NCBI GenBank assembly: GCA_015488535.1
Contig: WFNP01000030.1
Location: 1-64,000 of the forward strand
Direction: 5' to 3'
Origin: Nitratifractor sp.
GTDB taxonomy: Bacteria > Campylobacterota > Campylobacteria > Campylobacterales > Sulfurovaceae
DNA: 64,000 bases
The translations under genes and the position numbers were made by a program. This document shows, piece by piece, positions 1 to 64,000 of the stretch. A model generated the notes under the pieces. That model had not been told where the DNA came from. It made no database searches and saw nothing but the letters and a program-made list of their open reading frames with translations. The stretch's first letter is position 1; each line of letters opens with the position of its first letter.

Positions 1-132
1 TTGATTCATCTTTAGCATATTGACTCCTTTTGAGCTGTTTGGAGTATGATATAGTAAAAATCATAATATGTCAAGTGATACTTTACATATTATTTACAAA
101 TCAATGAAAATAAAATCAGTAAATGTATATAT

Positions 133-1269
133 TTATGAGCCTTGCTTTACTCTTCTGACCCATTTGTAAAATAGTCTGTCTGGGATAATTTCAGGCGGTA
201 GAGCCTGGTTTTTAGTGATATGCAGTGTCAAAAGTTTTGCCATAAGAGGGGCAAATACAAAGCCTCTGCCTCCTAAGCCATTTAGAATATATATATTATT
301 TAGATATTCAAATTCTACTTTTGCCCCTCTATAGAGTGCCGGATATTTTTGTAGCATACTCTTTGTATCTAATATATGACCTACTAGAGGAAAATGGTCA
401 CGGCTTGTAGAACGCATACCGCAAAGTGTTCGTTTTAGTTTTAGGGTGATATTGGGATAGAGTTTTTTGGCTTTGTTTTCCAAATCTTTTAGAGGTTTTC
501 CATCACAGAGCATACATGGATTTGGTGATTTTATATGAGTAGCACCTATTTTGACTATACCATCTCTGCTAGAAGAGAGAGTAAAATCTTTGTGTATGGT
601 AGTAGATAATATATTATCACTATAGTAGTCACCTCTACTGCCCCATAATCCTTTGACACCCATATATCTCATATCAAAAAGGGCATTTTCATATCCTGTA
701 GTCAAGACTATGGAGGGTATTTTCAAACTCTGAGAATCAGATTTAATCTCCCATATATCATCTGATTGGATAATATTTTTAACATACATCTGTCTGTAGT
801 CTATATCTGATACCATGGCTTGACATAGTTTCATCGCATCGCAATCACCTGCCTGAGAGAAATAAAATCCGTCTCCGTCTGTATCTATGCCTTTTGATTG
901 CAGTTGCTTTTGGGTATATATTTCGTATGGTTTGTGATTAAAAGTCTCATATATTTTAAACTTTTGGGCATCATCTTCGTTTTTTGGGATTCTTAATATA
1001 CCTGTATGGTGAAAATACTCAGGATAGTTTTGTGAGTAGAAATTGACAGCAAACTCAAAGGCTTGATTTGTGAGGCTTTGGAGTCTGCCTCCTTTGCCTA
1101 TGCGAGGAGATATAAAAGCACCCGCAGCACCGCTTCCGCCTGATGCAGGATATGCACTTTTGTCTATGAGAAGGACTTTCATTCCGGCATTGTGTAGAAA
1201 TCTGGCACAACTTACTCCGGCAATACCTGCACCTATTACGGCAATATCATATTGTGATATATTTTTCAT
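133..1269 (-). CDS. FAD-dependent oxidoreductase, DAO/MnmC C-terminal-domain-like
   Basis: N-terminal Rossmann motif IAVIGAGIAGVSCARFLHNAGMKVLLIDK; GGSGAAGAFISPRIGKGG and C-terminal NNIYILNGLGGRGFVFAPLMA resemble the MnmC FAD domain. Confidence 0.75.
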   Translation of the reverse strand: MKNISQYDIAVIGAGIAGVSCARFLHNAGMKVLLIDKSAYPASGGSGAAGAFISPRIGKGGRLQSLTNQAFEFAVNFYSQNYPEYFHHTGILRIPKNEDDAQKFKIYETFNHKPYEIYTQKQLQSKGIDTDGDGFYFSQAGDCDAMKLCQAMVSDIDYRQMYVKNIIQSDDIWEIKSDSQSLKIPSIVLTTGYENALFDMRYMGVKGLWGSRGDYYSDNILSTTIHKDFTLSSSRDGIVKIGATHIKSPNPCMLCDGKPLKDLENKAKKLYPNITLKLKRTLCGMRSTSRDHFPLVGHILDTKSMLQKYPALYRGAKVEFEYLNNIYILNGLGGRGFVFAPLMAKLLTLHITKNQALPPEIIPDRLFYKWVRRVKQGS

Positions 1270-1281
1270 AACTGCCGTCTG

Positions 1282-2568
1282 TTAAAATTTGAAAAACTTG
1301 AGCAAACCTTTACTCTTTTTCAATCTCTCTATATGTCTTTTGGCTCTTTCTACACCCAAATCTGCTGCCTCTTCGTATAGTATCAAAGCCATCTTCTTAT
1401 CTCTGTCTATACCTATGCCATATTCATAGAATTGTCCCAAATCACATATGGCTTCAGGAAAGTTTTTCTCTGCAAGTAGTTTGATTTGTGTAAATGCCTC
1501 TCCATGGTCTTTTTCTATAACATCACCGCTAAATAGTTCTCTAGCTAGTAAAAACTGGGCAAATTTGGACTCTGTAGCGGCTGCAAGCAGGAGTATCTGA
1601 GCAGCTGAAGCTTTGTCTCCTCTCTCTTTGTATCTGTGATAATGCTCTAAAAAATCCCATATATCCTGCTCATTGTAACCCTCTTGTGCAATTTTGTCTA
1701 TCATTGGATATATCTCTGCTGTGATATCTTCACCCTCTTCAAGTGGAGGATACTGGTTCATCATATTTTTGAATTTGAGTTCTATATGAGGCATAGCCGG
1801 ATATGTATGATTTTCATTTTCAGGCAAGGTTGTGGAGCTGTTTTTACTCTTTTCACTCTCTTCCATCTCCTCTAAATTGTCATTATCCTGATCTATAGAG
1901 ATATTTTCATTTTCAAACTCATCCCACTCATCTGTATCTTCTTTATCTTTGATATCTGCAGGGGTTGTATCTGTCTCCTCTTCTGTATCCAACTGAAATA
2001 CAGGAGCAGGTTGATAGTCATATATAGGCTCTGGGATTGTTGAGTTGTCATTTTCTTCTTTTAGATGGCTGTTAAAAAGAGGATCGGGTAGAGAGGACTC
2101 TTCTTCACTCCACTCTTCTTTTTCAGCAGAATTCATATGCGGTATATCATCGTCATTATAATCATACTCATCTTTGGATGGTTGCTCACGGGGGCTTTTA
2201 TAATCGGATATACTCTCTTTTGATTTGTCAGATAGATTTAGAAGGTCATCTACTGTAATGATTTTTATGCCACTTCTGTTTTCATCTGAAACTTTTTCTA
2301 CTTTTTCATGATATTGTTCTTCATCTGTATCTTCTGTATTATCATCATTTTCATTATAGAAAAAATCATCTTTGAGTGTGCCTGAGTAATTTTTCATCAA
2401 AAACAGAGCCTGTCTGAAGTTATTGCTCTCAAGCAGTGTTATTATCTCATCGAGATTGTCATCCAAGCTGATATCTCTCAACTTTTTAGCCTGTATATCT
2501 ATAGTCTCTCGGTCTCCGAGTTTTACGGCTAATTCGATAATCTTAAATCTTGTTGAAATCTCTTCCAT
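1282..2568 (-). CDS. Sel1/TPR-like repeat protein with long acidic low-complexity middle
   Basis: C-terminal Sel1-type repeats (FAQFLLARELFSGDVIEKDHGEAF; AICDLGQFYEYGIGIDRDKKMALILYEEAADLG); Asp/Glu/Ser-rich central region. Confidence 0.65.
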   Translation of the reverse strand: MEEISTRFKIIELAVKLGDRETIDIQAKKLRDISLDDNLDEIITLLESNNFRQALFLMKNYSGTLKDDFFYNENDDNTEDTDEEQYHEKVEKVSDENRSGIKIITVDDLLNLSDKSKESISDYKSPREQPSKDEYDYNDDDIPHMNSAEKEEWSEEESSLPDPLFNSHLKEENDNSTIPEPIYDYQPAPVFQLDTEEETDTTPADIKDKEDTDEWDEFENENISIDQDNDNLEEMEESEKSKNSSTTLPENENHTYPAMPHIELKFKNMMNQYPPLEEGEDITAEIYPMIDKIAQEGYNEQDIWDFLEHYHRYKERGDKASAAQILLLAAATESKFAQFLLARELFSGDVIEKDHGEAFTQIKLLAEKNFPEAICDLGQFYEYGIGIDRDKKMALILYEEAADLGVERAKRHIERLKKSKGLLKFFKF

Positions 2569-2709
2569 TTACATTCCCCAAAAAAATTCTTTTTTGCATA
2601 ATACCATACCTTTACTGCTAATTGTGTTAATTAATATAGGGAAATCTCTTTTTGGTATTATTACATCTTTGATATAAAGATAAATTATTTGTTTTAAAGG
2701 GAAGATATT

Positions 2710-3666
2710 TTGTTGAGTAGTAATTCAGAATCTGAAGTTTTACATATACCTGTATTGAAAGCAGAAGTGATAGAGGCATTTTCAGATATAGCTGAAGGAA
2801 ATTTAATCGATTGCACACTAGGATATGCCGGACACTCTCAGGCTCTCTTGAGCCATTATCCTCATATCAATATCATAGGTATAGACAGAGATTCAGAGGC
2901 TATAGCATACTCATCAAAAAAGTTGGAAAAATTTGCTGACAGAGTAGAGATTATAAAAGGAAGATTTTCTGACACAGTGCCATATTTATTGAAAAATAGA
3001 AAAGCTCAGATATCAGGATTGTTGGCAGATTTTGGGGTATCTTCTCTACAATTGGACAAAGATGAGAGAGGTTTTTCATTTGCATCTGATAACAGGCTTG
3101 ATATGAGAATGGATACTTCATCTCCTCTTGATGCCTATACGGTAGTAAATCAATACCCTCAAGACAGACTGGAGTATATCCTAAGAGAGTATGCTGAGAT
3201 AAGAAATCCTTCCAAAATAGTCTCTGCCATAATGGAGCAAAGAGCAACAAAGGCTATAGAGACAGGCAAAGAGTTGGCAAATTTGGCATCAAAATATCTT
3301 CGTTCTTCCAAAAAGATACATCCGGCTACTCTACTTTTTCAGGCTATCAGGATAGAGGTCAATGATGAATTAGGAGAGATAGAGAGATTGTTAGATACTC
3401 TTGAGAGCAATCCTCCAGCAGGAGCCATCATTGCTTTGATTACATTTCATTCTCTTGAAGACAGACTGGTAAAGAGAAGATTTCAAAAGTGGAGCCAAGA
3501 GTGTATATGTCCGTCTCACAGCTACAGATGCACATGTGGAGGGGATAATGCTATAGGATATATGCCTCACAGGAAGCCAATTACAGCCAAAAGTGATGAA
3601 CTCTCACTCAATCCGAGAAGTCGCAGTGCCAAATTGAGATTATTCAGATTTAAAGAGAGTCTTTGA
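2710..3666 (+). CDS. rsmH: 16S rRNA (cytosine(1402)-N4)-methyltransferase RsmH (TTG start)
   Basis: HIPVLKAEVIEAF, DCTLGYAGHSQALL, IGIDRDSEAI, GLLADFGVSSLQLD, ITFHSLEDRLVKRRF. Confidence 0.95.
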   Translation: MLSSNSESEVLHIPVLKAEVIEAFSDIAEGNLIDCTLGYAGHSQALLSHYPHINIIGIDRDSEAIAYSSKKLEKFADRVEIIKGRFSDTVPYLLKNRKAQISGLLADFGVSSLQLDKDERGFSFASDNRLDMRMDTSSPLDAYTVVNQYPQDRLEYILREYAEIRNPSKIVSAIMEQRATKAIETGKELANLASKYLRSSKKIHPATLLFQAIRIEVNDELGEIERLLDTLESNPPAGAIIALITFHSLEDRLVKRRFQKWSQECICPSHSYRCTCGGDNAIGYMPHRKPITAKSDELSLNPRSRSAKLRLFRFKESL

Positions 3667-3974
3667 TTATGAAAAAACCAAAACCTCAAGGTATAAGACT
3701 CAGAGATTTTTTTATTGCTTTGATTGTAATTACAATTATTCTCTCTTTGGCTCTTATAAAAATATATATCAGCAACAAAATATATTATGAGAGTAGAAAG
3801 TATGCCATCATATACCATGAAGTATCATCTTTGAAAGAAGAGAACAGAATTTTAAAAACCAATGTGGAAAGACTACGATATAAAAACAGAGTAGAAGATA
3901 CAGTGATGAGTTATACAGAATTTGATGAGAATGAAAATGAAAATGATTCTGATAATAAAGAGGATACAGAGTGA
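3663..3974 (+). CDS. FtsL-like small bitopic membrane protein
   Basis: Directly downstream of rsmH with start/stop overlap; single TM helix, coiled coil (SSLKEENRILKTNVERLRYKNRVED), acidic tail. Confidence 0.6.
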   Translation: MIMKKPKPQGIRLRDFFIALIVITIILSLALIKIYISNKIYYESRKYAIIYHEVSSLKEENRILKTNVERLRYKNRVEDTVMSYTEFDENENENDSDNKEDTE

Positions 3975-6900
3975 TTAGGGCTTTTTTGGCATTTGCCATA
4001 GACAGACCGTGGCTGAATCATATTCTGTTTGTATTGGTGATGATACTGGCACTGTTTGCATACAGAGATATACCCAAAGAGATTTTCCCTCCGGCTGATT
4101 TGGAAAAGATTGTAATAAGTGGCGGATATGTAGGCACGAGTGCTGATATTTTGGACAAGATGGCTGTAAGACCCATAGAAGATGATTTAAAGAGTGTAGA
4201 GAATTTGAGCGATATAGAATCTGTAATTCAAAACGGCTCTTTTTCCATCACTGCAGATATAAAACCCGGTGCAGACAAACAGCTTGTATTGAGTGATGTC
4301 AAAGATGTGATATCAGGAATCAAAAATGATTTGCCATCTGATATGAGTGAGCCTACAGCCAGAGTGCTGGTGCATAATTTTCCACTGCTTTTGATAGCTG
4401 TATCAGGTGACAGACCAAAATCAGAGCTTTTAAAAGCCGCAAAAGAGTTAAAAAGTATCCTCTCTTCACTAAAAGCACTCAACAGTATAGATATCAGAGG
4501 TGAAGCTGACAATGAGATAAGAATAGAGTTAAACCCTGCCAAACTGGAAGCCTACGGTATCAGCAAAGAGGCATTTTACAGAGCCATATCTACAATCAGC
4601 TCCATATTCCCTGCCGGTACATTCAAAAGCATGGGCAAAGAGATATACCTCTCTACAATCAATGGTCCAAAAGATGTAAAAGAGTTTGAAAATACAATTA
4701 TCGCAACAGGTAACAAACGAATAAAAGTAGGTGATGTGGCTACTGTGACATACGGTTTGAGCAGAGCAAATGAGATATCTCACTTTAACTCCAAGAGAAA
4801 TATATCCATCAATATCACAAAAACCAAAAACGGCAATGCAATAGCTCTGAGCAAAGAGATACGACAAATTCTTGCCAAATTTTCCAAAAGATACCCTGAT
4901 TTGGTATTTGAAGTATATACTGATACCTCCATATGGATAAAAAACCGTATCAATTTGGTAAGTTCAAATATATTTTTTGGATTGATTTTGGTATTTACCG
5001 CTCTTTTTTTGAGTGTAAACTGGAGGATAGCCACTGTTGTAGCCATTGGAATACCTATGAGCTTTTTTATCGCTCTTATTGGTGCTCAGATATTGGGATA
5101 CAGTATGAATATGCTTACTATGCTCGGAGCATTGATAGCTCTGGGTATGCTTGTAGATGAAGCTATTGTGGTGGCTGAAAATATCTTCCGTCATATGGAG
5201 ATGGGCAAAGCTCCCAGAGAAGCTGCTATTGATGGTGCAGTAGAGATGTTTCCTGCTGTATTGACAGCTACCATGACTACGGTTTTTGCTTTTTTGCCAC
5301 TTTTGATTATGAGTGGACAGCTTGGTATTTTTATGAAAGTATTGCCTGTAATGATTACAATACTTCTGCTTAGCTCACTGTTTGAAGCATTCTATTTCCT
5401 GCCTCTTCATGCCAAAGAGTTATTTAGTATAGGCAAAGGTATAAACAGTCATGAAGTGAGTCCGTTTTGGGATAAGGCTGTTGAAAAATATAGATATCTG
5501 CTGTTATCTTTGCTCAAATATAAAAAGATAGCGTTGCTTACAATGGTGCTGTCAATAATTGCAGGAACTGTATTTATGTTTAAAATCAGTAAATTTCAAC
5601 TCTTTCCTGCATTTGACGCATCACAGATATATATCAGTGGCAAGGTAGATGTAAACAACAGACTTGAAGATACAGAAAAGTATATCAAGCGTATAGAAAA
5701 AGCTCTTTTGCAAAAACTTGACAAAAGAGATGTATCTTCTATCACATCTATTGTAGGTATGAAGTTTACTGCTGACCAACAGGCACAAAGAGGAGAAAAT
5801 CTCTTTCATATATTTATAAACTTACACGAAAGAGCGCCGGAGAACTTTTTTGACAAATATATAAATCCGTATCTCTCCATAGAGTATGATGACAGTGATA
5901 TGCAAAGGAAACAGAGTGCTCAGCAGATATCCAAAAAAGTAGCACAAATAATCAAGCCATTCAAAAATTTGAAACTATCAAACGGAAATCCTATCTATCA
6001 GGAGCTTACAGCATTTGTGCCACAAGCAGGTATTGTAGGACATGATATAGAGATAAGTTTTAGTAGCACTGATGACAAAAAAGCCATAGAAGCCATGAGA
6101 GAGATAGAAAACAGACTTCATAAGATAAATGGTGTGATGGATATAGAAGATAATGCAAAAGAGGGTCCTTTGGAGCTAAAGTTAAAGCTCAATGAGTATG
6201 GTCGCTCATTGGGTTTTGATGAAGGTAAACTGGTCTCTGTATTGAGAGGCTTGTTTTTGGATGCCCAATACTCCAAAGCCTTTGACAAAAGAGGATTGCT
6301 CTATATTCGTATAGAAGACCCTCTCAAAGATAATAATATTGATTTAAACAGTATAGATATATCTACACCTGATGGCAAATATATTGTGGCACTCTCTGAT
6401 ATAGTCAAAATTATCAAAAAGAGAAGCTCTTTGAAGATATACAAAGAAAACGGCGAAAAGATATGGACTCTTACAGCATTGACAGATAAAAAAGTCATAC
6501 TGCCTAGTGAAGTGATGAGCCGACTCTTTGATGATTTGAAAAAAATCAAACAAAGTGGAGTCAAAGTATTGGTAAAGGGTGAAGAAAAAGAGAACAAACA
6601 GGTAAAAAAAGAGATGGGTCAAGCTGGAATAATTGCTATATTTTTGATATTTATATCTCTGGTCTGGATGTTTAACTCTCTCATATTGCCTTTGATTACT
6701 ATTACTGTGATACCTCTATCTGTATTGGGTGCATTGATAGGCAATCATATTATGGGTATCAATCTGAGTATGCCGGGTTTGATGGGAATAGTAGGACTTG
6801 CCGGAGTCGTCGTAAATGATGCTCTGATTATGCTTGATTTTATCAAAAAAGCCAAAAGTATAGATGAAATCTCTGAATATGCCTCTATGAGATTGAGACC

Positions 6901-7081
6901 TATATTTTTGACATCCTTGACTACTGTTTTGGGTTTGATTACGCTCATATTCTTTGCCAGTGGTCAATCTTTGATCATTCAGCCAATGGCTGTAGCACTG
7001 GGATATGGTATTGCATGGGCTACTGTTTTGAATCTGATATATATACCTTTGATGTATGCTGTGGTTTATAGAGTCAAGTAG
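3971..7081 (+). CDS. RND-family efflux transporter (AcrB/HAE-like inner-membrane pump)
   Basis: 1036 aa; TM segments and RND motifs (GALIALGMLVDEAIVVAENIFRHME; GIVGLAGVVVNDALIMLDFIKKA; LRPIFLTSLTTVLGLI). Confidence 0.9.
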   Translation: MIRAFLAFAIDRPWLNHILFVLVMILALFAYRDIPKEIFPPADLEKIVISGGYVGTSADILDKMAVRPIEDDLKSVENLSDIESVIQNGSFSITADIKPGADKQLVLSDVKDVISGIKNDLPSDMSEPTARVLVHNFPLLLIAVSGDRPKSELLKAAKELKSILSSLKALNSIDIRGEADNEIRIELNPAKLEAYGISKEAFYRAISTISSIFPAGTFKSMGKEIYLSTINGPKDVKEFENTIIATGNKRIKVGDVATVTYGLSRANEISHFNSKRNISINITKTKNGNAIALSKEIRQILAKFSKRYPDLVFEVYTDTSIWIKNRINLVSSNIFFGLILVFTALFLSVNWRIATVVAIGIPMSFFIALIGAQILGYSMNMLTMLGALIALGMLVDEAIVVAENIFRHMEMGKAPREAAIDGAVEMFPAVLTATMTTVFAFLPLLIMSGQLGIFMKVLPVMITILLLSSLFEAFYFLPLHAKELFSIGKGINSHEVSPFWDKAVEKYRYLLLSLLKYKKIALLTMVLSIIAGTVFMFKISKFQLFPAFDASQIYISGKVDVNNRLEDTEKYIKRIEKALLQKLDKRDVSSITSIVGMKFTADQQAQRGENLFHIFINLHERAPENFFDKYINPYLSIEYDDSDMQRKQSAQQISKKVAQIIKPFKNLKLSNGNPIYQELTAFVPQAGIVGHDIEISFSSTDDKKAIEAMREIENRLHKINGVMDIEDNAKEGPLELKLKLNEYGRSLGFDEGKLVSVLRGLFLDAQYSKAFDKRGLLYIRIEDPLKDNNIDLNSIDISTPDGKYIVALSDIVKIIKKRSSLKIYKENGEKIWTLTALTDKKVILPSEVMSRLFDDLKKIKQSGVKVLVKGEEKENKQVKKEMGQAGIIAIFLIFISLVWMFNSLILPLITITVIPLSVLGALIGNHIMGINLSMPGLMGIVGLAGVVVNDALIMLDFIKKAKSIDEISEYASMRLRPIFLTSLTTVLGLITLIFFASGQSLIIQPMAVALGYGIAWATVLNLIYIPLMYAVVYRVK

Positions 7082-7086
7082 TTTTG

Positions 7087-7104
7087 GTGCGACATTAGTC
7101 GCAC
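7087..7104. terminator. Bidirectional terminator-like hairpin GTGCGAC-ATTA-GTCGCAC
   Basis: Perfect 7-bp inverted repeat between convergent RND and murA genes; T tract is weak. Confidence 0.5.
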
Positions 7105-7112
7105 TGTTATTA

Positions 7113-8387
7113 TTAACTGTTTTCCTTTTTTCTGATGATATCAGCATTTAGTTTTTTCAGTTTGCCTTCGAGATTGTCATATCCTCTGTCGAGGTGGTAA
7201 ATTCTTCTGATACGGGTAGTCCCTTGGGCTGCAAGTGCTGCAAGAACCAGAGCTGAACTGGCTCTTAGATCTGTAGCCATTACATCTGCACCATATAGTT
7301 TATCTACAGGTCTGATAGCTGCTGTGTTGCCTTTGAGCCATATATCAGCCCCCAATCTGTTTAATTCACTCACATGCATAAATCTGTTTTCAAAGAGTCT
7401 CTCTTCTATCAGGCTCTCTCCGTCTGCTATAGATGCCACTGCCATAAATTGTGCCTGCATATCGGTAGGAAATCCAGGATATTCAGCTGTTACGATATTG
7501 ACCTCTTTTAACTGTTTGGCAGGATATATTGTAATGCTTTCATCTTTTATATTAAAATCACAACCCATAGTTAGCAGTTTGTCGATAGTAGTCTGAATAT
7601 GCTCTATATTTACCCTCTCCAGGGTAATACTGGAGTAGGTAATCGCACCGGCACAAAGATAGGTGCCAGCCTCTATTCTGTCAGGTATTACAGATATGGT
7701 TTTTGGGAATTTGATAGCTTCACCACCACTGCCTCTTATTAAGAGGCGACTGCTTCCTACCCCTTCTATCTCTATACCTGCTGATTGAAGCATCTCACAA
7801 AGCTGGACTATTTCAGGCTCTCTTGCGGCGTTTATTATCTCTGTGACACCCTTTGCCATAGATGCTGCCATAAGTATATTTTCGGTACCGCCTACAGTAA
7901 TTTTGTCAAAAATAATTCTAGCACCCTTCAAGCCATTTTTGGCTACAGCACGGACATAGCCACCCTTTATCTCTATATCTGCCCCCATAGCTTCCAAAGC
8001 TTTCAGATGCATATCTATAGGTCTTTGACCTATGGCACATCCTCCGGGCAGACTCACTTCACACTCTCCAAAACGGGTCAGCAGGGGACCAAGCACCAAG
8101 ATAGAAGCTCTCATTTTAGATACTATTTCATATACTGCTCTTGTTGAGGTAATATTTGTAGTATCTATCTCTACGGCGTTTTGATTAATCCATGATACCT
8201 TCGCTCCAAGTATCTCTATAAGTTTCAGAAGCGTTTTTATATCTACTACATTAGGGAGGTTATCTATTTTGCTGATTCCATCATTTAGCAGTGTTGCAGC
8301 TATTACAGGCAAAGCAGCATTTTTTGCCCCGCTGATATCAATTTTACCACTCAGTTTCCTACCACCGTTAATCTCCAAATAATCCAT
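7113..8387 (-). CDS. murA: UDP-N-acetylglucosamine 1-carboxyvinyltransferase
   Basis: [98 protein letters not shown]. Confidence 0.97.
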
Positions 8388-8558
8388 ATCAAAAACCTAA
8401 TATATTAATTTTACATTGTGTAATTTTATCTAAAAGAGGCGTGTTTATCTTTATATGTTCAAAATTGATATTTTTAAATAAAAAATTGATATTTTTAGAT
8501 ATATTTAATAATCATTAGAGTAGTATTTTAGATAATAACAGATAGTTTGGAGTATGCC

Positions 8559-9164
8559 ATGGGCGCCGATAGGCTCGAAGAACGAATAAAATCATTACAT
8601 AAGAAGCTCGATGCCAAATTGAGAGAGATAAAAGGTATAGAGGAGGTGGATACTGTCTCTACCTTTGGAGACGGTGAGTATCTCGTGGAGATAGAGGGTG
8701 ATCCTCTATCTAGAGAAAATATAGATGAACTGGCATCGATATTGATATCCAAGCTTGGATTTGACAGACACAGAGAGCCTGTTCGCACAAGAAATATTAT
8801 AAGAATGACAGAACTGTTTCTTAAACTCGATATTGCCAAAAAGATAGATGACTATTCTGAAATAATGATATACAAAGCTATGAATATTAGCGGAATAGGA
8901 TTGAAAGATGATGATTTTGGTGAGATAAGAGAGGGTAAGTATGTGCAGATAATTGCCATTACCTATGAACCGGACAAAAATGGTAAAAAGAAAGCAAAAA
9001 ACATATCTTTGGCATATTTTGGGAAAGCTGAGACTATGGAAGAGCAAAAAAAGAATGAAGTGATAGAGTTTGTACTAAGATGGAGATATGAGAAGGCATT
9101 TCAGAATGTCGAACACTATAAATTGCTCTTGAATAAACTAAAACCAAAAGAGAGACTTTTTTAA
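8559..9164 (+). CDS. Conserved-looking hypothetical protein (start ambiguous: TTG 8547 or ATG 8559)
   Basis: Long ORF with typical codon usage, divergent from murA. Confidence 0.6.
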   Translation: MGADRLEERIKSLHKKLDAKLREIKGIEEVDTVSTFGDGEYLVEIEGDPLSRENIDELASILISKLGFDRHREPVRTRNIIRMTELFLKLDIAKKIDDYSEIMIYKAMNISGIGLKDDDFGEIREGKYVQIIAITYEPDKNGKKKAKNISLAYFGKAETMEEQKKNEVIEFVLRWRYEKAFQNVEHYKLLLNKLKPKERLF

Positions 9165-9218
9165 ATAATTGAAATAGATTGATGTTTTGGATAGAATTAG
9201 CCAAATTTTTTTTGAAAG

Positions 9219-9563
9219 GTGACTATGAGTATAAATGTAACTCCAGAAACTCTGTTGACACAGATGGATTATCCGGTAAAAGAGGCAACTTTGTCTCAAC
9301 TTGAGAGAATTATCTCAAATACAGAAAATTTCGATAAATTTGCAAAACATATAATCTCTTTGAATGATGAATTGAAGAGATTTAATGCTATTGTAGCTAT
9401 GTCTAACTCACATGACTATCTTAAAATCAAATGTGATAGCCATGATGAAGAGGAGATTAAAGCGTTTGAGGATATTGTCAAGCATTGGAGTCAGAAATAC
9501 AAAGTAGATATCCAAAAGGTAGAGGGGAAGAATACATATTATATCCTTGGGCATAAACAGTAA
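9219..9563 (+). CDS. Hypothetical protein, 114 aa, immediately upstream of helicase
   Basis: ORF 4 nt upstream of the helicase ORF; purine-rich RBS upstream (gaaaggtgact). Confidence 0.6.
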   Translation: MTMSINVTPETLLTQMDYPVKEATLSQLERIISNTENFDKFAKHIISLNDELKRFNAIVAMSNSHDYLKIKCDSHDEEEIKAFEDIVKHWSQKYKVDIQKVEGKNTYYILGHKQ

Positions 9564-9566
9564 TAT

Positions 9567-11633
9567 ATGCCTTTGTCTTCTTTGAATGAGGAGCAGTATG
9601 CTGCTGCTACTGCTCCTGCCGGTCATAATCTCGTAATAGCAAGTGCAGGGACCGGTAAAACTTCTACGATAGTAGGCAGAATTGCTCATCTACTACGCAG
9701 TGATGTAGCTCCTGAAAATATACTCTTACTTACTTTTACCAACAAAGCCGCAGGTGAGATGATAGCAAGGCTTGGCAACTATTTTCCCAATAACTATATC
9801 AGCAGAATAGAAGCAGGCACTTTTCATGCAGTATCTTACCGATGGCTTAGAAAAAACAGACCTGATTTGACACTCAAACAGCCTGGTGAATTGAAAACAC
9901 TCTTTAGAGGGATATACGAGAGAAGAAATTTCAGCAGAATGAATGTCGAGACAGAACCGTTTGCGGCAAATTACCTGTATGATTTGTATAATCTGTATCA
10001 AAATGCCTCTTTGGATAGTTTTGATGAGTGGTTGTTACAAAAATATCCGGAGCAAGAGATATTGATTGATGCATATATCGATATATGTCAAGAGTATGAA
10101 GCTACAAAAGATGAATTTGGATTTATGTCGTTTAATGATTTATTGTTAAATACCAAGAAGTATATAGATGATATGGATATCTCTTTTCGTGAGATACTAG
10201 TAGATGAGTATCAAGATACCAATACGCTTCAAGGCTCTCTTATTGATACTATGAAATCTCAATCTCTGTTTTGTGTGGGAGATTATGACCAGAGTATCTA
10301 TGCATTTAACGGTGCAAATATCGAAAATATAAACACATTTACAAAAAGATATCCGGATGCCAAAGTATATACACTCAAGATAAACTATCGCTCATACTAT
10401 CCTATACTCTCTCTTGCAAACAGAGTGATAGAGAGAAACCCCAGAATATATCCCAAAAGGCTGGAAGTAGGCAGGAAAGGTGAAGGTGAAGCTCCAAGGC
10501 TCTTGCAGTATAAAGAGTTGTTTGAGCAGTATCAATCCATAGCCCACCGTATCAAAGAGTCATACAGAGATTATGAAGATGTGGCGGTAATATTTCGTAA
10601 CAATGCCAGTGCTGATGGTATAGAAGCCAGTTTGAGAGAGCTTGGGGTGCCTTGTCGCAGGAAAGGTGGCACAAGCTTTTTTGAATCAAAAGAGGTAAAG
10701 TTTCTTTTAGATGTGATGGCATTTTTGATAAATCCAAAAGATATGATGGCATTTATTCATATCTATGAGTATGCAAACGGTGTAGGCGTAGCACTGGCTC
10801 AGGAGATATTCAAACTCTTTGTCCATTTTGGTGACGGTAATGCCATGAGAGGTATATTAAATCCTGTAGTTTATGATTTGCCACTTCCTAAAAGGATTAC
10901 AAGTTATCAGCTTGGTCTGTTTGATGATGACCCGGATTTTGCACCTTCGGGCAGATTTGATGCTATGGGATTGGAAAAGAGAATTAGTGAGCATCCTTTG
11001 CTGAAACACCCAAAAATGACTCAAGATGCTGTGCGGTTTTTTGCTGATACCGTAGCACTGTATTCATCTTTGGACAAAGATAGAAGACCGAGTTATCTTT
11101 TGAGACAGATAATATCATCAAAACTATACTCCAGAATTGTAGATATGCTCTCAAAACAGAGAGCAAAAAACAGAAGCGGAGAGATAGATGATGATAAAAA
11201 GGAGTTGGCAAAAGAGCGGATACTAAGAAAAGCACGACTTTTGCTTGATTTGTCTATGAATTACACAGAGACTGACAGATTTTTAAATGCTATGATACTT
11301 GGTGGAGGAGAGTTGAGTGAAGGTAGCGGAGTCAATCTATTGACAGTGCATGCATCAAAAGGATTGGAGTTTGCAGATGTATATGTAATAGATTTGATGG
11401 ATGGCAGATTTCCAAACAGAAAATTGATGAGTAGAAACGGAGGGGATATTGAAGAGGAGAGAAGACTCTTTTATGTAGCTGTTACGAGAGCAAAAGATAG
11501 ACTCTATCTATCTTATGCCAAATATGACAGAGTAAAAAAGAGTGATTTTAAGCCTTCGCCGTTTTTATATGAGGCAAATCTGTTGAAATCTGAAGCTTGT
11601 GATATAATTTCGCAAAATGAGGAAAAAGGATAA
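9567..11633 (+). CDS. UvrD/Rep-type superfamily 1 ATP-dependent DNA helicase
   Basis: [93 protein letters not shown]. Confidence 0.95.
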
Positions 11634-11637
11634 TAGT

Positions 11638-11841
11638 ATGAGTAACAAAAAGATAGAGCATTTGGAAAGAATCAAAGATGCTATAAAAAATTCTGATTTG
11701 AGTGAAGAGCAAAAGAGCAACTCTTTTAAACATATAGAAGAGTGGTATGAAGAGGATAAAGCTTTTGGCACTCTGTATGAAAAACTTTCAGAGATATCTC
11801 CCAAAATTGAATCTATACTAAATGAACTGGGATTGATATAG
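11638..11841 (+). CDS. Small hypothetical helical protein
   Basis: ORF follows helicase; in-frame ATG at 11638 (MSNKKIEHLERIKDAI...). Confidence 0.55.
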   Translation: MSNKKIEHLERIKDAIKNSDLSEEQKSNSFKHIEEWYEEDKAFGTLYEKLSEISPKIESILNELGLI

Positions 11842-11845
11842 ATAT

Positions 11846-12406
11846 ATGGATAAGCAAAGGCTTCGCTCTCTGGCTGAAAGGCTCAAAGAGATAGAAAATG
11901 AGATTGACAATGAGTTAAAAAAAGGTGCTGATGAAACAAAAAAGCGTCTTTTATGTGATTTTAGTGCCGAAAAAGTTTCTCTTATTGAGTATATCTCAGG
12001 AGCAAAGCCGTTTCATGTATTGACAGCACCTGTAATATACTCCATGATAATCCCTGCTGTCATTATGGATATATTTGTAACAGTATATCAGGCGGTATGT
12101 TTTCCTGCATACGGCATAGATAGAGTCAAAAGAGATGATTATATCATTATAGACAGACATAAGCTACCTTATCTAAATATACTCCAGAAATTAAATTGTA
12201 TATATTGTGGATATTTTAACGGTCTTATAGGATATGTCAGAGAGATATCTTCAAGAACAGAGCAGTATTGGTGTCCTATCCGGCACTCAAAACTCCCAAA
12301 AGGGGTGCATGAGAGGTATCTAAACTTTATCGAATACGGAGATGGAAAAGATATCAAAGAAGAGATAAAAAGATTGCGTAAAATGATATCTGACAGAGTA
12401 AAATGA
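11846..12406 (+). CDS. Conserved hypothetical protein with Cys motif NCIYCGYFNGLIGYVREISSRTEQYWCPIRHS
   Basis: 186-aa ORF, overlapping downstream kinase start; distinctive CxxC...C motif. Confidence 0.7.
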   Translation: MDKQRLRSLAERLKEIENEIDNELKKGADETKKRLLCDFSAEKVSLIEYISGAKPFHVLTAPVIYSMIIPAVIMDIFVTVYQAVCFPAYGIDRVKRDDYIIIDRHKLPYLNILQKLNCIYCGYFNGLIGYVREISSRTEQYWCPIRHSKLPKGVHERYLNFIEYGDGKDIKEEIKRLRKMISDRVK

Positions 12407-13245
12407 TGAACAGATTGGCCGTTGATTTGGGCGGAACCAATTTTCGATACAAAATTTATGGCAAAGACAATATAGAAGACTCTCTTAAAAAGAGTGATAT
12501 TGATATCTTGGAGATATTTGATACTATATTTGAAAAGTATCCCAATATTGAAGGTATAGGTGTATCTTTTGCCGGATTTATAAATAATGGGAAGATAACA
12601 GAGTCTCCAAATATAGACAAAAACGAAAGAGATATCATATCCCAACTCTGCAATCGTTATAATATTCCTGTATTTATAGAAAATGACCTTAATTGTGCCG
12701 CACTTGCCGAGTCTGATTATTATGAGAGTGGTTATCTTATAGCTCTATATTCAGGCACAGGTATTGGTGCCGGTATCATAGACAGTGGCAGATTACTGAA
12801 AGGCAAAAACGGTTTTGCAGGTGAGATAGGTCATATTCCATATAAAAAAGCTTCCTTTAGATGTGGGTGTGGCAGATATGACTGTATTGAAAATTGGGCT
12901 TCCGGCAGAGCTTTGATAAAGTGGTCTGAGATGATAAAATGCAAAGAGCCTCTGTTAAAGAAGCTTTATTATTGTGAAAACAAGTTGTGCAATAATATAG
13001 CCCAGGCATATATAGATGCACTCTCTTATGCATGTGGGACACTTATTACACTGTATAATCCTGAAGTATTGGTATTGGGTGGAGGTGTGATAGATACCAA
13101 TCATTGGATTTTGCCTCTGATAGAAAAGAGATTGAAAGAGCATACACTAAGTGTATCTCTAAAAGAGTGCAGGGTGGAAATAAGCAAATTGGAAAATGCC
13201 TCTTTGAGAGGAGCCAAACTCCTTTTGGATTCTTCATTAATCTGA
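12403..13245 (+). CDS. ROK-family sugar kinase (glucokinase-like)
   Basis: AVDLGGTNFRYKIYG, IENDLNCAALAESDYY, YSGTGIGAGIID, GFAGEIGHIPY, CGCGRYDCIENWASGRAL. Confidence 0.85.
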   Translation: MMNRLAVDLGGTNFRYKIYGKDNIEDSLKKSDIDILEIFDTIFEKYPNIEGIGVSFAGFINNGKITESPNIDKNERDIISQLCNRYNIPVFIENDLNCAALAESDYYESGYLIALYSGTGIGAGIIDSGRLLKGKNGFAGEIGHIPYKKASFRCGCGRYDCIENWASGRALIKWSEMIKCKEPLLKKLYYCENKLCNNIAQAYIDALSYACGTLITLYNPEVLVLGGGVIDTNHWILPLIEKRLKEHTLSVSLKECRVEISKLENASLRGAKLLLDSSLI

Positions 13246-13252
13246 TAATCGC

Positions 13253-13258
13253 TATAAT
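13253..13258 (+). promoter_or_regulatory. Putative -10 element (TATAAT) upstream of glgA
   Basis: TATAAT about 40 nt upstream of the glgA ATG. Confidence 0.35.
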
Positions 13259-13296
13259 AGAGATAATAAGAATTTATTTATCAAAAGGTTGAGAAA

Positions 13297-14814
13297 ATGA
13301 AGATACTCTTTACAGCATCAGAAGTGGTGCCATTTGCCAAAACAGGAGGATTGGCAGATGTAGCTGGTGCATTGCCAAAAGCATTGGAGAGATTAGGGCA
13401 TGAAGTAATCGTAGTTATGCCAAGATACTACTCTATAAACAGAGACAATTTGGAGCATATTCCAGGTCCTCTCGGGGTGAGTATGGGACCTATGGGTGAA
13501 TTGTGGGCAGGTGTTTACAGCACTACACTGCCAGATAGTAATGTCAGAGTATATTTTATAGATTATGAAGCATTTTACGGCAGATCAGGATTATACACTG
13601 ATGAAAATGGTTTTAGTTATCCGGATAATGATAACAGGTTTATCTTTTTGAGCAAAGCAGCATTTCAATTATGTAAAAAACTTGATTTTCAACCAGATAT
13701 TATCCACTCGCACGATTGGCATACTGCTCCTCAACCTTTGTTGAGAAATACCAGATATCTCAATGATGAGTTTTTTATAAACAGTGCAACGGTATTGACT
13801 ATACATAATCTACAACATCAGGGGCAGTTTTACAAAGGTGCAATGGATGTGATGGAAGTAGGTTGGGAGCATTTTAATCCTTATGAGATAGAGGTGTATG
13901 ATGGTGTCAATTTCCTAAAAGGCGGGATAGCTCATTGTGATGCTCTCACTACAGTCAGCAGGAAATATGCCCAAGAGATTCAAACCCCAGAGTTTGGATT
14001 TGGCTTACAAGAGCATATAAAAGCACACTCTCATAAACTCAGAGGTATATTAAACGGTATAGATTATGATGAATGGTCACCGGATAAAGATAAATATATA
14101 GTCAAAAATTATGATATCAATAATTTAGAGGGCAAAAAGGAGTGCAAAAGAGATTTGCAAAAGATTTTTGATTTGCCAATAGATGAGAGTAAACCTGTTA
14201 TAGGATTTGTAGGCAGATTTGCAGAGCAAAAAGGCATAGGGTTGATTGCTCAGGCGATGGAAGGGTTATTGAATCTTGGGACTCAAATTGTAATGCTAGG
14301 CACTGGTGAAAAGTGGGCAGAGGGCTTTTTTGCTGATATAGCACACAAATATCCTGACAGATTTGCAGTATATGTAGGATACTCCAATGAGTTGGCTCAC
14401 AAGATAGAAGCAGGTAGTGATATGTTTTTGATGCCTTCACTATTTGAGCCTTGTGGTCTCAATCAGATATACTCTCTCAGATATGGCACACTTCCTATCG
14501 TCAGAGCTACAGGAGGATTGGATGATACTATAGAAAATTATCATCCGATGAGTGATAAAGACAGATACAGACTCTATTCTGACAATAGAGCTGACAATAC
14601 TATCTGCGTAATAGGGACAGGATTTAAATTTTATGAAGCTTCAGCCGATGCTTTGTATCATACAGTCAAATGGGCGATAGATACTTGGTATGAGCAGAAA
14701 AATGATTTTAGGGCTATGCAGATAAATGCTATGAATAAGAGATTTGATTGGGAAAAATCAGCAAAAGAGTATATAGAAGTCTATGAAGATGCTATAGCCA
14801 GGCGTAGAGATTGA
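13297..14814 (+). CDS. glgA: Glycogen synthase
   Basis: MKILFTASEVVPFAKTGGLADVAGALPKAL; HSHDWHTA; SRFEPCGLNQIYSLRYGT-type motif (PSLFEPCGLNQIYSLRYGTLPIVRATGGLDDT). Confidence 0.97.
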   Translation: MKILFTASEVVPFAKTGGLADVAGALPKALERLGHEVIVVMPRYYSINRDNLEHIPGPLGVSMGPMGELWAGVYSTTLPDSNVRVYFIDYEAFYGRSGLYTDENGFSYPDNDNRFIFLSKAAFQLCKKLDFQPDIIHSHDWHTAPQPLLRNTRYLNDEFFINSATVLTIHNLQHQGQFYKGAMDVMEVGWEHFNPYEIEVYDGVNFLKGGIAHCDALTTVSRKYAQEIQTPEFGFGLQEHIKAHSHKLRGILNGIDYDEWSPDKDKYIVKNYDINNLEGKKECKRDLQKIFDLPIDESKPVIGFVGRFAEQKGIGLIAQAMEGLLNLGTQIVMLGTGEKWAEGFFADIAHKYPDRFAVYVGYSNELAHKIEAGSDMFLMPSLFEPCGLNQIYSLRYGTLPIVRATGGLDDTIENYHPMSDKDRYRLYSDNRADNTICVIGTGFKFYEASADALYHTVKWAIDTWYEQKNDFRAMQINAMNKRFDWEKSAKEYIEVYEDAIARRRD

Positions 14815-16745
14815 AAGGTTTGATTATGAAAAGTGTCAGATATGATATATCTTTGTGGGGAGAGACAGATACATACCTGTTCAAAGAAGGCACTCACGAG
14901 AGGCTTTATCAGATACTCGGAAGTAAAAAAATATACAGAGACGATATCACAGGTATATACTTTGCTGTATGGGCTCCAAATGCCAAAGATGTCAGTGTAG
15001 TAGGTGATTTCAATTCATATACAGCAGGATTACATCCCCTCAAACTAAGAGATGACGGCACAGGTGTATGGGAAGGTTTTATAGAGTCTTTGGGCGAAGG
15101 AGTAACATACAAATATCATATTACAGGATTTGATGATAGTGTCAGGCTCAAAAGCGACCCTTATGCCTTTTATAATGAGAAGCCACCCAAATCAGCCTCT
15201 GTCATATATGATATAGATACTTTTGTATGGAGTGATGATGAGTGGATAGAAAGAAGATATCAGAAACAGACTCATAAAGACCCCATAAATATATATGAAG
15301 TGCATCTTGGTTCATGGAAGAGAAAAGTAGAAGATGACAATCGTCCTTTGACATACAGAGAGTTGGCTGAAGATTTGGCTAAATATCTGCTGAAGATGAA
15401 TTATACTCATGTTGAGATTATGCCAATTACAGAGTATCCTTTTGACGGCTCGTGGGGGTATCAGGCTACAGGATATTTTGCCCCTACAGCCAGATATGGC
15501 ACACCTCATGAATTTATGCTGTTTGTAGATACGATGCACAGTTACGGAATAGGTGTGATTATGGATTGGGTGCCGTCTCACTTTGTCACAGACGGGCATG
15601 GATTATATCAATTTGACGGCACGGCACTCTATGAGCATCAAGATCCTCGAAAGGGTTATCATCCTGAGTGGAGCAGTGCTATATTTAATTATGGCAGAAA
15701 TGAGGTGAGAGCCTTTTTAGTCAGTAGTGCTATGTTTTGGTTTGACAAATATCATATAGACGGTATCAGAGTAGATGGTGTAGCATCTATGCTATATCTT
15801 GATTATGCCAGAAAAGATGGAGAGTGGATACCCAATAAGTTTGGCGGTAATGAAAATCTTGAAGCAATAGAGTTTTTGAAACAACTCAACAAATCGGTAT
15901 ATCGGGAAAACAGAGGTATAGTAATGATGGCAGAAGAGTCCACAGCCTTTCCTATGGTAAGCCGTCCTACATATATAGGTGGTTTGGGCTTTGGATACAA
16001 ATGGAATATGGGTTGGATGCATGATACATTAAAATATTTCAAACAAGACCCTATATATCGACAGCACTATCATCACCATTTGACATTTAGTTTTGTATAT
16101 ATGTTTAATGAAAACTATATATTGCCACTGAGTCATGATGAGGTAGTACATATGAAAGGCTCTCTTATCAATAAAATGCCCGGAGATGATGAAAAAAAAT
16201 TTGCCAATCTCCGATCACTGTTGGCGTTTATGATAGCTCATCCGGGTAAAAAGTTACTCTTTATGGGTGGAGAGTTTGGGCAGTGGAGTGAATGGGATTA
16301 TAAAAACAGTCTTGAGTGGCATCTGCTTGAAGAGGATAATCATAAAAAGTTGCAATATATGGTATCTCATATCAATGCGTTATACAGAGATGAAAAAGCT
16401 TTACACAGATATGATTGTGAGCCAAAGGGCTTTGAATGGATAGATGAGCTTGATTATCAGAGAAATATCATATCATTTGTCAGAAAAAGTGATAACATAG
16501 ATGATAATATTATTGTGATTTGCCATTTTGCAGATACTCAAATAGATAATTACAGAATTGGTGTGCCGTATAAGTGTGATTATATGGAGATATTCAATAC
16601 CCAATATATTGAATTTGGAGGTAATATAGAAAATAGATCAAGGATTTATAAATCGGAGTCTATAGAGTGCCATGGCAAAGAAGAGTCCATATTGATAGAT
16701 TTAGCTCCACTTTCGGTAGTTTTCTTAAAAAAATCTAAAAAGTAA
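14811..16745 (+). CDS. glgB: 1,4-alpha-glucan branching enzyme
   Basis: FAVWAPNAKDVSVVGDFN; YEVHLGSWKR; IMPITEYPFDGSWGYQATGYFAPTARYG; DGIRVDGVASMLYLDY; LPLSHDEVVH. Confidence 0.97.
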   Translation: MKGLIMKSVRYDISLWGETDTYLFKEGTHERLYQILGSKKIYRDDITGIYFAVWAPNAKDVSVVGDFNSYTAGLHPLKLRDDGTGVWEGFIESLGEGVTYKYHITGFDDSVRLKSDPYAFYNEKPPKSASVIYDIDTFVWSDDEWIERRYQKQTHKDPINIYEVHLGSWKRKVEDDNRPLTYRELAEDLAKYLLKMNYTHVEIMPITEYPFDGSWGYQATGYFAPTARYGTPHEFMLFVDTMHSYGIGVIMDWVPSHFVTDGHGLYQFDGTALYEHQDPRKGYHPEWSSAIFNYGRNEVRAFLVSSAMFWFDKYHIDGIRVDGVASMLYLDYARKDGEWIPNKFGGNENLEAIEFLKQLNKSVYRENRGIVMMAEESTAFPMVSRPTYIGGLGFGYKWNMGWMHDTLKYFKQDPIYRQHYHHHLTFSFVYMFNENYILPLSHDEVVHMKGSLINKMPGDDEKKFANLRSLLAFMIAHPGKKLLFMGGEFGQWSEWDYKNSLEWHLLEEDNHKKLQYMVSHINALYRDEKALHRYDCEPKGFEWIDELDYQRNIISFVRKSDNIDDNIIVICHFADTQIDNYRIGVPYKCDYMEIFNTQYIEFGGNIENRSRIYKSESIECHGKEESILIDLAPLSVVFLKKSKK

Positions 16746-16761
16746 TTAGTATAAAGTAGGT

Positions 16762-16782
16762 GGAGTGTGATTTACACACTCC
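16762..16782. terminator. Terminator hairpin GGAGTGTG-ATTTA-CACACTCC
   Basis: Perfect 8-bp stem between convergent glgB and rhodanese genes, followed by a T-rich run on +. Confidence 0.6.
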
Positions 16783-16788
16783 TTGTAA

Positions 16789-17181
16789 CTATTTTTCGGT
16801 ATGAGCTTTATGCACCTCAATCAAATCTTCGATAGATGTATCCATTACATATACATTACTGTATCCAAGCATCTCAAGATATCCCATTACACGGTTTGCA
16901 AACCAGCCTTTAAGACATGCTACTACTATCACATCAGATTTGTTTTTTGGTAACTCATCTACATAATTGTAAAATTCCGGATATGGCATATAGTAAGCAT
17001 TTGGAATATCAGCTTCTTGAGCATTTTCACCGCTTACTTTTGCAGGTGGTCTTACATCTAACAATACAGCTCCTGCATCTTTGAGTAACTCTCTTGTCTG
17101 ATGTAGAGTTACATGTCCTAGATTATCTTTCTCCAGGTTTGGAGTGATTACCTCTTTTAGTTTTTGTGAGACTGATTCCAT
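16789..17181 (-). CDS. Rhodanese-like domain protein
   Basis: AVLLDVRPPAKVSGENAQEADIPNAYYMP; catalytic-loop-like VVACLKGWFANRVMGYLEMLGYSNVYVMD. Confidence 0.8.
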   Translation of the reverse strand: MESVSQKLKEVITPNLEKDNLGHVTLHQTRELLKDAGAVLLDVRPPAKVSGENAQEADIPNAYYMPYPEFYNYVDELPKNKSDVIVVACLKGWFANRVMGYLEMLGYSNVYVMDTSIEDLIEVHKAHTEK

Positions 17182-17262
17182 CTTGACTCCTTCATATTTG
17201 ATTTGTTTTTATAATAATATCCACTTATATAAAACAGAAGTGCTAATTATGTAGCAAAATAC

Positions 17263-18498
17263 TCAAATTTCTTTTATATGCAAAGAGTGATAAATAACAT
17301 TAGCTTGTCTGTAACTGTTGCTACCACTGAAATATAATCCGGCTTTGAAATAAAATCTCTGTCTGTCATAGTCCAAATTTTGCCAATACTGCGGTATATT
17401 TATATTGATATTACTATTATTTACAGTAATATCCAATTTGTTACCATTAATTACAGATATCTTTGCTGATATAAATTCATCTTGTGGATAATTACCTAAA
17501 AAATACCACTCAGATACATCTCCACTGCTGTCTTCATTTTTTCTTACTACTGCCCACAAACTGTTTGGATGATTGTTTTTATCCTTTCTGTAAACAAGTC
17601 TTACAAAAGGTTTTGCACCATTGCTTTTGTGATGAAGTTGCATATAGGTAATCTCATCTGTATCTTTTGATACTTCAAGCTTTACATTGCCCTGTATAGA
17701 AACAGTATCAAAATCATCAAGTCCCCACTCCTGTGTTACTCTCAATTCCACTCTTTTTAGATTTTCATCATCATTGCTTGTAAAAACCATATCGCCATCA
17801 TCTGATATATAATAGTTAGATGAGTTATCTTTATCTACTGATATTACTCCTTCACCTACTTGCTGGGTCTGTAAAGTAGCATTTAAAATAGCATCATCAA
17901 AATTATTATCTGATGTATCCTTTTCTATCTCTTGCTTGATTTTAGTAACAGAAGTATCATCACTGCTAACTTCTGATATCACTTTTCTAGCCAACTCTAC
18001 ATCATTTAAACCTTTTTCGAGTGTAAAGTATTTGCCTACTTCCACTTTGTTTTTCAATACTTTTGCATCATCAGAATCATCACCGTTTGCTTTTGCACCA
18101 TTGATAATGGCAATTACAAATTTTTCTTTTGGGATATTTCCAGATGACAAATCCTTATACCAATAGTCCAATCCTGCACTGTCTGGCTCTCTGTTTAAGA
18201 CATTTTCATATACAGATGTGATGAAAGTTTTTAAATCTTTGTCTCCATACATATTTTCTGTCTCTGGCTGCATAAACATAGATTGAGCCACCATTTCAGG
18301 TGTCCAGTTATTGTTTGTCATCTCATTGAGCCAATAATCCAATCCTGCTTTGTCCGGGGCTCTGTTGAAGGTAGCTATATAAAGCTCAATCACCTGCTCC
18401 TCTTTTGTGCTGATATCACTGCCATTGCTATAAGCATACAGAGTGTTTGCTGAGAGTAAAAGTAGCATAAAAGCTATAACTGTTTTGAGTAATTTCAT
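17263..18498 (-). CDS. Secreted DUF4214 protein with C-terminal PL7 alginate-lyase-like domain
   Basis: Signal peptide; DUF4214-type LYIATFNRAPDKAGLDYW and VYENVLNREPDSAGLDYW; C-terminal PL7-like motif regions: RVELRVTQEW, MQLHHKSNGAKPFVRLVY, FYFKAGLYFSG. Confidence 0.7.
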   Translation of the reverse strand: MKLLKTVIAFMLLLLSANTLYAYSNGSDISTKEEQVIELYIATFNRAPDKAGLDYWLNEMTNNNWTPEMVAQSMFMQPETENMYGDKDLKTFITSVYENVLNREPDSAGLDYWYKDLSSGNIPKEKFVIAIINGAKANGDDSDDAKVLKNKVEVGKYFTLEKGLNDVELARKVISEVSSDDTSVTKIKQEIEKDTSDNNFDDAILNATLQTQQVGEGVISVDKDNSSNYYISDDGDMVFTSNDDENLKRVELRVTQEWGLDDFDTVSIQGNVKLEVSKDTDEITYMQLHHKSNGAKPFVRLVYRKDKNNHPNSLWAVVRKNEDSSGDVSEWYFLGNYPQDEFISAKISVINGNKLDITVNNSNININIPQYWQNLDYDRQRFYFKAGLYFSGSNSYRQANVIYHSLHIKEI

Positions 18499-18655
18499 TT
18501 TTTACCTTTGTGGGAATAATCTAGAAAGTGGTGTTTTAGCACCGTATTTTAAATGACATAAGTAAAAACAGGCTATATTTTAGTTTAGCCCTTCTTCGCA
18601 GATAAAACAATAATAAGAAGTTCATATGGAAAGTAGAGTTTCAATCCTGTATTTT

Positions 18656-18673
18656 GTGGGGCTCAAGCCCCAC
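18656..18673. repeat. Palindrome GTGGGGCT-CA-AGCCCCAC (dispersed element copy 1)
   Basis: Perfect 8-bp inverted repeat; same stem at 34210-34227. Confidence 0.7.
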
Positions 18674-18700
18674 CTCCAAAGCAAATTGTATTAAACAAAG

Positions 18701-20446
18701 TTATTTATTGTTTCTGACACATCTTACATTGGCAGGACCGGAGAAGTTGATTTCATCTCCAGGATTGCCACCATACTGTTGAGCACCTTTTTTTGTTCTG
18801 ACATAGCCATCAGTAGTTACTTCTGCTGTGCAGTCTGCAAAGAGTTGTCTTGGAGTAATACCGGCTAAATTTGTCTGATAATGAAACTCTTTATCCTCTG
18901 CGGTACTTGCCAATCTCCAGTCATCATACCCTTCAAATACCAAATTATCACACTCAGCAACAGCTGCATCTCTGTCATCATGATTTAAATCAGCATTTTG
19001 CCACATCAAACCGGTAGTATTATCTACAATGAGTTTACCATCATCCAAGATAGTAAATCTGTCATTGTTTTGATTGGTATTGTTATCAGAGTTTGAAACA
19101 CCTGTATCATTACTGCCGTTTGGACACAATGATACTCTTTGAGTATTGCTGTAATCCCAGCTAGGAGCAGGGTCTATACCATCCATTACAATAATATAAC
19201 TGTTCCATCCGTCATAATAAGCCCAGTCATCAGATTTGATAATACCAAAACCAATCAATCCTTCTGAGCCTTCTTCTCCACTGTTATCGTTTAATTTTGC
19301 TAATACAAATTTTCTGTGTCCCCAATTTGAGCCGGCATCATCATATATCCAGTTATATACAGATTTTGCCATTGGCAGATCAGGATAATTTGGTGTTGCT
19401 GCAAATGCTGCCAAATTTTCTCCATATTGGAAGAAGTCTGTGTTATTTTTTATCTTTGGATCTCTGTCCAATCTATCCCATGGTGAGCCATCTACATCAT
19501 GAGCAAATTTACCTGTATCATGTAGTGTCTGAGCATATTGTTGAGCTACACTCTGCACATCAGGGTCTATACCGTCAAATGGTTTGAGTCCTCTGTCATA
19601 TCTTTCTTTGTTGATTAGATAGAGTCCTTTTTCACTGTCACTCATACTGTCCCACACTTCCTGAGAAGGCATTACAAGCTTTTTGTTTATTGTAGAATCT
19701 TTTGCTCTGGCATTATTGAATGCATCTGCAATATCCTGAACTGTTGTTCCTTTTGCAGACCACTTTATACCTTCGCTTGGATATACATCTTCAAATCCGC
19801 TGTCATCTGTAATGACAGGTAAATTACATGTTACATCTGTATTATCAGCTGCATCACCTGATGTATCCTTGTCTATCTCTTGCTTGATTTTGGTAACAGA
19901 AGTATCATCACTGCTAACTTCTGATATCACTTTTCTAGCCAACTCTACATCATTCAAACCTTTTTCGAGTGTAAAGTATTTGCCTACTGCTACTTTGTTT
20001 TTCAATACTTTTGCATCATCAGAATCATCACCGTTTGCTTTTGCACCATTGATAATGGCAATTACAAATCTCTCTTTTGGGATATTGCCAGATGACAAAT
20101 CCTTATACCAATAGTCCAATCCTGCACTGTCTGGCTCTCTGTTTAAGACATTTTCATATACAGATTTGATAAAAGTTTTTAAATCTTTGTCTCCATACAT
20201 ATTTTCTGTCTCTGGTTGCATAAACATAGATTGAGCCACCATTTCAGCTGTCCAGTGATTGTTTGTCATCTCATTGAGCCAATAATCCAACCCTGCTCTG
20301 TCCGGGGCTCTGTTGAATGTAGCTATATAAAGCTCAATTACCTGCTCCTCTTTTGTGCTGACATCACTGCCATTGCTATAAGCATACAGAGTGTTTGTTG
20401 ATAGCAAACTTAGTATAAGAATCATAAGTATTTGAAGCAATTTCAT
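18701..20446 (-). CDS. Secreted DUF4214 + CAP (SCP/PR1-like) + DUF1566-like protein
   Basis: Same N-terminus as 17263-18498; CAP-like LINKERYDRGLKPFDGI, YGENLAAFA, SNWGHRKFVLAKL; C-terminal VDNTTGLMWQNADLNHDDRDAAVAECDNLVFEGYDDWRLAS typical of DUF1566. Confidence 0.8.
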   Translation of the reverse strand: MKLLQILMILILSLLSTNTLYAYSNGSDVSTKEEQVIELYIATFNRAPDRAGLDYWLNEMTNNHWTAEMVAQSMFMQPETENMYGDKDLKTFIKSVYENVLNREPDSAGLDYWYKDLSSGNIPKERFVIAIINGAKANGDDSDDAKVLKNKVAVGKYFTLEKGLNDVELARKVISEVSSDDTSVTKIKQEIDKDTSGDAADNTDVTCNLPVITDDSGFEDVYPSEGIKWSAKGTTVQDIADAFNNARAKDSTINKKLVMPSQEVWDSMSDSEKGLYLINKERYDRGLKPFDGIDPDVQSVAQQYAQTLHDTGKFAHDVDGSPWDRLDRDPKIKNNTDFFQYGENLAAFAATPNYPDLPMAKSVYNWIYDDAGSNWGHRKFVLAKLNDNSGEEGSEGLIGFGIIKSDDWAYYDGWNSYIIVMDGIDPAPSWDYSNTQRVSLCPNGSNDTGVSNSDNNTNQNNDRFTILDDGKLIVDNTTGLMWQNADLNHDDRDAAVAECDNLVFEGYDDWRLASTAEDKEFHYQTNLAGITPRQLFADCTAEVTTDGYVRTKKGAQQYGGNPGDEINFSGPANVRCVRNNK

Positions 20447-20512
20447 AAGTCATATCTCCTTCGTTAATAATAAGTTTATTGTAACAAATTATTGTTAGTT
20501 GATTGTTTTTGA

Positions 20513-20518
20513 TATAAT
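20513..20518 (+). promoter_or_regulatory. Putative -10 element upstream of the Mla-type operon
   Basis: gattgtttttgaTATAATtt, 10 nt upstream of the ATG at 20528. Confidence 0.35.
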
Positions 20519-20527
20519 TTAAATATT

Positions 20528-21649
20528 ATGAAAACAAAACATTTATATACAGAAAAAGAGCGTAACAGGGTTAAAATAATATGCAAAAGAGATTGGACAA
20601 TTTACAGCACGAATAAAATATCCAAAGAGTTTATATCTATAAAAAAAGATATATCTGATATAAAAAGTGCTGTTTTTGATTTTTCAAAGGTTGAAGAGTT
20701 TGACAGTGCCGGAATTATACTGCTGATAGATTTTGAGCATATACTATCTGATAATGGCATCAAAGTAGATATTACAGGTTTTGATGCAAAGCAAAAGAGA
20801 ATGTTGGAGTTGATAGAGGCTGGTTACAGTCAAGAAGAGCTACCAAACAGGTATGAAAACCCTTTGCAAAAGATAGGCAGAGTAACTATCCAAGAGTATA
20901 AACTGTTTAAAGATTTTTTAGAGTTTGTAGGGCAGATGAGCGTATCATTTTTCAGACTTCTTTATAAACCTACACTGTTTAGATTTAAAGAGACTGCATA
21001 CCATATAGAAAAATCCGGATTGAATGCCATGTTTATTATAGCTTTGACATCTTTGCTAGTGGGGCTTGTAATATCTTATCAAAGTCTTGTGCAGTTGGCT
21101 AAATTTGGTGCTGATATATTTGTAGTAGATGCTACCGGTATTGCAATCACCAGAGAGCTTGGACCTATGCTTACGGCTATAGTAATAGCAGGTAGAAGTG
21201 CATCATCTTATGCGGCTGAGATTGGGACGATGAAAATCACCGAAGAGATAAGTGCAATGAGGACAATGGGATTTGACCCTTACTACTTTTTGGTAATTCC
21301 TCGTATAGTGGCTCTTGTGATTGCTATGCCTTTACTTATATTCTTTTCTGATATCGTAGGGATATTTGGAGGAATGATAGCAGCTAAAATGCAGGTAGGG
21401 ATATCTTTTGATTTTTATATCAAAAGACTTCAGGAGGTTTTAGATGTCAATCAATATATACTTGGTATGATAAAAGGGCCTTTTTTTGCTCTGATTATCG
21501 CAGCTACCGGTTGTTTTCACGGATTTAGAGTTACAAGAGATACAGAGAGTATCGGTATAGAGACAACTGCAAGTGTAGTCCATGCCATATTTTTTGTGAT
21601 AGCCTGTGATGCTCTGTTTTCTATAATATATACACAATTGGGGCTTTGA
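20528..21649 (+). CDS. MlaE-family ABC transporter permease with N-terminal STAS-like domain
   Basis: STAS-like SAVFDFSKVEEFDSAGIILLIDF; MlaE-like GLVISYQSLVQLAKFGADIFVVDATGIAITRELGPMLTAIVIAGRSASSYAAEIGTMKITEEISAMRTMGFDP. Confidence 0.93.
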   Translation: MKTKHLYTEKERNRVKIICKRDWTIYSTNKISKEFISIKKDISDIKSAVFDFSKVEEFDSAGIILLIDFEHILSDNGIKVDITGFDAKQKRMLELIEAGYSQEELPNRYENPLQKIGRVTIQEYKLFKDFLEFVGQMSVSFFRLLYKPTLFRFKETAYHIEKSGLNAMFIIALTSLLVGLVISYQSLVQLAKFGADIFVVDATGIAITRELGPMLTAIVIAGRSASSYAAEIGTMKITEEISAMRTMGFDPYYFLVIPRIVALVIAMPLLIFFSDIVGIFGGMIAAKMQVGISFDFYIKRLQEVLDVNQYILGMIKGPFFALIIAATGCFHGFRVTRDTESIGIETTASVVHAIFFVIACDALFSIIYTQLGL

Positions 21650-22449
21650 TGCAAAATATAGTAAATCCTGTAATAAAGGTGCAAGATATTGTTACCAAAT
21701 TTGGTGATACAGTTATACACGATGGTGTATCTTTAAAGGTAAACAAGAGTGAAATATTTGGGATACTCGGAGAGAGCGGGGCGGGTAAATCGTTGTTGCT
21801 CAAAGAGATAATTATGCTTATGCGTCCATATTCAGGCACAATAGAAGTATTGGGATATAATTTGAATAAAATCAAATACTCCCAATCCAAAAATTTAAGC
21901 AGACAGTGGGGTGTATTGTTTCAATTTGGAGCATTGTTTACATCTTTGACAGTAGCTGAAAATATAGCACTTCCTATCAAAGAATATACAGATGTCCCTG
22001 ATTATCTCATCAGACAAATTGTCAGAGAAAAGCTCAATATGGTAGGTTTGCCAATCAGAGCAGCATCACTGTATCCATCAGAGCTTAGTGGTGGTATGGT
22101 AAAAAGAGCCGCACTTGCAAGAGCATTGGCAATAGAGCCAAAGTTGCTCTTTTTGGATGAGCCTACATCAGGACTTGACCCGATAGGTGCCAGGGCATTT
22201 GATAAACTTATTGTAGAGCTTAGGGATATTTTGGATATTACAGTAGTTATGATTACACATGATTTGGATTCAATCTTTACAATACTTGACAATATGGCAA
22301 TATTGGCAGATAAAAGAGTAGTTGCCAATGGCTCACTCAATAAAATTTTACAATCTACTCATCCGTTTGTAGAGAAGTTTTTTAAAAATGAGTATATATC
22401 AAAACGCTTTCTTGATACAATTTGTAAAACTGATAAGGATAAATTATAA
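21646..22449 (+). CDS. MlaF-family ABC transporter ATP-binding protein
   Basis: GILGESGAGKSLLLKEI (Walker A), LSGGMVKRAALARALAIEPKLLFLDEPTSGLDPI. Confidence 0.95.
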   Translation: MMQNIVNPVIKVQDIVTKFGDTVIHDGVSLKVNKSEIFGILGESGAGKSLLLKEIIMLMRPYSGTIEVLGYNLNKIKYSQSKNLSRQWGVLFQFGALFTSLTVAENIALPIKEYTDVPDYLIRQIVREKLNMVGLPIRAASLYPSELSGGMVKRAALARALAIEPKLLFLDEPTSGLDPIGARAFDKLIVELRDILDITVVMITHDLDSIFTILDNMAILADKRVVANGSLNKILQSTHPFVEKFFKNEYISKRFLDTICKTDKDKL

Positions 22450-23405
22450 TGTATAGCAGGATAAATTATACGCTTGTTGGGCTTTTTGTCGTGATAATGG
22501 GAGCTGGAATGCTACTGTTTGGATTTTGGTTGGCAAAATATGGCTTTGAGCAGAAATATCAATATTATGTAATCTATTTTGATGAACCGGTAGATGGTCT
22601 TACAATAGATTCATCAGTCAAGTTAAACGGTGTAGATGTAGGTAAAGTAGTATCTATTGAAGTATCACCAAAAGATTACTCAATCACGAGAGTAAAAGTC
22701 AAACTCAAAGATGGCACTCCCATTACAAAGAGTATGTATGCAGTATTAAAGCCACAGGGGATTACCGGATTGAGTTTTATAGAAATTACCGGAGGCAAGG
22801 CAGGAGATATTAGGATAAAAACTTCTGCCAACTCTTTGGCTCAAATACCAAGCAAACACTCTTTGTTATACTCTTTGCAGGAAAAAGCTCCGGATATGAT
22901 AGATAAATTATCTACTGCCATGGATAGAATTGACAAACTTTTATCAAAGAAAAATATCAATAAATTTAATAATATTATAGATAATACAGATAAAATTACA
23001 CAATCAGCCATTAAACTAGAGAGTACTTTACAATATAGCCTAAGTGATATAAATAAAAGTGTAGTAAGAGCAGCAGATTCAGTAGATAAAGCAGGTGATG
23101 ATTTTGATGATATGAGTATAAATTTGACAAAGACAGCTGATACAATCAATAAAAATCTGCCTGATATTATGAAAAGAGTAGATACGCTTACTTTGAAATT
23201 GAACCAAGTTACAAATCAAGTCAATATGGCTATGCGAAGAGGTGATTTTGATTTTGAAAAGATGATAAAACCTATCAGAATAGATATAGATGAGTTGAGT
23301 TACAAATATAAAGAGTTGGCTCAGGATTTGAAAAATATCACTATGAGTCCTGCAAAAGCTATATTTAGTGGTGCAACTATTCCGGCAGGACCGGGTGAGA
23401 GATAA
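22449..23405 (+). CDS. MCE (MlaD) family substrate-binding protein
   Basis: N-terminal TM plus YYVIYFDEPVDGLTIDSSVKLNGVDVGKVVSIEV; overlaps mlaF-like stop. Confidence 0.92.
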   Translation: MYSRINYTLVGLFVVIMGAGMLLFGFWLAKYGFEQKYQYYVIYFDEPVDGLTIDSSVKLNGVDVGKVVSIEVSPKDYSITRVKVKLKDGTPITKSMYAVLKPQGITGLSFIEITGGKAGDIRIKTSANSLAQIPSKHSLLYSLQEKAPDMIDKLSTAMDRIDKLLSKKNINKFNNIIDNTDKITQSAIKLESTLQYSLSDINKSVVRAADSVDKAGDDFDDMSINLTKTADTINKNLPDIMKRVDTLTLKLNQVTNQVNMAMRRGDFDFEKMIKPIRIDIDELSYKYKELAQDLKNITMSPAKAIFSGATIPAGPGER

Positions 23406-23447
23406 ATTTTTCAGTATAATTTGCCAAATTATCAAACAGGGATTAAT

Positions 23448-24035
23448 TTGAAAAAAAGATTAACTATTTTTACTGTTTTATTATCTGTAATATTGGCAGG
23501 TTGTGCCATAAAGAGCAGAAATATAGATATATATACTTTCTCTTTGCCTGATATATCTATACCTCATATACGCAGTAAATATCATAACAGCGTATTGAGA
23601 GTGGATTATCCCAATGGCTCAAATGAGACTATGGGTAGCAGGATATATTATAGAGAGGGTGACAAAGAGGCATGGTATCTCTATAGCCGATGGAGTGATA
23701 GTGTAAACAGAATGTTGATGTCTGTTATTATAGATACACTTCAAAAAAGCTCAATATTCAAAGATGTGATTGATTACTCATCCAACTCTGTAGATGATTA
23801 TGAGTTGGAGACTAGTATATATGATTTTCGTCATGAAATAGATGATGAGCAATCTTATGCTTATTTAAAAATAGGTTTTAGACTATTAAACAGTGAAAAT
23901 AAAAAAATTGTGAAACATAAAATCTTTGAATACAGAGTGACCTGTGAGAGTGTAGATGCCAAAGGTTTTGTCAAGGCAGTAAAAGAGATAAATAACAAAT
24001 TGGCAAGAGATTTGATAAATTGGCTTAAAAACTGA
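23448..24035 (+). CDS. ABC-type transport auxiliary lipoprotein (PqiC/ABC_trans_aux-like), TTG start
   Basis: Lipobox VILAGC; position in MCE operon; YYREGDKEAWYLYSRWSDSVNRML. Confidence 0.75.
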   Translation: MKKRLTIFTVLLSVILAGCAIKSRNIDIYTFSLPDISIPHIRSKYHNSVLRVDYPNGSNETMGSRIYYREGDKEAWYLYSRWSDSVNRMLMSVIIDTLQKSSIFKDVIDYSSNSVDDYELETSIYDFRHEIDDEQSYAYLKIGFRLLNSENKKIVKHKIFEYRVTCESVDAKGFVKAVKEINNKLARDLINWLKN

Positions 24036-24047
24036 TATTTTGGATAA

Positions 24048-24398
24048 TTGGATATGAATTTTGATTTAAATACTTTATTGGAAAAGTTTGCATTGAATGA
24101 TTTACCGTATCTTGAGATGAGCGGAGGTTTTTTGATAGGATTGTCAGTTGGATATGCTCTGAAAAAGAGTATTAAGATTATTCTGTTTTTACTTGGAGCA
24201 GTCATTATTTTGCTGTTTGTTTTGCAAAATCAGCATATTATCACTATAGACAAGCAGGGATTAGAGCATAGTATATCTCATTGGGGATTTCAAGTCAAAG
24301 AGTTTGCCTCGTTTTTGAAAGAGAAAGTTTCACAATACCATACCAGCAGTAAATTGTCTGCCGGAACGGGATTTTTAATAGGATTAAAGGCGGGTTGA
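24048..24398 (+). CDS. FUN14-family small membrane protein
   Basis: SGGFLIGLSVGYALKKSIKIILFLLGAVIILLFVLQ ... GTGFLIGLKAG. Confidence 0.6.
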   Translation: MDMNFDLNTLLEKFALNDLPYLEMSGGFLIGLSVGYALKKSIKIILFLLGAVIILLFVLQNQHIITIDKQGLEHSISHWGFQVKEFASFLKEKVSQYHTSSKLSAGTGFLIGLKAG

Positions 24399-25483
24399 TG
24401 TTGGTTCATATATGTTGTGCGGTAGATAGTCACTATTTTTTGGAAAAAATCAAAGCAGATTATCCTGATGAGGAGTTGATAGCATTTTTTTATGACCCAA
24501 ATATCCATCCATACAGTGAATATTATCTTAGGCTTTTGGAAGCAAAAAGAAGCTGTAAAATGTTGGGAGTTGAGCTAATTGAGGGTGAGTATGATGTAGA
24601 GGCTTGGCTAAATGCTGTCAGGGGATATGAAAAAGAGCCGGAAAAGGGTAAAAGATGCTCTCTTTGCTTTGACAGGCGTTTTGAAGTAAGTGCCAAAACA
24701 GCATCAGAGTTAGGACATAAAAGTTTTACATCAACTCTACTCACTTCACCAAAAAAATCATTGGAGCAGTTAAAAAGAGCAGGAGATGAGATAGCCTCAA
24801 AATATGGCATAAAGTTTATATCTCCAGATTATCGTAAAGCCTCCGGTACACAATACCAAAATATGATAGCCAAAAGAGATGCTCTGTATCGTCAGGACTA
24901 TTGCGGATGTATATATGCACTCAATATGCAAAGAGACAGTCAAAACAGATTGGCTGATGAGTTGTTTTGTCCAGTATCAGCTCAAATTCAACCAGAATCT
25001 ATCGAAGAGAGAATATCTGTGTATGAGAAACGAATTGAGTTGGAAGAGCAAGGAGTTGAGTATAAAATAGTCAAAGAGAGATTTTTAAATTGGAGATTGG
25101 AGTATGCTTTGTTGAAAGTAAAATCAGACAGCATACCTTGCCATATCCTGCCATATTCGACTATGAAAGGTAGCTATTGTAGAGGAAAGATTGAATATAT
25201 CATTGATGATATAGCTTATATGAATCGCAATGAAATCAAATTTGTAACCCTAAAAAGATATAACCAACTTGCAGACAGACTATATAATGATATAAAAGAG
25301 TTAATATTCAATCCTCCATCATTTGAGACAGAAATCATGATAAGAAGGGCTTTGTTATCAAATGATTACTCTATGAGTACTGTTATCGTAGTAGATGAGA
25401 TACCTGATAAAAAGATAGAATTTATCATGGAAGCAAGAGCCTATGAAGATGTTAAAGATATACTTATAGAATTAAAATCATAA
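24395..25483 (+). CDS. queH: Epoxyqueuosine reductase QueH-like (DUF208) with C-terminal extension
   Basis: LVHICCAVDSHYFLEKIK, FYDPNIHPYSEYYLRLLEAKRSCK, KGKRCSLCFDRRFEVSAKTA, YCGCIYAL. Confidence 0.88.
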   Translation: MMLVHICCAVDSHYFLEKIKADYPDEELIAFFYDPNIHPYSEYYLRLLEAKRSCKMLGVELIEGEYDVEAWLNAVRGYEKEPEKGKRCSLCFDRRFEVSAKTASELGHKSFTSTLLTSPKKSLEQLKRAGDEIASKYGIKFISPDYRKASGTQYQNMIAKRDALYRQDYCGCIYALNMQRDSQNRLADELFCPVSAQIQPESIEERISVYEKRIELEEQGVEYKIVKERFLNWRLEYALLKVKSDSIPCHILPYSTMKGSYCRGKIEYIIDDIAYMNRNEIKFVTLKRYNQLADRLYNDIKELIFNPPSFETEIMIRRALLSNDYSMSTVIVVDEIPDKKIEFIMEARAYEDVKDILIELKS

Positions 25484-25625
25484 ATCATAAATATTATTTT
25501 TTTGTGTTATTGATACATTATCTTTGAAAGTGTATCATCTATATTTATAAAAGATAAAGAGTTTTTCAACCCAAGTTGGATAAAATAAGAGTGAAAAAAT
25601 AATAGTTTTATAAAAGGTAAAAAGA

Positions 25626-26072
25626 TTGTATAGTGTAACAGATATTCAGAAAATATTACCGCATAGGTATCCGTTTTTATTGGTAGATAGAATTACCAGT
25701 GTGGAAGAGGGCAAAAGTATAGAAGGATATAAAAATATCTCTATCTCTGAGCCTGTATTTCAGGGACACTTTCCAGATCATCCCATATATCCGGGAGTGA
25801 TGATTATAGAGGGTATGGCACAAGCCGGAGGAGTATTGGCATTTAAAAGTATGGATGCTGATGGGCAAAAGGACACAGAGAACAAAGTAGTCTATTTTAT
25901 GAGTATAGACAAAGCCAAGTTCAGAGCACCTGTAACTCCAGGTGACAAACTTGTATATAGATTGAGTGTCATTAGAAACAAAGGTGCTGTATGGCATCTT
26001 GAAGGTAAAGCTTTTGTAGATGATAAACTTGTAGCAGAAGCTGAATTAAAAGCGATGATAGTAGATAAATAG
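25626..26072 (+). CDS. fabZ: 3-hydroxyacyl-ACP dehydratase FabZ (TTG start)
   Basis: [39 protein letters not shown]. Confidence 0.97.
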
Positions 26073-26074
26073 TA

Positions 26075-26872
26075 TTGGAAAATGAATTGATACACAAAAC
26101 CGCTGTGATAGAAGATGGAGCCGTTATATCAGACGGTGTAGAGATAGGTGCATATACATACATCGGTCGTAATGTGAAAATAGCCAAAGGTTGTAAGATA
26201 TCTTCGCATACTTTGATAGATGGATATACAGAGATAGGAGAAGATACACAGATATTTTCTCATGCAGTTATAGGCTCTATTCCACAGGATTTGAAATACA
26301 AGGGTGAAAAGGTATATCTCAAGATAGGAAGCAGAAACCTTATAAGAGAATTTACCCTTATAAATCCAGGCACAGAGGGTGGAGGTGGCATTACACAAAT
26401 AGGAGATGATAATCTCCTGATGGGATATGTCCATATTGCCCATGATGTAAAAATTGGTAATAGATGTATCCTTGCAAATGCCGCTACACTTGCAGGGCAT
26501 GTGGAGCTGGGCAACGGTGTGGTTATAGGCGGACTTACACCAGTGCATCAATTTGTCAAAATAGGTGATTTGGCTATGATTGCCGGAGCCAGTGCCTTGA
26601 GCCAGGATATACCTCCATTTTGTATGGCAGAAGGCAACAGAGCTATTGTCAGAGGATTGAATCTGACAGGTTTGAGAAGAGCATTGGATAGAAAAGATAT
26701 AGATGATATTAAAAGAGCTTACAGAGAGCTTTTTGAGAGTAACAAACCGTTAAGAGAGAGTGCTGAAGATTTGTTACAAAACAGTAATTCAGAATATGTA
26801 AAGAGTATGTGTAGATTTATTTTGGAATCAAAGCGTGGAATACCATTTAAAAGGAAATTAGATGTCAATTAA
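26075..26872 (+). CDS. lpxA: Acyl-ACP--UDP-N-acetylglucosamine O-acyltransferase (TTG start)
   Basis: Hexapeptide repeats; [58 protein letters not shown]. Confidence 0.97.
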
Positions 26873-28079
26873 AAAGTGTAGTTTTTGCGAAAGTGTAGAG
26901 AGAGATGAAAATCCTCTGCTTGCAGGCAAGAATTCCGTATATATATGTCGTAACTGTGTAGTCTCTGCATATAAAATATTTTTCGGTGATCCTGAAGAAG
27001 AGACAAAAAAAGAGTTTAATCCAAAATTGATTATGCCAAAAGATTTGAAAAATATGTTGGATGATTATGTAATAGGGCAGGATGAAGCTAAAAAGACTCT
27101 ATCAGTAGCAGTATATAATCACTATAAAAGAATATTTAAAAAAGTAGAAGATGATGATATTGAAATAGCAAAATCCAATATTTTGCTAATTGGTCCTACA
27201 GGAAGCGGAAAAACACTTTTGGCTCAAAGTATCGCAAGATTTTTAGATGTGCCTATTGCCATAGCAGATGCTACAAATTTGACAGAAGCCGGATATGTAG
27301 GTGAAGATGTAGAAAATATCTTAACCAAACTACTTCAGGCAGCCGATGGTGATATAGAAAAAGCTGAAAAGGGGATAGTATTTATTGATGAGATAGATAA
27401 GATTGCCAGACTAGGTGAAAATCGCTCTATTACAAGAGATGTATCTGGTGAAGGTGTCCAACAGGCACTGCTTAAAATTATTGAAGGTTCTCTCGTAAAT
27501 ATTCCACCAAAAGGTGGTAGAAAACATCCTAATCAAGACTTTATACAGATAGATACATCAAATATACTCTTTATTTGTGGTGGTGCATTTGACGGATTGA
27601 ATGATATCATCAAACGAAGAATGGGTGGCAACACTATGGGCTTTGGTCAAAAACAGCATACCAAAGAGGAAGAAGAGAGTATGATACATTTTGTAGAGCC
27701 TGATGATTTGGTGGCTTTTGGTTTGATTCCGGAGCTTATAGGAAGACTTCATGTAATAGCTACTCTTAATCCTATCGGAATTGAAGAGATGGTTAGAATT
27801 TTGACTGAGCCAAAAAATGCTTTGGTAAAGCAGTTTAAGAAACTGTTTGAACTTGACGGTGTAGAGTTGATATTTGAAGAAGAAGCACTCAGAGCAATAG
27901 CCAAAAAAGCTATTGAGAGAAAAACAGGAGCAAGAGGATTGCGTTCTATTATGGAAGAGATACTTCTGGATATAATGTATGAATTACCGGAATTGAGTGG
28001 ATATGAAGTGGTTATTACCCCGGATGTCGTAGAAAAAGGTGAAACTCCGGTATATCTCAAGAAGAAAAAAAGTGCATAA
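26862..28079 (+). CDS. clpX: ATP-dependent Clp protease ATP-binding subunit ClpX
   Basis: Zinc-finger CSFCES...[67 protein letters not shown]. Confidence 0.98.
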
Positions 28080-28098
28080 GTAGCAAAGGGAAATAATT

Positions 28099-29139
28099 AT
28101 GGGAATTTTCAAAAATATATTTGGTATCTTTTCAAAGGATTTGGCGATAGACCTTGGGACGGCAAATACTCTTGTATTGGTCAAAGGGCAGGGTATCAGC
28201 ATCAATGAGCCGTCAGTTGTAGCCATACAGGTGGATAAACATGGTCAAGAGCATATACTGGCAGTTGGTCAGGAAGCCAAAAATATGGTAGGTAAGACTC
28301 CAGGTAATATCAAAGCAATAAGACCTATGAAAGATGGAGTTATTGCTGATTTTCATGTAACAGAGATGATGATAGAGTATTTTATTCACAAGGTTCACGG
28401 TAGAAAAAGCTTCTCATCTCCACGAGTTATTATCTGTGTCCCTTATGGATTGACTCAGGTTGAGAGAAAAGCAGTAAGAGAATCTGCACTAAATGCAGGT
28501 GCAAGATATGTATATCTAATCGAAGAGCCTATGGCAGCAGCCATTGGGGCAGGATTACCGGTAAAAGACCCTCAGGGTAACTTGGTTGTTGATATTGGTG
28601 GAGGGACTACTGAAATAGGTGTTATATCTCTTGGTGGTTTGGTATTGAGCAAATCTATCAGGGTAGCAGGTGATGTATTGGATGCTTCAATATCAGATTA
28701 TATTAAAAAGAGATTCAATCTGCTCATAGGTGACAGAGTAGCAGAAGAGCTCAAAATCAAAATCGGAACAGCCATTAAATTGGATGAAGAACTTACTACT
28801 ATTGTGCGTGGTAGAGACCAGGTAGAGGGTGTATTGACATCTATTGAAGTAACAAGTGAGCATATGAGAGAAGCCATGGCAGACCCTCTCAAACAGATTG
28901 CTGAAGCTCTTAAAAGTGTATTGGAGCAGACACCTCCGGATCTTGCAGGTGATATTGTGGAAAACGGTGTTGTATTGACAGGAGGCGGAGCATTGATAAG
29001 AGGGCTAGACAAGTATCTGTCTGATATAGTCAAATTACCTGTATATATAGCCGAAGACCCTCTTTTGGCAGTAGCAAAAGGTACAGGCAAAGCACTTGAT
29101 GAGTTAGATTTATTACAGCAGACCACATTTGAAGATTGA
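28099..29139 (+). CDS. mreB: Rod shape-determining protein MreB
   Basis: FSKDLAIDLGTANTLVLVKGQGISINEPSVVAI; VDIGGGTTEIGVISLGGLV; LTGGGALIRGLDKYL. Confidence 0.98.
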   Translation: MGIFKNIFGIFSKDLAIDLGTANTLVLVKGQGISINEPSVVAIQVDKHGQEHILAVGQEAKNMVGKTPGNIKAIRPMKDGVIADFHVTEMMIEYFIHKVHGRKSFSSPRVIICVPYGLTQVERKAVRESALNAGARYVYLIEEPMAAAIGAGLPVKDPQGNLVVDIGGGTTEIGVISLGGLVLSKSIRVAGDVLDASISDYIKKRFNLLIGDRVAEELKIKIGTAIKLDEELTTIVRGRDQVEGVLTSIEVTSEHMREAMADPLKQIAEALKSVLEQTPPDLAGDIVENGVVLTGGGALIRGLDKYLSDIVKLPVYIAEDPLLAVAKGTGKALDELDLLQQTTFED

Positions 29140-29156
29140 GAGTCGGATAGCGCCTG

Positions 29157-30338
29157 ATGAAATCAAAACTGCTTTTTGTACTGGCGCTGATACTCTTATT
29201 GTTTGTTTTGATGATTCAAAACAATAAATTTGTCAGAAATCTTGCACTTGAATTTGTAAATCCCCTCAAAAAAGATTATAAACACTTCAGTAACAAAGTA
29301 GAGAGTGCAGGGCATACCTATCTGTTTCAAAAAGAGACTATCAAAAGATTACAAAAAGAGAATAGAAAACTCAGAAATTATCTATTTGACCAGAGTCATT
29401 ATCTCAGACAGCTCTCTGTCGTATTTAATAAATTACCATATCTGTCAAAACTTCCATATAAAAGTATAGTGCTTGTAGATACCATCTCTTATGTCAAATT
29501 GAATAAACTAGATACCATACTTTTGACTATGCCCAAAAAAGTCAAATTGAAAGAGGGTAAAACATACGGTTTGATTCAAGATGAAGTGGTAGCAGGAACT
29601 GCAAGAGTAGATCATGGTAATCTTTACGGATTTCTTACCTCCAGCAGTGAGTGTATGTTTGGTGTATTTGTAGGTCCAAAGAGGATACCGGGAGTAGCAA
29701 AAGGTATTGACAAGAATATAATGGAAGTAGATTTCATACCAAAATGGGCAAATGTCAAAAATGGAGATATTGTAGAGACAAGTGGATTGGATAATATCTT
29801 TTTTGCAAATGTGCCTGTAGGAGAAGTTACCAAAGTAGTAGAAGAGGGAAGTTATAAAAAGTTGTATATTAAAACTTATGCCGATACCATTCACCCTAAT
29901 CTCTTTTTCCTGATTACTGACCCAAAACCATATCTGGTATCTGTATATGATCAAAACAAGACCAATTTGGATGATGAGTATGAGTTTGAAGATCAAAAAC
30001 CTGTATCAAACGATAAAAATTTGAGTAGTATTCCTGTAATGATTCAGACAAAAGATTTAGAGATTGACCCATCAGAGTTTGAGATACCACATGAAGAGGC
30101 ACCTAAAAGACCGAAGATTGTAGCTCCAACAAAGCCTAAAAAAATAAAACCAAAGCCTGTAGAGAAAAAACCTGTAACAATAAAAAAATCTGTAACAGTA
30201 AAAAAACCTACAGATATCAAATCAAAGCCATCTGTTGATGCCGTAAACAAAGAGCAGAATAAGCAGAAGAAAAAACCTAAAAAAACGCAAAAGAAAAAAA
30301 GACCTTCACCATTTGATATACTGAGAGTAGGCTTTTAA
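29157..30338 (+). CDS. mreC: Rod shape-determining protein MreC with extended Lys/Pro-rich C-terminus
   Basis: Adjacent to mreB; TM + coiled coil + beta domain (GDIVETSGLDNIFFANVPVGEVTKV). Confidence 0.9.
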   Translation: MKSKLLFVLALILLLFVLMIQNNKFVRNLALEFVNPLKKDYKHFSNKVESAGHTYLFQKETIKRLQKENRKLRNYLFDQSHYLRQLSVVFNKLPYLSKLPYKSIVLVDTISYVKLNKLDTILLTMPKKVKLKEGKTYGLIQDEVVAGTARVDHGNLYGFLTSSSECMFGVFVGPKRIPGVAKGIDKNIMEVDFIPKWANVKNGDIVETSGLDNIFFANVPVGEVTKVVEEGSYKKLYIKTYADTIHPNLFFLITDPKPYLVSVYDQNKTNLDDEYEFEDQKPVSNDKNLSSIPVMIQTKDLEIDPSEFEIPHEEAPKRPKIVAPTKPKKIKPKPVEKKPVTIKKSVTVKKPTDIKSKPSVDAVNKEQNKQKKKPKKTQKKKRPSPFDILRVGF

Positions 30339-30384
30339 TATATTACAAATCTGGCTTATTAAGAGCCTTTTTTGGGCTTTTGGG

Positions 30385-30390
30385 TATAAT
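30385..30390 (+). promoter_or_regulatory. Putative -10 element upstream of carB
   Basis: T-rich tract then ttttgggTATAATctc, matching the Campylobacterota sigma-70-like style. Confidence 0.45.
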
Positions 30391-30418
30391 CTCTTTTTAA
30401 AAAATAAGGTTGCTATCT

Positions 30419-33400
30419 ATGCCAAAAAGAGAAGATATCAAAACAATTCTCCTGATAGGTTCTGGACCTATCGTAATAGGTCAAGCGTGTGAATTTGACT
30501 ACTCCGGCACACAAGCTGCAAAAACTCTAAAAGAGTTGGGTTATCGTGTAGTTCTTATCAATTCCAACCCCGCTACAATTATGACTGACCCTGAATTTGC
30601 CGATCGGACATATATTGAACCAATAGATGAAGATATTATCTCAGAGATAATCAAAAAAGAGTCTGTTGATGCAATACTTCCAACGATGGGAGGACAGACA
30701 GCTCTTAATGTAGCTATGAGTATGTATGAAAAGGGTATGCTTGAAGGGATTGAGTTTTTAGGGGCAAATCCCGAAGCTATTAAAAAGGGTGAAGACAGAC
30801 AAGCTTTTAAAGAGGCTATGCAAAAAATCGGTATGGATTTACCAATTTCAAAATATGCCTATAATTTAGATGAAGCTATAGATGCTGCAAAAGAGATAGG
30901 TTTTCCTCTTATAATCAGAGCCTCATATACCCTTGCCGGTGGTGGTAGTGGTGTAGCCTATAATATGGATGAGTTTAAAGAGATAGCAAAAGGTGGATTA
31001 GAAGCCAGTCCAATAAGTGAAATTTTGATAGAAGAGTCTTTGCTTGGTTGGAAAGAGTATGAAATGGAGGTTATCAGAGATAGAGAAGATAACTGTATTA
31101 TTGTATGCTCAATCGAAAATCTTGACCCTATGGGGGTGCATACAGGAGACTCTATCACAATAGCACCTGCTCTTACACTTACAGATAAAGAGTATCAAAG
31201 AATGAGAGATGCAAGTTTCAAAATCCTCAGAGAGATAGGTGTAGATACAGGTGGCTCCAATGTTCAATTTTCTATCAATCCACAAACAGGCAGAATGATA
31301 GTAATTGAGATGAATCCACGAGTTAGCCGTTCTTCTGCTCTTGCTTCCAAAGCTACCGGATATCCTATTGCAAAAGTAGCTACTCTTTTGGCAGTAGGAT
31401 TTACACTAGATGAGATAAAAAATGATATCACAGGCACACCTGCAAGTTTTGAGCCAGTAATTGATTATATTGTTACAAAAATTCCTCGATTTACATTTGA
31501 AAAATTCCCAATGGCAGACTCTACTTTGACAACAGCTATGAAGTCTGTTGGTGAAGTTATGAGTATAGGCAGGACATTTAAAGAGTCTTTTCAAAAAGCA
31601 CTGGTATCTCTTGAGACTGGATTGATAGGATTTAACAGTATAGATTGTGATGAAGATACTCTAAAAAGAGAGATTAGAAGACCAAATGCCGATAGAGTAT
31701 TATATATTTATGAAGCTCTTAAAAGAGGTATGAGTGTAGAGGAGATTTATGAACTTTGTAAGATTGACAGATGGTTTTTGTATCAGTTTGAAGAGTTGGT
31801 AGAGTCTCAAAACAGTATATCAATAGAGACACTCAACGATGCCAAGCAACTAAGAAGACTTAAATGTGAAGGTTTCAGTGATGCAATGATAGCCTCTGTA
31901 ATTAATGAAAAAGAGGGATTGAAGTTAAATGAAAATGATATATATACCGCAAGAGTCAAGCATGGAGTAAAGCATCACTATAATGAGGTAGATACTTGTG
32001 CGGCAGAGTTTGAAGCATTGACTCCATATCTATACTCAACTATGAGTATATCAAGTGATTGCAATATTGGAAGAGTGCCAAATAGTGATAAGAAAAAAGT
32101 ATTGGTAATTGGTGGCGGTCCAAACAGAATAGGGCAGGGGATTGAGTTTGATTACTGTTGTGTTCATGCCTCTTATGCTCTTGAAGATATGGATATAGAA
32201 TCGATTATGTATAACTGTAACCCTGAAACTGTTTCAACCGATTATGATACCAGTGATGTATTATATTTTGAGCCGATAGATTTTGAGCATGTCAGAAGCG
32301 TAATTGAGCTTGAAAATCCAGATGGGGTAATTGTCCATTTTGGAGGTCAAACACCTTTGAAACTTGCAAAACAATTAACTGCAATGGGAGCTAAAATAGT
32401 AGGAACTCCTGCCAAAGTAATTGATTTGGCAGAAGATAGAGAGAAATTCTCTGCATTTATTGAAGAGTTGGGATTAAGACAACCAGAAAACGGCACAGCC
32501 GTTACCAAAGAAGGAGCTATATCAATAGCCCAAAGAATAGGTTATCCTGTATTGGTTCGCCCCAGCTTCGTGCTTGGCGGTAGAGCAATGAGAACAGTCT
32601 ATAATGATAAAGAGTTAAAAGAGTATATGGATGAGGCAGTGCAGGTATCTAATGACTCTCCTGTATTGATAGATAAGTTTTTGGATAATGCAATAGAGTT
32701 GGATGTAGATGCCATTTGTGATGGCACAGATGTATATATCGGCTCAGTTATGCAACATATTGAAGAGGCAGGTATCCACTCTGGAGATAGTGCATGTTCT
32801 CTCCCTGCGGTATCTGTGCCACAAGATATAATTACTCAAATCAAAGAGCAGACTATGAATATAGCCCTAAAACTTGGAGTAGTAGGGCTTTTAAATATAC
32901 AGTATGCAATACACAAAAATGAGATTTATCTAATAGAGGTCAATCCACGAGCATCAAGGACAGTCCCATTCGTATCCAAAGCTACTGGTGTGCCTTTGGC
33001 AAAAGTTGCCACAAGAGTAATGGTGAAGGGTAATCTAAGAGAAGCATTGGAGTATTATGATACATTCAAAGTGGTAAATTACAAAACTACTCCAATGGAG
33101 CCAATTCTCAAAAATCATATAGCAATTAAGGAGGCGGTATTCCCATTTAATAAATTACCGGGTTCAGATTTGATACTTGGACCAGAGATGAAATCTACGG
33201 GTGAAGTTATGGGAATTAGTAATAATTTTGGTATGAGTTTTGCAAAAAGTCAATTTGCATCAAAAAATAAAATTCCATTATTAGGTAAGATATTTATCTC
33301 ACTTACTGAGATGGATAAACCTTATGCCGGTGAAATTGGCTCAATGTTTGCTGAACTTGGATTTGAGATATACGCCACTTCTGGCACTCACAAAGCATTG

Positions 33401-33685
33401 GAATTGGCAGGAGTAGAGTCTAAAAAAGTATTGAAAATCAGTGAAGGCAGACCAAATATAGATGATATGATTAAAAATGAAGAGATAGTATTGGCTATAA
33501 ATACAAGTGATAACAAATCATCAAAAGAGGATGCCAAAAAGATTAGACAATCAGTATTAGCTAACAATGTGGCATACTTTACTACCATAGCAGCGGCAAG
33601 AGCATCGGCATTGGCCATAAAAGAGTTGCAAAAAAATAGCGGTTGTATAGAGCCAAAAGCTTTACAGGATTATTTAAACGATTGA
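30419..33685 (+). CDS. carB: Carbamoyl-phosphate synthase large subunit (ATG at 30419 preferred over TTG 30410)
   Basis: [33 protein letters not shown]; duplicated ATP-grasp halves; [20 protein letters not shown]. Confidence 0.98.
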
Positions 33686-34119
33686 TGGATAAAGATATAG
33701 TAATACTCTCTCAAACCGACACTACTGTCGGTTTTTTGTCTCAAAATGCTCATCGTATAGATAAAATAAAAGCCAGATTGGATGGAAAGAGTTATATTAC
33801 AGCTCTTCCATCTTTTAGCTCATTAAAAAGCAGAACTGCAATCCCAAAAAAATTTAGAAAATATGTAAGACGAGCCAATAAAACTACTTTTGTTTTTCCA
33901 AATGGAGAATCATTCAGAGTTATAAAAGATAAACAGCATCTGTTATTGATAAAAAGATATGGTTGGTTATATACTACTTCTGCAAATATCAGTGGCAAAG
34001 ATATAGATTTGGAGTTTGCCAAAAATAAGGCTGATATCATTATATATCCTCTCACCTCACATGGTAAAAGTTCGACTATAATCAAATTGGGCAGAGATAG
34101 AAAGAGAAGAATAAGATAA
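33685..34119 (+). CDS. Short divergent Sua5/YciO/YrdC-like protein
   Basis: ILSQTDTTVGFLSQNAHRIDKIKAR ... LYTTSANISGKDIDLEFAKNKADIII; ATGA overlap with carB. Confidence 0.75.
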   Translation: MDKDIVILSQTDTTVGFLSQNAHRIDKIKARLDGKSYITALPSFSSLKSRTAIPKKFRKYVRRANKTTFVFPNGESFRVIKDKQHLLLIKRYGWLYTTSANISGKDIDLEFAKNKADIIIYPLTSHGKSSTIIKLGRDRKRRIR

Positions 34120-34209
34120 AAGTAAAAGCTTGTTAATAAGATTTATTTGCTGATGTTATGTATATAACTTGAGAGAACTATAATTTAATGCAATTTAATT
34201 TGGGGAGGG

Positions 34210-34227
34210 GTGGGGCTTTAGCCCCAC
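34210..34227. repeat. Palindrome GTGGGGCT-TT-AGCCCCAC (dispersed element copy 2)
   Basis: Perfect 8-bp inverted repeat with the same stem as 18656-18673. Confidence 0.7.
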
Positions 34228-34234
34228 AAAATCA

Positions 34235-34252
34235 CTTAATATTGTTTTATCT
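34235..34252 (+). repeat. CTTAATATTGTTTTATCT segment, identical to 50244-50261
   Basis: 18/18 identity by eye (19 with the preceding A); reverse-strand relative at 18600-18617 (CTTATTATTGTTTTATCT). Confidence 0.65.
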
Positions 34253-34255
34253 AAA

Positions 34256-34903
34256 CTAACCTTTTAGCATAGCAAGAGGCTCCATCTTCTCATCTTCTGA
34301 TACTCTTTTGTATGTATTATTAAAATTTGACTTTTTATGATGTAATCTTTTATATTCAGCCTGTTTAGAAGGAATACTGCTCATAAAGAGTAGAGGGTCA
34401 TTGGCTTTATATACTTTTTGTTTATGATGTATGCTGTTATATGAATAAGTGTCACTGTATGAGCTTCTGCCTCTATCCACATATCTTGGAGGAGTTCCTC
34501 TTACTACTACAGGAGTGCCTACATTCGCCCAGTAATACATCTTTTGGGCAAATCCGTTTTCCATTCTGATACATCCGTGAGAAGCAGGATAATTTGGTAC
34601 ATATCCCAAATGCATAGCTATACCTTGATTTGTAAGACGAAGCATATAATTCATTCTTGCTCCACCGTTTGGTCTTGGGTATTTGCTTGATACATGGTCA
34701 ATATCTTTTTCCAAAACTCTGAAGTGACCTACAGGTGTCCTTTTACCTGGTCTGCCTGTAGAGACATTACCACTAAATACTACTCTACCGTCTTGATAGG
34801 CATAAGCTACCTGTTCAGACAAATCTACTATAATTTTCTTACCGGCATACAAATATGTTCCGGATAATATCATTGCAAATGCAACAATCAACTTTTTCAT
34901 CAT
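34256..34903 (-). CDS. L,D-transpeptidase (YkuD family)
   Basis: Signal peptide; IAMHLGYVPNYPASHGCIRMENGFAQKMYYW (HxnSHGCIR-type catalytic motif). Confidence 0.93.
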   Translation of the reverse strand: MMKKLIVAFAMILSGTYLYAGKKIIVDLSEQVAYAYQDGRVVFSGNVSTGRPGKRTPVGHFRVLEKDIDHVSSKYPRPNGGARMNYMLRLTNQGIAMHLGYVPNYPASHGCIRMENGFAQKMYYWANVGTPVVVRGTPPRYVDRGRSSYSDTYSYNSIHHKQKVYKANDPLLFMSSIPSKQAEYKRLHHKKSNFNNTYKRVSEDEKMEPLAMLKG

Positions 34904-35063
34904 GAACTCCTTTTTGTTTTTTGATATTTATACTATTTGTAAACTACAAATACCTCATAAGTATTGTAACAATATATTATTAAATTATTTAAGTTATATT
35001 TAAGAATATTAATAATAAATTAATAAATATGTATAAAAAGTATCATTTTTATATTGATTTTTG

Positions 35064-35069
35064 TATAAT
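35064..35069 (+). promoter_or_regulatory. Putative -10 element upstream of the free-standing DUF4214 gene
   Basis: gatttttgTATAATctg, 35 nt upstream of the ATG. Confidence 0.4.
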
Positions 35070-35106
35070 CTGTGATAGTAGTAAAAAATAAGTAAAAGGA
35101 TATGAT

Positions 35107-35595
35107 ATGCTAAATGAAAGAGATGTTATCAAATTATATGTGGCGACATTTAACAGGGCTCCAGATACTCCGGGTTTATGGTATTGGGTTTATGATTCTG
35201 GTCTTACTCTTGATGGAGTAGCAGAGAGTTTTTTTGATCAGCCTGAAACTCAAGCTCTATATCCACCAAATACATCTACAGATAATTTTATAAAAGCAGT
35301 ATATAGAAACCTTTTTAACAGAGAGCCTGATGATGCAGGATTGGTTTATTGGAGACATGAATTAGATAGTCACAGGATACCAAGAAGCAGATTTATATTG
35401 GCGGTAATGAATGGTGCAAGGGGTGATGATGCTGATATTCTCGAAAACAAGACAGAGGTAGGTCAATATTTTGCACTGAAAAATATTACTGATATCAATT
35501 TGGCAAAAAGGGTAATGGATAATATTGACAGAACAAGAGATTCTGTATTGAATGCTGAGAGAATGATAGACTCTTACATTCTCTCTCACCCTTAA
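35107..35595 (+). CDS. Free-standing DUF4214-domain protein without signal peptide
   Basis: LYVATFNRAPDTPGLWYWVYDSG and VYRNLFNREPDDAGLVYWRHELDSH. Confidence 0.8.
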   Translation: MLNERDVIKLYVATFNRAPDTPGLWYWVYDSGLTLDGVAESFFDQPETQALYPPNTSTDNFIKAVYRNLFNREPDDAGLVYWRHELDSHRIPRSRFILAVMNGARGDDADILENKTEVGQYFALKNITDINLAKRVMDNIDRTRDSVLNAERMIDSYILSHP

Positions 35596-35620
35596 ACAGG
35601 AGTTGTTTTATCTCCTGTTT
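35594..35620. terminator. Convergent terminator hairpin AAACAGGAG-N9-CTCCTGTTT
   Basis: 9-bp stem followed by T on +; lies across the ends of the two convergent ORFs. Confidence 0.6.
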
Positions 35621-36792
35621 TCAGCCTCTTTTACTGCTCTGTCGAGGTTGATTTTACCATAACCATAGTAGTCATTTCTACCATCTATATATGGCTTGTC
35701 TCCAATTTTGTCTGCTGTATTTTTGAGTATATCTTCTATCTCTTTTCTACTCAAATCCGGGTTGGCTTCCATCATCAAAGCTACGGCACCTCCTACTATG
35801 GCAGCTGCCGGAGATGTCCCGGCAAAACCGTAATAATCATTATAGAGTATATAATCCGGATTAAGTGTTGCTGTACCTCTTTCACCTGAATCATCCAGTG
35901 CTGTAATTGCTGTATCATAATCTCCTCCTGGTGCAAGGATATCAAGATGTTTACCGTAATTGCTATACCAAGCTCTATCATTATGTATATTACTTGCACC
36001 TACTGATATGACTTCATCTATTGCTGATTCATCATTTCCCATATCTATATTTTCGTTTCCTACAGCAAAAACTATAGGAATACCCAATCCGTTTCTGCCA
36101 TTTTTTGCGAGTGATATTATTTTGTCTTTTACCGATTTTGATACATTATATGTCCCCCAACTGCATATTATGATATCTGCACCTAGCTCTTGGGCTTTGT
36201 TAAACAGTGTTATAGTTTCACTGTCACTCATATTTTCTTTGTATCTCAGAAAAATAAGCTGTGCATTGTGGGCAACTCCATCTATACCTATATTATTGTG
36301 CCTGGCTACAGCTATACTGGATACAGCAGTTCCGTGAAATCCGAAAAAATCTCTGTGTGATACATCTGAAGTATTACTCTCTATATCGTATGATGATATA
36401 AGTGCATCTGTAAGATCCTCATGATACATATCCAATCCGTCATCTATGACAGCTATCTTTATACCCTGACCGCTATATTTGCTTCTGCTGTATGATGAGT
36501 GTATATTGGCATCTTTGTCTATGCCGACTTCATTATAAAAAGTATCGTTTCTATCCAGATACCATTGTTGATAGTAATATTTGTCGTATGGATTGAAAGT
36601 ATCTTCGACAGCCATAGGATTACTTATTGTGTCATCCAAAACTGTTCTATTACTTTCATTATCGTTATGATTCTCTTTTATGACACGATTATCATTATCC
36701 TTAGTTTGGGTATTGTTACTTGATGAATCAATATCTACACACCCTGAAATACTCAGCAGTATAGCTATTGATATTAAAATTTGCTTTTTCAT
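35608..36792 (-). CDS. Subtilisin-like (S8) serine protease, lipoprotein, kexin-like N-terminal region
   Basis: Lipobox LLSISGC; catalytic Asp VIDDGLDMYHEDL, His GFHGTAVSSIA, Ser GFAGTSPAAAIVGGAVALMMEANP; YYYQQWYLDRN. Confidence 0.92.
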   Translation of the reverse strand: MKKQILISIAILLSISGCVDIDSSSNNTQTKDNDNRVIKENHNDNESNRTVLDDTISNPMAVEDTFNPYDKYYYQQWYLDRNDTFYNEVGIDKDANIHSSYSRSKYSGQGIKIAVIDDGLDMYHEDLTDALISSYDIESNTSDVSHRDFFGFHGTAVSSIAVARHNNIGIDGVAHNAQLIFLRYKENMSDSETITLFNKAQELGADIIICSWGTYNVSKSVKDKIISLAKNGRNGLGIPIVFAVGNENIDMGNDESAIDEVISVGASNIHNDRAWYSNYGKHLDILAPGGDYDTAITALDDSGERGTATLNPDYILYNDYYGFAGTSPAAAIVGGAVALMMEANPDLSRKEIEDILKNTADKIGDKPYIDGRNDYYGYGKINLDRAVKEAENRR

Positions 36793-37073
36793 TATCTTTT
36801 CCGTATTGTTTTTATTCTGTCAGGATGAGCATACTCTACCATAGGATAAGAGACAAGTTTTTTACATATTTTGGATATATCTTTATCTTCCGAAAACTTT
36901 AGAAGATATATATTATTACCCATATCTCTTACTTCTGTTGCATCTGAGAGTTGGGTAATTTCTGATATTTTATCAGCCTCAGTCAATTTTATTAATATAT
37001 TTTTGGCACTTAATCCCTGAATTGTCAGCATTGACAATAATATTAAAGTTGCCGGTTTTTTTAACAGTCTCAT
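36792..37073 (-). CDS. Secreted 93-aa protein resembling an S8 protease propeptide (inhibitor I9-like)
   Basis: Signal peptide; NILIKLTE...NIYLLKFSEDKDISKICKKLVSYPMVEYAHPDRIKTIRKR; stop overlaps protease start (TAATG). Confidence 0.6.
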   Translation of the reverse strand: MRLLKKPATLILLSMLTIQGLSAKNILIKLTEADKISEITQLSDATEVRDMGNNIYLLKFSEDKDISKICKKLVSYPMVEYAHPDRIKTIRKR

Positions 37074-37083
37074 ATTTTCCTCC

Positions 37084-38283
37084 TTATGATTGGTTTGAGA
37101 TAGTCAATCTGTATGTACTTTTTGCTATTTGCAACTCTTCATCTGTTTTTATACGAATTAGAGATATTTTACTGCTTTTAGAGTGTATAAACCTGTTGTT
37201 TTTATCATCACAGAGGTTTAGTGTATCATCTATCGTTACTCCTAGAGGTTTAAGCCTGTCTGATACAGCTTTTCTGACAGATATAGAGTTTTCTCCGATA
37301 CCACCGCTGAATACTATGGCATCGACTCTACTCATACTTACTGCGTATGCACCGATATATTTCACTATTCTATCTACAAATATATCAAAGGCAAGTTTTG
37401 CATCTTTGTCTCCACTTGATATCAACTCCTCTATTTCTCTCATATCATTGTGACTACACAGACCTTTGAGCCCACTTTTTTTGTTTAACATACTCTCTAT
37501 ATCTTCGGCACTGTATCCCTCTCTCATCAGATAGAAAATAATAGCAGGGTCTATATCTCCGCTTCTGCTTCCCATAACCAATCCTTCCAATGGAGTCATC
37601 CCCATAGAGGTATCGTAACTTTTACCGTTTTTTACAGCACATATACTAGCACCATTACCCAAATGTAGAGTAATGACATTGAATTTATCTATCTCAATTT
37701 TGCACATTTTGGCTGCTGTTTTAGATAGATAATCATGTGATGTGCCGTGAAATCCATAACGCCTCACCCTTTTTTGGGTATATAAATCTTTTGGTAAGGC
37801 ATATATATATCTTAGAGGCTCTATCGTTTGATGAAAGGCTGTATCAAATACTGCAACCTGAGGTATGTTTTTTATAAGATTTTCCATTACCTTTATACCT
37901 TTTAAGTTTGCCGGATTGTGAAGAGGAGCCAATGCAATATTCTCCTCTATCTTTGATTTTACCTCTTCATCTATGACTACAGCATCTCTGAAATGCTCTC
38001 CACCGTGTACTACTCTGTGACCGACTGCTGATATTTCATCTATATTTTTAATGATATCTTTTGTTATTAGAGCAGTAGTTATAGCCTTTAGTGCTTTTTG
38101 GTGGTCAGATTTGCCCAACTCTTCGTTGATACTCTCATTTTCCAAATTGATATGAAGCAGTGCATTATCTTCACCAATCTTTTCTACTTCACCTGATACA
38201 ATTACGCTCTCTTGTGGAAAGCGATACAGTTTAAATTTTATTGATGAGCTTCCACTGTTTAAAACCAAAATTTTCATCTGCAC
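37084..38283 (-). CDS. ackA: Acetate kinase
   Basis: KILVLNSGSSSIKFKLY; GHRVVHGGEHF; AVFDTAFHQTI; RRYGFHGTSHDYL; MGMTPLEGLVMGSRSGDIDPA. Confidence 0.98.
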   Translation of the reverse strand: MQMKILVLNSGSSSIKFKLYRFPQESVIVSGEVEKIGEDNALLHINLENESINEELGKSDHQKALKAITTALITKDIIKNIDEISAVGHRVVHGGEHFRDAVVIDEEVKSKIEENIALAPLHNPANLKGIKVMENLIKNIPQVAVFDTAFHQTIEPLRYIYALPKDLYTQKRVRRYGFHGTSHDYLSKTAAKMCKIEIDKFNVITLHLGNGASICAVKNGKSYDTSMGMTPLEGLVMGSRSGDIDPAIIFYLMREGYSAEDIESMLNKKSGLKGLCSHNDMREIEELISSGDKDAKLAFDIFVDRIVKYIGAYAVSMSRVDAIVFSGGIGENSISVRKAVSDRLKPLGVTIDDTLNLCDDKNNRFIHSKSSKISLIRIKTDEELQIAKSTYRLTISNQS

Positions 38284-38395
38284 AACTCCTTTAGAGTAAT
38301 TATAGAATAAAAAAATAAATATATATATTCAGATTTTTTTCATTAATTGGATTGATGATAGTTTTTTACTGTTATACTTTTTATAAGATACATAC

Positions 38396-38411
38396 TGGGA
38401 CTTTGGTTCCA
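38396..38411. repeat. Degenerate palindrome TGGGACT-TT-GGTTCCA (dispersed element relative)
   Basis: 7-bp stem in + strand RNA with two G-U pairs; related to 58139-58154. Confidence 0.4.
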
Positions 38412-38513
38412 CATATTAAACAAACAGATTCTCTCTTATAGAATATTAGTTATAAGTTAGTTATAAAACAGATATAATGTCTTCAGAAATATTTTATATA
38501 GAGGAGACATATT

Positions 38514-40646
38514 ATGCTAAAAAGAGTATTGGTATTGGCTGTATTTATATTTGATATAGCCTATGCACAGGTAGCTGACAGCACAAATGTAAGCAAACTA
38601 TATATTGCTACATTTAACAGAGCTCCAGATAGTGCGGGATTGGATTACTGGGTTAATAGTGGTTTGAGTCTTGAAGAGATAGCACAGAGTTTTTTTGACC
38701 AAAAAGAGACTCAGCAAAAATATCCCAAATCACAAAATATAGATGAGTTTATCAATACTGTATATTCCAATGTTTTGGGTAGGACTCCTGATAGTGCAGG
38801 ATTGAAATATTGGGCAGATGAATTAAACAGTAACCATATTTCACGCTCTTCATTTATTTTGGCAATTACAAATGGTGCTATCGGAAAAGATGCCATGTTG
38901 CTCAACAATAAAACAGAAGTCGCTCTGGCATTTGCAAAATCAGGTAGTAATGATATAGAAAAAGCCAAAGAGATACTCAAAGATGTAACTGCAGATATAA
39001 GCAGTGTTACAGATGTATTGCAAAAAGAGAATCTTACTCAATATGCTGACTCAGATTCTATGGTGGCACTGCCTGATAAGCTGTTTGTAAAAGGGTGGAA
39101 GAGTTATCTCTCTATGGGAACAGTTACAGATGATGCTCCTTCTCAGATAGATTTGATAGCAAACAGTGGCATAGATGCCATATTTAAATATGTAGGCAAC
39201 GGTATGGGAGAGAGAGGCGATGTCATAGAGCCGGAATTTGTTATGAAAACGATAGTGTTGGCAAGGGAGGCTCAAAAACATACAGGCAAAAATGTAATGC
39301 CTGTAATGGTGGTATATACAGCCAATGCCAGTGGTGGCGGTCTGGGTGAAGATGATATACTAAATTATGATAATTTGGTAAAACACTTCAGAAGTCTGAT
39401 TCGTATATCATCTACAATGCAGTTGCAAAAAGATAGTGAACACAGTTATCCGGCTTCTGTGATACTCAATCCGGATTTGATGGGCAGTTGGGAAATATCT
39501 ACTCTGTATGGAGGCTTTTATGATGTATATTGTGGGGACACAGATGATACAAGTTGCAACAATCCAAAGCATATAGATATTAAAAAAGCTCTGAATGAGG
39601 CTATAGATTTGGAAAAGGATTATAAATACGGTTTTAATGATGGAGATTTAAAATCAGTATATGATTTGGATAGTCTCAAATCAGAAATTGCAGACAATAT
39701 CAGTGATGATATATTTGGCTGGGTAGATGCCCAAAACTTCATCATCAAAAAATTTGCACCGGATGTCTCTTTTGGCTGGGTATTTAATCTTTGGAGTTCA
39801 GGCACCTCATTATGGGTGCATGATGAATATCCCTCAGGAGATGAACCGGCTCAAAATGTCGTTGAATTTATTAACAATATAGGACTTTATAATGGTAATT
39901 ACAGACCGGATTTTATAGTATTTGATAAATATGAAAGAGATGGATTCTCACCGGCAGGTAGAGGATATTATGCCTTTGGCTCAAAAGAGTGGAAAAATTA
40001 TCTATATTATGTCAAATCTATTACAGATACTATAGATACTCCGGCAATGCTTTGGCAAATACCAGGTGGGCATATGCCGACAAAAAATGAAGATGTATCG
40101 TTTGATTATATAAATCACTCAGCAAGTGGTGGGGATTTTTTCATGGGTGATGAAAATATCGGCACCAATATAGATAATATCAGAGATGATATTCTCAATA
40201 TTGCCCTAAATCCCGATGTATATAACGGTGCTTCAAATGTGAAAGAGCTTTTAGAGCAGGATAGTGATTATGACTGGAGTAAATCACAGATACAAAGAGC
40301 AGTAAACTCCAATGTATTTGCTATCCTTTGGGGTGGAGGAGAGACTACAGGTGTAATACCTATATCTACCTGTATGAATGGTGGATATGAATGGTTGGCA
40401 CAAAAAGTGGCAAAATATGAAAATTCTTCTACATCAAAAAGTATAAATACCCGCTCATTGGAGTTGGATAGAAGCAATTTGTCTGACAATAAAACTTATA
40501 CAGCAGGTAAAAGTGTAGTAGTAGGCTTGGACAACAGGATATACAAATGTAAACCATTCCCTAAAGGACAATGGTGTAAAATCCCAGCTTATGCTCCGGG
40601 TGGAAAGAGTGGTATATGGAAAGATGCCTGGGATGTAGTGAAGTAG
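38514..40646 (+). CDS. Secreted DUF4214 protein with large glycoside-hydrolase-like region and C-terminal carbohydrate-binding-like module
   Basis: Signal peptide; LYIATFNRAPDSAGLDYW and VYSNVLGRTPDSAGLKYW; C-terminal KTYTAGKSVVVGLDNRIYKCKPFPKGQWCKIPAYAPGGKSGIWKDAWDVV resembles CBM5/12-type modules. Confidence 0.65.
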   Translation: MLKRVLVLAVFIFDIAYAQVADSTNVSKLYIATFNRAPDSAGLDYWVNSGLSLEEIAQSFFDQKETQQKYPKSQNIDEFINTVYSNVLGRTPDSAGLKYWADELNSNHISRSSFILAITNGAIGKDAMLLNNKTEVALAFAKSGSNDIEKAKEILKDVTADISSVTDVLQKENLTQYADSDSMVALPDKLFVKGWKSYLSMGTVTDDAPSQIDLIANSGIDAIFKYVGNGMGERGDVIEPEFVMKTIVLAREAQKHTGKNVMPVMVVYTANASGGGLGEDDILNYDNLVKHFRSLIRISSTMQLQKDSEHSYPASVILNPDLMGSWEISTLYGGFYDVYCGDTDDTSCNNPKHIDIKKALNEAIDLEKDYKYGFNDGDLKSVYDLDSLKSEIADNISDDIFGWVDAQNFIIKKFAPDVSFGWVFNLWSSGTSLWVHDEYPSGDEPAQNVVEFINNIGLYNGNYRPDFIVFDKYERDGFSPAGRGYYAFGSKEWKNYLYYVKSITDTIDTPAMLWQIPGGHMPTKNEDVSFDYINHSASGGDFFMGDENIGTNIDNIRDDILNIALNPDVYNGASNVKELLEQDSDYDWSKSQIQRAVNSNVFAILWGGGETTGVIPISTCMNGGYEWLAQKVAKYENSSTSKSINTRSLELDRSNLSDNKTYTAGKSVVVGLDNRIYKCKPFPKGQWCKIPAYAPGGKSGIWKDAWDVVK

Positions 40647-40669
40647 ATATTTAGAAAAAAATGCAGATG

Positions 40670-40696
40670 TTGAGGGGTTAAAATCATACCCCTCAA
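40670..40696. terminator. Convergent terminator hairpin TTGAGGGGT-N9-ACCCCTCAA
   Basis: Perfect 9-bp stem between convergent genes. Confidence 0.6.
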
Positions 40697-40704
40697 ACAG
40701 TATA

Positions 40705-41082
40705 TTAATTGTTTTGAGCCTCTTGCATTTGTCTTTCGATATCAGCTCTGACCTCATCCATATTCAACTCTTTGACCTGCTTAATCAAATCATCAAGACC
40801 CTCTTCAGGAATAAGACCAGGTTGCATAAATACTACGATACCTTCTCTCATAATAGCTACTGTAGGGATTGAACGGATTTGGAAATATCCTGCCAACTCC
40901 TGCTCCTCTTCTGTATTGATTTTACCAAACAGAATATCGGGATATTTCTCTGCTGTTTTTTCAAAAATAGGAGCAAACTGTTTACATGGTCCACACCATG
41001 ATGCCCAAAAATCCAATACTGCTATCTCACTGGAGTTTACCTTCTCTTCGAAATTGTCCTTTGTTAATTGCTCTAAAGCCAT
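40705..41082 (-). CDS. trxA: Thioredoxin-family protein
   Basis: AVLDFWASWCGPCKQFAPIFEKTAEKYPDILFGKINTEEEQELAGYFQIRSIPTV. Confidence 0.93.
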   Translation of the reverse strand: MALEQLTKDNFEEKVNSSEIAVLDFWASWCGPCKQFAPIFEKTAEKYPDILFGKINTEEEQELAGYFQIRSIPTVAIMREGIVVFMQPGLIPEEGLDDLIKQVKELNMDEVRADIERQMQEAQNN

Positions 41083-41168
41083 AAAAAACCTTTGTATAAA
41101 ATAATTCTCGATTCAACTATATGTTTGAAATCGGATACGATATTATGACATAATATTTATTATATCAA

Positions 41169-42599
41169 TCATTTATTATTGGATATCTCTTTTGTTGTTC
41201 TAGCACCAAGCTCTTTTAGCTTTTGACATTGGGATATCAGATTTTCCCGTCCGTCTCCTATCTTGCGAACGGTAGTATCGAGTGAAGATTTGAGAGTATC
41301 TATCTGTCTGCTGATTTTTTGCATATCTTCCAAAAGAGTGGCAAATTTGTCATACAGTTTACCTGCCTGTTTGGCTATCTCTACAGCATTTTGGTTTTGT
41401 CTTACTACTCTCCAACTCTGCTCTATGGCTCTAAGAGCTGTAAGCAGTGAGGAGGGAGTCACAAGCACAATATTGTTTTTGTAAGCTGTTTCATAAATAC
41501 TCTTGTCTGTCTCTTGAGCTAAACTCAATGCCCCCTCCACCGGTATAAACATCAGTACCAAATCAAGATTGTTTATACCGTTTAAAGCTCCATAATCTTT
41601 TTTGGATAGTTTTTTGATATGCTCTTTGATGGCATTTGTATGTCTTATGGCATATTGTTTTTTTTCGTCTGTATCATTGCTGTTTATGTATGATATATAA
41701 TCACGCAGAGATGTTTTGGCATCTATTATAATATCTCTGTTGGCAGGCAAGTGGACTATGACATCAGGACGAAATTTCTGTTTGGAGTCACTATAGAGTG
41801 TAACTTCTCTATCATACTCTATACCTTTTTTCAGACCAGAAATCTCCAATACTTTTTCCAGCACCATCTCCCCCCAGATACCCTGAGTTTTGCTGTTGCC
41901 TTCGAGGGCATTACTCAATCTTGATGCTTCTTGTGAAAGTTTGTCATTGAGTTCTTTGATATGTCCGAGTTCATTTTTGAGTGATGATATCTCTTTTGTC
42001 TCTTCTGTATGGATATGCTCAACTCTTTGCCTGAATGATTCTACCTCCTGTCTGAATGGCTCTACGATACTTTGGACTCTTTCTTGTGAAATTTCTGCAT
42101 ACTGTTTACTGTTTTCTATCAATACACTTGAGGCAATCTGTTTAAATTCACCTCTGATACTCTCATGATACTGTTTTAGCTCCTGTAATCTCTCGGCACA
42201 TACTCTGCGCTCTTCACTCAACTGTGCCGAGAGTGTGCCTATGGTGCGTTGTAGTTTACTGTTTTTATCCAGGTATTGTTCGAGTTTTACTTCTAAATGG
42301 CTTTTGTCATTTAGTATTTCATCAATTCTTTCTACTTTTGTTTCGAGTGTGGCATTTATTATTCTATAGTTTTCCAACTCCTCTTTGAGTATAGATATAT
42401 CTTTATTGGATTCATCTAAATTGTATTGCAGTTCAGATTGTATATTTTGATACTTTTTTATTGTAGATTCGATACTCTTTTTGTGTATCATATAAAAAAT
42501 AAATGATAGAAGCAGGGTATAAATAATGATAAGAATAATACTCTGCCATATTGTATCTGAGGGGAGAGTCAAAAGACTCTCATAAAATTTATCAAACAC
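41169..42599 (-). CDS. rmuC: DNA recombination protein RmuC
   Basis: N-terminal TM, long coiled coil, then GIWGEMVLEKVLEISGLKKGIEYDREV, RPDVIVHLPANRDIIIDAKTSLRDYISY, VTPSSLLTALRAIEQSWR. Confidence 0.93.
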   Translation of the reverse strand: MFDKFYESLLTLPSDTIWQSIILIIIYTLLLSFIFYMIHKKSIESTIKKYQNIQSELQYNLDESNKDISILKEELENYRIINATLETKVERIDEILNDKSHLEVKLEQYLDKNSKLQRTIGTLSAQLSEERRVCAERLQELKQYHESIRGEFKQIASSVLIENSKQYAEISQERVQSIVEPFRQEVESFRQRVEHIHTEETKEISSLKNELGHIKELNDKLSQEASRLSNALEGNSKTQGIWGEMVLEKVLEISGLKKGIEYDREVTLYSDSKQKFRPDVIVHLPANRDIIIDAKTSLRDYISYINSNDTDEKKQYAIRHTNAIKEHIKKLSKKDYGALNGINNLDLVLMFIPVEGALSLAQETDKSIYETAYKNNIVLVTPSSLLTALRAIEQSWRVVRQNQNAVEIAKQAGKLYDKFATLLEDMQKISRQIDTLKSSLDTTVRKIGDGRENLISQCQKLKELGARTTKEISNNK

Positions 42600-43348
42600 T
42601 ATGCCTTGCCGTCTTCACTTTCATTTTCATCTTTGGAAGATATATCTTTATCTTCACTCTTTTTAGGCTCTTTGAGAGGAGCTTCTTCTTTGATATCTAA
42701 AAAAAACTTTTTCATAGCCACATATCCCAAATGTTTGCCTCCATCTATCTTGCAACAGTCAGGGTGTCTGAGGCTGAGTATCTCATACTCTTTGACACAT
42801 TTTGGAATAGACTCTTCATCTATTTTTCTACCATAAGCTGCATATATCATCAACTCTTTGTAGGGAGCTTTTATTTCCATAATATTATTACAACTCTCTT
42901 CTACAGTTTGTGCATCTACACCAAACTCTTCTGCTTCCATTATGCCATATATATTGCATATTGAATTAAAACCTTTTATTGTGCTTGGAGTATCAAAATA
43001 TATAATTTTTACAATCTTCTCAAGTGCCTGAGTCTCCATCTTTGGCAGTGCTTTACGCAAAGATAAGCCACCAAGACTATGCACAGCGATATATATCTCT
43101 TCATCTTTTGATGCCAGTGTGGCAATATCAGATACTATATCGTTTGTTACACTGTTTATATCTACACTGTTTTTATTTCCAAAGAGTTTGGATAGAAGTC
43201 CTTTTTTTGTCTCTGATTCTGTGGTATGTGTAGTAAATTTGTGTGAAAACTCTCTCATATCGTTGTCTTCTGACAAAACTCTGATTACATCACCCCAGAT
43301 TTTTTCTGCACTGTATGCACCATGTATGAAATATATTGTTTTTCCCAT
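42599..43348 (-). CDS. Alpha/beta hydrolase (lipase-like)
   Basis: YFIHGAYSAEKIWGDVI; nucleophile elbow IAVHSLGGLSLRKAL. Confidence 0.75.
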   Translation of the reverse strand: MGKTIYFIHGAYSAEKIWGDVIRVLSEDNDMREFSHKFTTHTTESETKKGLLSKLFGNKNSVDINSVTNDIVSDIATLASKDEEIYIAVHSLGGLSLRKALPKMETQALEKIVKIIYFDTPSTIKGFNSICNIYGIMEAEEFGVDAQTVEESCNNIMEIKAPYKELMIYAAYGRKIDEESIPKCVKEYEILSLRHPDCCKIDGGKHLGYVAMKKFFLDIKEEAPLKEPKKSEDKDISSKDENESEDGKA

Positions 43349-43357
43349 TTGTCCCTC

Positions 43358-43741
43358 TTATATACCGTATAGTTTTTTAAACAGTGCCATACCTGCAACT
43401 GTGGCAGTTATACACAAAGTAGCATTTAGCAGTATATTCAATCCTGCTTTTACAAAAAAACCTGATTGCATCATCACGACAGTTTCTAAAGAAAAGGTTG
43501 AAAATGTCGTCAAAGCACCCAAAAAGCCTGTAATCAAAATTGCTTTTTGGGTAGGTGATACTGTCTGCTCAAAAAACAGAAAAAGATATCCTATGATAAA
43601 ACTGCCCAGTATATTGACTGCCAGTGTTCCATAAGGGAATGACGGACCTGTGAGCTTCTGCACAAAAGTAGCTATAACAAATCTGCTTATAGCACCCAAA
43701 AAACCACCTGCTCCTACTGCCAGTATGATACCAGGTGTCAT
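43358..43741 (-). CDS. crcB: CrcB/Fluc fluoride channel
   Basis: GGFLGAISRFVIA, PYGTLAVNILGSFIIGYL, GFLGALTTFSTFSLETV. Confidence 0.95.
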   Translation of the reverse strand: MTPGIILAVGAGGFLGAISRFVIATFVQKLTGPSFPYGTLAVNILGSFIIGYLFLFFEQTVSPTQKAILITGFLGALTTFSTFSLETVVMMQSGFFVKAGLNILLNATLCITATVAGMALFKKLYGI

Positions 43742-44088
43742 ATATCACCTCTTGAGATTTTTTTGTATCTCAATACATCTACATCACTCATTGTTACCAT
43801 GCCTTCACCTATCATATCATTACACTCATCTATAAATTTTATTATTTTATCTTCATCATCTATAATTTCCACGATTAGAGGAAGCTTTTGTGCCAGAGTC
43901 CATATATCACTGCTATGTACTTGTGTATGTATTCCCATACCGGCAACTGCTTTCAAGACTGTAGCACCTGCCAATCCGGACTCTTTGGCTTTTTGTAGTA
44001 ATTTTTGCCATAGAGGCTCACCCTCATAGCTATCGGTATTATCCACATATATTCTTATCAATTTCTTTTTACCAAGATATCGTTTCAT
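43738..44088 (-). CDS. DUF190 family protein
   Basis: LIRIYVDNTDSYEGEPLWQKLLQKAKESGLAGATVLKAVAGMGIHTQVHSSDIWTLAQKLPLIVEIIDDEDKI; overlaps crcB. Confidence 0.93.
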   Translation of the reverse strand: MKRYLGKKKLIRIYVDNTDSYEGEPLWQKLLQKAKESGLAGATVLKAVAGMGIHTQVHSSDIWTLAQKLPLIVEIIDDEDKIIKFIDECNDMIGEGMVTMSDVDVLRYKKISRGDI

Positions 44089-44175
44089 AATTTCTCCATT
44101 AAGATTTTATAAAAATGTATTATAACTCAACTTGCTTTCTGTATCGGTTATTGTTTGCAACTTTTAACTATACGC

Positions 44176-44181
44176 TATAAT
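44176..44181 (+). promoter_or_regulatory. Putative -10 element upstream of purU
   Basis: ttttaactatacgcTATAATttcg, 33 nt upstream of the ATG. Confidence 0.4.
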
Positions 44182-44214
44182 TTCGTAATAAAACACACTA
44201 CAGGATATAACTAA

Positions 44215-45054
44215 ATGTATAGCAAAAGAGCGAGGGTTTTGATAGATTGTGATGACAGCAGGGGATTGGTATATCGCATATCAAAAGTATTTTATGATTA
44301 TGAGTTGAATATAGACAGCAACAGAGAGTTTGTCGATAAAGACAAGGGTAAATTTTTTATGCGTTCGGTTGTTACAGGAGAGTTTGATGCCAAAGCATTG
44401 CAAAAGAGTCTGATGGAGGCTCTGCCTGAAAATGCCGGTGTCAGAGTCGTAACTCCAAGAAAAAAGAAGATAGTAATAATGGTAACCAAAGAGTCTCATG
44501 CACTAGGAGACATACTGATACGACATGCTGATGGTGAGCTTGAAGCTGATATATCTGCTGTAATAGGCAACAGAGATGTGCTAAAAAGTCTGGTAGAGAG
44601 ATTTGATATTCCTTTTATATATATACCTGCTGACGGTATGGAGAGAGAAGAGCATGAGAGAGCTTTGATAAAAGAGTTGAACAATTATGAATTTGATTAT
44701 ATTATTTTAGCCAAATATATGAGAATACTTACACCTCTTTTTGTCTCTGAATACAGAAACAGGATTATCAATATCCACCACTCGTTTTTACCTGCATTTG
44801 TAGGAGCCAATCCATACAAACAGGCATATGAAAGAGGAGTCAAAATTATAGGAGCTACAGCACACTTTGTGACAGATGATCTTGATGAGGGTCCAATTAT
44901 TGCTCAGGATGTGATACCTGTAAATCACAGATTTGACTGGAGAGATATGCAAAGAGCCGGCAGAGATGTGGAAAAAGTAGTGCTTTCAAGAGCTATGAAT
45001 CTGGTACTCAATGACAGAGTATTTATCCATGATAACAAAACGATAGTATTTTAA
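44215..45054 (+). CDS. purU: Formyltetrahydrofolate deformylase
   Basis: ACT-like N-terminus (DCDDSRGLVYRISKVFYDYELNI); INIHHSFLPAFVGANPYKQAYERGVKIIGATAHFVTDDLDEGPIIAQDV. Confidence 0.96.
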   Translation: MYSKRARVLIDCDDSRGLVYRISKVFYDYELNIDSNREFVDKDKGKFFMRSVVTGEFDAKALQKSLMEALPENAGVRVVTPRKKKIVIMVTKESHALGDILIRHADGELEADISAVIGNRDVLKSLVERFDIPFIYIPADGMEREEHERALIKELNNYEFDYIILAKYMRILTPLFVSEYRNRIINIHHSFLPAFVGANPYKQAYERGVKIIGATAHFVTDDLDEGPIIAQDVIPVNHRFDWRDMQRAGRDVEKVVLSRAMNLVLNDRVFIHDNKTIVF

Positions 45055-45055
45055 T

Positions 45056-45526
45056 ATGCTAAATATTGTATTGGTAGAGCCACAAATTCCGCCCAATACG
45101 GGAAATATCGGAAGGCTGTGTGTAAATATAGGTGCCACTCTTCATCTAATCAAACCTTTGGGATTTGATATATCCGAAAAAGCTCTCAGAAGAGCAGGAT
45201 TGGATTACTGGAAAAAATTGGATTTGATTGTATGGGAGTCTATAGATGAGTTTATATCAGCAAGAAAAGAGAGTGACAGATTACATTTGATGACTACCAA
45301 AGCATCAAAAGTATTTTGGGAAGCAGAGTTTGATAAGGGCGATTATATTCTGTTTGGGGCTGAGACCAAAGGGTTGCCAAAATCACTTTTGGACAGATAC
45401 AGCAGTGAGTGTTTGAAAATACCTATGTCCAAAGAGGGGCGAAGCCTCAATCTGTCAGTAAGTGTGGGAATAGTAGCATACGAAGCTCTACGGCAGATAC
45501 AAATCAATACAGGAGAACTGTTTTGA
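45056..45526 (+). CDS. trmL: tRNA (cytidine(34)-2'-O)-methyltransferase TrmL
   Basis: NIVLVEPQIPPNTGNIGRLCVNIGATLHLIKPLGFDI; LFGAETKGLP; IPMSKEGRSLNLSVSVGIVAYEALRQ. Confidence 0.95.
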   Translation: MLNIVLVEPQIPPNTGNIGRLCVNIGATLHLIKPLGFDISEKALRRAGLDYWKKLDLIVWESIDEFISARKESDRLHLMTTKASKVFWEAEFDKGDYILFGAETKGLPKSLLDRYSSECLKIPMSKEGRSLNLSVSVGIVAYEALRQIQINTGELF

Positions 45527-45750
45527 AAATAGGTGATATTATATACATAATAGCCATTATTCTATTTGCATGGATAACCTTTGGTATCATCAGAGGAAAT
45601 TTTGAGAGAAAATTTGACAAAAACGGCAATAGAAAAGATTTGGATTCAGGAGTAGATATCGATTTTGATGATAATAAAACTCATGATACAAACAGTGACA
45701 ACAGCGGTGATAGTAGCAGTGACAGTGGAGGAGATGGCGGAGGAGATTAG
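45523..45750 (+). CDS. Small membrane protein with acidic Asp/Ser/Gly-rich tail (TTG start overlapping trmL stop)
   Basis: MKIGDIIYIIAIILFAWITFGIIRGNF... then NSDNSGDSSSDSGGDGGGD. Confidence 0.6.
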   Translation: MKIGDIIYIIAIILFAWITFGIIRGNFERKFDKNGNRKDLDSGVDIDFDDNKTHDTNSDNSGDSSSDSGGDGGGD

Positions 45751-45800
45751 TTTTTTGTTTATTTATTAACGAAAAGTGAATGAAAACAGCTTTTTTTTGG

Positions 45801-45806
45801 TATAAT
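45801..45806 (+). promoter_or_regulatory. Putative promoter: T-tract + TATAAT
   Basis: gcttttttttggTATAATtcccc, about 95 nt upstream of the ATG at 45899. Confidence 0.55.
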
Positions 45807-45898
45807 TCCCCTAAACAAGGCTTTATCTGCATAGATTTCTTGGTCTGTTGACCTATAGCAATATTAACATCTTCCAAAGTTGGAACAGGGGTTTCCTT

Positions 45899-47005
45899 AT
45901 GAAAAAATATTTTATAACAGGTGTATTGTTATGCTTTGTGGGTGTGAGTGCATCATATTCATCTGGTTTCAAAAGATATCCTGTCAAATCGGGTATGATT
46001 TTTTATGATATACATACAAACAGCACACTAAACGGCACAGATACCAACTCCAGTGGTATAGGCAGACTTGTGTTTGATAACTGGGGTTCGCAAGAGTTGA
46101 AAGAGGAGGATATCACAGAGCTTCAAAGAGGTGATTTCAACGAAAGCAAAGAGATTCACAGTATGAATAAATTTGATAACGGAACAGTATATACCGTAGA
46201 TTTCGATGATGATACCATCTATCAAACCAGAGACAGAGCTATGGATATCTCTATAGCCAAAGGTGATGATTTGTCAAATGAGACTCTTAAAATGCTCCAA
46301 GAGATGAAAGCTGTCAAAGTAGGGACAGACAGTGTAGCAGGATTTAAATGTGATGTATGGAAGGTAAAAGACCAGAAAATATGCCTCTACAAAGGTATTC
46401 CTCTCAAAATCACAATTGATCAGTCTGGATTTCACAGTGAGAAGATAGCACTACAGATATTACTTGAACAGCCGGTATCCAAAAGAGCTTTCAAATTACC
46501 TGATTTTCCTGTGATTGTAGATAATGAATATACATCAAATGAAGCAGCCGCAGTAAGAGCAGATGATTATATCTTGTCTATTGAAGATTTGAAAAAGAAG
46601 ATGAAGAGTATTGGAATCAGTGAAAATAATGATACCTTGACTCCAGAGCAGGAGAGAGCTGTAATAGATACATTGGGAGATAGATATCTAAAAAAGCAGA
46701 AAGAGTTTTTGCCAAAACTATTGGTGCGATTACAAAATGCAAAAGATTGTGTATCCAAAGCAGTGGATCCAAAGGAGGTCAAAAAATGTATAGAGCCTGT
46801 AAACAAGATAGCTGAAAAACTGGGTGACAGGACAGAGCATTTTGATTTGAACAATTTTAATGATAATAAAAAGGTATCTATAGTCCAATCTCTGGAAAAT
46901 GAGATAAACTATCTCAAAGTTACAGATGAGTGTGTAAAAAAATATAATAAAACTTCAGAAGTAATTATGTGTACCGAAGGTAATCTTGGTGGAGATGAGA
47001 AATAG
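45899..47005 (+). CDS. Secreted hypothetical protein
   Basis: Signal peptide MKKYFITGVLLCFVGVSASYSSG; long ORF with clear promoter. Confidence 0.7.
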   Translation: MKKYFITGVLLCFVGVSASYSSGFKRYPVKSGMIFYDIHTNSTLNGTDTNSSGIGRLVFDNWGSQELKEEDITELQRGDFNESKEIHSMNKFDNGTVYTVDFDDDTIYQTRDRAMDISIAKGDDLSNETLKMLQEMKAVKVGTDSVAGFKCDVWKVKDQKICLYKGIPLKITIDQSGFHSEKIALQILLEQPVSKRAFKLPDFPVIVDNEYTSNEAAAVRADDYILSIEDLKKKMKSIGISENNDTLTPEQERAVIDTLGDRYLKKQKEFLPKLLVRLQNAKDCVSKAVDPKEVKKCIEPVNKIAEKLGDRTEHFDLNNFNDNKKVSIVQSLENEINYLKVTDECVKKYNKTSEVIMCTEGNLGGDEK

Positions 47006-47009
47006 CTTA

Positions 47010-48026
47010 CTACTCCAAATCTCTTAACAGTTTTGCTACCCTCTCAGGGGGCATTGGATTAATTTTCATTCCGCTGCTTATCTCAAAACCCGCCAAATTA
47101 TACAGCCTTGGAGTAATTGTAAGAGCAAATCTCCAAATTTTTGCTATATCATCAAAATAATCCTCTGTAGCATAATTTTTTTGCATAGGCGGAGTATTGA
47201 AGATGATATTAAAATCAAATACTCCTATCTGAGCATACATAGATTTTATCACTTTTTGTATCAAATTGGCTAGTTCTTCTATATTATTATCCCCCAAATC
47301 TGATAGTGAGACAAAATTTCTATTTTTAGAAATAATTGATACCTCAAAAGCAAAAGATGAAGCAAACGGAGCTATAGCTATAAATGAATTACTCTCAAAT
47401 ATTACTCTTTCATTCATTTTTGATTCTTGATAAATCACCTTTTGATAGATACTAATTCCGTGCTTTTTATAATATCTGTAAGCATTATTCATCTTATATT
47501 GCAAATTTTTTGGCACTATTGGCAAAGCAATAATTTGAGAGTGAGGGTGGCTTTGGGTAGCTCCTGCACTTTTGCCTTGATTTTTGAATATAGCAAAATA
47601 TACCAATCTTATATCATTTCTCAAATCTGATAATCTGGCTTTTAGCGTAATTAGCCAATTTTTATACTCCTCAATACTCCACTCATCCATTCTAAGCAGA
47701 TGTCTTGGTGTATCTATGACTACCTCATGGGCTCCAAATCCTGCCCATCTCTCAAATGCTCCCAAATCTTCATTGACCCAATCTAGCTCTATCTGCACCG
47801 CTTTGTATAGATTTGGCACGACTCTAGTAAGCCAATTTCCATGGATGTCTTTTAGAGAAAATATCTCTTTGTTTGTCATATTTTCATGACCTTTGCAAAA
47901 TGGACAGTTTGAAGTATCTATCTCTTCTATACTGCAATCTGTTTTGAAGTTATCAGGTCGTCTGAGTCTTTTTGGGGCAATAATAGTATATTCATCATTG
48001 ATTAAATCATATCTAATTTCAGACAT
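47010..48026 (-). CDS. galT: Galactose-1-phosphate uridylyltransferase family (GalT/HIT superfamily)
   Basis: CPFCKGHENMT; SAGATQSHPHSQIIALPIVP; EVSIISK. Confidence 0.85.
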   Translation of the reverse strand: MSEIRYDLINDEYTIIAPKRLRRPDNFKTDCSIEEIDTSNCPFCKGHENMTNKEIFSLKDIHGNWLTRVVPNLYKAVQIELDWVNEDLGAFERWAGFGAHEVVIDTPRHLLRMDEWSIEEYKNWLITLKARLSDLRNDIRLVYFAIFKNQGKSAGATQSHPHSQIIALPIVPKNLQYKMNNAYRYYKKHGISIYQKVIYQESKMNERVIFESNSFIAIAPFASSFAFEVSIISKNRNFVSLSDLGDNNIEELANLIQKVIKSMYAQIGVFDFNIIFNTPPMQKNYATEDYFDDIAKIWRFALTITPRLYNLAGFEISSGMKINPMPPERVAKLLRDLE

Positions 48027-50043
48027 CTTTTATCTCCAGTTTACCAGATATTGACAGAGTCTCTTTGAGCTTAAATATCAGCATAACTGTAATAGCTTGT
48101 CTTGTTAGCTCAAACCCCTCTTCACTTTGGGATACAGTATCAAGAGGGACAATTATACTGTCAAATGCCATATCTGTTTTGATTTTGATGATTTTATTGG
48201 TGTAACTGTCTTTTATTTTGATACTTTTTATGCAAGTTGCTTCAAAAATATCTTCAAAAGTGTTATCATTTATAGTGATATTTTTATAATTGGCAAAGTG
48301 TAGATTAAATTCAAGAGCATATCTGTAAGTGTGCGGACTTTTGGTAGAGATATCTATATCAAACTCTATACTGTTATCTTTAGGAGTAAAAGTTTTGGTA
48401 ATTGTTGTATCCCAACTCTTGTCATAATATATACCGCCATCTCTTTGAAATATAATTTTTTCGCCCTCTATATTCATATTAAAGGGTTGATTTGCAAAAT
48501 CTCCATATTCCCAAAATTTGCACTCTTTGATACTTTTTGCATTTAAGCTCTCATTACTTATATGGTCAATAAAAGAGTTTTTTTGATACCAATCAAAATG
48601 CAGAGCATCTTTTATCTCTTGGGGAATTTCTCTTTCGTCATTATGGATGGTAGATATCCCTTCATCTTCATTATGAATAGTTTTAGTATTGTTTAGTTTT
48701 TGTCGGGTGATTTTGCGATGATATGCCTCTTCTCTTCGAGTGAGACTGTTTTGAAAGTTAAAAAGTCTATCTCTATCTAGTAGTTCTGTCATCTGTGCTC
48801 CATTGGCACCCTCAAATCTAGCTATGAAGTGCTTTTTGACTACTTTTACCTCTTCTATACCATCCATATCAATATCGGCTACTTCAATTCTGTCTTTTTC
48901 GTATCTGATGTTTTCACACTCTGTTAGATATCTGTATGCGTTGTCTCTTAGATTTGGCAAATATATCCCGCCAAATACCCCATGCCACAATACATCATTT
49001 GTCTGAAGCTTATAGAGTGATTTTTTTATTTTTTTATTTTTGCCTCTATTTAGTGAGATTTCAAGCATCCTTTTGTGTATTCTGTTTGATTCTGGATATT
49101 TGATAAAAAAGTTTTTCCAAATTCCACCCTTTAAAAACTTAATACCCTCTTTTTCAAAAATATCTTCCCCCATAGCCTCTTTGAACTCTTCGAGTTTGAG
49201 AGCATTTTTAGTATCCAAACTCCACTCACCCATCTCAAAATATGAGACATTTGGCAAATATGCCAAGCCTTTGGGAGGATTTGTATTTAAATAGGTGCTA
49301 TAGTGCATCGTAACTATCTCATTATCTGCTAAAATTCCTTCTATCCAATCTTTTAGCCACTCTTTTTCATATACCCACTCATAAGTCTTTGGCCACATAC
49401 CAAACTTTTCTGCATCATCAAAGATAATTGATACATCATTTTCTTTGATACTATCTATTGCTTTTTTATAAGGTAAAAAGGGTATAGCGTATCTGAGCGT
49501 TTGTGATATAGGAAAGAGTGATAATCTTTTGCCACTATCTTCTGTGAGATAGTATCCATTGAGATTATCTCTATCAAATCCGGCTGATATAAAGTGGTAA
49601 TCATCTACGAGTGTATATTTGGTATCACTCTTGTGCAAATCTTCAACAATAGAGCTATCCCAAACTCTCTCAGTCAGCCATATGCCTTTGGCTTTATATC
49701 CAAAGTGCTTTTTGATTGTTTTGTTTAGCATCTCTATTTGAGATACTCTGTCTTTGTGAGGTATAGAGCTTAAAATCGGCTCATAATATCCCCCTGATAA
49801 CCACTCTATATCACCTCTATCACTGATAGTTTTGATATCTTCAAACAAATCAGGGTAATTTAAAGCTATTGTATCTAGTAGCCACCCACTGCAATGCACA
49901 GCAAATTTAAATCCTGCATACTCTTTCATTATCCCAAAAAACGGAGAATAGCACTCATTTACTGCTCTGTTTATGGCAACTGAGAGGTTATCTACAGGTT
50001 GGTGCATATGGATACCAAATAGTAAAATCTTTTGATTGCTCAC
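48019..50043 (-). CDS. GH57 family alpha-amylase / 4-alpha-glucanotransferase-like
   Basis: FGIHMHQPVDN; SGGYYEPILSSIPHKDR; KGIWLTERVWDSSIVEDL; IIFDDAEKFGMWPKTYEWVYEKEWL. Confidence 0.93.
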   Translation of the reverse strand: MSNQKILLFGIHMHQPVDNLSVAINRAVNECYSPFFGIMKEYAGFKFAVHCSGWLLDTIALNYPDLFEDIKTISDRGDIEWLSGGYYEPILSSIPHKDRVSQIEMLNKTIKKHFGYKAKGIWLTERVWDSSIVEDLHKSDTKYTLVDDYHFISAGFDRDNLNGYYLTEDSGKRLSLFPISQTLRYAIPFLPYKKAIDSIKENDVSIIFDDAEKFGMWPKTYEWVYEKEWLKDWIEGILADNEIVTMHYSTYLNTNPPKGLAYLPNVSYFEMGEWSLDTKNALKLEEFKEAMGEDIFEKEGIKFLKGGIWKNFFIKYPESNRIHKRMLEISLNRGKNKKIKKSLYKLQTNDVLWHGVFGGIYLPNLRDNAYRYLTECENIRYEKDRIEVADIDMDGIEEVKVVKKHFIARFEGANGAQMTELLDRDRLFNFQNSLTRREEAYHRKITRQKLNNTKTIHNEDEGISTIHNDEREIPQEIKDALHFDWYQKNSFIDHISNESLNAKSIKECKFWEYGDFANQPFNMNIEGEKIIFQRDGGIYYDKSWDTTITKTFTPKDNSIEFDIDISTKSPHTYRYALEFNLHFANYKNITINDNTFEDIFEATCIKSIKIKDSYTNKIIKIKTDMAFDSIIVPLDTVSQSEEGFELTRQAITVMLIFKLKETLSISGKLEIKDV

Positions 50044-50243
50044 AATATCTCCTAATTATAATTATTAAAAATTATTCTATCTAACTGAACTTTCGCACAA
50101 AAAACTCCCTAAATTCTACCTGAATACTCCTTGAATGAGAATATCAATAGATTAGTTTTATAATCCTTGACATAATTTGAAACTTTAGTATATATTTCTC
50201 CATCGTATTGAGAGGTTTTAATACTAACTCCTGTAAAATATTA

Positions 50244-50261
50244 CTTAATATTGTTTTATCT
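50244..50261 (+). repeat. CTTAATATTGTTTTATCT, second identical copy
   Basis: Identical to 34235-34252. Confidence 0.65.
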
Positions 50262-50295
50262 GAGTAAGGTAAGTAAATAAAATGAAAGGTAAAAT

Positions 50296-51369
50296 GTGAT
50301 TAATACAGGTATTGAAAATATTATAAATGATAATAAATTGAGTGAATCTCTAAAAAACAAAGATGCTCTGTTCGCTTTGGCACTCAGTAATACTGCTACA
50401 GCTGATATAGATGGAATTACACAGGCAGGATTACCCGGGAAGATATATTTGACTCCCACACTTGATGCGGAGTTTCTGCTTACTGGTGAAGTGCCTTCTT
50501 TGGGAGAGTTGCCGGAGACTCCAAAGGGTGTGCCAACTCCTTGCCTGATGACTCGTGCCGTATCACAAATCAAGCCGTTTAAAAAGACAGAGTTGTTTAA
50601 TCTGGGACTCAAAGTTACTCCAAAAGTAGATGAGAGTATCATTAAAGATTTTGGTATAGAGCCGTCAAAGAGTATTGACATGGGAGCTGATATAGATGCC
50701 AAAGATGTATTTGAAAAGGGGTATAAGTTCGGCAAAGATTGGAATATAGATGCTGATTATGCAATAATTGGCGAATCTGTGCCATCAGGCACTACCACTG
50801 CCACAGCTACAGCTCTGGCACTTGGATATGATGCTTCAAATCTGTTTAGCTCCAGTTTTAAAAATGTGCCAAACAGTATCAAAAATGAGACTATAAACAG
50901 GGCATTGAGTCTGATAAATGAAGATGATGGAGTATTTGAGAAATTATCCAAAGTATCTGATAATATGCTCATTTTTATTGCGGGGCTTGTTTTGGGAGTA
51001 AACAGCAGATTTCCACTTGTCTTGGCAGGCGGGACACAAATGGCCGGAGCATTACTGGTAGCTGATACTGTAGCCAAAGAGATGGGATTGCAGATAGATA
51101 GCTCCAAATTGCTTCTGTGGACTACCAAATGGGTAGCCAAAGATGAAAACAGTGATATAGCTTCACTTTTAAATATGCTAAGCTTTAAGATAGAAGCAAG
51201 TTATCCGGATTTTGATTTTTCAAGCTCAACTCATCCGGCACTAAAACTTTATGATATGGGTGAAGCCAAAGAGGGAGTAGGAGCCGGCGGGGCATTGGTA
51301 TATGCCTGTTTAAATGGTGTAAATCAGCAAGATATCATAAAAGAAGTTGAGAGTTATTTGGGTAGTTAG
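50296..51369 (+). CDS. CobT-type nicotinate-nucleotide--dimethylbenzimidazole phosphoribosyltransferase family (GTG start)
   Basis: FALALSNTATADIDGITQAG; GESVPSGTTTATATALALGYD; VLAGGTQMAGALLVAD; followed by cobalamin genes. Confidence 0.85.
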   Translation: MINTGIENIINDNKLSESLKNKDALFALALSNTATADIDGITQAGLPGKIYLTPTLDAEFLLTGEVPSLGELPETPKGVPTPCLMTRAVSQIKPFKKTELFNLGLKVTPKVDESIIKDFGIEPSKSIDMGADIDAKDVFEKGYKFGKDWNIDADYAIIGESVPSGTTTATATALALGYDASNLFSSSFKNVPNSIKNETINRALSLINEDDGVFEKLSKVSDNMLIFIAGLVLGVNSRFPLVLAGGTQMAGALLVADTVAKEMGLQIDSSKLLLWTTKWVAKDENSDIASLLNMLSFKIEASYPDFDFSSSTHPALKLYDMGEAKEGVGAGGALVYACLNGVNQQDIIKEVESYLGS

Positions 51370-51374
51370 TATGA

Positions 51375-51398
51375 TATAATCAAATTAATTTATATAAT
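51375..51398 (+). promoter_or_regulatory. Two TATAAT-like -10 elements (51375-51380, 51393-51398) upstream of the antitoxin-like gene
   Basis: gaTATAATcaaattaatttaTATAATatc in the cobT-antitoxin gap. Confidence 0.4.
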
Positions 51399-51420
51399 AT
51401 CAAAAGAGGGAGTATATATT

Positions 51421-51666
51421 ATGGCAACTACAAAAATTAAAACAAGTGTATATCTTGATGCTGATATTAAACAAAAGGCTCAAAGTGAAGCATTTAATAT
51501 CTTTTTGGCTCAATCTGTCAAGCAAAAGGGTATCCCTTTTGATGTAGAGATACCCAATAAGGATAGCTATCAAGAGTGGAGTGATAAAGAATTAAAGAGT
51601 ATAGGTAAAATTGGATTTAAATCATCAAGTTTCGTAGAAGATAGTGAAGATTATTCAAAATGGTAA
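51421..51666 (+). CDS. Putative type II antitoxin
   Basis: Small ORF with RelB/RHH-like N-terminus (TTKIKTSVYLDADIKQKAQSEAFN) overlapping the downstream toxin-like ORF. Confidence 0.65.
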   Translation: MATTKIKTSVYLDADIKQKAQSEAFNIFLAQSVKQKGIPFDVEIPNKDSYQEWSDKELKSIGKIGFKSSSFVEDSEDYSKW

Positions 51667-51977
51667 AAAATATATATCTTGCCAAAATATATTTTACGGA
51701 TTTGAGTCAATATAAAATTAGACCTGTTTTAGTAATCAAAGAGATGGAGGAAGATTGTATATGTTTGCAACTTACCTCTAATATTCATATAGATGGAATT
51801 ATTATAAAAAATATAGACTTACATAGTGGCAAATTAAAAAAAGAGTCTTTGATTGTAGTGCCAAAAAACTTTACTCTTCATAAAAGTATTTTATTTAAAT
51901 ATATAGCTACTTTAAAAGATGACAAATTCAAACAGGTATATGCTAACTTTTGCAAAAAATTAGAGTGTACTAAATAA
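51660..51977 (+). CDS. MazF/PemK-like toxin
   Basis: NIYLAKIYFTDLSQYKIRPVLVIKEMEEDCICLQLTSN ... ESLIVVPKNFTLHKSILFKYIATLKDDKFKQV. Confidence 0.75.
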   Translation: MVKNIYLAKIYFTDLSQYKIRPVLVIKEMEEDCICLQLTSNIHIDGIIIKNIDLHSGKLKKESLIVVPKNFTLHKSILFKYIATLKDDKFKQVYANFCKKLECTK

Positions 51978-52474
51978 TGAAAAAAATCCTATATTACGGC
52001 GGTCAAAAATCGGGCAAGAGTGCATTGGCAGAAAAAAAGGCTTTGGAGCTTGGCAAAGAAAAGAGGTGTTTTTATATAGCTACTTATGATAACTCATATA
52101 GTGATATTGAGATGCAAAAAAGAGTCCAAAATCATCAAAAGAGCAGGGGAGAAAAATTTATTACTATTGAAGAGAGTATAAATATAGACACTGTGTTTGA
52201 TAAAGATGGGGTATATTTAATAGATTGCCTGTCTATGTGGATATTAAACACTCTAAATTATCCAATAGAGACTCTTTATAAAATGCTTGAAGAGATTTTT
52301 AAAAAAAACGCATCTGTGGTATTTGTATTAAATAGAGTTGATAGCGGAGTAATTCCCTTCGATAAACTAAGTCGTAAATATGTAGATAGAAGCGGACTTA
52401 TTGGGCAGTATGTAGCTAAATACTCTGATGAAGTATATGAAGTAAAGCTTGGTATGGAGTTTAGGTTGAAATGA
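51977..52474 (+). CDS. cobU: Adenosylcobinamide kinase / adenosylcobinamide-phosphate guanylyltransferase
   Basis: YYGGQKSGKSALAEKKA; FYIATYDN; RVQNHQKSRGEKFITIEE; DCLSMWILN; NRVDSGVIP. Confidence 0.93.
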   Translation: MKKILYYGGQKSGKSALAEKKALELGKEKRCFYIATYDNSYSDIEMQKRVQNHQKSRGEKFITIEESINIDTVFDKDGVYLIDCLSMWILNTLNYPIETLYKMLEEIFKKNASVVFVLNRVDSGVIPFDKLSRKYVDRSGLIGQYVAKYSDEVYEVKLGMEFRLK

Positions 52475-53466
52475 GAGAGTTTGAGCATGGAGGCAATATA
52501 TTTGCATTTGCAAAAAGTATAAAGTGTAGTATTGATGAAGTCTTAGACCTCTCTTCTAATATAAATTTTGTAAAACCAGATATCAATATAGATTTGGATA
52601 GATTAAATTTCAGCGGATATCCCAATTACTCTTCCTTACTTGAAGCTATGAGTGATTTTTATGGGGTTAGTAGTAGTATGATATCGCTTTTTAATGGAGC
52701 TAATAGTGCAATATATTCTTTATTTAATCTACTAAAAATACCATCAGTTACACTATATACCCCAATATATTTAGAGTATAAAAGGGTATCTAAGATACTA
52801 AATTTAGATATTACACTTATAGATAGAGAGACTATCACAACTCCAAAAGAGGGTAGTTTTGTGGTATTTGTAAATCCATCCACTCCGGATGGAAAATATT
52901 ATGATATTAAGCCACTTTTAGATATGTTTGCACAAAAGGGATGCACTGTTTTGATAGATGAATCTTTTATCGAGTTTAGCGGTAATTTTTCAGCTATAAG
53001 GTATCTAAATAGTTATGATAATTTATATATTTTACGCTCAATTAGTAAATATTTTGCCTCTGCCGGTGTGAGGGTTGGAGCAATTATCTCAAATGCTAAA
53101 AATATATCCAATCTTGAAGCAAAACTGCCACCTTTTAGAGTATCAAACTATGATTCTTTGTATTGTGAGTCGGCTTTAAAAGATAAAGAGTTTGCTAAAA
53201 GAAGCCAAATAGAAAATGAAGCATCAAGAGAGATTTTATTATCTATTTTAAAAAAGTCTAAATATGTAGATAAAATCTTTCCATCAGTTGCAAATTTTCA
53301 TCTAATTAGACTTAAAAATATAGATGCCAAAGAGATACAATATAGATTAAAAAGATATAAAGTAATGTTAAGAGATTGCTCCAATTTTGATGGACTTGAT
53401 AGCTCATATATTAGAATTGCACTAAAAGAGCCAAAAAGAATGGAGATTTTAAGAGAGGTTTTTTAA
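52471..53466 (+). CDS. CobC/CobD-like PLP-dependent aminotransferase family (L-threonine-O-3-phosphate decarboxylase-like)
   Basis: EHGGNIFAFAKSIKCSIDEVLDLSSNINFV; LIDESFIEFSG; LYILRSISKYFASAGVRVGAII. Confidence 0.88.
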   Translation: MREFEHGGNIFAFAKSIKCSIDEVLDLSSNINFVKPDINIDLDRLNFSGYPNYSSLLEAMSDFYGVSSSMISLFNGANSAIYSLFNLLKIPSVTLYTPIYLEYKRVSKILNLDITLIDRETITTPKEGSFVVFVNPSTPDGKYYDIKPLLDMFAQKGCTVLIDESFIEFSGNFSAIRYLNSYDNLYILRSISKYFASAGVRVGAIISNAKNISNLEAKLPPFRVSNYDSLYCESALKDKEFAKRSQIENEASREILLSILKKSKYVDKIFPSVANFHLIRLKNIDAKEIQYRLKRYKVMLRDCSNFDGLDSSYIRIALKEPKRMEILREVF

Positions 53467-54809
53467 TGCAAGATATATCAATAGTTGGCACCCATAGCGA
53501 TGCTGGAAAATCTACTATTACGATGCTAATATCTAAAATCTTACAAAAACAAGGATTTAATATATCGGTATTTAAAGCTCAAAATGTATCAAATAATGCC
53601 TCTGTTGCAAGTGATGGCTCAGAGATTGCCGTAGCTCAATATTTCCAAACTAAAGCTTTAAATATATCCTCATCTTGGCATAATAATCCAATTTTGCTTA
53701 AATCTGGTCGTGGAAGCACAGCTTCACTAATAGTAAAAGGCAAAGCTATATCTACTCCTGATGTGAGAGAGTATTACAGGAATTTAGATAGATTAAAGCC
53801 AATTGTAAAAGAGGCTTTTTTAGGGTTGAAAAAAAGCTATGATATTGTAGTATCAGAAGGTGCCGGGAGTCCTGTGGAGCTAAATTTAATGGATAAGGAT
53901 TTATCCAATATTTATATAGCAAGAGAGTTTAATAGCTCTGTTATACTGGTGGCTGATATTGAAAAGGGGGGAGTATTTGCTTCAATTTATGGCACACTTG
54001 AGCTTTTGCCAAAAGATATAAGAGCAAATGTAGCAGGAGTTATAATTAATAAATTTAGAGGTGATAGAAGCCTCTTTGATGATGGAATTAAAATTATAGA
54101 AGAGAGATTTAAAGTGCCTGTGCTTGGGGTATTGCCATACAAGGCACTTAATTTTGGATTTGAAGATTCTCAAAGTCTGTTTAATTACTCTCAAGAGTTT
54201 AATGACAAAGCCAAAAAAGTAGCTCTTGTTTGCTATCCAAAAATGAGTAACTATAATGATTTTGAGCCACTTTTGGCAGATAAAAATTATAAAGTAGATT
54301 TTATCTTTGGTAATAGAGGATTGGATAGCTATGATTTGCTTATTTTACCCGGTTCAAAGCTGGTAATTGAGGATTTAAGATGGCTCAAAAGAGTAGGGTT
54401 GTTTGATGAAATAAAGCACTTTAGTGGTGAAATAATTGGTATCTGCGGGGGCTTTGAGATGATGTTTAAAGCTATAAATGACCCTTATGGATTGGAAGGA
54501 GTAGGCAATGACAAAGAGGAGGGCTTTAACTGGGTAGATGATGAGATAGTTATCCAAAAAGATAAGATTGTAAAAAGAGGCAAATATCAAATATTTGGCA
54601 AAGAGATATTAGATGGATTTGAGATACATAACGGTATAAGCAAAAAGTATCCTTTATATTATGATGCTGGCAGAATAAAAGGGACTTTTGTGCATTCACT
54701 ATTTGATACAAAAGAGTTTATTGAGTATAGAGATAAAAAAATTTTAGAGTATGTAGATAGTATGAGCAGATATCTAAATTTATCAAAGGCATTTGATTTT
54801 GTATCCTGA
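53466..54809 (+). CDS. cobQ: Adenosylcobyric acid synthase
   Basis: SIVGTHSDAGKSTITMLISKIL; FKAQNVSNNA; GAGSPVELNL; VADIEKGGVFASIYGTLELL; IGICGGFEMMFK. Confidence 0.95.
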   Translation: MQDISIVGTHSDAGKSTITMLISKILQKQGFNISVFKAQNVSNNASVASDGSEIAVAQYFQTKALNISSSWHNNPILLKSGRGSTASLIVKGKAISTPDVREYYRNLDRLKPIVKEAFLGLKKSYDIVVSEGAGSPVELNLMDKDLSNIYIAREFNSSVILVADIEKGGVFASIYGTLELLPKDIRANVAGVIINKFRGDRSLFDDGIKIIEERFKVPVLGVLPYKALNFGFEDSQSLFNYSQEFNDKAKKVALVCYPKMSNYNDFEPLLADKNYKVDFIFGNRGLDSYDLLILPGSKLVIEDLRWLKRVGLFDEIKHFSGEIIGICGGFEMMFKAINDPYGLEGVGNDKEEGFNWVDDEIVIQKDKIVKRGKYQIFGKEILDGFEIHNGISKKYPLYYDAGRIKGTFVHSLFDTKEFIEYRDKKILEYVDSMSRYLNLSKAFDFVS

Positions 54810-55683
54810 TTTGGCACTTATTGCTTTTTTGATAGATAAATTTTTTGGTGAATTTAGCTTCATTCGTCATCCTGTAATTATCATCGGAGATATCATAAAG
54901 CTTTGTGAGAGATACTTTTATAAAGACTCTATATTAGCCGGTAGCATAACAGTAATAATTACCGTTTCAGCTACTGTGATAGTCTCTTTTTTGCTTCAAG
55001 AGTGGCTACTGGATTTTGGTATATTTGGGTTTGTAATATTGGCTACTCTATCATCTACCACAATAGCCGGAAAGATGCTATATGACAGTGTCAAAGGTGT
55101 ATTGAGTGATAAAGCAAGTATTAAATATCTTGTAAGCAGAGATACAAAAGATTTAGATGATAGCTCCATATATAAAGCCTCCATTGAAACTTATGCAGAA
55201 AATCTTAGCGATGGAGTAATTGCACCTCTTTTTTATTTGTTGCTCTTTGGATTTATTGGAGCTATGACATATAAGGCTATAAATACCCTTGATTCTATGA
55301 TAGGGTATAAAAATGAGAAGTATCTAAAATATGGCAGGGTTGCTGCAAAGCTTGATGATATAGCCAATTTCATACCCTCAAGGCTTACAGCTATTATCAT
55401 TATATTAGCAACACTAAATTTTAAAGATTGTAAATATATATTTAGTGATGCCAAAGGACACTCCAGCCCAAATGCCGGATATCCGATATCTGCTATGGCG
55501 TATTATCTTGGTGTGAAGCTTGGAGGCAAAACAAAATATTTTAGCAAGTGGATAAACAAGCCATATTTTGGTAGAGGTAGAGAAATAATTACAAAAGATG
55601 ATTTAATTAAAGCTCTTAGTATAAGAGAGAGAGTGGATATTGTGATATTGATATCTTTATTAACTTTATTTATATTTAGATGA
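54793..55683 (+). CDS. cbiB: Adenosylcobinamide-phosphate synthase (TTG start)
   Basis: LIDKFFGEFSFIRHPVIIIGDII; VSRDTKDLDDSSIYKASIETYAENLSDGVIAPLFYLLLFGFIGAMTYKAINTLDSMIGYKNEKYLKYGRVAAKLDDIANFIPSR. Confidence 0.95.
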   Translation: MILYPDLALIAFLIDKFFGEFSFIRHPVIIIGDIIKLCERYFYKDSILAGSITVIITVSATVIVSFLLQEWLLDFGIFGFVILATLSSTTIAGKMLYDSVKGVLSDKASIKYLVSRDTKDLDDSSIYKASIETYAENLSDGVIAPLFYLLLFGFIGAMTYKAINTLDSMIGYKNEKYLKYGRVAAKLDDIANFIPSRLTAIIIILATLNFKDCKYIFSDAKGHSSPNAGYPISAMAYYLGVKLGGKTKYFSKWINKPYFGRGREIITKDDLIKALSIRERVDIVILISLLTLFIFR

Positions 55684-55775
55684 TAGTTAATGAGACCCGT
55701 AAAGCTTATAATATTTGATGAATTTATGGGGTATCCAAAACTTAAAATGCAAAAAAGATTTAAAATGAAGTATAG

Positions 55776-55866
55776 TGGCGGACAGTGAGGGATTCGAACC
55801 CTCGGTACCCGTTAAGGTACGCACCCTTAGCAGGGGTGTGGTTTCAGCCAGCTCACCCAACTGTCC
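55776..55866 (-). tRNA. tRNA-Ser(GCU)
   Basis: Minus-strand GGACAGUUGGGUGAGCUGGCUGAAACCACACCCCUGCUAAGGGUGCGUACCUUAACGGGUACCGAGGGUUCGAAUCCCUCACUGUCCGCCA: acceptor stem, anticodon loop CUGCUAA, long variable arm, TUCGAAU, encoded CCA. Confidence 0.95.
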
Positions 55867-56036
55867 ATCTCTTTGTGGATTGGGATTATAGTAGATATAA
55901 GTTGAAACTTTCCTGAAATTGATGAAAAATCTTTCATAAAATATAAAATTATATAAATATTATGAAACATTTAACTTTTAATATATAAAAACCGATAAAA
56001 TATAAATGAATGATTATAATACAAGGAGATAGAGTT

Positions 56037-56480
56037 ATGAAAAAAGAGTTTATTGTAGCTATGATGATGGGAGCTTCTTTGATATTGGGTGGATGTGCCA
56101 ATACAATGTATGCTCCAAGTGTATCCCAAAGTGATGCCCAAAGAGTGATGTCATATGAGACAGGAACAGTTACGAGTGTGAGAGGAGTTGTCGTCAAAGA
56201 TAATGGCACAGGGTCACTGCTTGGTGCCGTGACAGGTGCTGTGCTTGGTCATATGGTTGGTGGCGGACATGGTAAAGATTTGGCTACTCTTGGTGGAGGA
56301 TTGCTTGGAGCTTATGCCGGTTCTCAGGCAGGTGCGGCAAATGCTCAGGAGCTGACTGTGAGACTTGATAACGGCAAAGGAAATGTAGTAGTTGTAGCCA
56401 AAGGTATCAGATTTAATGTAGGCAGTAGAGTGCGTATAGTCAGCGACCATGGCAAAGTCGTTAATGTGGATCCTATTTGA
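56037..56480 (+). CDS. Glycine-zipper outer-membrane lipoprotein (SlyB/PcP-like)
   Basis: Lipobox LILGGC; GTVTSVRGVVVKDNGTGSLLGAVTGAVLGHMVGGGHGKDLATLGGGLLGAYAGSQAG. Confidence 0.9.
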   Translation: MKKEFIVAMMMGASLILGGCANTMYAPSVSQSDAQRVMSYETGTVTSVRGVVVKDNGTGSLLGAVTGAVLGHMVGGGHGKDLATLGGGLLGAYAGSQAGAANAQELTVRLDNGKGNVVVVAKGIRFNVGSRVRIVSDHGKVVNVDPI

Positions 56481-58126
56481 TGATAAACAGTAGAGCAGGA
56501 AAAAGAGCAGATATCAATATGTTGGTAGATATACCAAGATTGATATCTGCATATTATGAATATACTCCAAATCCTAAAATAGAAGAGCAAAGAGTAATAT
56601 TTGGGACATCCGGACATAGAGGAAGCTCACTTAAAAAGAGTTTCAATGAAGCTCATATATCAGCTATTACACAGGCAGTCTGCGAATATCGCAAATCAGC
56701 AGGTATAAATGGACCTCTATTTATAGGGATAGATACTCATGCACTCTCTGTCCCTGCTCAAAATACAGCTGTAGAGGTATCTATAGCCAATGGTGTAGAT
56801 GTATATATAGCAAAAGAGGGTGTATATACTCCTACGCCTTTGCTCTCTTTTGCAATACTGCAACACAATAAAAACAGCAGTCAAATAGCTGACGGTATAG
56901 TTATCACACCTTCACACAATCCTCCTGAAGATGGCGGTTTTAAATACAATCCTCCAAATGGTGGTCCGGCAGATACTGATATTACTTCGTGGATAGCCAA
57001 TCGCTCCAATGAATTGTTGGAAAATGGATTAAAAGATGTAAAGAGAGTATCTATAGATGAAGCATTGCATAGTAATTTGTGCAATAGATATGATTTTGTT
57101 ACTCCTTATGTGGAGTCGTTGAGTCAAATTGTAGATATGAATGTCATAGCCAATTCCGGATTGAAAATATGTGCAGATGCACTAGGAGGCTCCTCTTTAT
57201 CTGTATATCCCAAGATAAAGGATATATACTCTCTTGATAATATGGATATTATCAATGAGCATTATGATCCTACATTCTCTTTTATGACATTAGATCATGA
57301 CGGCAAAATACGAATGGATTGCTCATCACCATACGCTATGGCTTCACTGTTGAAACATAAAGACAACTATGATTTGGCATTTGCCAATGATACCGATGCA
57401 GACAGACACGGTATCGTTACACCTGTTGGTGGATTGATGAATCCAAATCACTTCCTCTCTGTAGCAATATGGTATCTTTTTACTTATCGTAAAGATTGGA
57501 ATCAAAATCTAAAAATAGGCAAAACACTCGTATCTAGTGCCATGATAGATAGAGTTGCCAAGAGTATATCCAAAGAGGTATATGAAGTGCCGGTAGGATT
57601 CAAATGGTTTGTGGACGGATTGTATGAAGAGTGGCTTGGTTTTGGAGGTGAAGAGAGTGCCGGTGCATCATTTTTGAAATTTGACGGCACTGTATGGAGT
57701 ACCGACAAAGACGGTATTATTATGGATCTTCTCTCTGTCGAAATCAAAGCTGTTACAGGCAAAGATCCGGCTGAAATATATAATGAACTGGAAGAGAAAT
57801 TCGGTCGAGCCTATTATGGCAGAGTAGATGCAGTAGCTACGACAGAGCAGAAAAAGATACTGAAAAATCTATCAGCCTCAGATATAACAGCCAATACACT
57901 CTCAGGAGAAAAGATAAAGCAGATATTGACAAAGGCACCGGGGAATGGTGCATCTATTGGAGGTTTGAAGCTGATTACAGCAAATGGCTGGGTAGCTATG
58001 AGACCATCAGGCACAGAGGATATTTATAAAATATATGCCGAGAGTTTTATATCTCAGGAGCATTTGGCAGAGTTACAAAGTGATGCATCAAAAATAATTT
58101 CAGATATTTTTAAAGCCAATAGATAA
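56477..58126 (+). CDS. pgm: Phosphoglucomutase (alpha-D-glucose phosphate-specific)
   Basis: VIFGTSGHRGSSLKKSFNE; VITPSHNPPEDGGFKYNPPNGGPADTDIT; NDTDADRHGIVTP; GFGGEESAGASFLKFDGTVWSTDKDG; MRPSGTEDIYKIYAESF. Confidence 0.97.
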   Translation: MMINSRAGKRADINMLVDIPRLISAYYEYTPNPKIEEQRVIFGTSGHRGSSLKKSFNEAHISAITQAVCEYRKSAGINGPLFIGIDTHALSVPAQNTAVEVSIANGVDVYIAKEGVYTPTPLLSFAILQHNKNSSQIADGIVITPSHNPPEDGGFKYNPPNGGPADTDITSWIANRSNELLENGLKDVKRVSIDEALHSNLCNRYDFVTPYVESLSQIVDMNVIANSGLKICADALGGSSLSVYPKIKDIYSLDNMDIINEHYDPTFSFMTLDHDGKIRMDCSSPYAMASLLKHKDNYDLAFANDTDADRHGIVTPVGGLMNPNHFLSVAIWYLFTYRKDWNQNLKIGKTLVSSAMIDRVAKSISKEVYEVPVGFKWFVDGLYEEWLGFGGEESAGASFLKFDGTVWSTDKDGIIMDLLSVEIKAVTGKDPAEIYNELEEKFGRAYYGRVDAVATTEQKKILKNLSASDITANTLSGEKIKQILTKAPGNGASIGGLKLITANGWVAMRPSGTEDIYKIYAESFISQEHLAELQSDASKIISDIFKANR

Positions 58127-58138
58127 TTTTGCAATATG

Positions 58139-58154
58139 TGGGACTAAAGTCCCA
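58139..58154. repeat. Palindrome TGGGACT-AA-AGTCCCA (dispersed element relative)
   Basis: Perfect 7-bp inverted repeat with the same architecture as the copies at 18.66 and 34.21 kb. Confidence 0.55.
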
Positions 58155-58235
58155 TCTTCAGTTTATAACTTTTATTTCATCTTCATTTCATCTTGAGCCT
58201 CTAAAATACCTCAAAATTTAAAAAGGATGGAAAAG

Positions 58236-58757
58236 ATGAAAAAACTACTTACATTGGCTATATTGGCTGTTTCACTACTGCAAGCTCATACTCTGCATTT
58301 GCAAAAGGGTTATATCAAAGCTCATACAGAGGTATTGGGTGATAGCTCAATCAATCCGGCTACTTCAAGAGTGCATACAGCTTTGAATTATAGTGGAAAT
58401 ATTAGCTCAATTAAAGGCAAAGTATGGATATATGCTAAAAGTCTGCATTCAGATAATAAAAAGCGTGATGAGCATATGTATGAGACTTTGGATGTAAAAA
58501 AGTATCCAAAAATTGTCTTTGATATACAAAAAGTGCAAAAAATCTCCAATGCTTACAGACTCACAGGCACTCTAAAACTACACGGCAAGAGCAAAAGAGT
58601 CTCAATACCTGCAAAAATTACCAAAACTTCCAAAGGGTATAAACTAAATGCAAACTTTAGTATAAAAATGAGCAGTTACGGCATCAAGCCTCCAAAACTA
58701 CTGTTTTTGAGTGTAAGAGACAGAGTAGATATTACAGTATATTTAAATATGAAATAA
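58236..58757 (+). CDS. YceI-family periplasmic protein
   Basis: Signal peptide; ALNYSGNISSIKGKVWIYAKSLHSDNKKRDEHMYETLDVKKYPKIVFDIQKVQK; TLKLHGKSKRVSIPAKI. Confidence 0.85.
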   Translation: MKKLLTLAILAVSLLQAHTLHLQKGYIKAHTEVLGDSSINPATSRVHTALNYSGNISSIKGKVWIYAKSLHSDNKKRDEHMYETLDVKKYPKIVFDIQKVQKISNAYRLTGTLKLHGKSKRVSIPAKITKTSKGYKLNANFSIKMSSYGIKPPKLLFLSVRDRVDITVYLNMK

Positions 58758-58760
58758 TCT

Positions 58761-59474
58761 ATGAAAACATACAGAGTAGATAGAGTCACTATATCAGCAG
58801 AAGATAAGAGACTAACATCTATCAAAATTGCTCATATTAGTGATTTGCATCTATCTACCAGACACACTCTAGCAGGTGTCAAATCCCTGATAGAGTCTAT
58901 CAACTCAATCAAAGCTGATATAGTAGTCATTACCGGCGATATGATAGATACACCATTTAAAAAAATTTCTCATCTAATTGAACCGTTTGGAGATATAGAG
59001 TCTCTTACACTCTTTGTAAGCGGCAATCATGACCATGTATATGGATACAAAGCACTCTTAAATGTCCTAAATAGATATGGTATAGTTATACTTGATGGAA
59101 AAAGTATAGAGTTTAAGGGCATTGAGTTTGTAGGTGTGGCAGATAGATATGCTCCACTATTTGGTAGAAAAAGAGATATTAATAATTTTATCAATAATCT
59201 AGGTTTGCCAAAAAAGCCTCGCATATTTTTGGCTCATCAACCAAAAGATTACAAATATGCACTCAAAGCCAAAAGTGAACTGTTTTTGTGCGGACACACA
59301 CACGGAGGGCAGATATATCCGTTTCACTATTTGGTTAGATTATCTCAACCTTTTGTTGATGGGTTGTATTATAAGGATAATATGCCTATATTTGTAAATA
59401 GGGGCATTGGCACTTGGGGGATACATATGAGATACAAAGCCCCTGCTCATATAGCAATAATTGAGTTTGAATAA
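58761..59474 (+). CDS. Metallophosphoesterase (YkuE/YaeI-like)
   Basis: KIAHISDLHLS, VVITGDMID, VSGNHDHVYG, LFLCGHTHGGQIYPF. Confidence 0.93.
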   Translation: MKTYRVDRVTISAEDKRLTSIKIAHISDLHLSTRHTLAGVKSLIESINSIKADIVVITGDMIDTPFKKISHLIEPFGDIESLTLFVSGNHDHVYGYKALLNVLNRYGIVILDGKSIEFKGIEFVGVADRYAPLFGRKRDINNFINNLGLPKKPRIFLAHQPKDYKYALKAKSELFLCGHTHGGQIYPFHYLVRLSQPFVDGLYYKDNMPIFVNRGIGTWGIHMRYKAPAHIAIIEFE

Positions 59475-59485
59475 GAGGTATTAAT

Positions 59486-60142
59486 ATGAAAATATTGGTA
59501 GTAGAAGATGATCCGGCACTTTTATCATTGCTAATTAGAGTATTTGAGGATGAGGATTGGGTAGTAGAGAGTGCAAATAATGGCAAAGATGGATTATATA
59601 TGGCTCAAATGCACTCTTTTGATGTGATAGTGCTTGATTGGATGTTGCCTCAAATGGATGGTATAGAGGTATTAAAGAGGCTTAGAGATGAAAAAAACAA
59701 TACTCCCATATTGATGCTCACAGCCAAATCGGATGTAAATTTCAGAGTAGAGGGGCTCAAAAAAGGAGCAGATGATTATCTGCCAAAGCCTTTTAGTGTA
59801 GAAGAGCTTATAGAGAGAATAAAAGCACTCTATCGTAGAAGCACAGGAAGCGGTGCAAATTGCATAAGAGCCGGTATATTGGAGCTAGATTTAGATAGTG
59901 CTAAAGTAACTATAGAGGGTAGAGAGGTAGAGTTGAAAAAAAAAGAGTATGAGCTGCTTCTATTTTTACTCAAACACAAAGGCTCACCCGTATCAAACAG
60001 TATGATAGAAGAGCAACTATGGGACAGTGAGACATTTTTGCAAAGCAATGTAATACAGGTTACAATATATAATCTGCGTAAAAAGATAGGTAAAGATTTG
60101 ATAAAGACAAGCAGAGGATTGGGGTATATACTTGATGTTTAA
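59486..60142 (+). CDS. OmpR/PhoB-family response regulator
   Basis: ILVVEDDPALLSLLIRVFED; DVIVLDWMLPQMDG; ILMLTAKSDVNFRVEGLKKGADDYLPKPF; C-terminal winged helix. Confidence 0.95.
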   Translation: MKILVVEDDPALLSLLIRVFEDEDWVVESANNGKDGLYMAQMHSFDVIVLDWMLPQMDGIEVLKRLRDEKNNTPILMLTAKSDVNFRVEGLKKGADDYLPKPFSVEELIERIKALYRRSTGSGANCIRAGILELDLDSAKVTIEGREVELKKKEYELLLFLLKHKGSPVSNSMIEEQLWDSETFLQSNVIQVTIYNLRKKIGKDLIKTSRGLGYILDV

Positions 60143-61466
60143 GAGTCTCAAAAGTCGTCTGATTTTTAGATTTAGCGTTATATTGATACTGATTTTGACT
60201 ATTTTTGTAATAGGTTTTAGCTATCTATCCAATCAAAATCAGAGCAATAAAATACTTGCTCAAATGAGAGAGATGGCACTAAACAGTGAAGCCAAACTCT
60301 TATCTCAAAATGAGCTACCGGAGGGTGAATTATCTATCAATTTACCCAAACACAGTGCAGTAGCACTTATAAAAGATGGTCAAATAATAGCCAAAAGCAA
60401 AGATTATAATCCCAAACTATGTAAAGATTTAGCTGGTAGCAATAAAGAGTTTTTGCTAAGAGGCTATGAGCATCTAAGTGCCTGTTACTGGGAGAGATTT
60501 ACTGAGCCGTTTCGCGGTGCGGTAGTATTGCAAAGATGGCATATAGAAAATGACACTGAAGATGCCAGAGAGACACTTTTGATTATATTGATACCTGTAA
60601 GTCTGTTGCTTTTATATACTGCGTGGCGTTTGATAGATAGAATTTTAAACCCCATAGAAATGATGACACAATCTATCAAGCAGGTTAGAGTAGATAACTT
60701 TTCAAGAACAATTCCAAATGTATCAAATGACAAGGAGATAAAAGCACTTACACAAGCTTATAATGAGATGATAATCAGACTAAGAGAAGGTATAACCTCA
60801 CTTGAGCAGTTTAACAGCGATATAGCCCATGAACTACGCACTCCTCTTAGTGTAATGCTTGGAGAGATAGAGCTTGCTCTTCGCAAAGACAGAAACAAAG
60901 ATTACTATCAAGATACTCTAAAAAGGGTGCATAAAGAGTCAAAATATCTTCAAAAATTGATAGAGAGATTACTGCTTCTTGGAAGATATACAAAAGATAA
61001 TATAGCCAGTAGCTTTGAAGTGTGTAGATTAGATGTGATGGTAGATGATGTAATAGATAGATACTCTTTGCAGATAGAGAAAAAAGAGTTGATTATAAAT
61101 AAATCAATTCAATCTCCTCTTGAAATGAGATGCAACAAAACGCTAATTGGAGCAGTTATTAGTAATCTTATAGATAATGCTATCAAATACTCACCATTTA
61201 AAGGCACGATAGATATTGTATTACAAAAAAAGAGTGAGCAAATCTATTTTGAAGTATCAAACAGCGGCAAAGGCATAGCTAAAGAGAATCTTGAGAAACT
61301 CACTAAACGCTTCTACCGAGAAGATAATGCAAGAAGCAGACAGGTTGAGGGTGTAGGTCTTGGACTTGCCATAGTAGAAAAGGCTGTTAGATTGCATAAT
61401 GGTAAGATAGAGTTTTATTCCGGTAAAAAAGAAGGGTTGAGGGTAAAGGTGGTTTTACAAAAATAG
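60132..61466 (+). CDS. Sensor histidine kinase
   Basis: Two TM segments, HAMP-like region, SDIAHELRTPLSVMLGEIE (H box), DNAIKYSPFKG (N box), GVGLGLAIVEKAVRLHNGKIEFYSG. Confidence 0.95.
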   Translation: MMFKSLKSRLIFRFSVILILILTIFVIGFSYLSNQNQSNKILAQMREMALNSEAKLLSQNELPEGELSINLPKHSAVALIKDGQIIAKSKDYNPKLCKDLAGSNKEFLLRGYEHLSACYWERFTEPFRGAVVLQRWHIENDTEDARETLLIILIPVSLLLLYTAWRLIDRILNPIEMMTQSIKQVRVDNFSRTIPNVSNDKEIKALTQAYNEMIIRLREGITSLEQFNSDIAHELRTPLSVMLGEIELALRKDRNKDYYQDTLKRVHKESKYLQKLIERLLLLGRYTKDNIASSFEVCRLDVMVDDVIDRYSLQIEKKELIINKSIQSPLEMRCNKTLIGAVISNLIDNAIKYSPFKGTIDIVLQKKSEQIYFEVSNSGKGIAKENLEKLTKRFYREDNARSRQVEGVGLGLAIVEKAVRLHNGKIEFYSGKKEGLRVKVVLQK

Positions 61467-61500
61467 GCTAAAATATCCAAAAAATATAAAAAGAGAATAT

Positions 61501-62334
61501 ATGTCATATTTTTATCTAAGTGATTTGGATTTGACTCTGCTTCATACCGATTTGAGTCTGAGTGATTATACTGTTGATGTATGGAACAGGGCAGTAGAGC
61601 AGGGGATTAAATTATCCATTGCTACAGCTAGAAGCTATACGGGTGTAAAAAAACTGCTAAAGAGACTTGATATAAGAGAGCCTATGATACTGCTTGATGG
61701 TGTGATGATAGCTGATATTGAGGGTAATATCATACACTTAAATACACTTGATAAAAAGATAGCAGATAGTATTATAAAGATAGGCAAAGAGTGTATAGGT
61801 TCTTTGCCTTTGATTGTGGGATTGGAAGATGACAATAAGGAGAGCTTTGTATATCCAAAGCATTTAAATCAGTTTCAAAAAGAGCTACTTGAAAAATTTC
61901 ATAATGACAGGAGAGTCGTGGGAGGTGATATATATGAAGCAAGAGATAAAAATTTAAAACTCGTATATATGGAAGATGAACAAAGAAGCAAACTACTTGC
62001 TGATAGCTTAAAAAGTGAGTTTGGCAATAGCATTGAAATCAAACGCTCCAAAGATCCGTATATAGATTGCTATTTTGTTACTGTATTGCACCCAAAAGGG
62101 GACAAAGCAGACGCTTTAAAAATCTTAGAAGATATTGAAGGGGTATTGGCAAAAGATACTACAGTATTTGGAGACAGTCACAATGACCTAGGACTCTTTA
62201 AGTATGCAGGTAGAAAAATTGCTGTAGCCAATGCTATTGATGAGATTAAGAAAGAGGCTGATATTATATTGCCTTATACTAATGATGAAGATGCCATAGC
62301 CAAATTTTTAGAGAGTGAGATAGATGATGAATAA
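61501..62334 (+). CDS. HAD-superfamily (Cof-like) hydrolase
   Basis: YLSDLDLTLLHTD; SIATARSY; VFGDSHNDLGLFKYAGRKIAVANAIDEIKKEADI. Confidence 0.9.
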   Translation: MSYFYLSDLDLTLLHTDLSLSDYTVDVWNRAVEQGIKLSIATARSYTGVKKLLKRLDIREPMILLDGVMIADIEGNIIHLNTLDKKIADSIIKIGKECIGSLPLIVGLEDDNKESFVYPKHLNQFQKELLEKFHNDRRVVGGDIYEARDKNLKLVYMEDEQRSKLLADSLKSEFGNSIEIKRSKDPYIDCYFVTVLHPKGDKADALKILEDIEGVLAKDTTVFGDSHNDLGLFKYAGRKIAVANAIDEIKKEADIILPYTNDEDAIAKFLESEIDDE

Positions 62335-63385
62335 GAGGTTATCAAAAACAAAAGATGTAAAACTATATCTGTTTTATATGAGTTCGGTTGTCATAATTAT
62401 AGCCGGTTTGAAGCTATCCTCTCAGATAGTGATACTGCTTTTTTTATCTATCTTTTTGGCTTCGATTTTATCTCCTATACTAAAATATTTGCAAAAAAAG
62501 GGCATTCCTCAGCCTTTGGCTTTTGGGATTTTGATAGTGGCTCTGTTTTTTGTGATATTTGCAGCTACTGCTACCATAGCGGATTCTTTAGAGAGTTTTT
62601 TGAGAAACTTGCCCCAATATCAAAACAGATTAGATACCTATATAGGAAATGAAGCTCTCAAATTCAAAGAGTGGGGAATAAATATTGAGCCAAAAATATT
62701 AAAAGATAGTCTAAATATTCGCACTTTTGTTCTATATGGCGGAAAAGCAGCGGGTAATATAGGTAGTTTTTTTTCAAAGATGCTGATTGTAATTGTAGGG
62801 GTGGCATTTTTGCTACTGGAAGCTCCCAAATTTAAAGATAAATTAAATTTGATTTTCAACGGAAATGAAGATGCTATATCAAGAGTAGAGCTATTTTCTG
62901 CCACTATTCAAAAATATTTCACTATCAAGACATTTACAAGCCTTATAACAGGTGTGGTGATAATGATAGCACTGCTGTATTTTAATATAGAGTATGCCAT
63001 ATTGTGGGGATTTTTGGCGTTTGTATTGAATTTTATTCCGGTAGTCGGCTCACTGATTGCTGCGGTGCCGGCACTGGTAATGGCTCTGATATATCATGAT
63101 TTTGGCACATTTGTCTGGCTTGGTATAATATACTTTGTCATCAATCAGGTAATCAGCAATATTTTAGAGCCCAAAATTATGGGTGACGGGTTGGGATTAT
63201 CACCTGCTGCGGTATTTTTCTCTTTGATATTGTGGGGGTGGATACTTGGACCCGTTGGTATGTTTTTGGCTGTGCCATTGACAATGACACTAAAAATAGC
63301 ATTTGATGCCAATCCCGATACCAAATGGGTTGGTATCTTACTCTCAAATCCGGAAGATTTAAATAATAACAGGAGTGAAAAATGA
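62324..63385 (+). CDS. AI-2E family (PerM-like) membrane transporter
   Basis: Multiple TM helices; FVLNFIPVVGSLIAAVPALVMALI; NQVISNILEPKIMGDGLGLSPAAVFFSLILWGWILGPVGMFLAVPLT. Confidence 0.93.
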   Translation: MMNKRLSKTKDVKLYLFYMSSVVIIIAGLKLSSQIVILLFLSIFLASILSPILKYLQKKGIPQPLAFGILIVALFFVIFAATATIADSLESFLRNLPQYQNRLDTYIGNEALKFKEWGINIEPKILKDSLNIRTFVLYGGKAAGNIGSFFSKMLIVIVGVAFLLLEAPKFKDKLNLIFNGNEDAISRVELFSATIQKYFTIKTFTSLITGVVIMIALLYFNIEYAILWGFLAFVLNFIPVVGSLIAAVPALVMALIYHDFGTFVWLGIIYFVINQVISNILEPKIMGDGLGLSPAAVFFSLILWGWILGPVGMFLAVPLTMTLKIAFDANPDTKWVGILLSNPEDLNNNRSEK

Positions 63386-63450
63386 TTAAACTATTTGGAT
63401 TCCTCTTTATCGTCTATGCGATAGGGTGGAGTATAGTAGTTAGCTTTTAG
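63382..63450 (+). CDS. 22-aa putative membrane peptide MIKLFGFLFIVYAIGWSIVVSF
   Basis: ATGA overlap with upstream stop, single hydrophobic helix, RBS-like gga upstream (acaggagtgaaaaatg). Confidence 0.4.
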   Translation: MIKLFGFLFIVYAIGWSIVVSF

Positions 63451-63459
63451 GGGCAGATT

Positions 63460-64000
63460 ATGAAAAAAGCTAAAAAAATAAGCGGTATCATCAAGAAAAA
63501 AACAGGTGCAATAGTGCTGTATGTGATGCTGATACCGGCTTTTATATCCACTGCTGTATCACTCTTTGGGGGTAAATATATAGAGTTTATGCTAAAGGGT
63601 GCATCTTTTGCATTGATGGCACTTTCTGCTGTTATTGTCAGCAAAGCCATATCAGCAGAAGTTGATTATAATGAAGCTGTCATAGCCAAAGCACCTCTGC
63701 CTTACAAAAGTGTAGGTGCCGTGCTTTTGGGATTGGCTGTATTTATACTTGGATATATTGTAGCTCACAGAGGCTTGTTTGAGACACTCTTTGTCTCTAT
63801 TTTGGCAGCAGTTGGTGTGATTATGTATTATGGAGCTGATATCAGAGAGGATAAGATTCCTCAAGATATGGATGTCAATCCAGAAATACTCTTAAATAGT
63901 CTAAATGAAGCCAAAAAGAGACTGGATTCTATAGAAAAACACAGCAATGAGATTGAGGATTTTGCCCTCAAAGGTGCGTTGGACAGAGCTATAAAAAGAG
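63460..64000 (+). CDS. Membrane protein resembling the XpaC (5-bromo-4-chloroindolyl phosphate hydrolysis) family, truncated by window end
   Basis: Open frame from ATG 63460 to window end; paired TM helices then NPEILLNSLNEAKKRLDSIEKHSNEI coiled region. Confidence 0.55.
   Translation, partial: MKKAKKISGIIKKKTGAIVLYVMLIPAFISTAVSLFGGKYIEFMLKGASFALMALSAVIVSKAISAEVDYNEAVIAKAPLPYKSVGAVLLGLAVFILGYIVAHRGLFETLFVSILAAVGVIMYYGADIREDKIPQDMDVNPEILLNSLNEAKKRLDSIEKHSNEIEDFALKGALDRAIKR

Follow-up and report, generated by a model that had tools for sequence, protein, structure and literature searches.

The overlapping genes for a small secreted protein and a lipoprotein protease in Nitratifractor sp. very probably encode one subtilase in two pieces, the smaller being a displaced propeptide that acts in trans to fold the protease and to inhibit it as a product does; we put the probability of this reading at about 0.85. 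The pair lies in the window (the whole 64,000-nucleotide stretch analysed, from contig WFNP01000030.1; Table 1), and its coordinates, strand and TAATG overlap, first described in a reading of the letters alone (hereafter the sequence-only reading), were confirmed: the last A of the small-ORF stop codon TAA (36794-36792) is the first base of the protease ATG at 36792. The two-gene trans-propeptide system inferred in that reading is supported in its homology, anatomy and conservation, and fused relatives, a conserved C-terminal Arg, the link between lipidation and split and a close precedent in Aeromonas now add to it. Our case is built on five computed properties, namely the homology of the small protein to cis propeptides, its fold topology, the conservation of the pair, an Arg boundary and the association between a lipobox and the split. 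Subtilase propeptides fold and inhibit their own enzyme, and propeptides acting in trans mostly come from laboratory constructs, with few other examples such as the Aeromonas sobria serine protease (ASP) and its external chaperone ORF2.

Table 1. Positions of the gene pair, its domains and motifs, and the adjoining gene in the window
Feature	Position	Strand	Basis or comment
S8 subtilase, 394 aa, predicted lipoprotein	35608..36792	-	PF00082, E 1.7e-45; sole S8 gene found in genome
Lipoprotein signal peptide and lipobox LSISGC (Cys18)	36739..36792	-	Sequence pattern; Cys invariant in protease alignment
Polar linker, aa 19-70, no propeptide domain	36583..36738	-	No significant Pfam match
Catalytic domain, aa 108-379 (Asp117, His153, Ser327, oxyanion Asn246)	35656..36471	-	Peptidase_S8 (PF00082) match
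NDES motif, aa 253-256, after oxyanion Asn	36025..36036	-	Candidate acidic wall of S1 pocket, role inferred
TAATG stop/start overlap	36790..36794	-	Sequence; translational coupling (predicted)
Small gene (93 aa) for a secreted, separately encoded subtilase propeptide (predicted trans-acting)	36792..37073	-	PF22148, cis-propeptide HMM, conserved beside S8 genes
Predicted Sec signal peptide, aa 1-23 (...GLSA/KN)	37005..37073	-	Sequence; AF2 core begins at residue 24
Mature propeptide domain, aa 24-93, beta-alpha-beta-beta-alpha-beta	36795..37004	-	AF2 core pLDDT about 90
C-terminal Arg93 codon, proposed P1-like residue for protease S1 pocket	36795..36797	-	Arg in 27/29 pairs, 11/12 fused
Acetate kinase gene	37084-38283	-	Ends 10 bp upstream of small gene, same strand

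The larger gene encodes, as had been claimed, an S8 protease with Asp/His/Ser motifs and its own lipobox; no other S8 gene was found in the 1.87-Mb genome, and its catalytic residues and oxyanion Asn are invariant among protease relatives. The absence of a cis propeptide, also claimed at the outset, was borne out: the polar linker of some 50 residues that leads from Cys18 to the enzyme, which begins near residue 70, contains no significant Pfam domain. Nor did the window protease match the P-domain (PF01483, P_proprotein). Shortly downstream of the oxyanion Asn, a [N/D]DES motif is near-invariant across the proteases (Asp254-Glu255-Ser256 is invariant in 13 aligned proteases and mostly retained in others), and this motif is a candidate for the acidic wall of the S1 pocket. 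An AlphaFold2 (AF2) model of the protease, built with one relative, reached a mean pLDDT of 40, so that neither disorder in the linker nor the S1 pocket can be read from it. An Arg-[Ser/Thr/Ala]-Val motif occurs in the linker of the window protease (SNRTVLD, aa 47-53) and of three relatives (L005, L007, L012). A scan of viral contigs with the protease returned remote S8 proteins only, which were left out of the comparisons.

The small ORF begins with a predicted cleavable Sec-type signal peptide, MRLLKKPATLILLSMLTIQGLSA/KN, and ends in SYPMVEYAHPDRIKTIRKR. Its score against PF22148, the fervidolysin prodomain family of subtilase propeptides, was 21.9 bits at a curated gathering cut-off of 21; because this is marginal, further homology tests were run. 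An HMM built from 12 cis propeptides of fused relatives found a single match among the 377 ORFs of the window, the 93-aa ORF (E 3.5e-11), with an alignment that extends to its last residue, and an HMM built from 14 other split small proteins matched it at E 5.1e-12. PF22148 itself matched at E<=1 the small proteins of 8 of 16 relatives, and searches with it and PF18492 alone overlook most relatives in the phylum. The sequence-only reading had likened the small protein to I9-type propeptides: homology to a subtilase propeptide stood, but the family is PF22148 and not PF05922 (Inhibitor_I9), which gave no match to the small protein at E up to 10 and none to its relatives. The structure check proposed at that stage agreed with the homology, AF2 predicting from a two-row alignment the beta-alpha-beta-beta-alpha-beta topology of I9-type subtilase propeptides with a core pLDDT near 90. 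Foldseek searches with this model returned mostly generic ferredoxin-like folds, with the PC1/3 prodomain at rank 11 (E 0.03) and a Csp pseudoprotease complex at rank 21; since the topology is a common superfold, such a fold match is weak by itself. A search of PDB sequences with the small-protein profile gave no meaningful match. The homology of the small protein to subtilase propeptides is supported by the sequence comparisons, which settle the matter where fold alone does not. Most relatives, as well as the fused forms, have an N-terminal extension of about 35 residues (YY..GKKV..G), which is missing from the window small protein (P0001) and from that of a member of the same genus (L003).

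To judge how widely the arrangement is conserved, protease relatives were gathered from 149 genomes and small-protein relatives from 397 genomes of the phylum Campylobacterota. The overlapping pair recurs in many genomes, in a layout that brings the end of the small secreted ORF up to the start of the lipoprotein protease or to within a few bases of it, and this recurrence, together with a PF22148 score above the gathering cut-off, makes the pair more than a chance overlap. Co-occurrence of the two genes in relatives, suggested earlier as a check, was indeed found: among the 29 distinct Campylobacterota pairs compared, the stop-start spacing is -4 in 17, +2 in five, -1 in two, and +1, +5, +7, -10 and +93 in one each, so that the genes overlap in 20 pairs and overlap or stand no more than 7 nt apart in 28. 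These junctions also bear on whether an ordinary fused subtilase has only been made to look split, by an error of sequencing or assembly or by breakage of its gene. Fused relatives do exist, but 28/29 distinct pairs, drawn from many genomes, have two complete ORFs with their own export signals, and the junction spacings are of several kinds; we regard an artefact or broken gene as next to inconceivable.

Conservation stops at the pair. In a comparison of 10 larger neighbourhoods the protease alone was shared, its upstream partner having been found separately in each pair, and none of the other window genes tested recurred in them. By direct tblastn the fast-evolving small protein was found, in those 10 neighbourhoods, only in the same-genus relative, where it is 26% identical to that of the window as against 60-66% for the protease. 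Such rapid divergence might suggest an unrelated secreted protein that merely adjoins the protease gene; the profile homology to cis propeptides contradicts this, and the pair is conserved while the surrounding genes are not, which leaves chance adjacency very improbable. The acetate kinase gene may be cotranscribed with the small gene in this window. Its adjacency to the pair is absent in the 10 relatives compared, and no conserved neighbourhood beyond the pair, acetate kinase included, was found. DUF4214 (PF13946) proteins at 35107-35595 (+) and 38514-40646 (+) flank the stretch with acetate kinase and protease, four DUF4214 stretches occur at the C-terminus of one fused relative (L018) and another (L024) is similar in appearance; DUF4214 may possibly be connected with these proteases. 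A split pair with a protease 51% identical to that of the window is carried by a contig filed as Candidatus Gracilibacteria (L032). In the tree this protease groups with Campylobacterota sequences; the contig probably reflects binning contamination of a metagenome-assembled genome from Campylobacterota and was left out of the host range for that reason.

A single S8 subfamily contains both split pairs and fused relatives. In the fused proteins the propeptide domain follows an ordinary signal peptide as the N-terminal part of the protease and leads without a break into the enzyme (...HPDFIKVRKKR-SLDPLF...). The two layouts share a boundary: the last residue of the small protein is Arg in 27 of the 29 distinct pairs (Lys and Gln in one each), and the same column, just ahead of the protease domain, is Arg in 11/12 fused relatives. 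We considered whether the ATGA overlap or a Shine-Dalgarno sequence might have produced the terminal Arg, and rejected this. Arg is encoded by both AGA and CGA at different junction types, it is kept at 11 of the 12 junctions other than the 4-base ATGA overlap, and CGA serves as the Arg codon nine times, which excludes both the overlap and a ribosome-binding site as its cause; the fused proteins, which have Arg where there is no start codon, also rule this out. Were the small protein a displaced propeptide that acts like a product, it ought to stop exactly at the expected P1 position, and it does. One fused relative (L010 and L225) is located on a 24-kb plasmid (Nitratiruptor sp. YY09-18, NZ_AP023066.1) beside glycosyltransferase genes.

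The closest known system is that of ASP and ORF2. ASP does not mature without ORF2, the product of a separate gene, whose C-terminal Lys is positioned at the catalytic Ser of ASP and which inhibits the protease with an IC50 of 84 nM (PMC5638518); for CspB, folding is restored when the prodomain is supplied in trans by co-expression (PMC3567191). As in ASP/ORF2, two genes in the window encode a protease that lacks a cis propeptide and a small exported partner whose last residue is basic. The window pair would by this analogy function as a protease and its trans propeptide, Arg93 playing the part that the C-terminal Lys plays in ORF2. We infer the binding, the need for a chaperone, the inhibition, the Arg specificity and the rationale for the anchor, and propose the following sequence of events: (i), the small protein would be exported by Sec as a soluble domain of about 70 residues; (ii), the protease would be exported on its own and acquire a lipid at Cys18, its probable location being the outer membrane; (iii), in the envelope, the propeptide would bind the catalytic domain and aid its folding and, (iv), Arg93 would then occupy the S1 pocket as a product-like inhibitor until the propeptide is degraded. 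Translational coupling of the two genes would ensure that synthesis is balanced and local.

Part of this scheme could also be met by a small protein that is not a folding chaperone but only a dedicated inhibitor, protecting the envelope from a protease that needs no help to fold. The target of a stand-alone propeptide-like inhibitor of this kind has its own cis propeptide, so that the separate protein acts as an inhibitor only, unlike the arrangement in the window. Stand-alone propeptide-like subtilase inhibitors exist, for example that of malaria SUB1, a separate propeptide-like protein that, as proposed for the small protein here, acts on a subtilase (PMC6993865), and a C-terminal Arg suits product-like inhibition. 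However, the window protease lacks a cis propeptide, its fused relatives carry the same domain in the usual zymogen position, and the corresponding role in ASP/ORF2 and CspB includes folding. A purely inhibitory role is thus improbable, and a propeptide that both folds and inhibits the protease is preferred.

Despite these similarities, the pair is not classed as a member of the ASP/ORF2 system because the gene order differs and neither a P-domain nor ORF_2_N (PF18492) was matched, the latter in the window small protein. PF18492 gave weak matches to the small proteins of 4 of 16 relatives (best E 4.7e-4) and exceeded its cut-off in no genome of the phylum searched. What appears to be new relative to ASP/ORF2 is the position of the partner gene (upstream here, downstream of ASP), a predicted lipoprotein lacking a P-domain match instead of an extracellular kexin-like protease, and the existence of fused relatives, which show that the partner derives from a propeptide. 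The window pair shares the prodomain family (PF22148 / I9) and the S8 catalytic family with fervidolysin and other cis-prodomain subtilases, but its prodomain is on a separate chain and its protease is predicted to be lipidated. We thus describe a family of propeptide-subtilase pairs that are split in nature and have fused relatives; an earlier description of the Campylobacterota pairs was not found in the open-access literature, a search that, with subscription papers mostly outside its scope, is weak evidence of novelty. Because one protease subfamily contains both fused and split versions, divided sharply at a conserved Arg, the propeptide origin of external chaperones and the reason for splitting a zymogen can be tested directly. 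The system also offers a natural pair for studying folding chaperones and protein inhibitors.

Why the propeptide was displaced may be related to the lipid anchor. Where the partner gene lies upstream, the pattern finds a lipobox in 31 of 32 proteases, and inspection by eye finds one in the remaining protease (L009, LLLSC). Where it lies downstream, all 9 proteases whose N-terminus is intact have a lipobox, and none of the 14 fused proteases has one; these counts are approximate since a few loci are duplicated or typed by position only. No cis propeptide was seen in about 50 lipoprotein subtilases examined, and where a PF05922 or PF22148 domain is recognisable in cis (L122, L055), the protein is not a lipoprotein. 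In the subfamily tree the split proteins fall into two well-supported clades with the fused ones between them, giving two changes of split state, and a single split clade is not rejected (p-AU 0.22). The association between lipobox and split is complete in the counts but rests on few independent evolutionary events, and with only two changes and a single split unrejected it is not statistically independent evidence.

A single chain can hardly combine an N-terminal lipid with an N-terminal propeptide that is cleaved off: cleavage of a cis propeptide would lose the anchor, whereas the split would keep the mature enzyme anchored, which is the likely reason for the separation and suggests how an N-terminally lipid-anchored subtilase could mature without anchor loss. 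A related example is the dentilisin system of Treponema denticola (PrcB-PrcA-PrtP), in which a surface lipoprotein subtilase also depends on a small operon partner, PrcB; unlike the small protein here, PrcB is a lipoprotein, and it has no reported relatives outside oral treponemes. On activation, the acylated N-terminal piece of PrtP is cut off, so that the mature protease loses its lipid and the activated complex is held by other lipoproteins, with anchoring through PrcB/PrcA1 (PMC8167434). The window protease might likewise be anchored only temporarily and free itself at an Arg of the linker (e.g. NR/TVLDD), in which case anchoring would not be the reason for the split. The linker motif described above fits such a release, but it is missing from many split relatives; we consider self-release rather unlikely, and it would overturn only the rationale, the split itself standing. 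More generally, it is tempting to speculate that lipid-anchored subtilases cannot keep a cleavable N-terminal propeptide, that lipidation drove the propeptide gene upstream (once or twice) in one subfamily and downstream in another, and that ORF2-type external chaperones are displaced propeptides of such origin, a tentative generalisation to which we give somewhat less than even odds.

The split arrangement is repeated across Campylobacterota in subtilases with a lipobox-predicted anchor. Lipoprotein subtilases of a P-domain type (L029, L030, L105, L109 and others) likewise have a trans propeptide-like partner, but they differ from the window pair in that the partner is downstream, a P-domain is present (confirmed in L030) and the branch is distant. 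Nine lipoprotein subtilases, most with a P-domain (L107, L112, L116, L117, L119, L123, L124, L028, L120), showed neither a cis propeptide nor a recognised neighbouring propeptide gene; they belong to this more distant P-domain-type branch and count against our reading. Four further lipoproteins, typed as partnerless, have a small secreted ORF directly downstream. The layout in which a lipoprotein subtilase is followed by a small secreted propeptide-like ORF (L029, L030, L031, L103, L105, L106, L109, L110, L114, L115, L130, L131), often with an ATGA or TAATG overlap, is common in Campylobacterota. One partner of this type matched ORF_2_N at E 0.02, and the downstream-partner type looks closer to the ASP/ORF2 layout than the window pair does.
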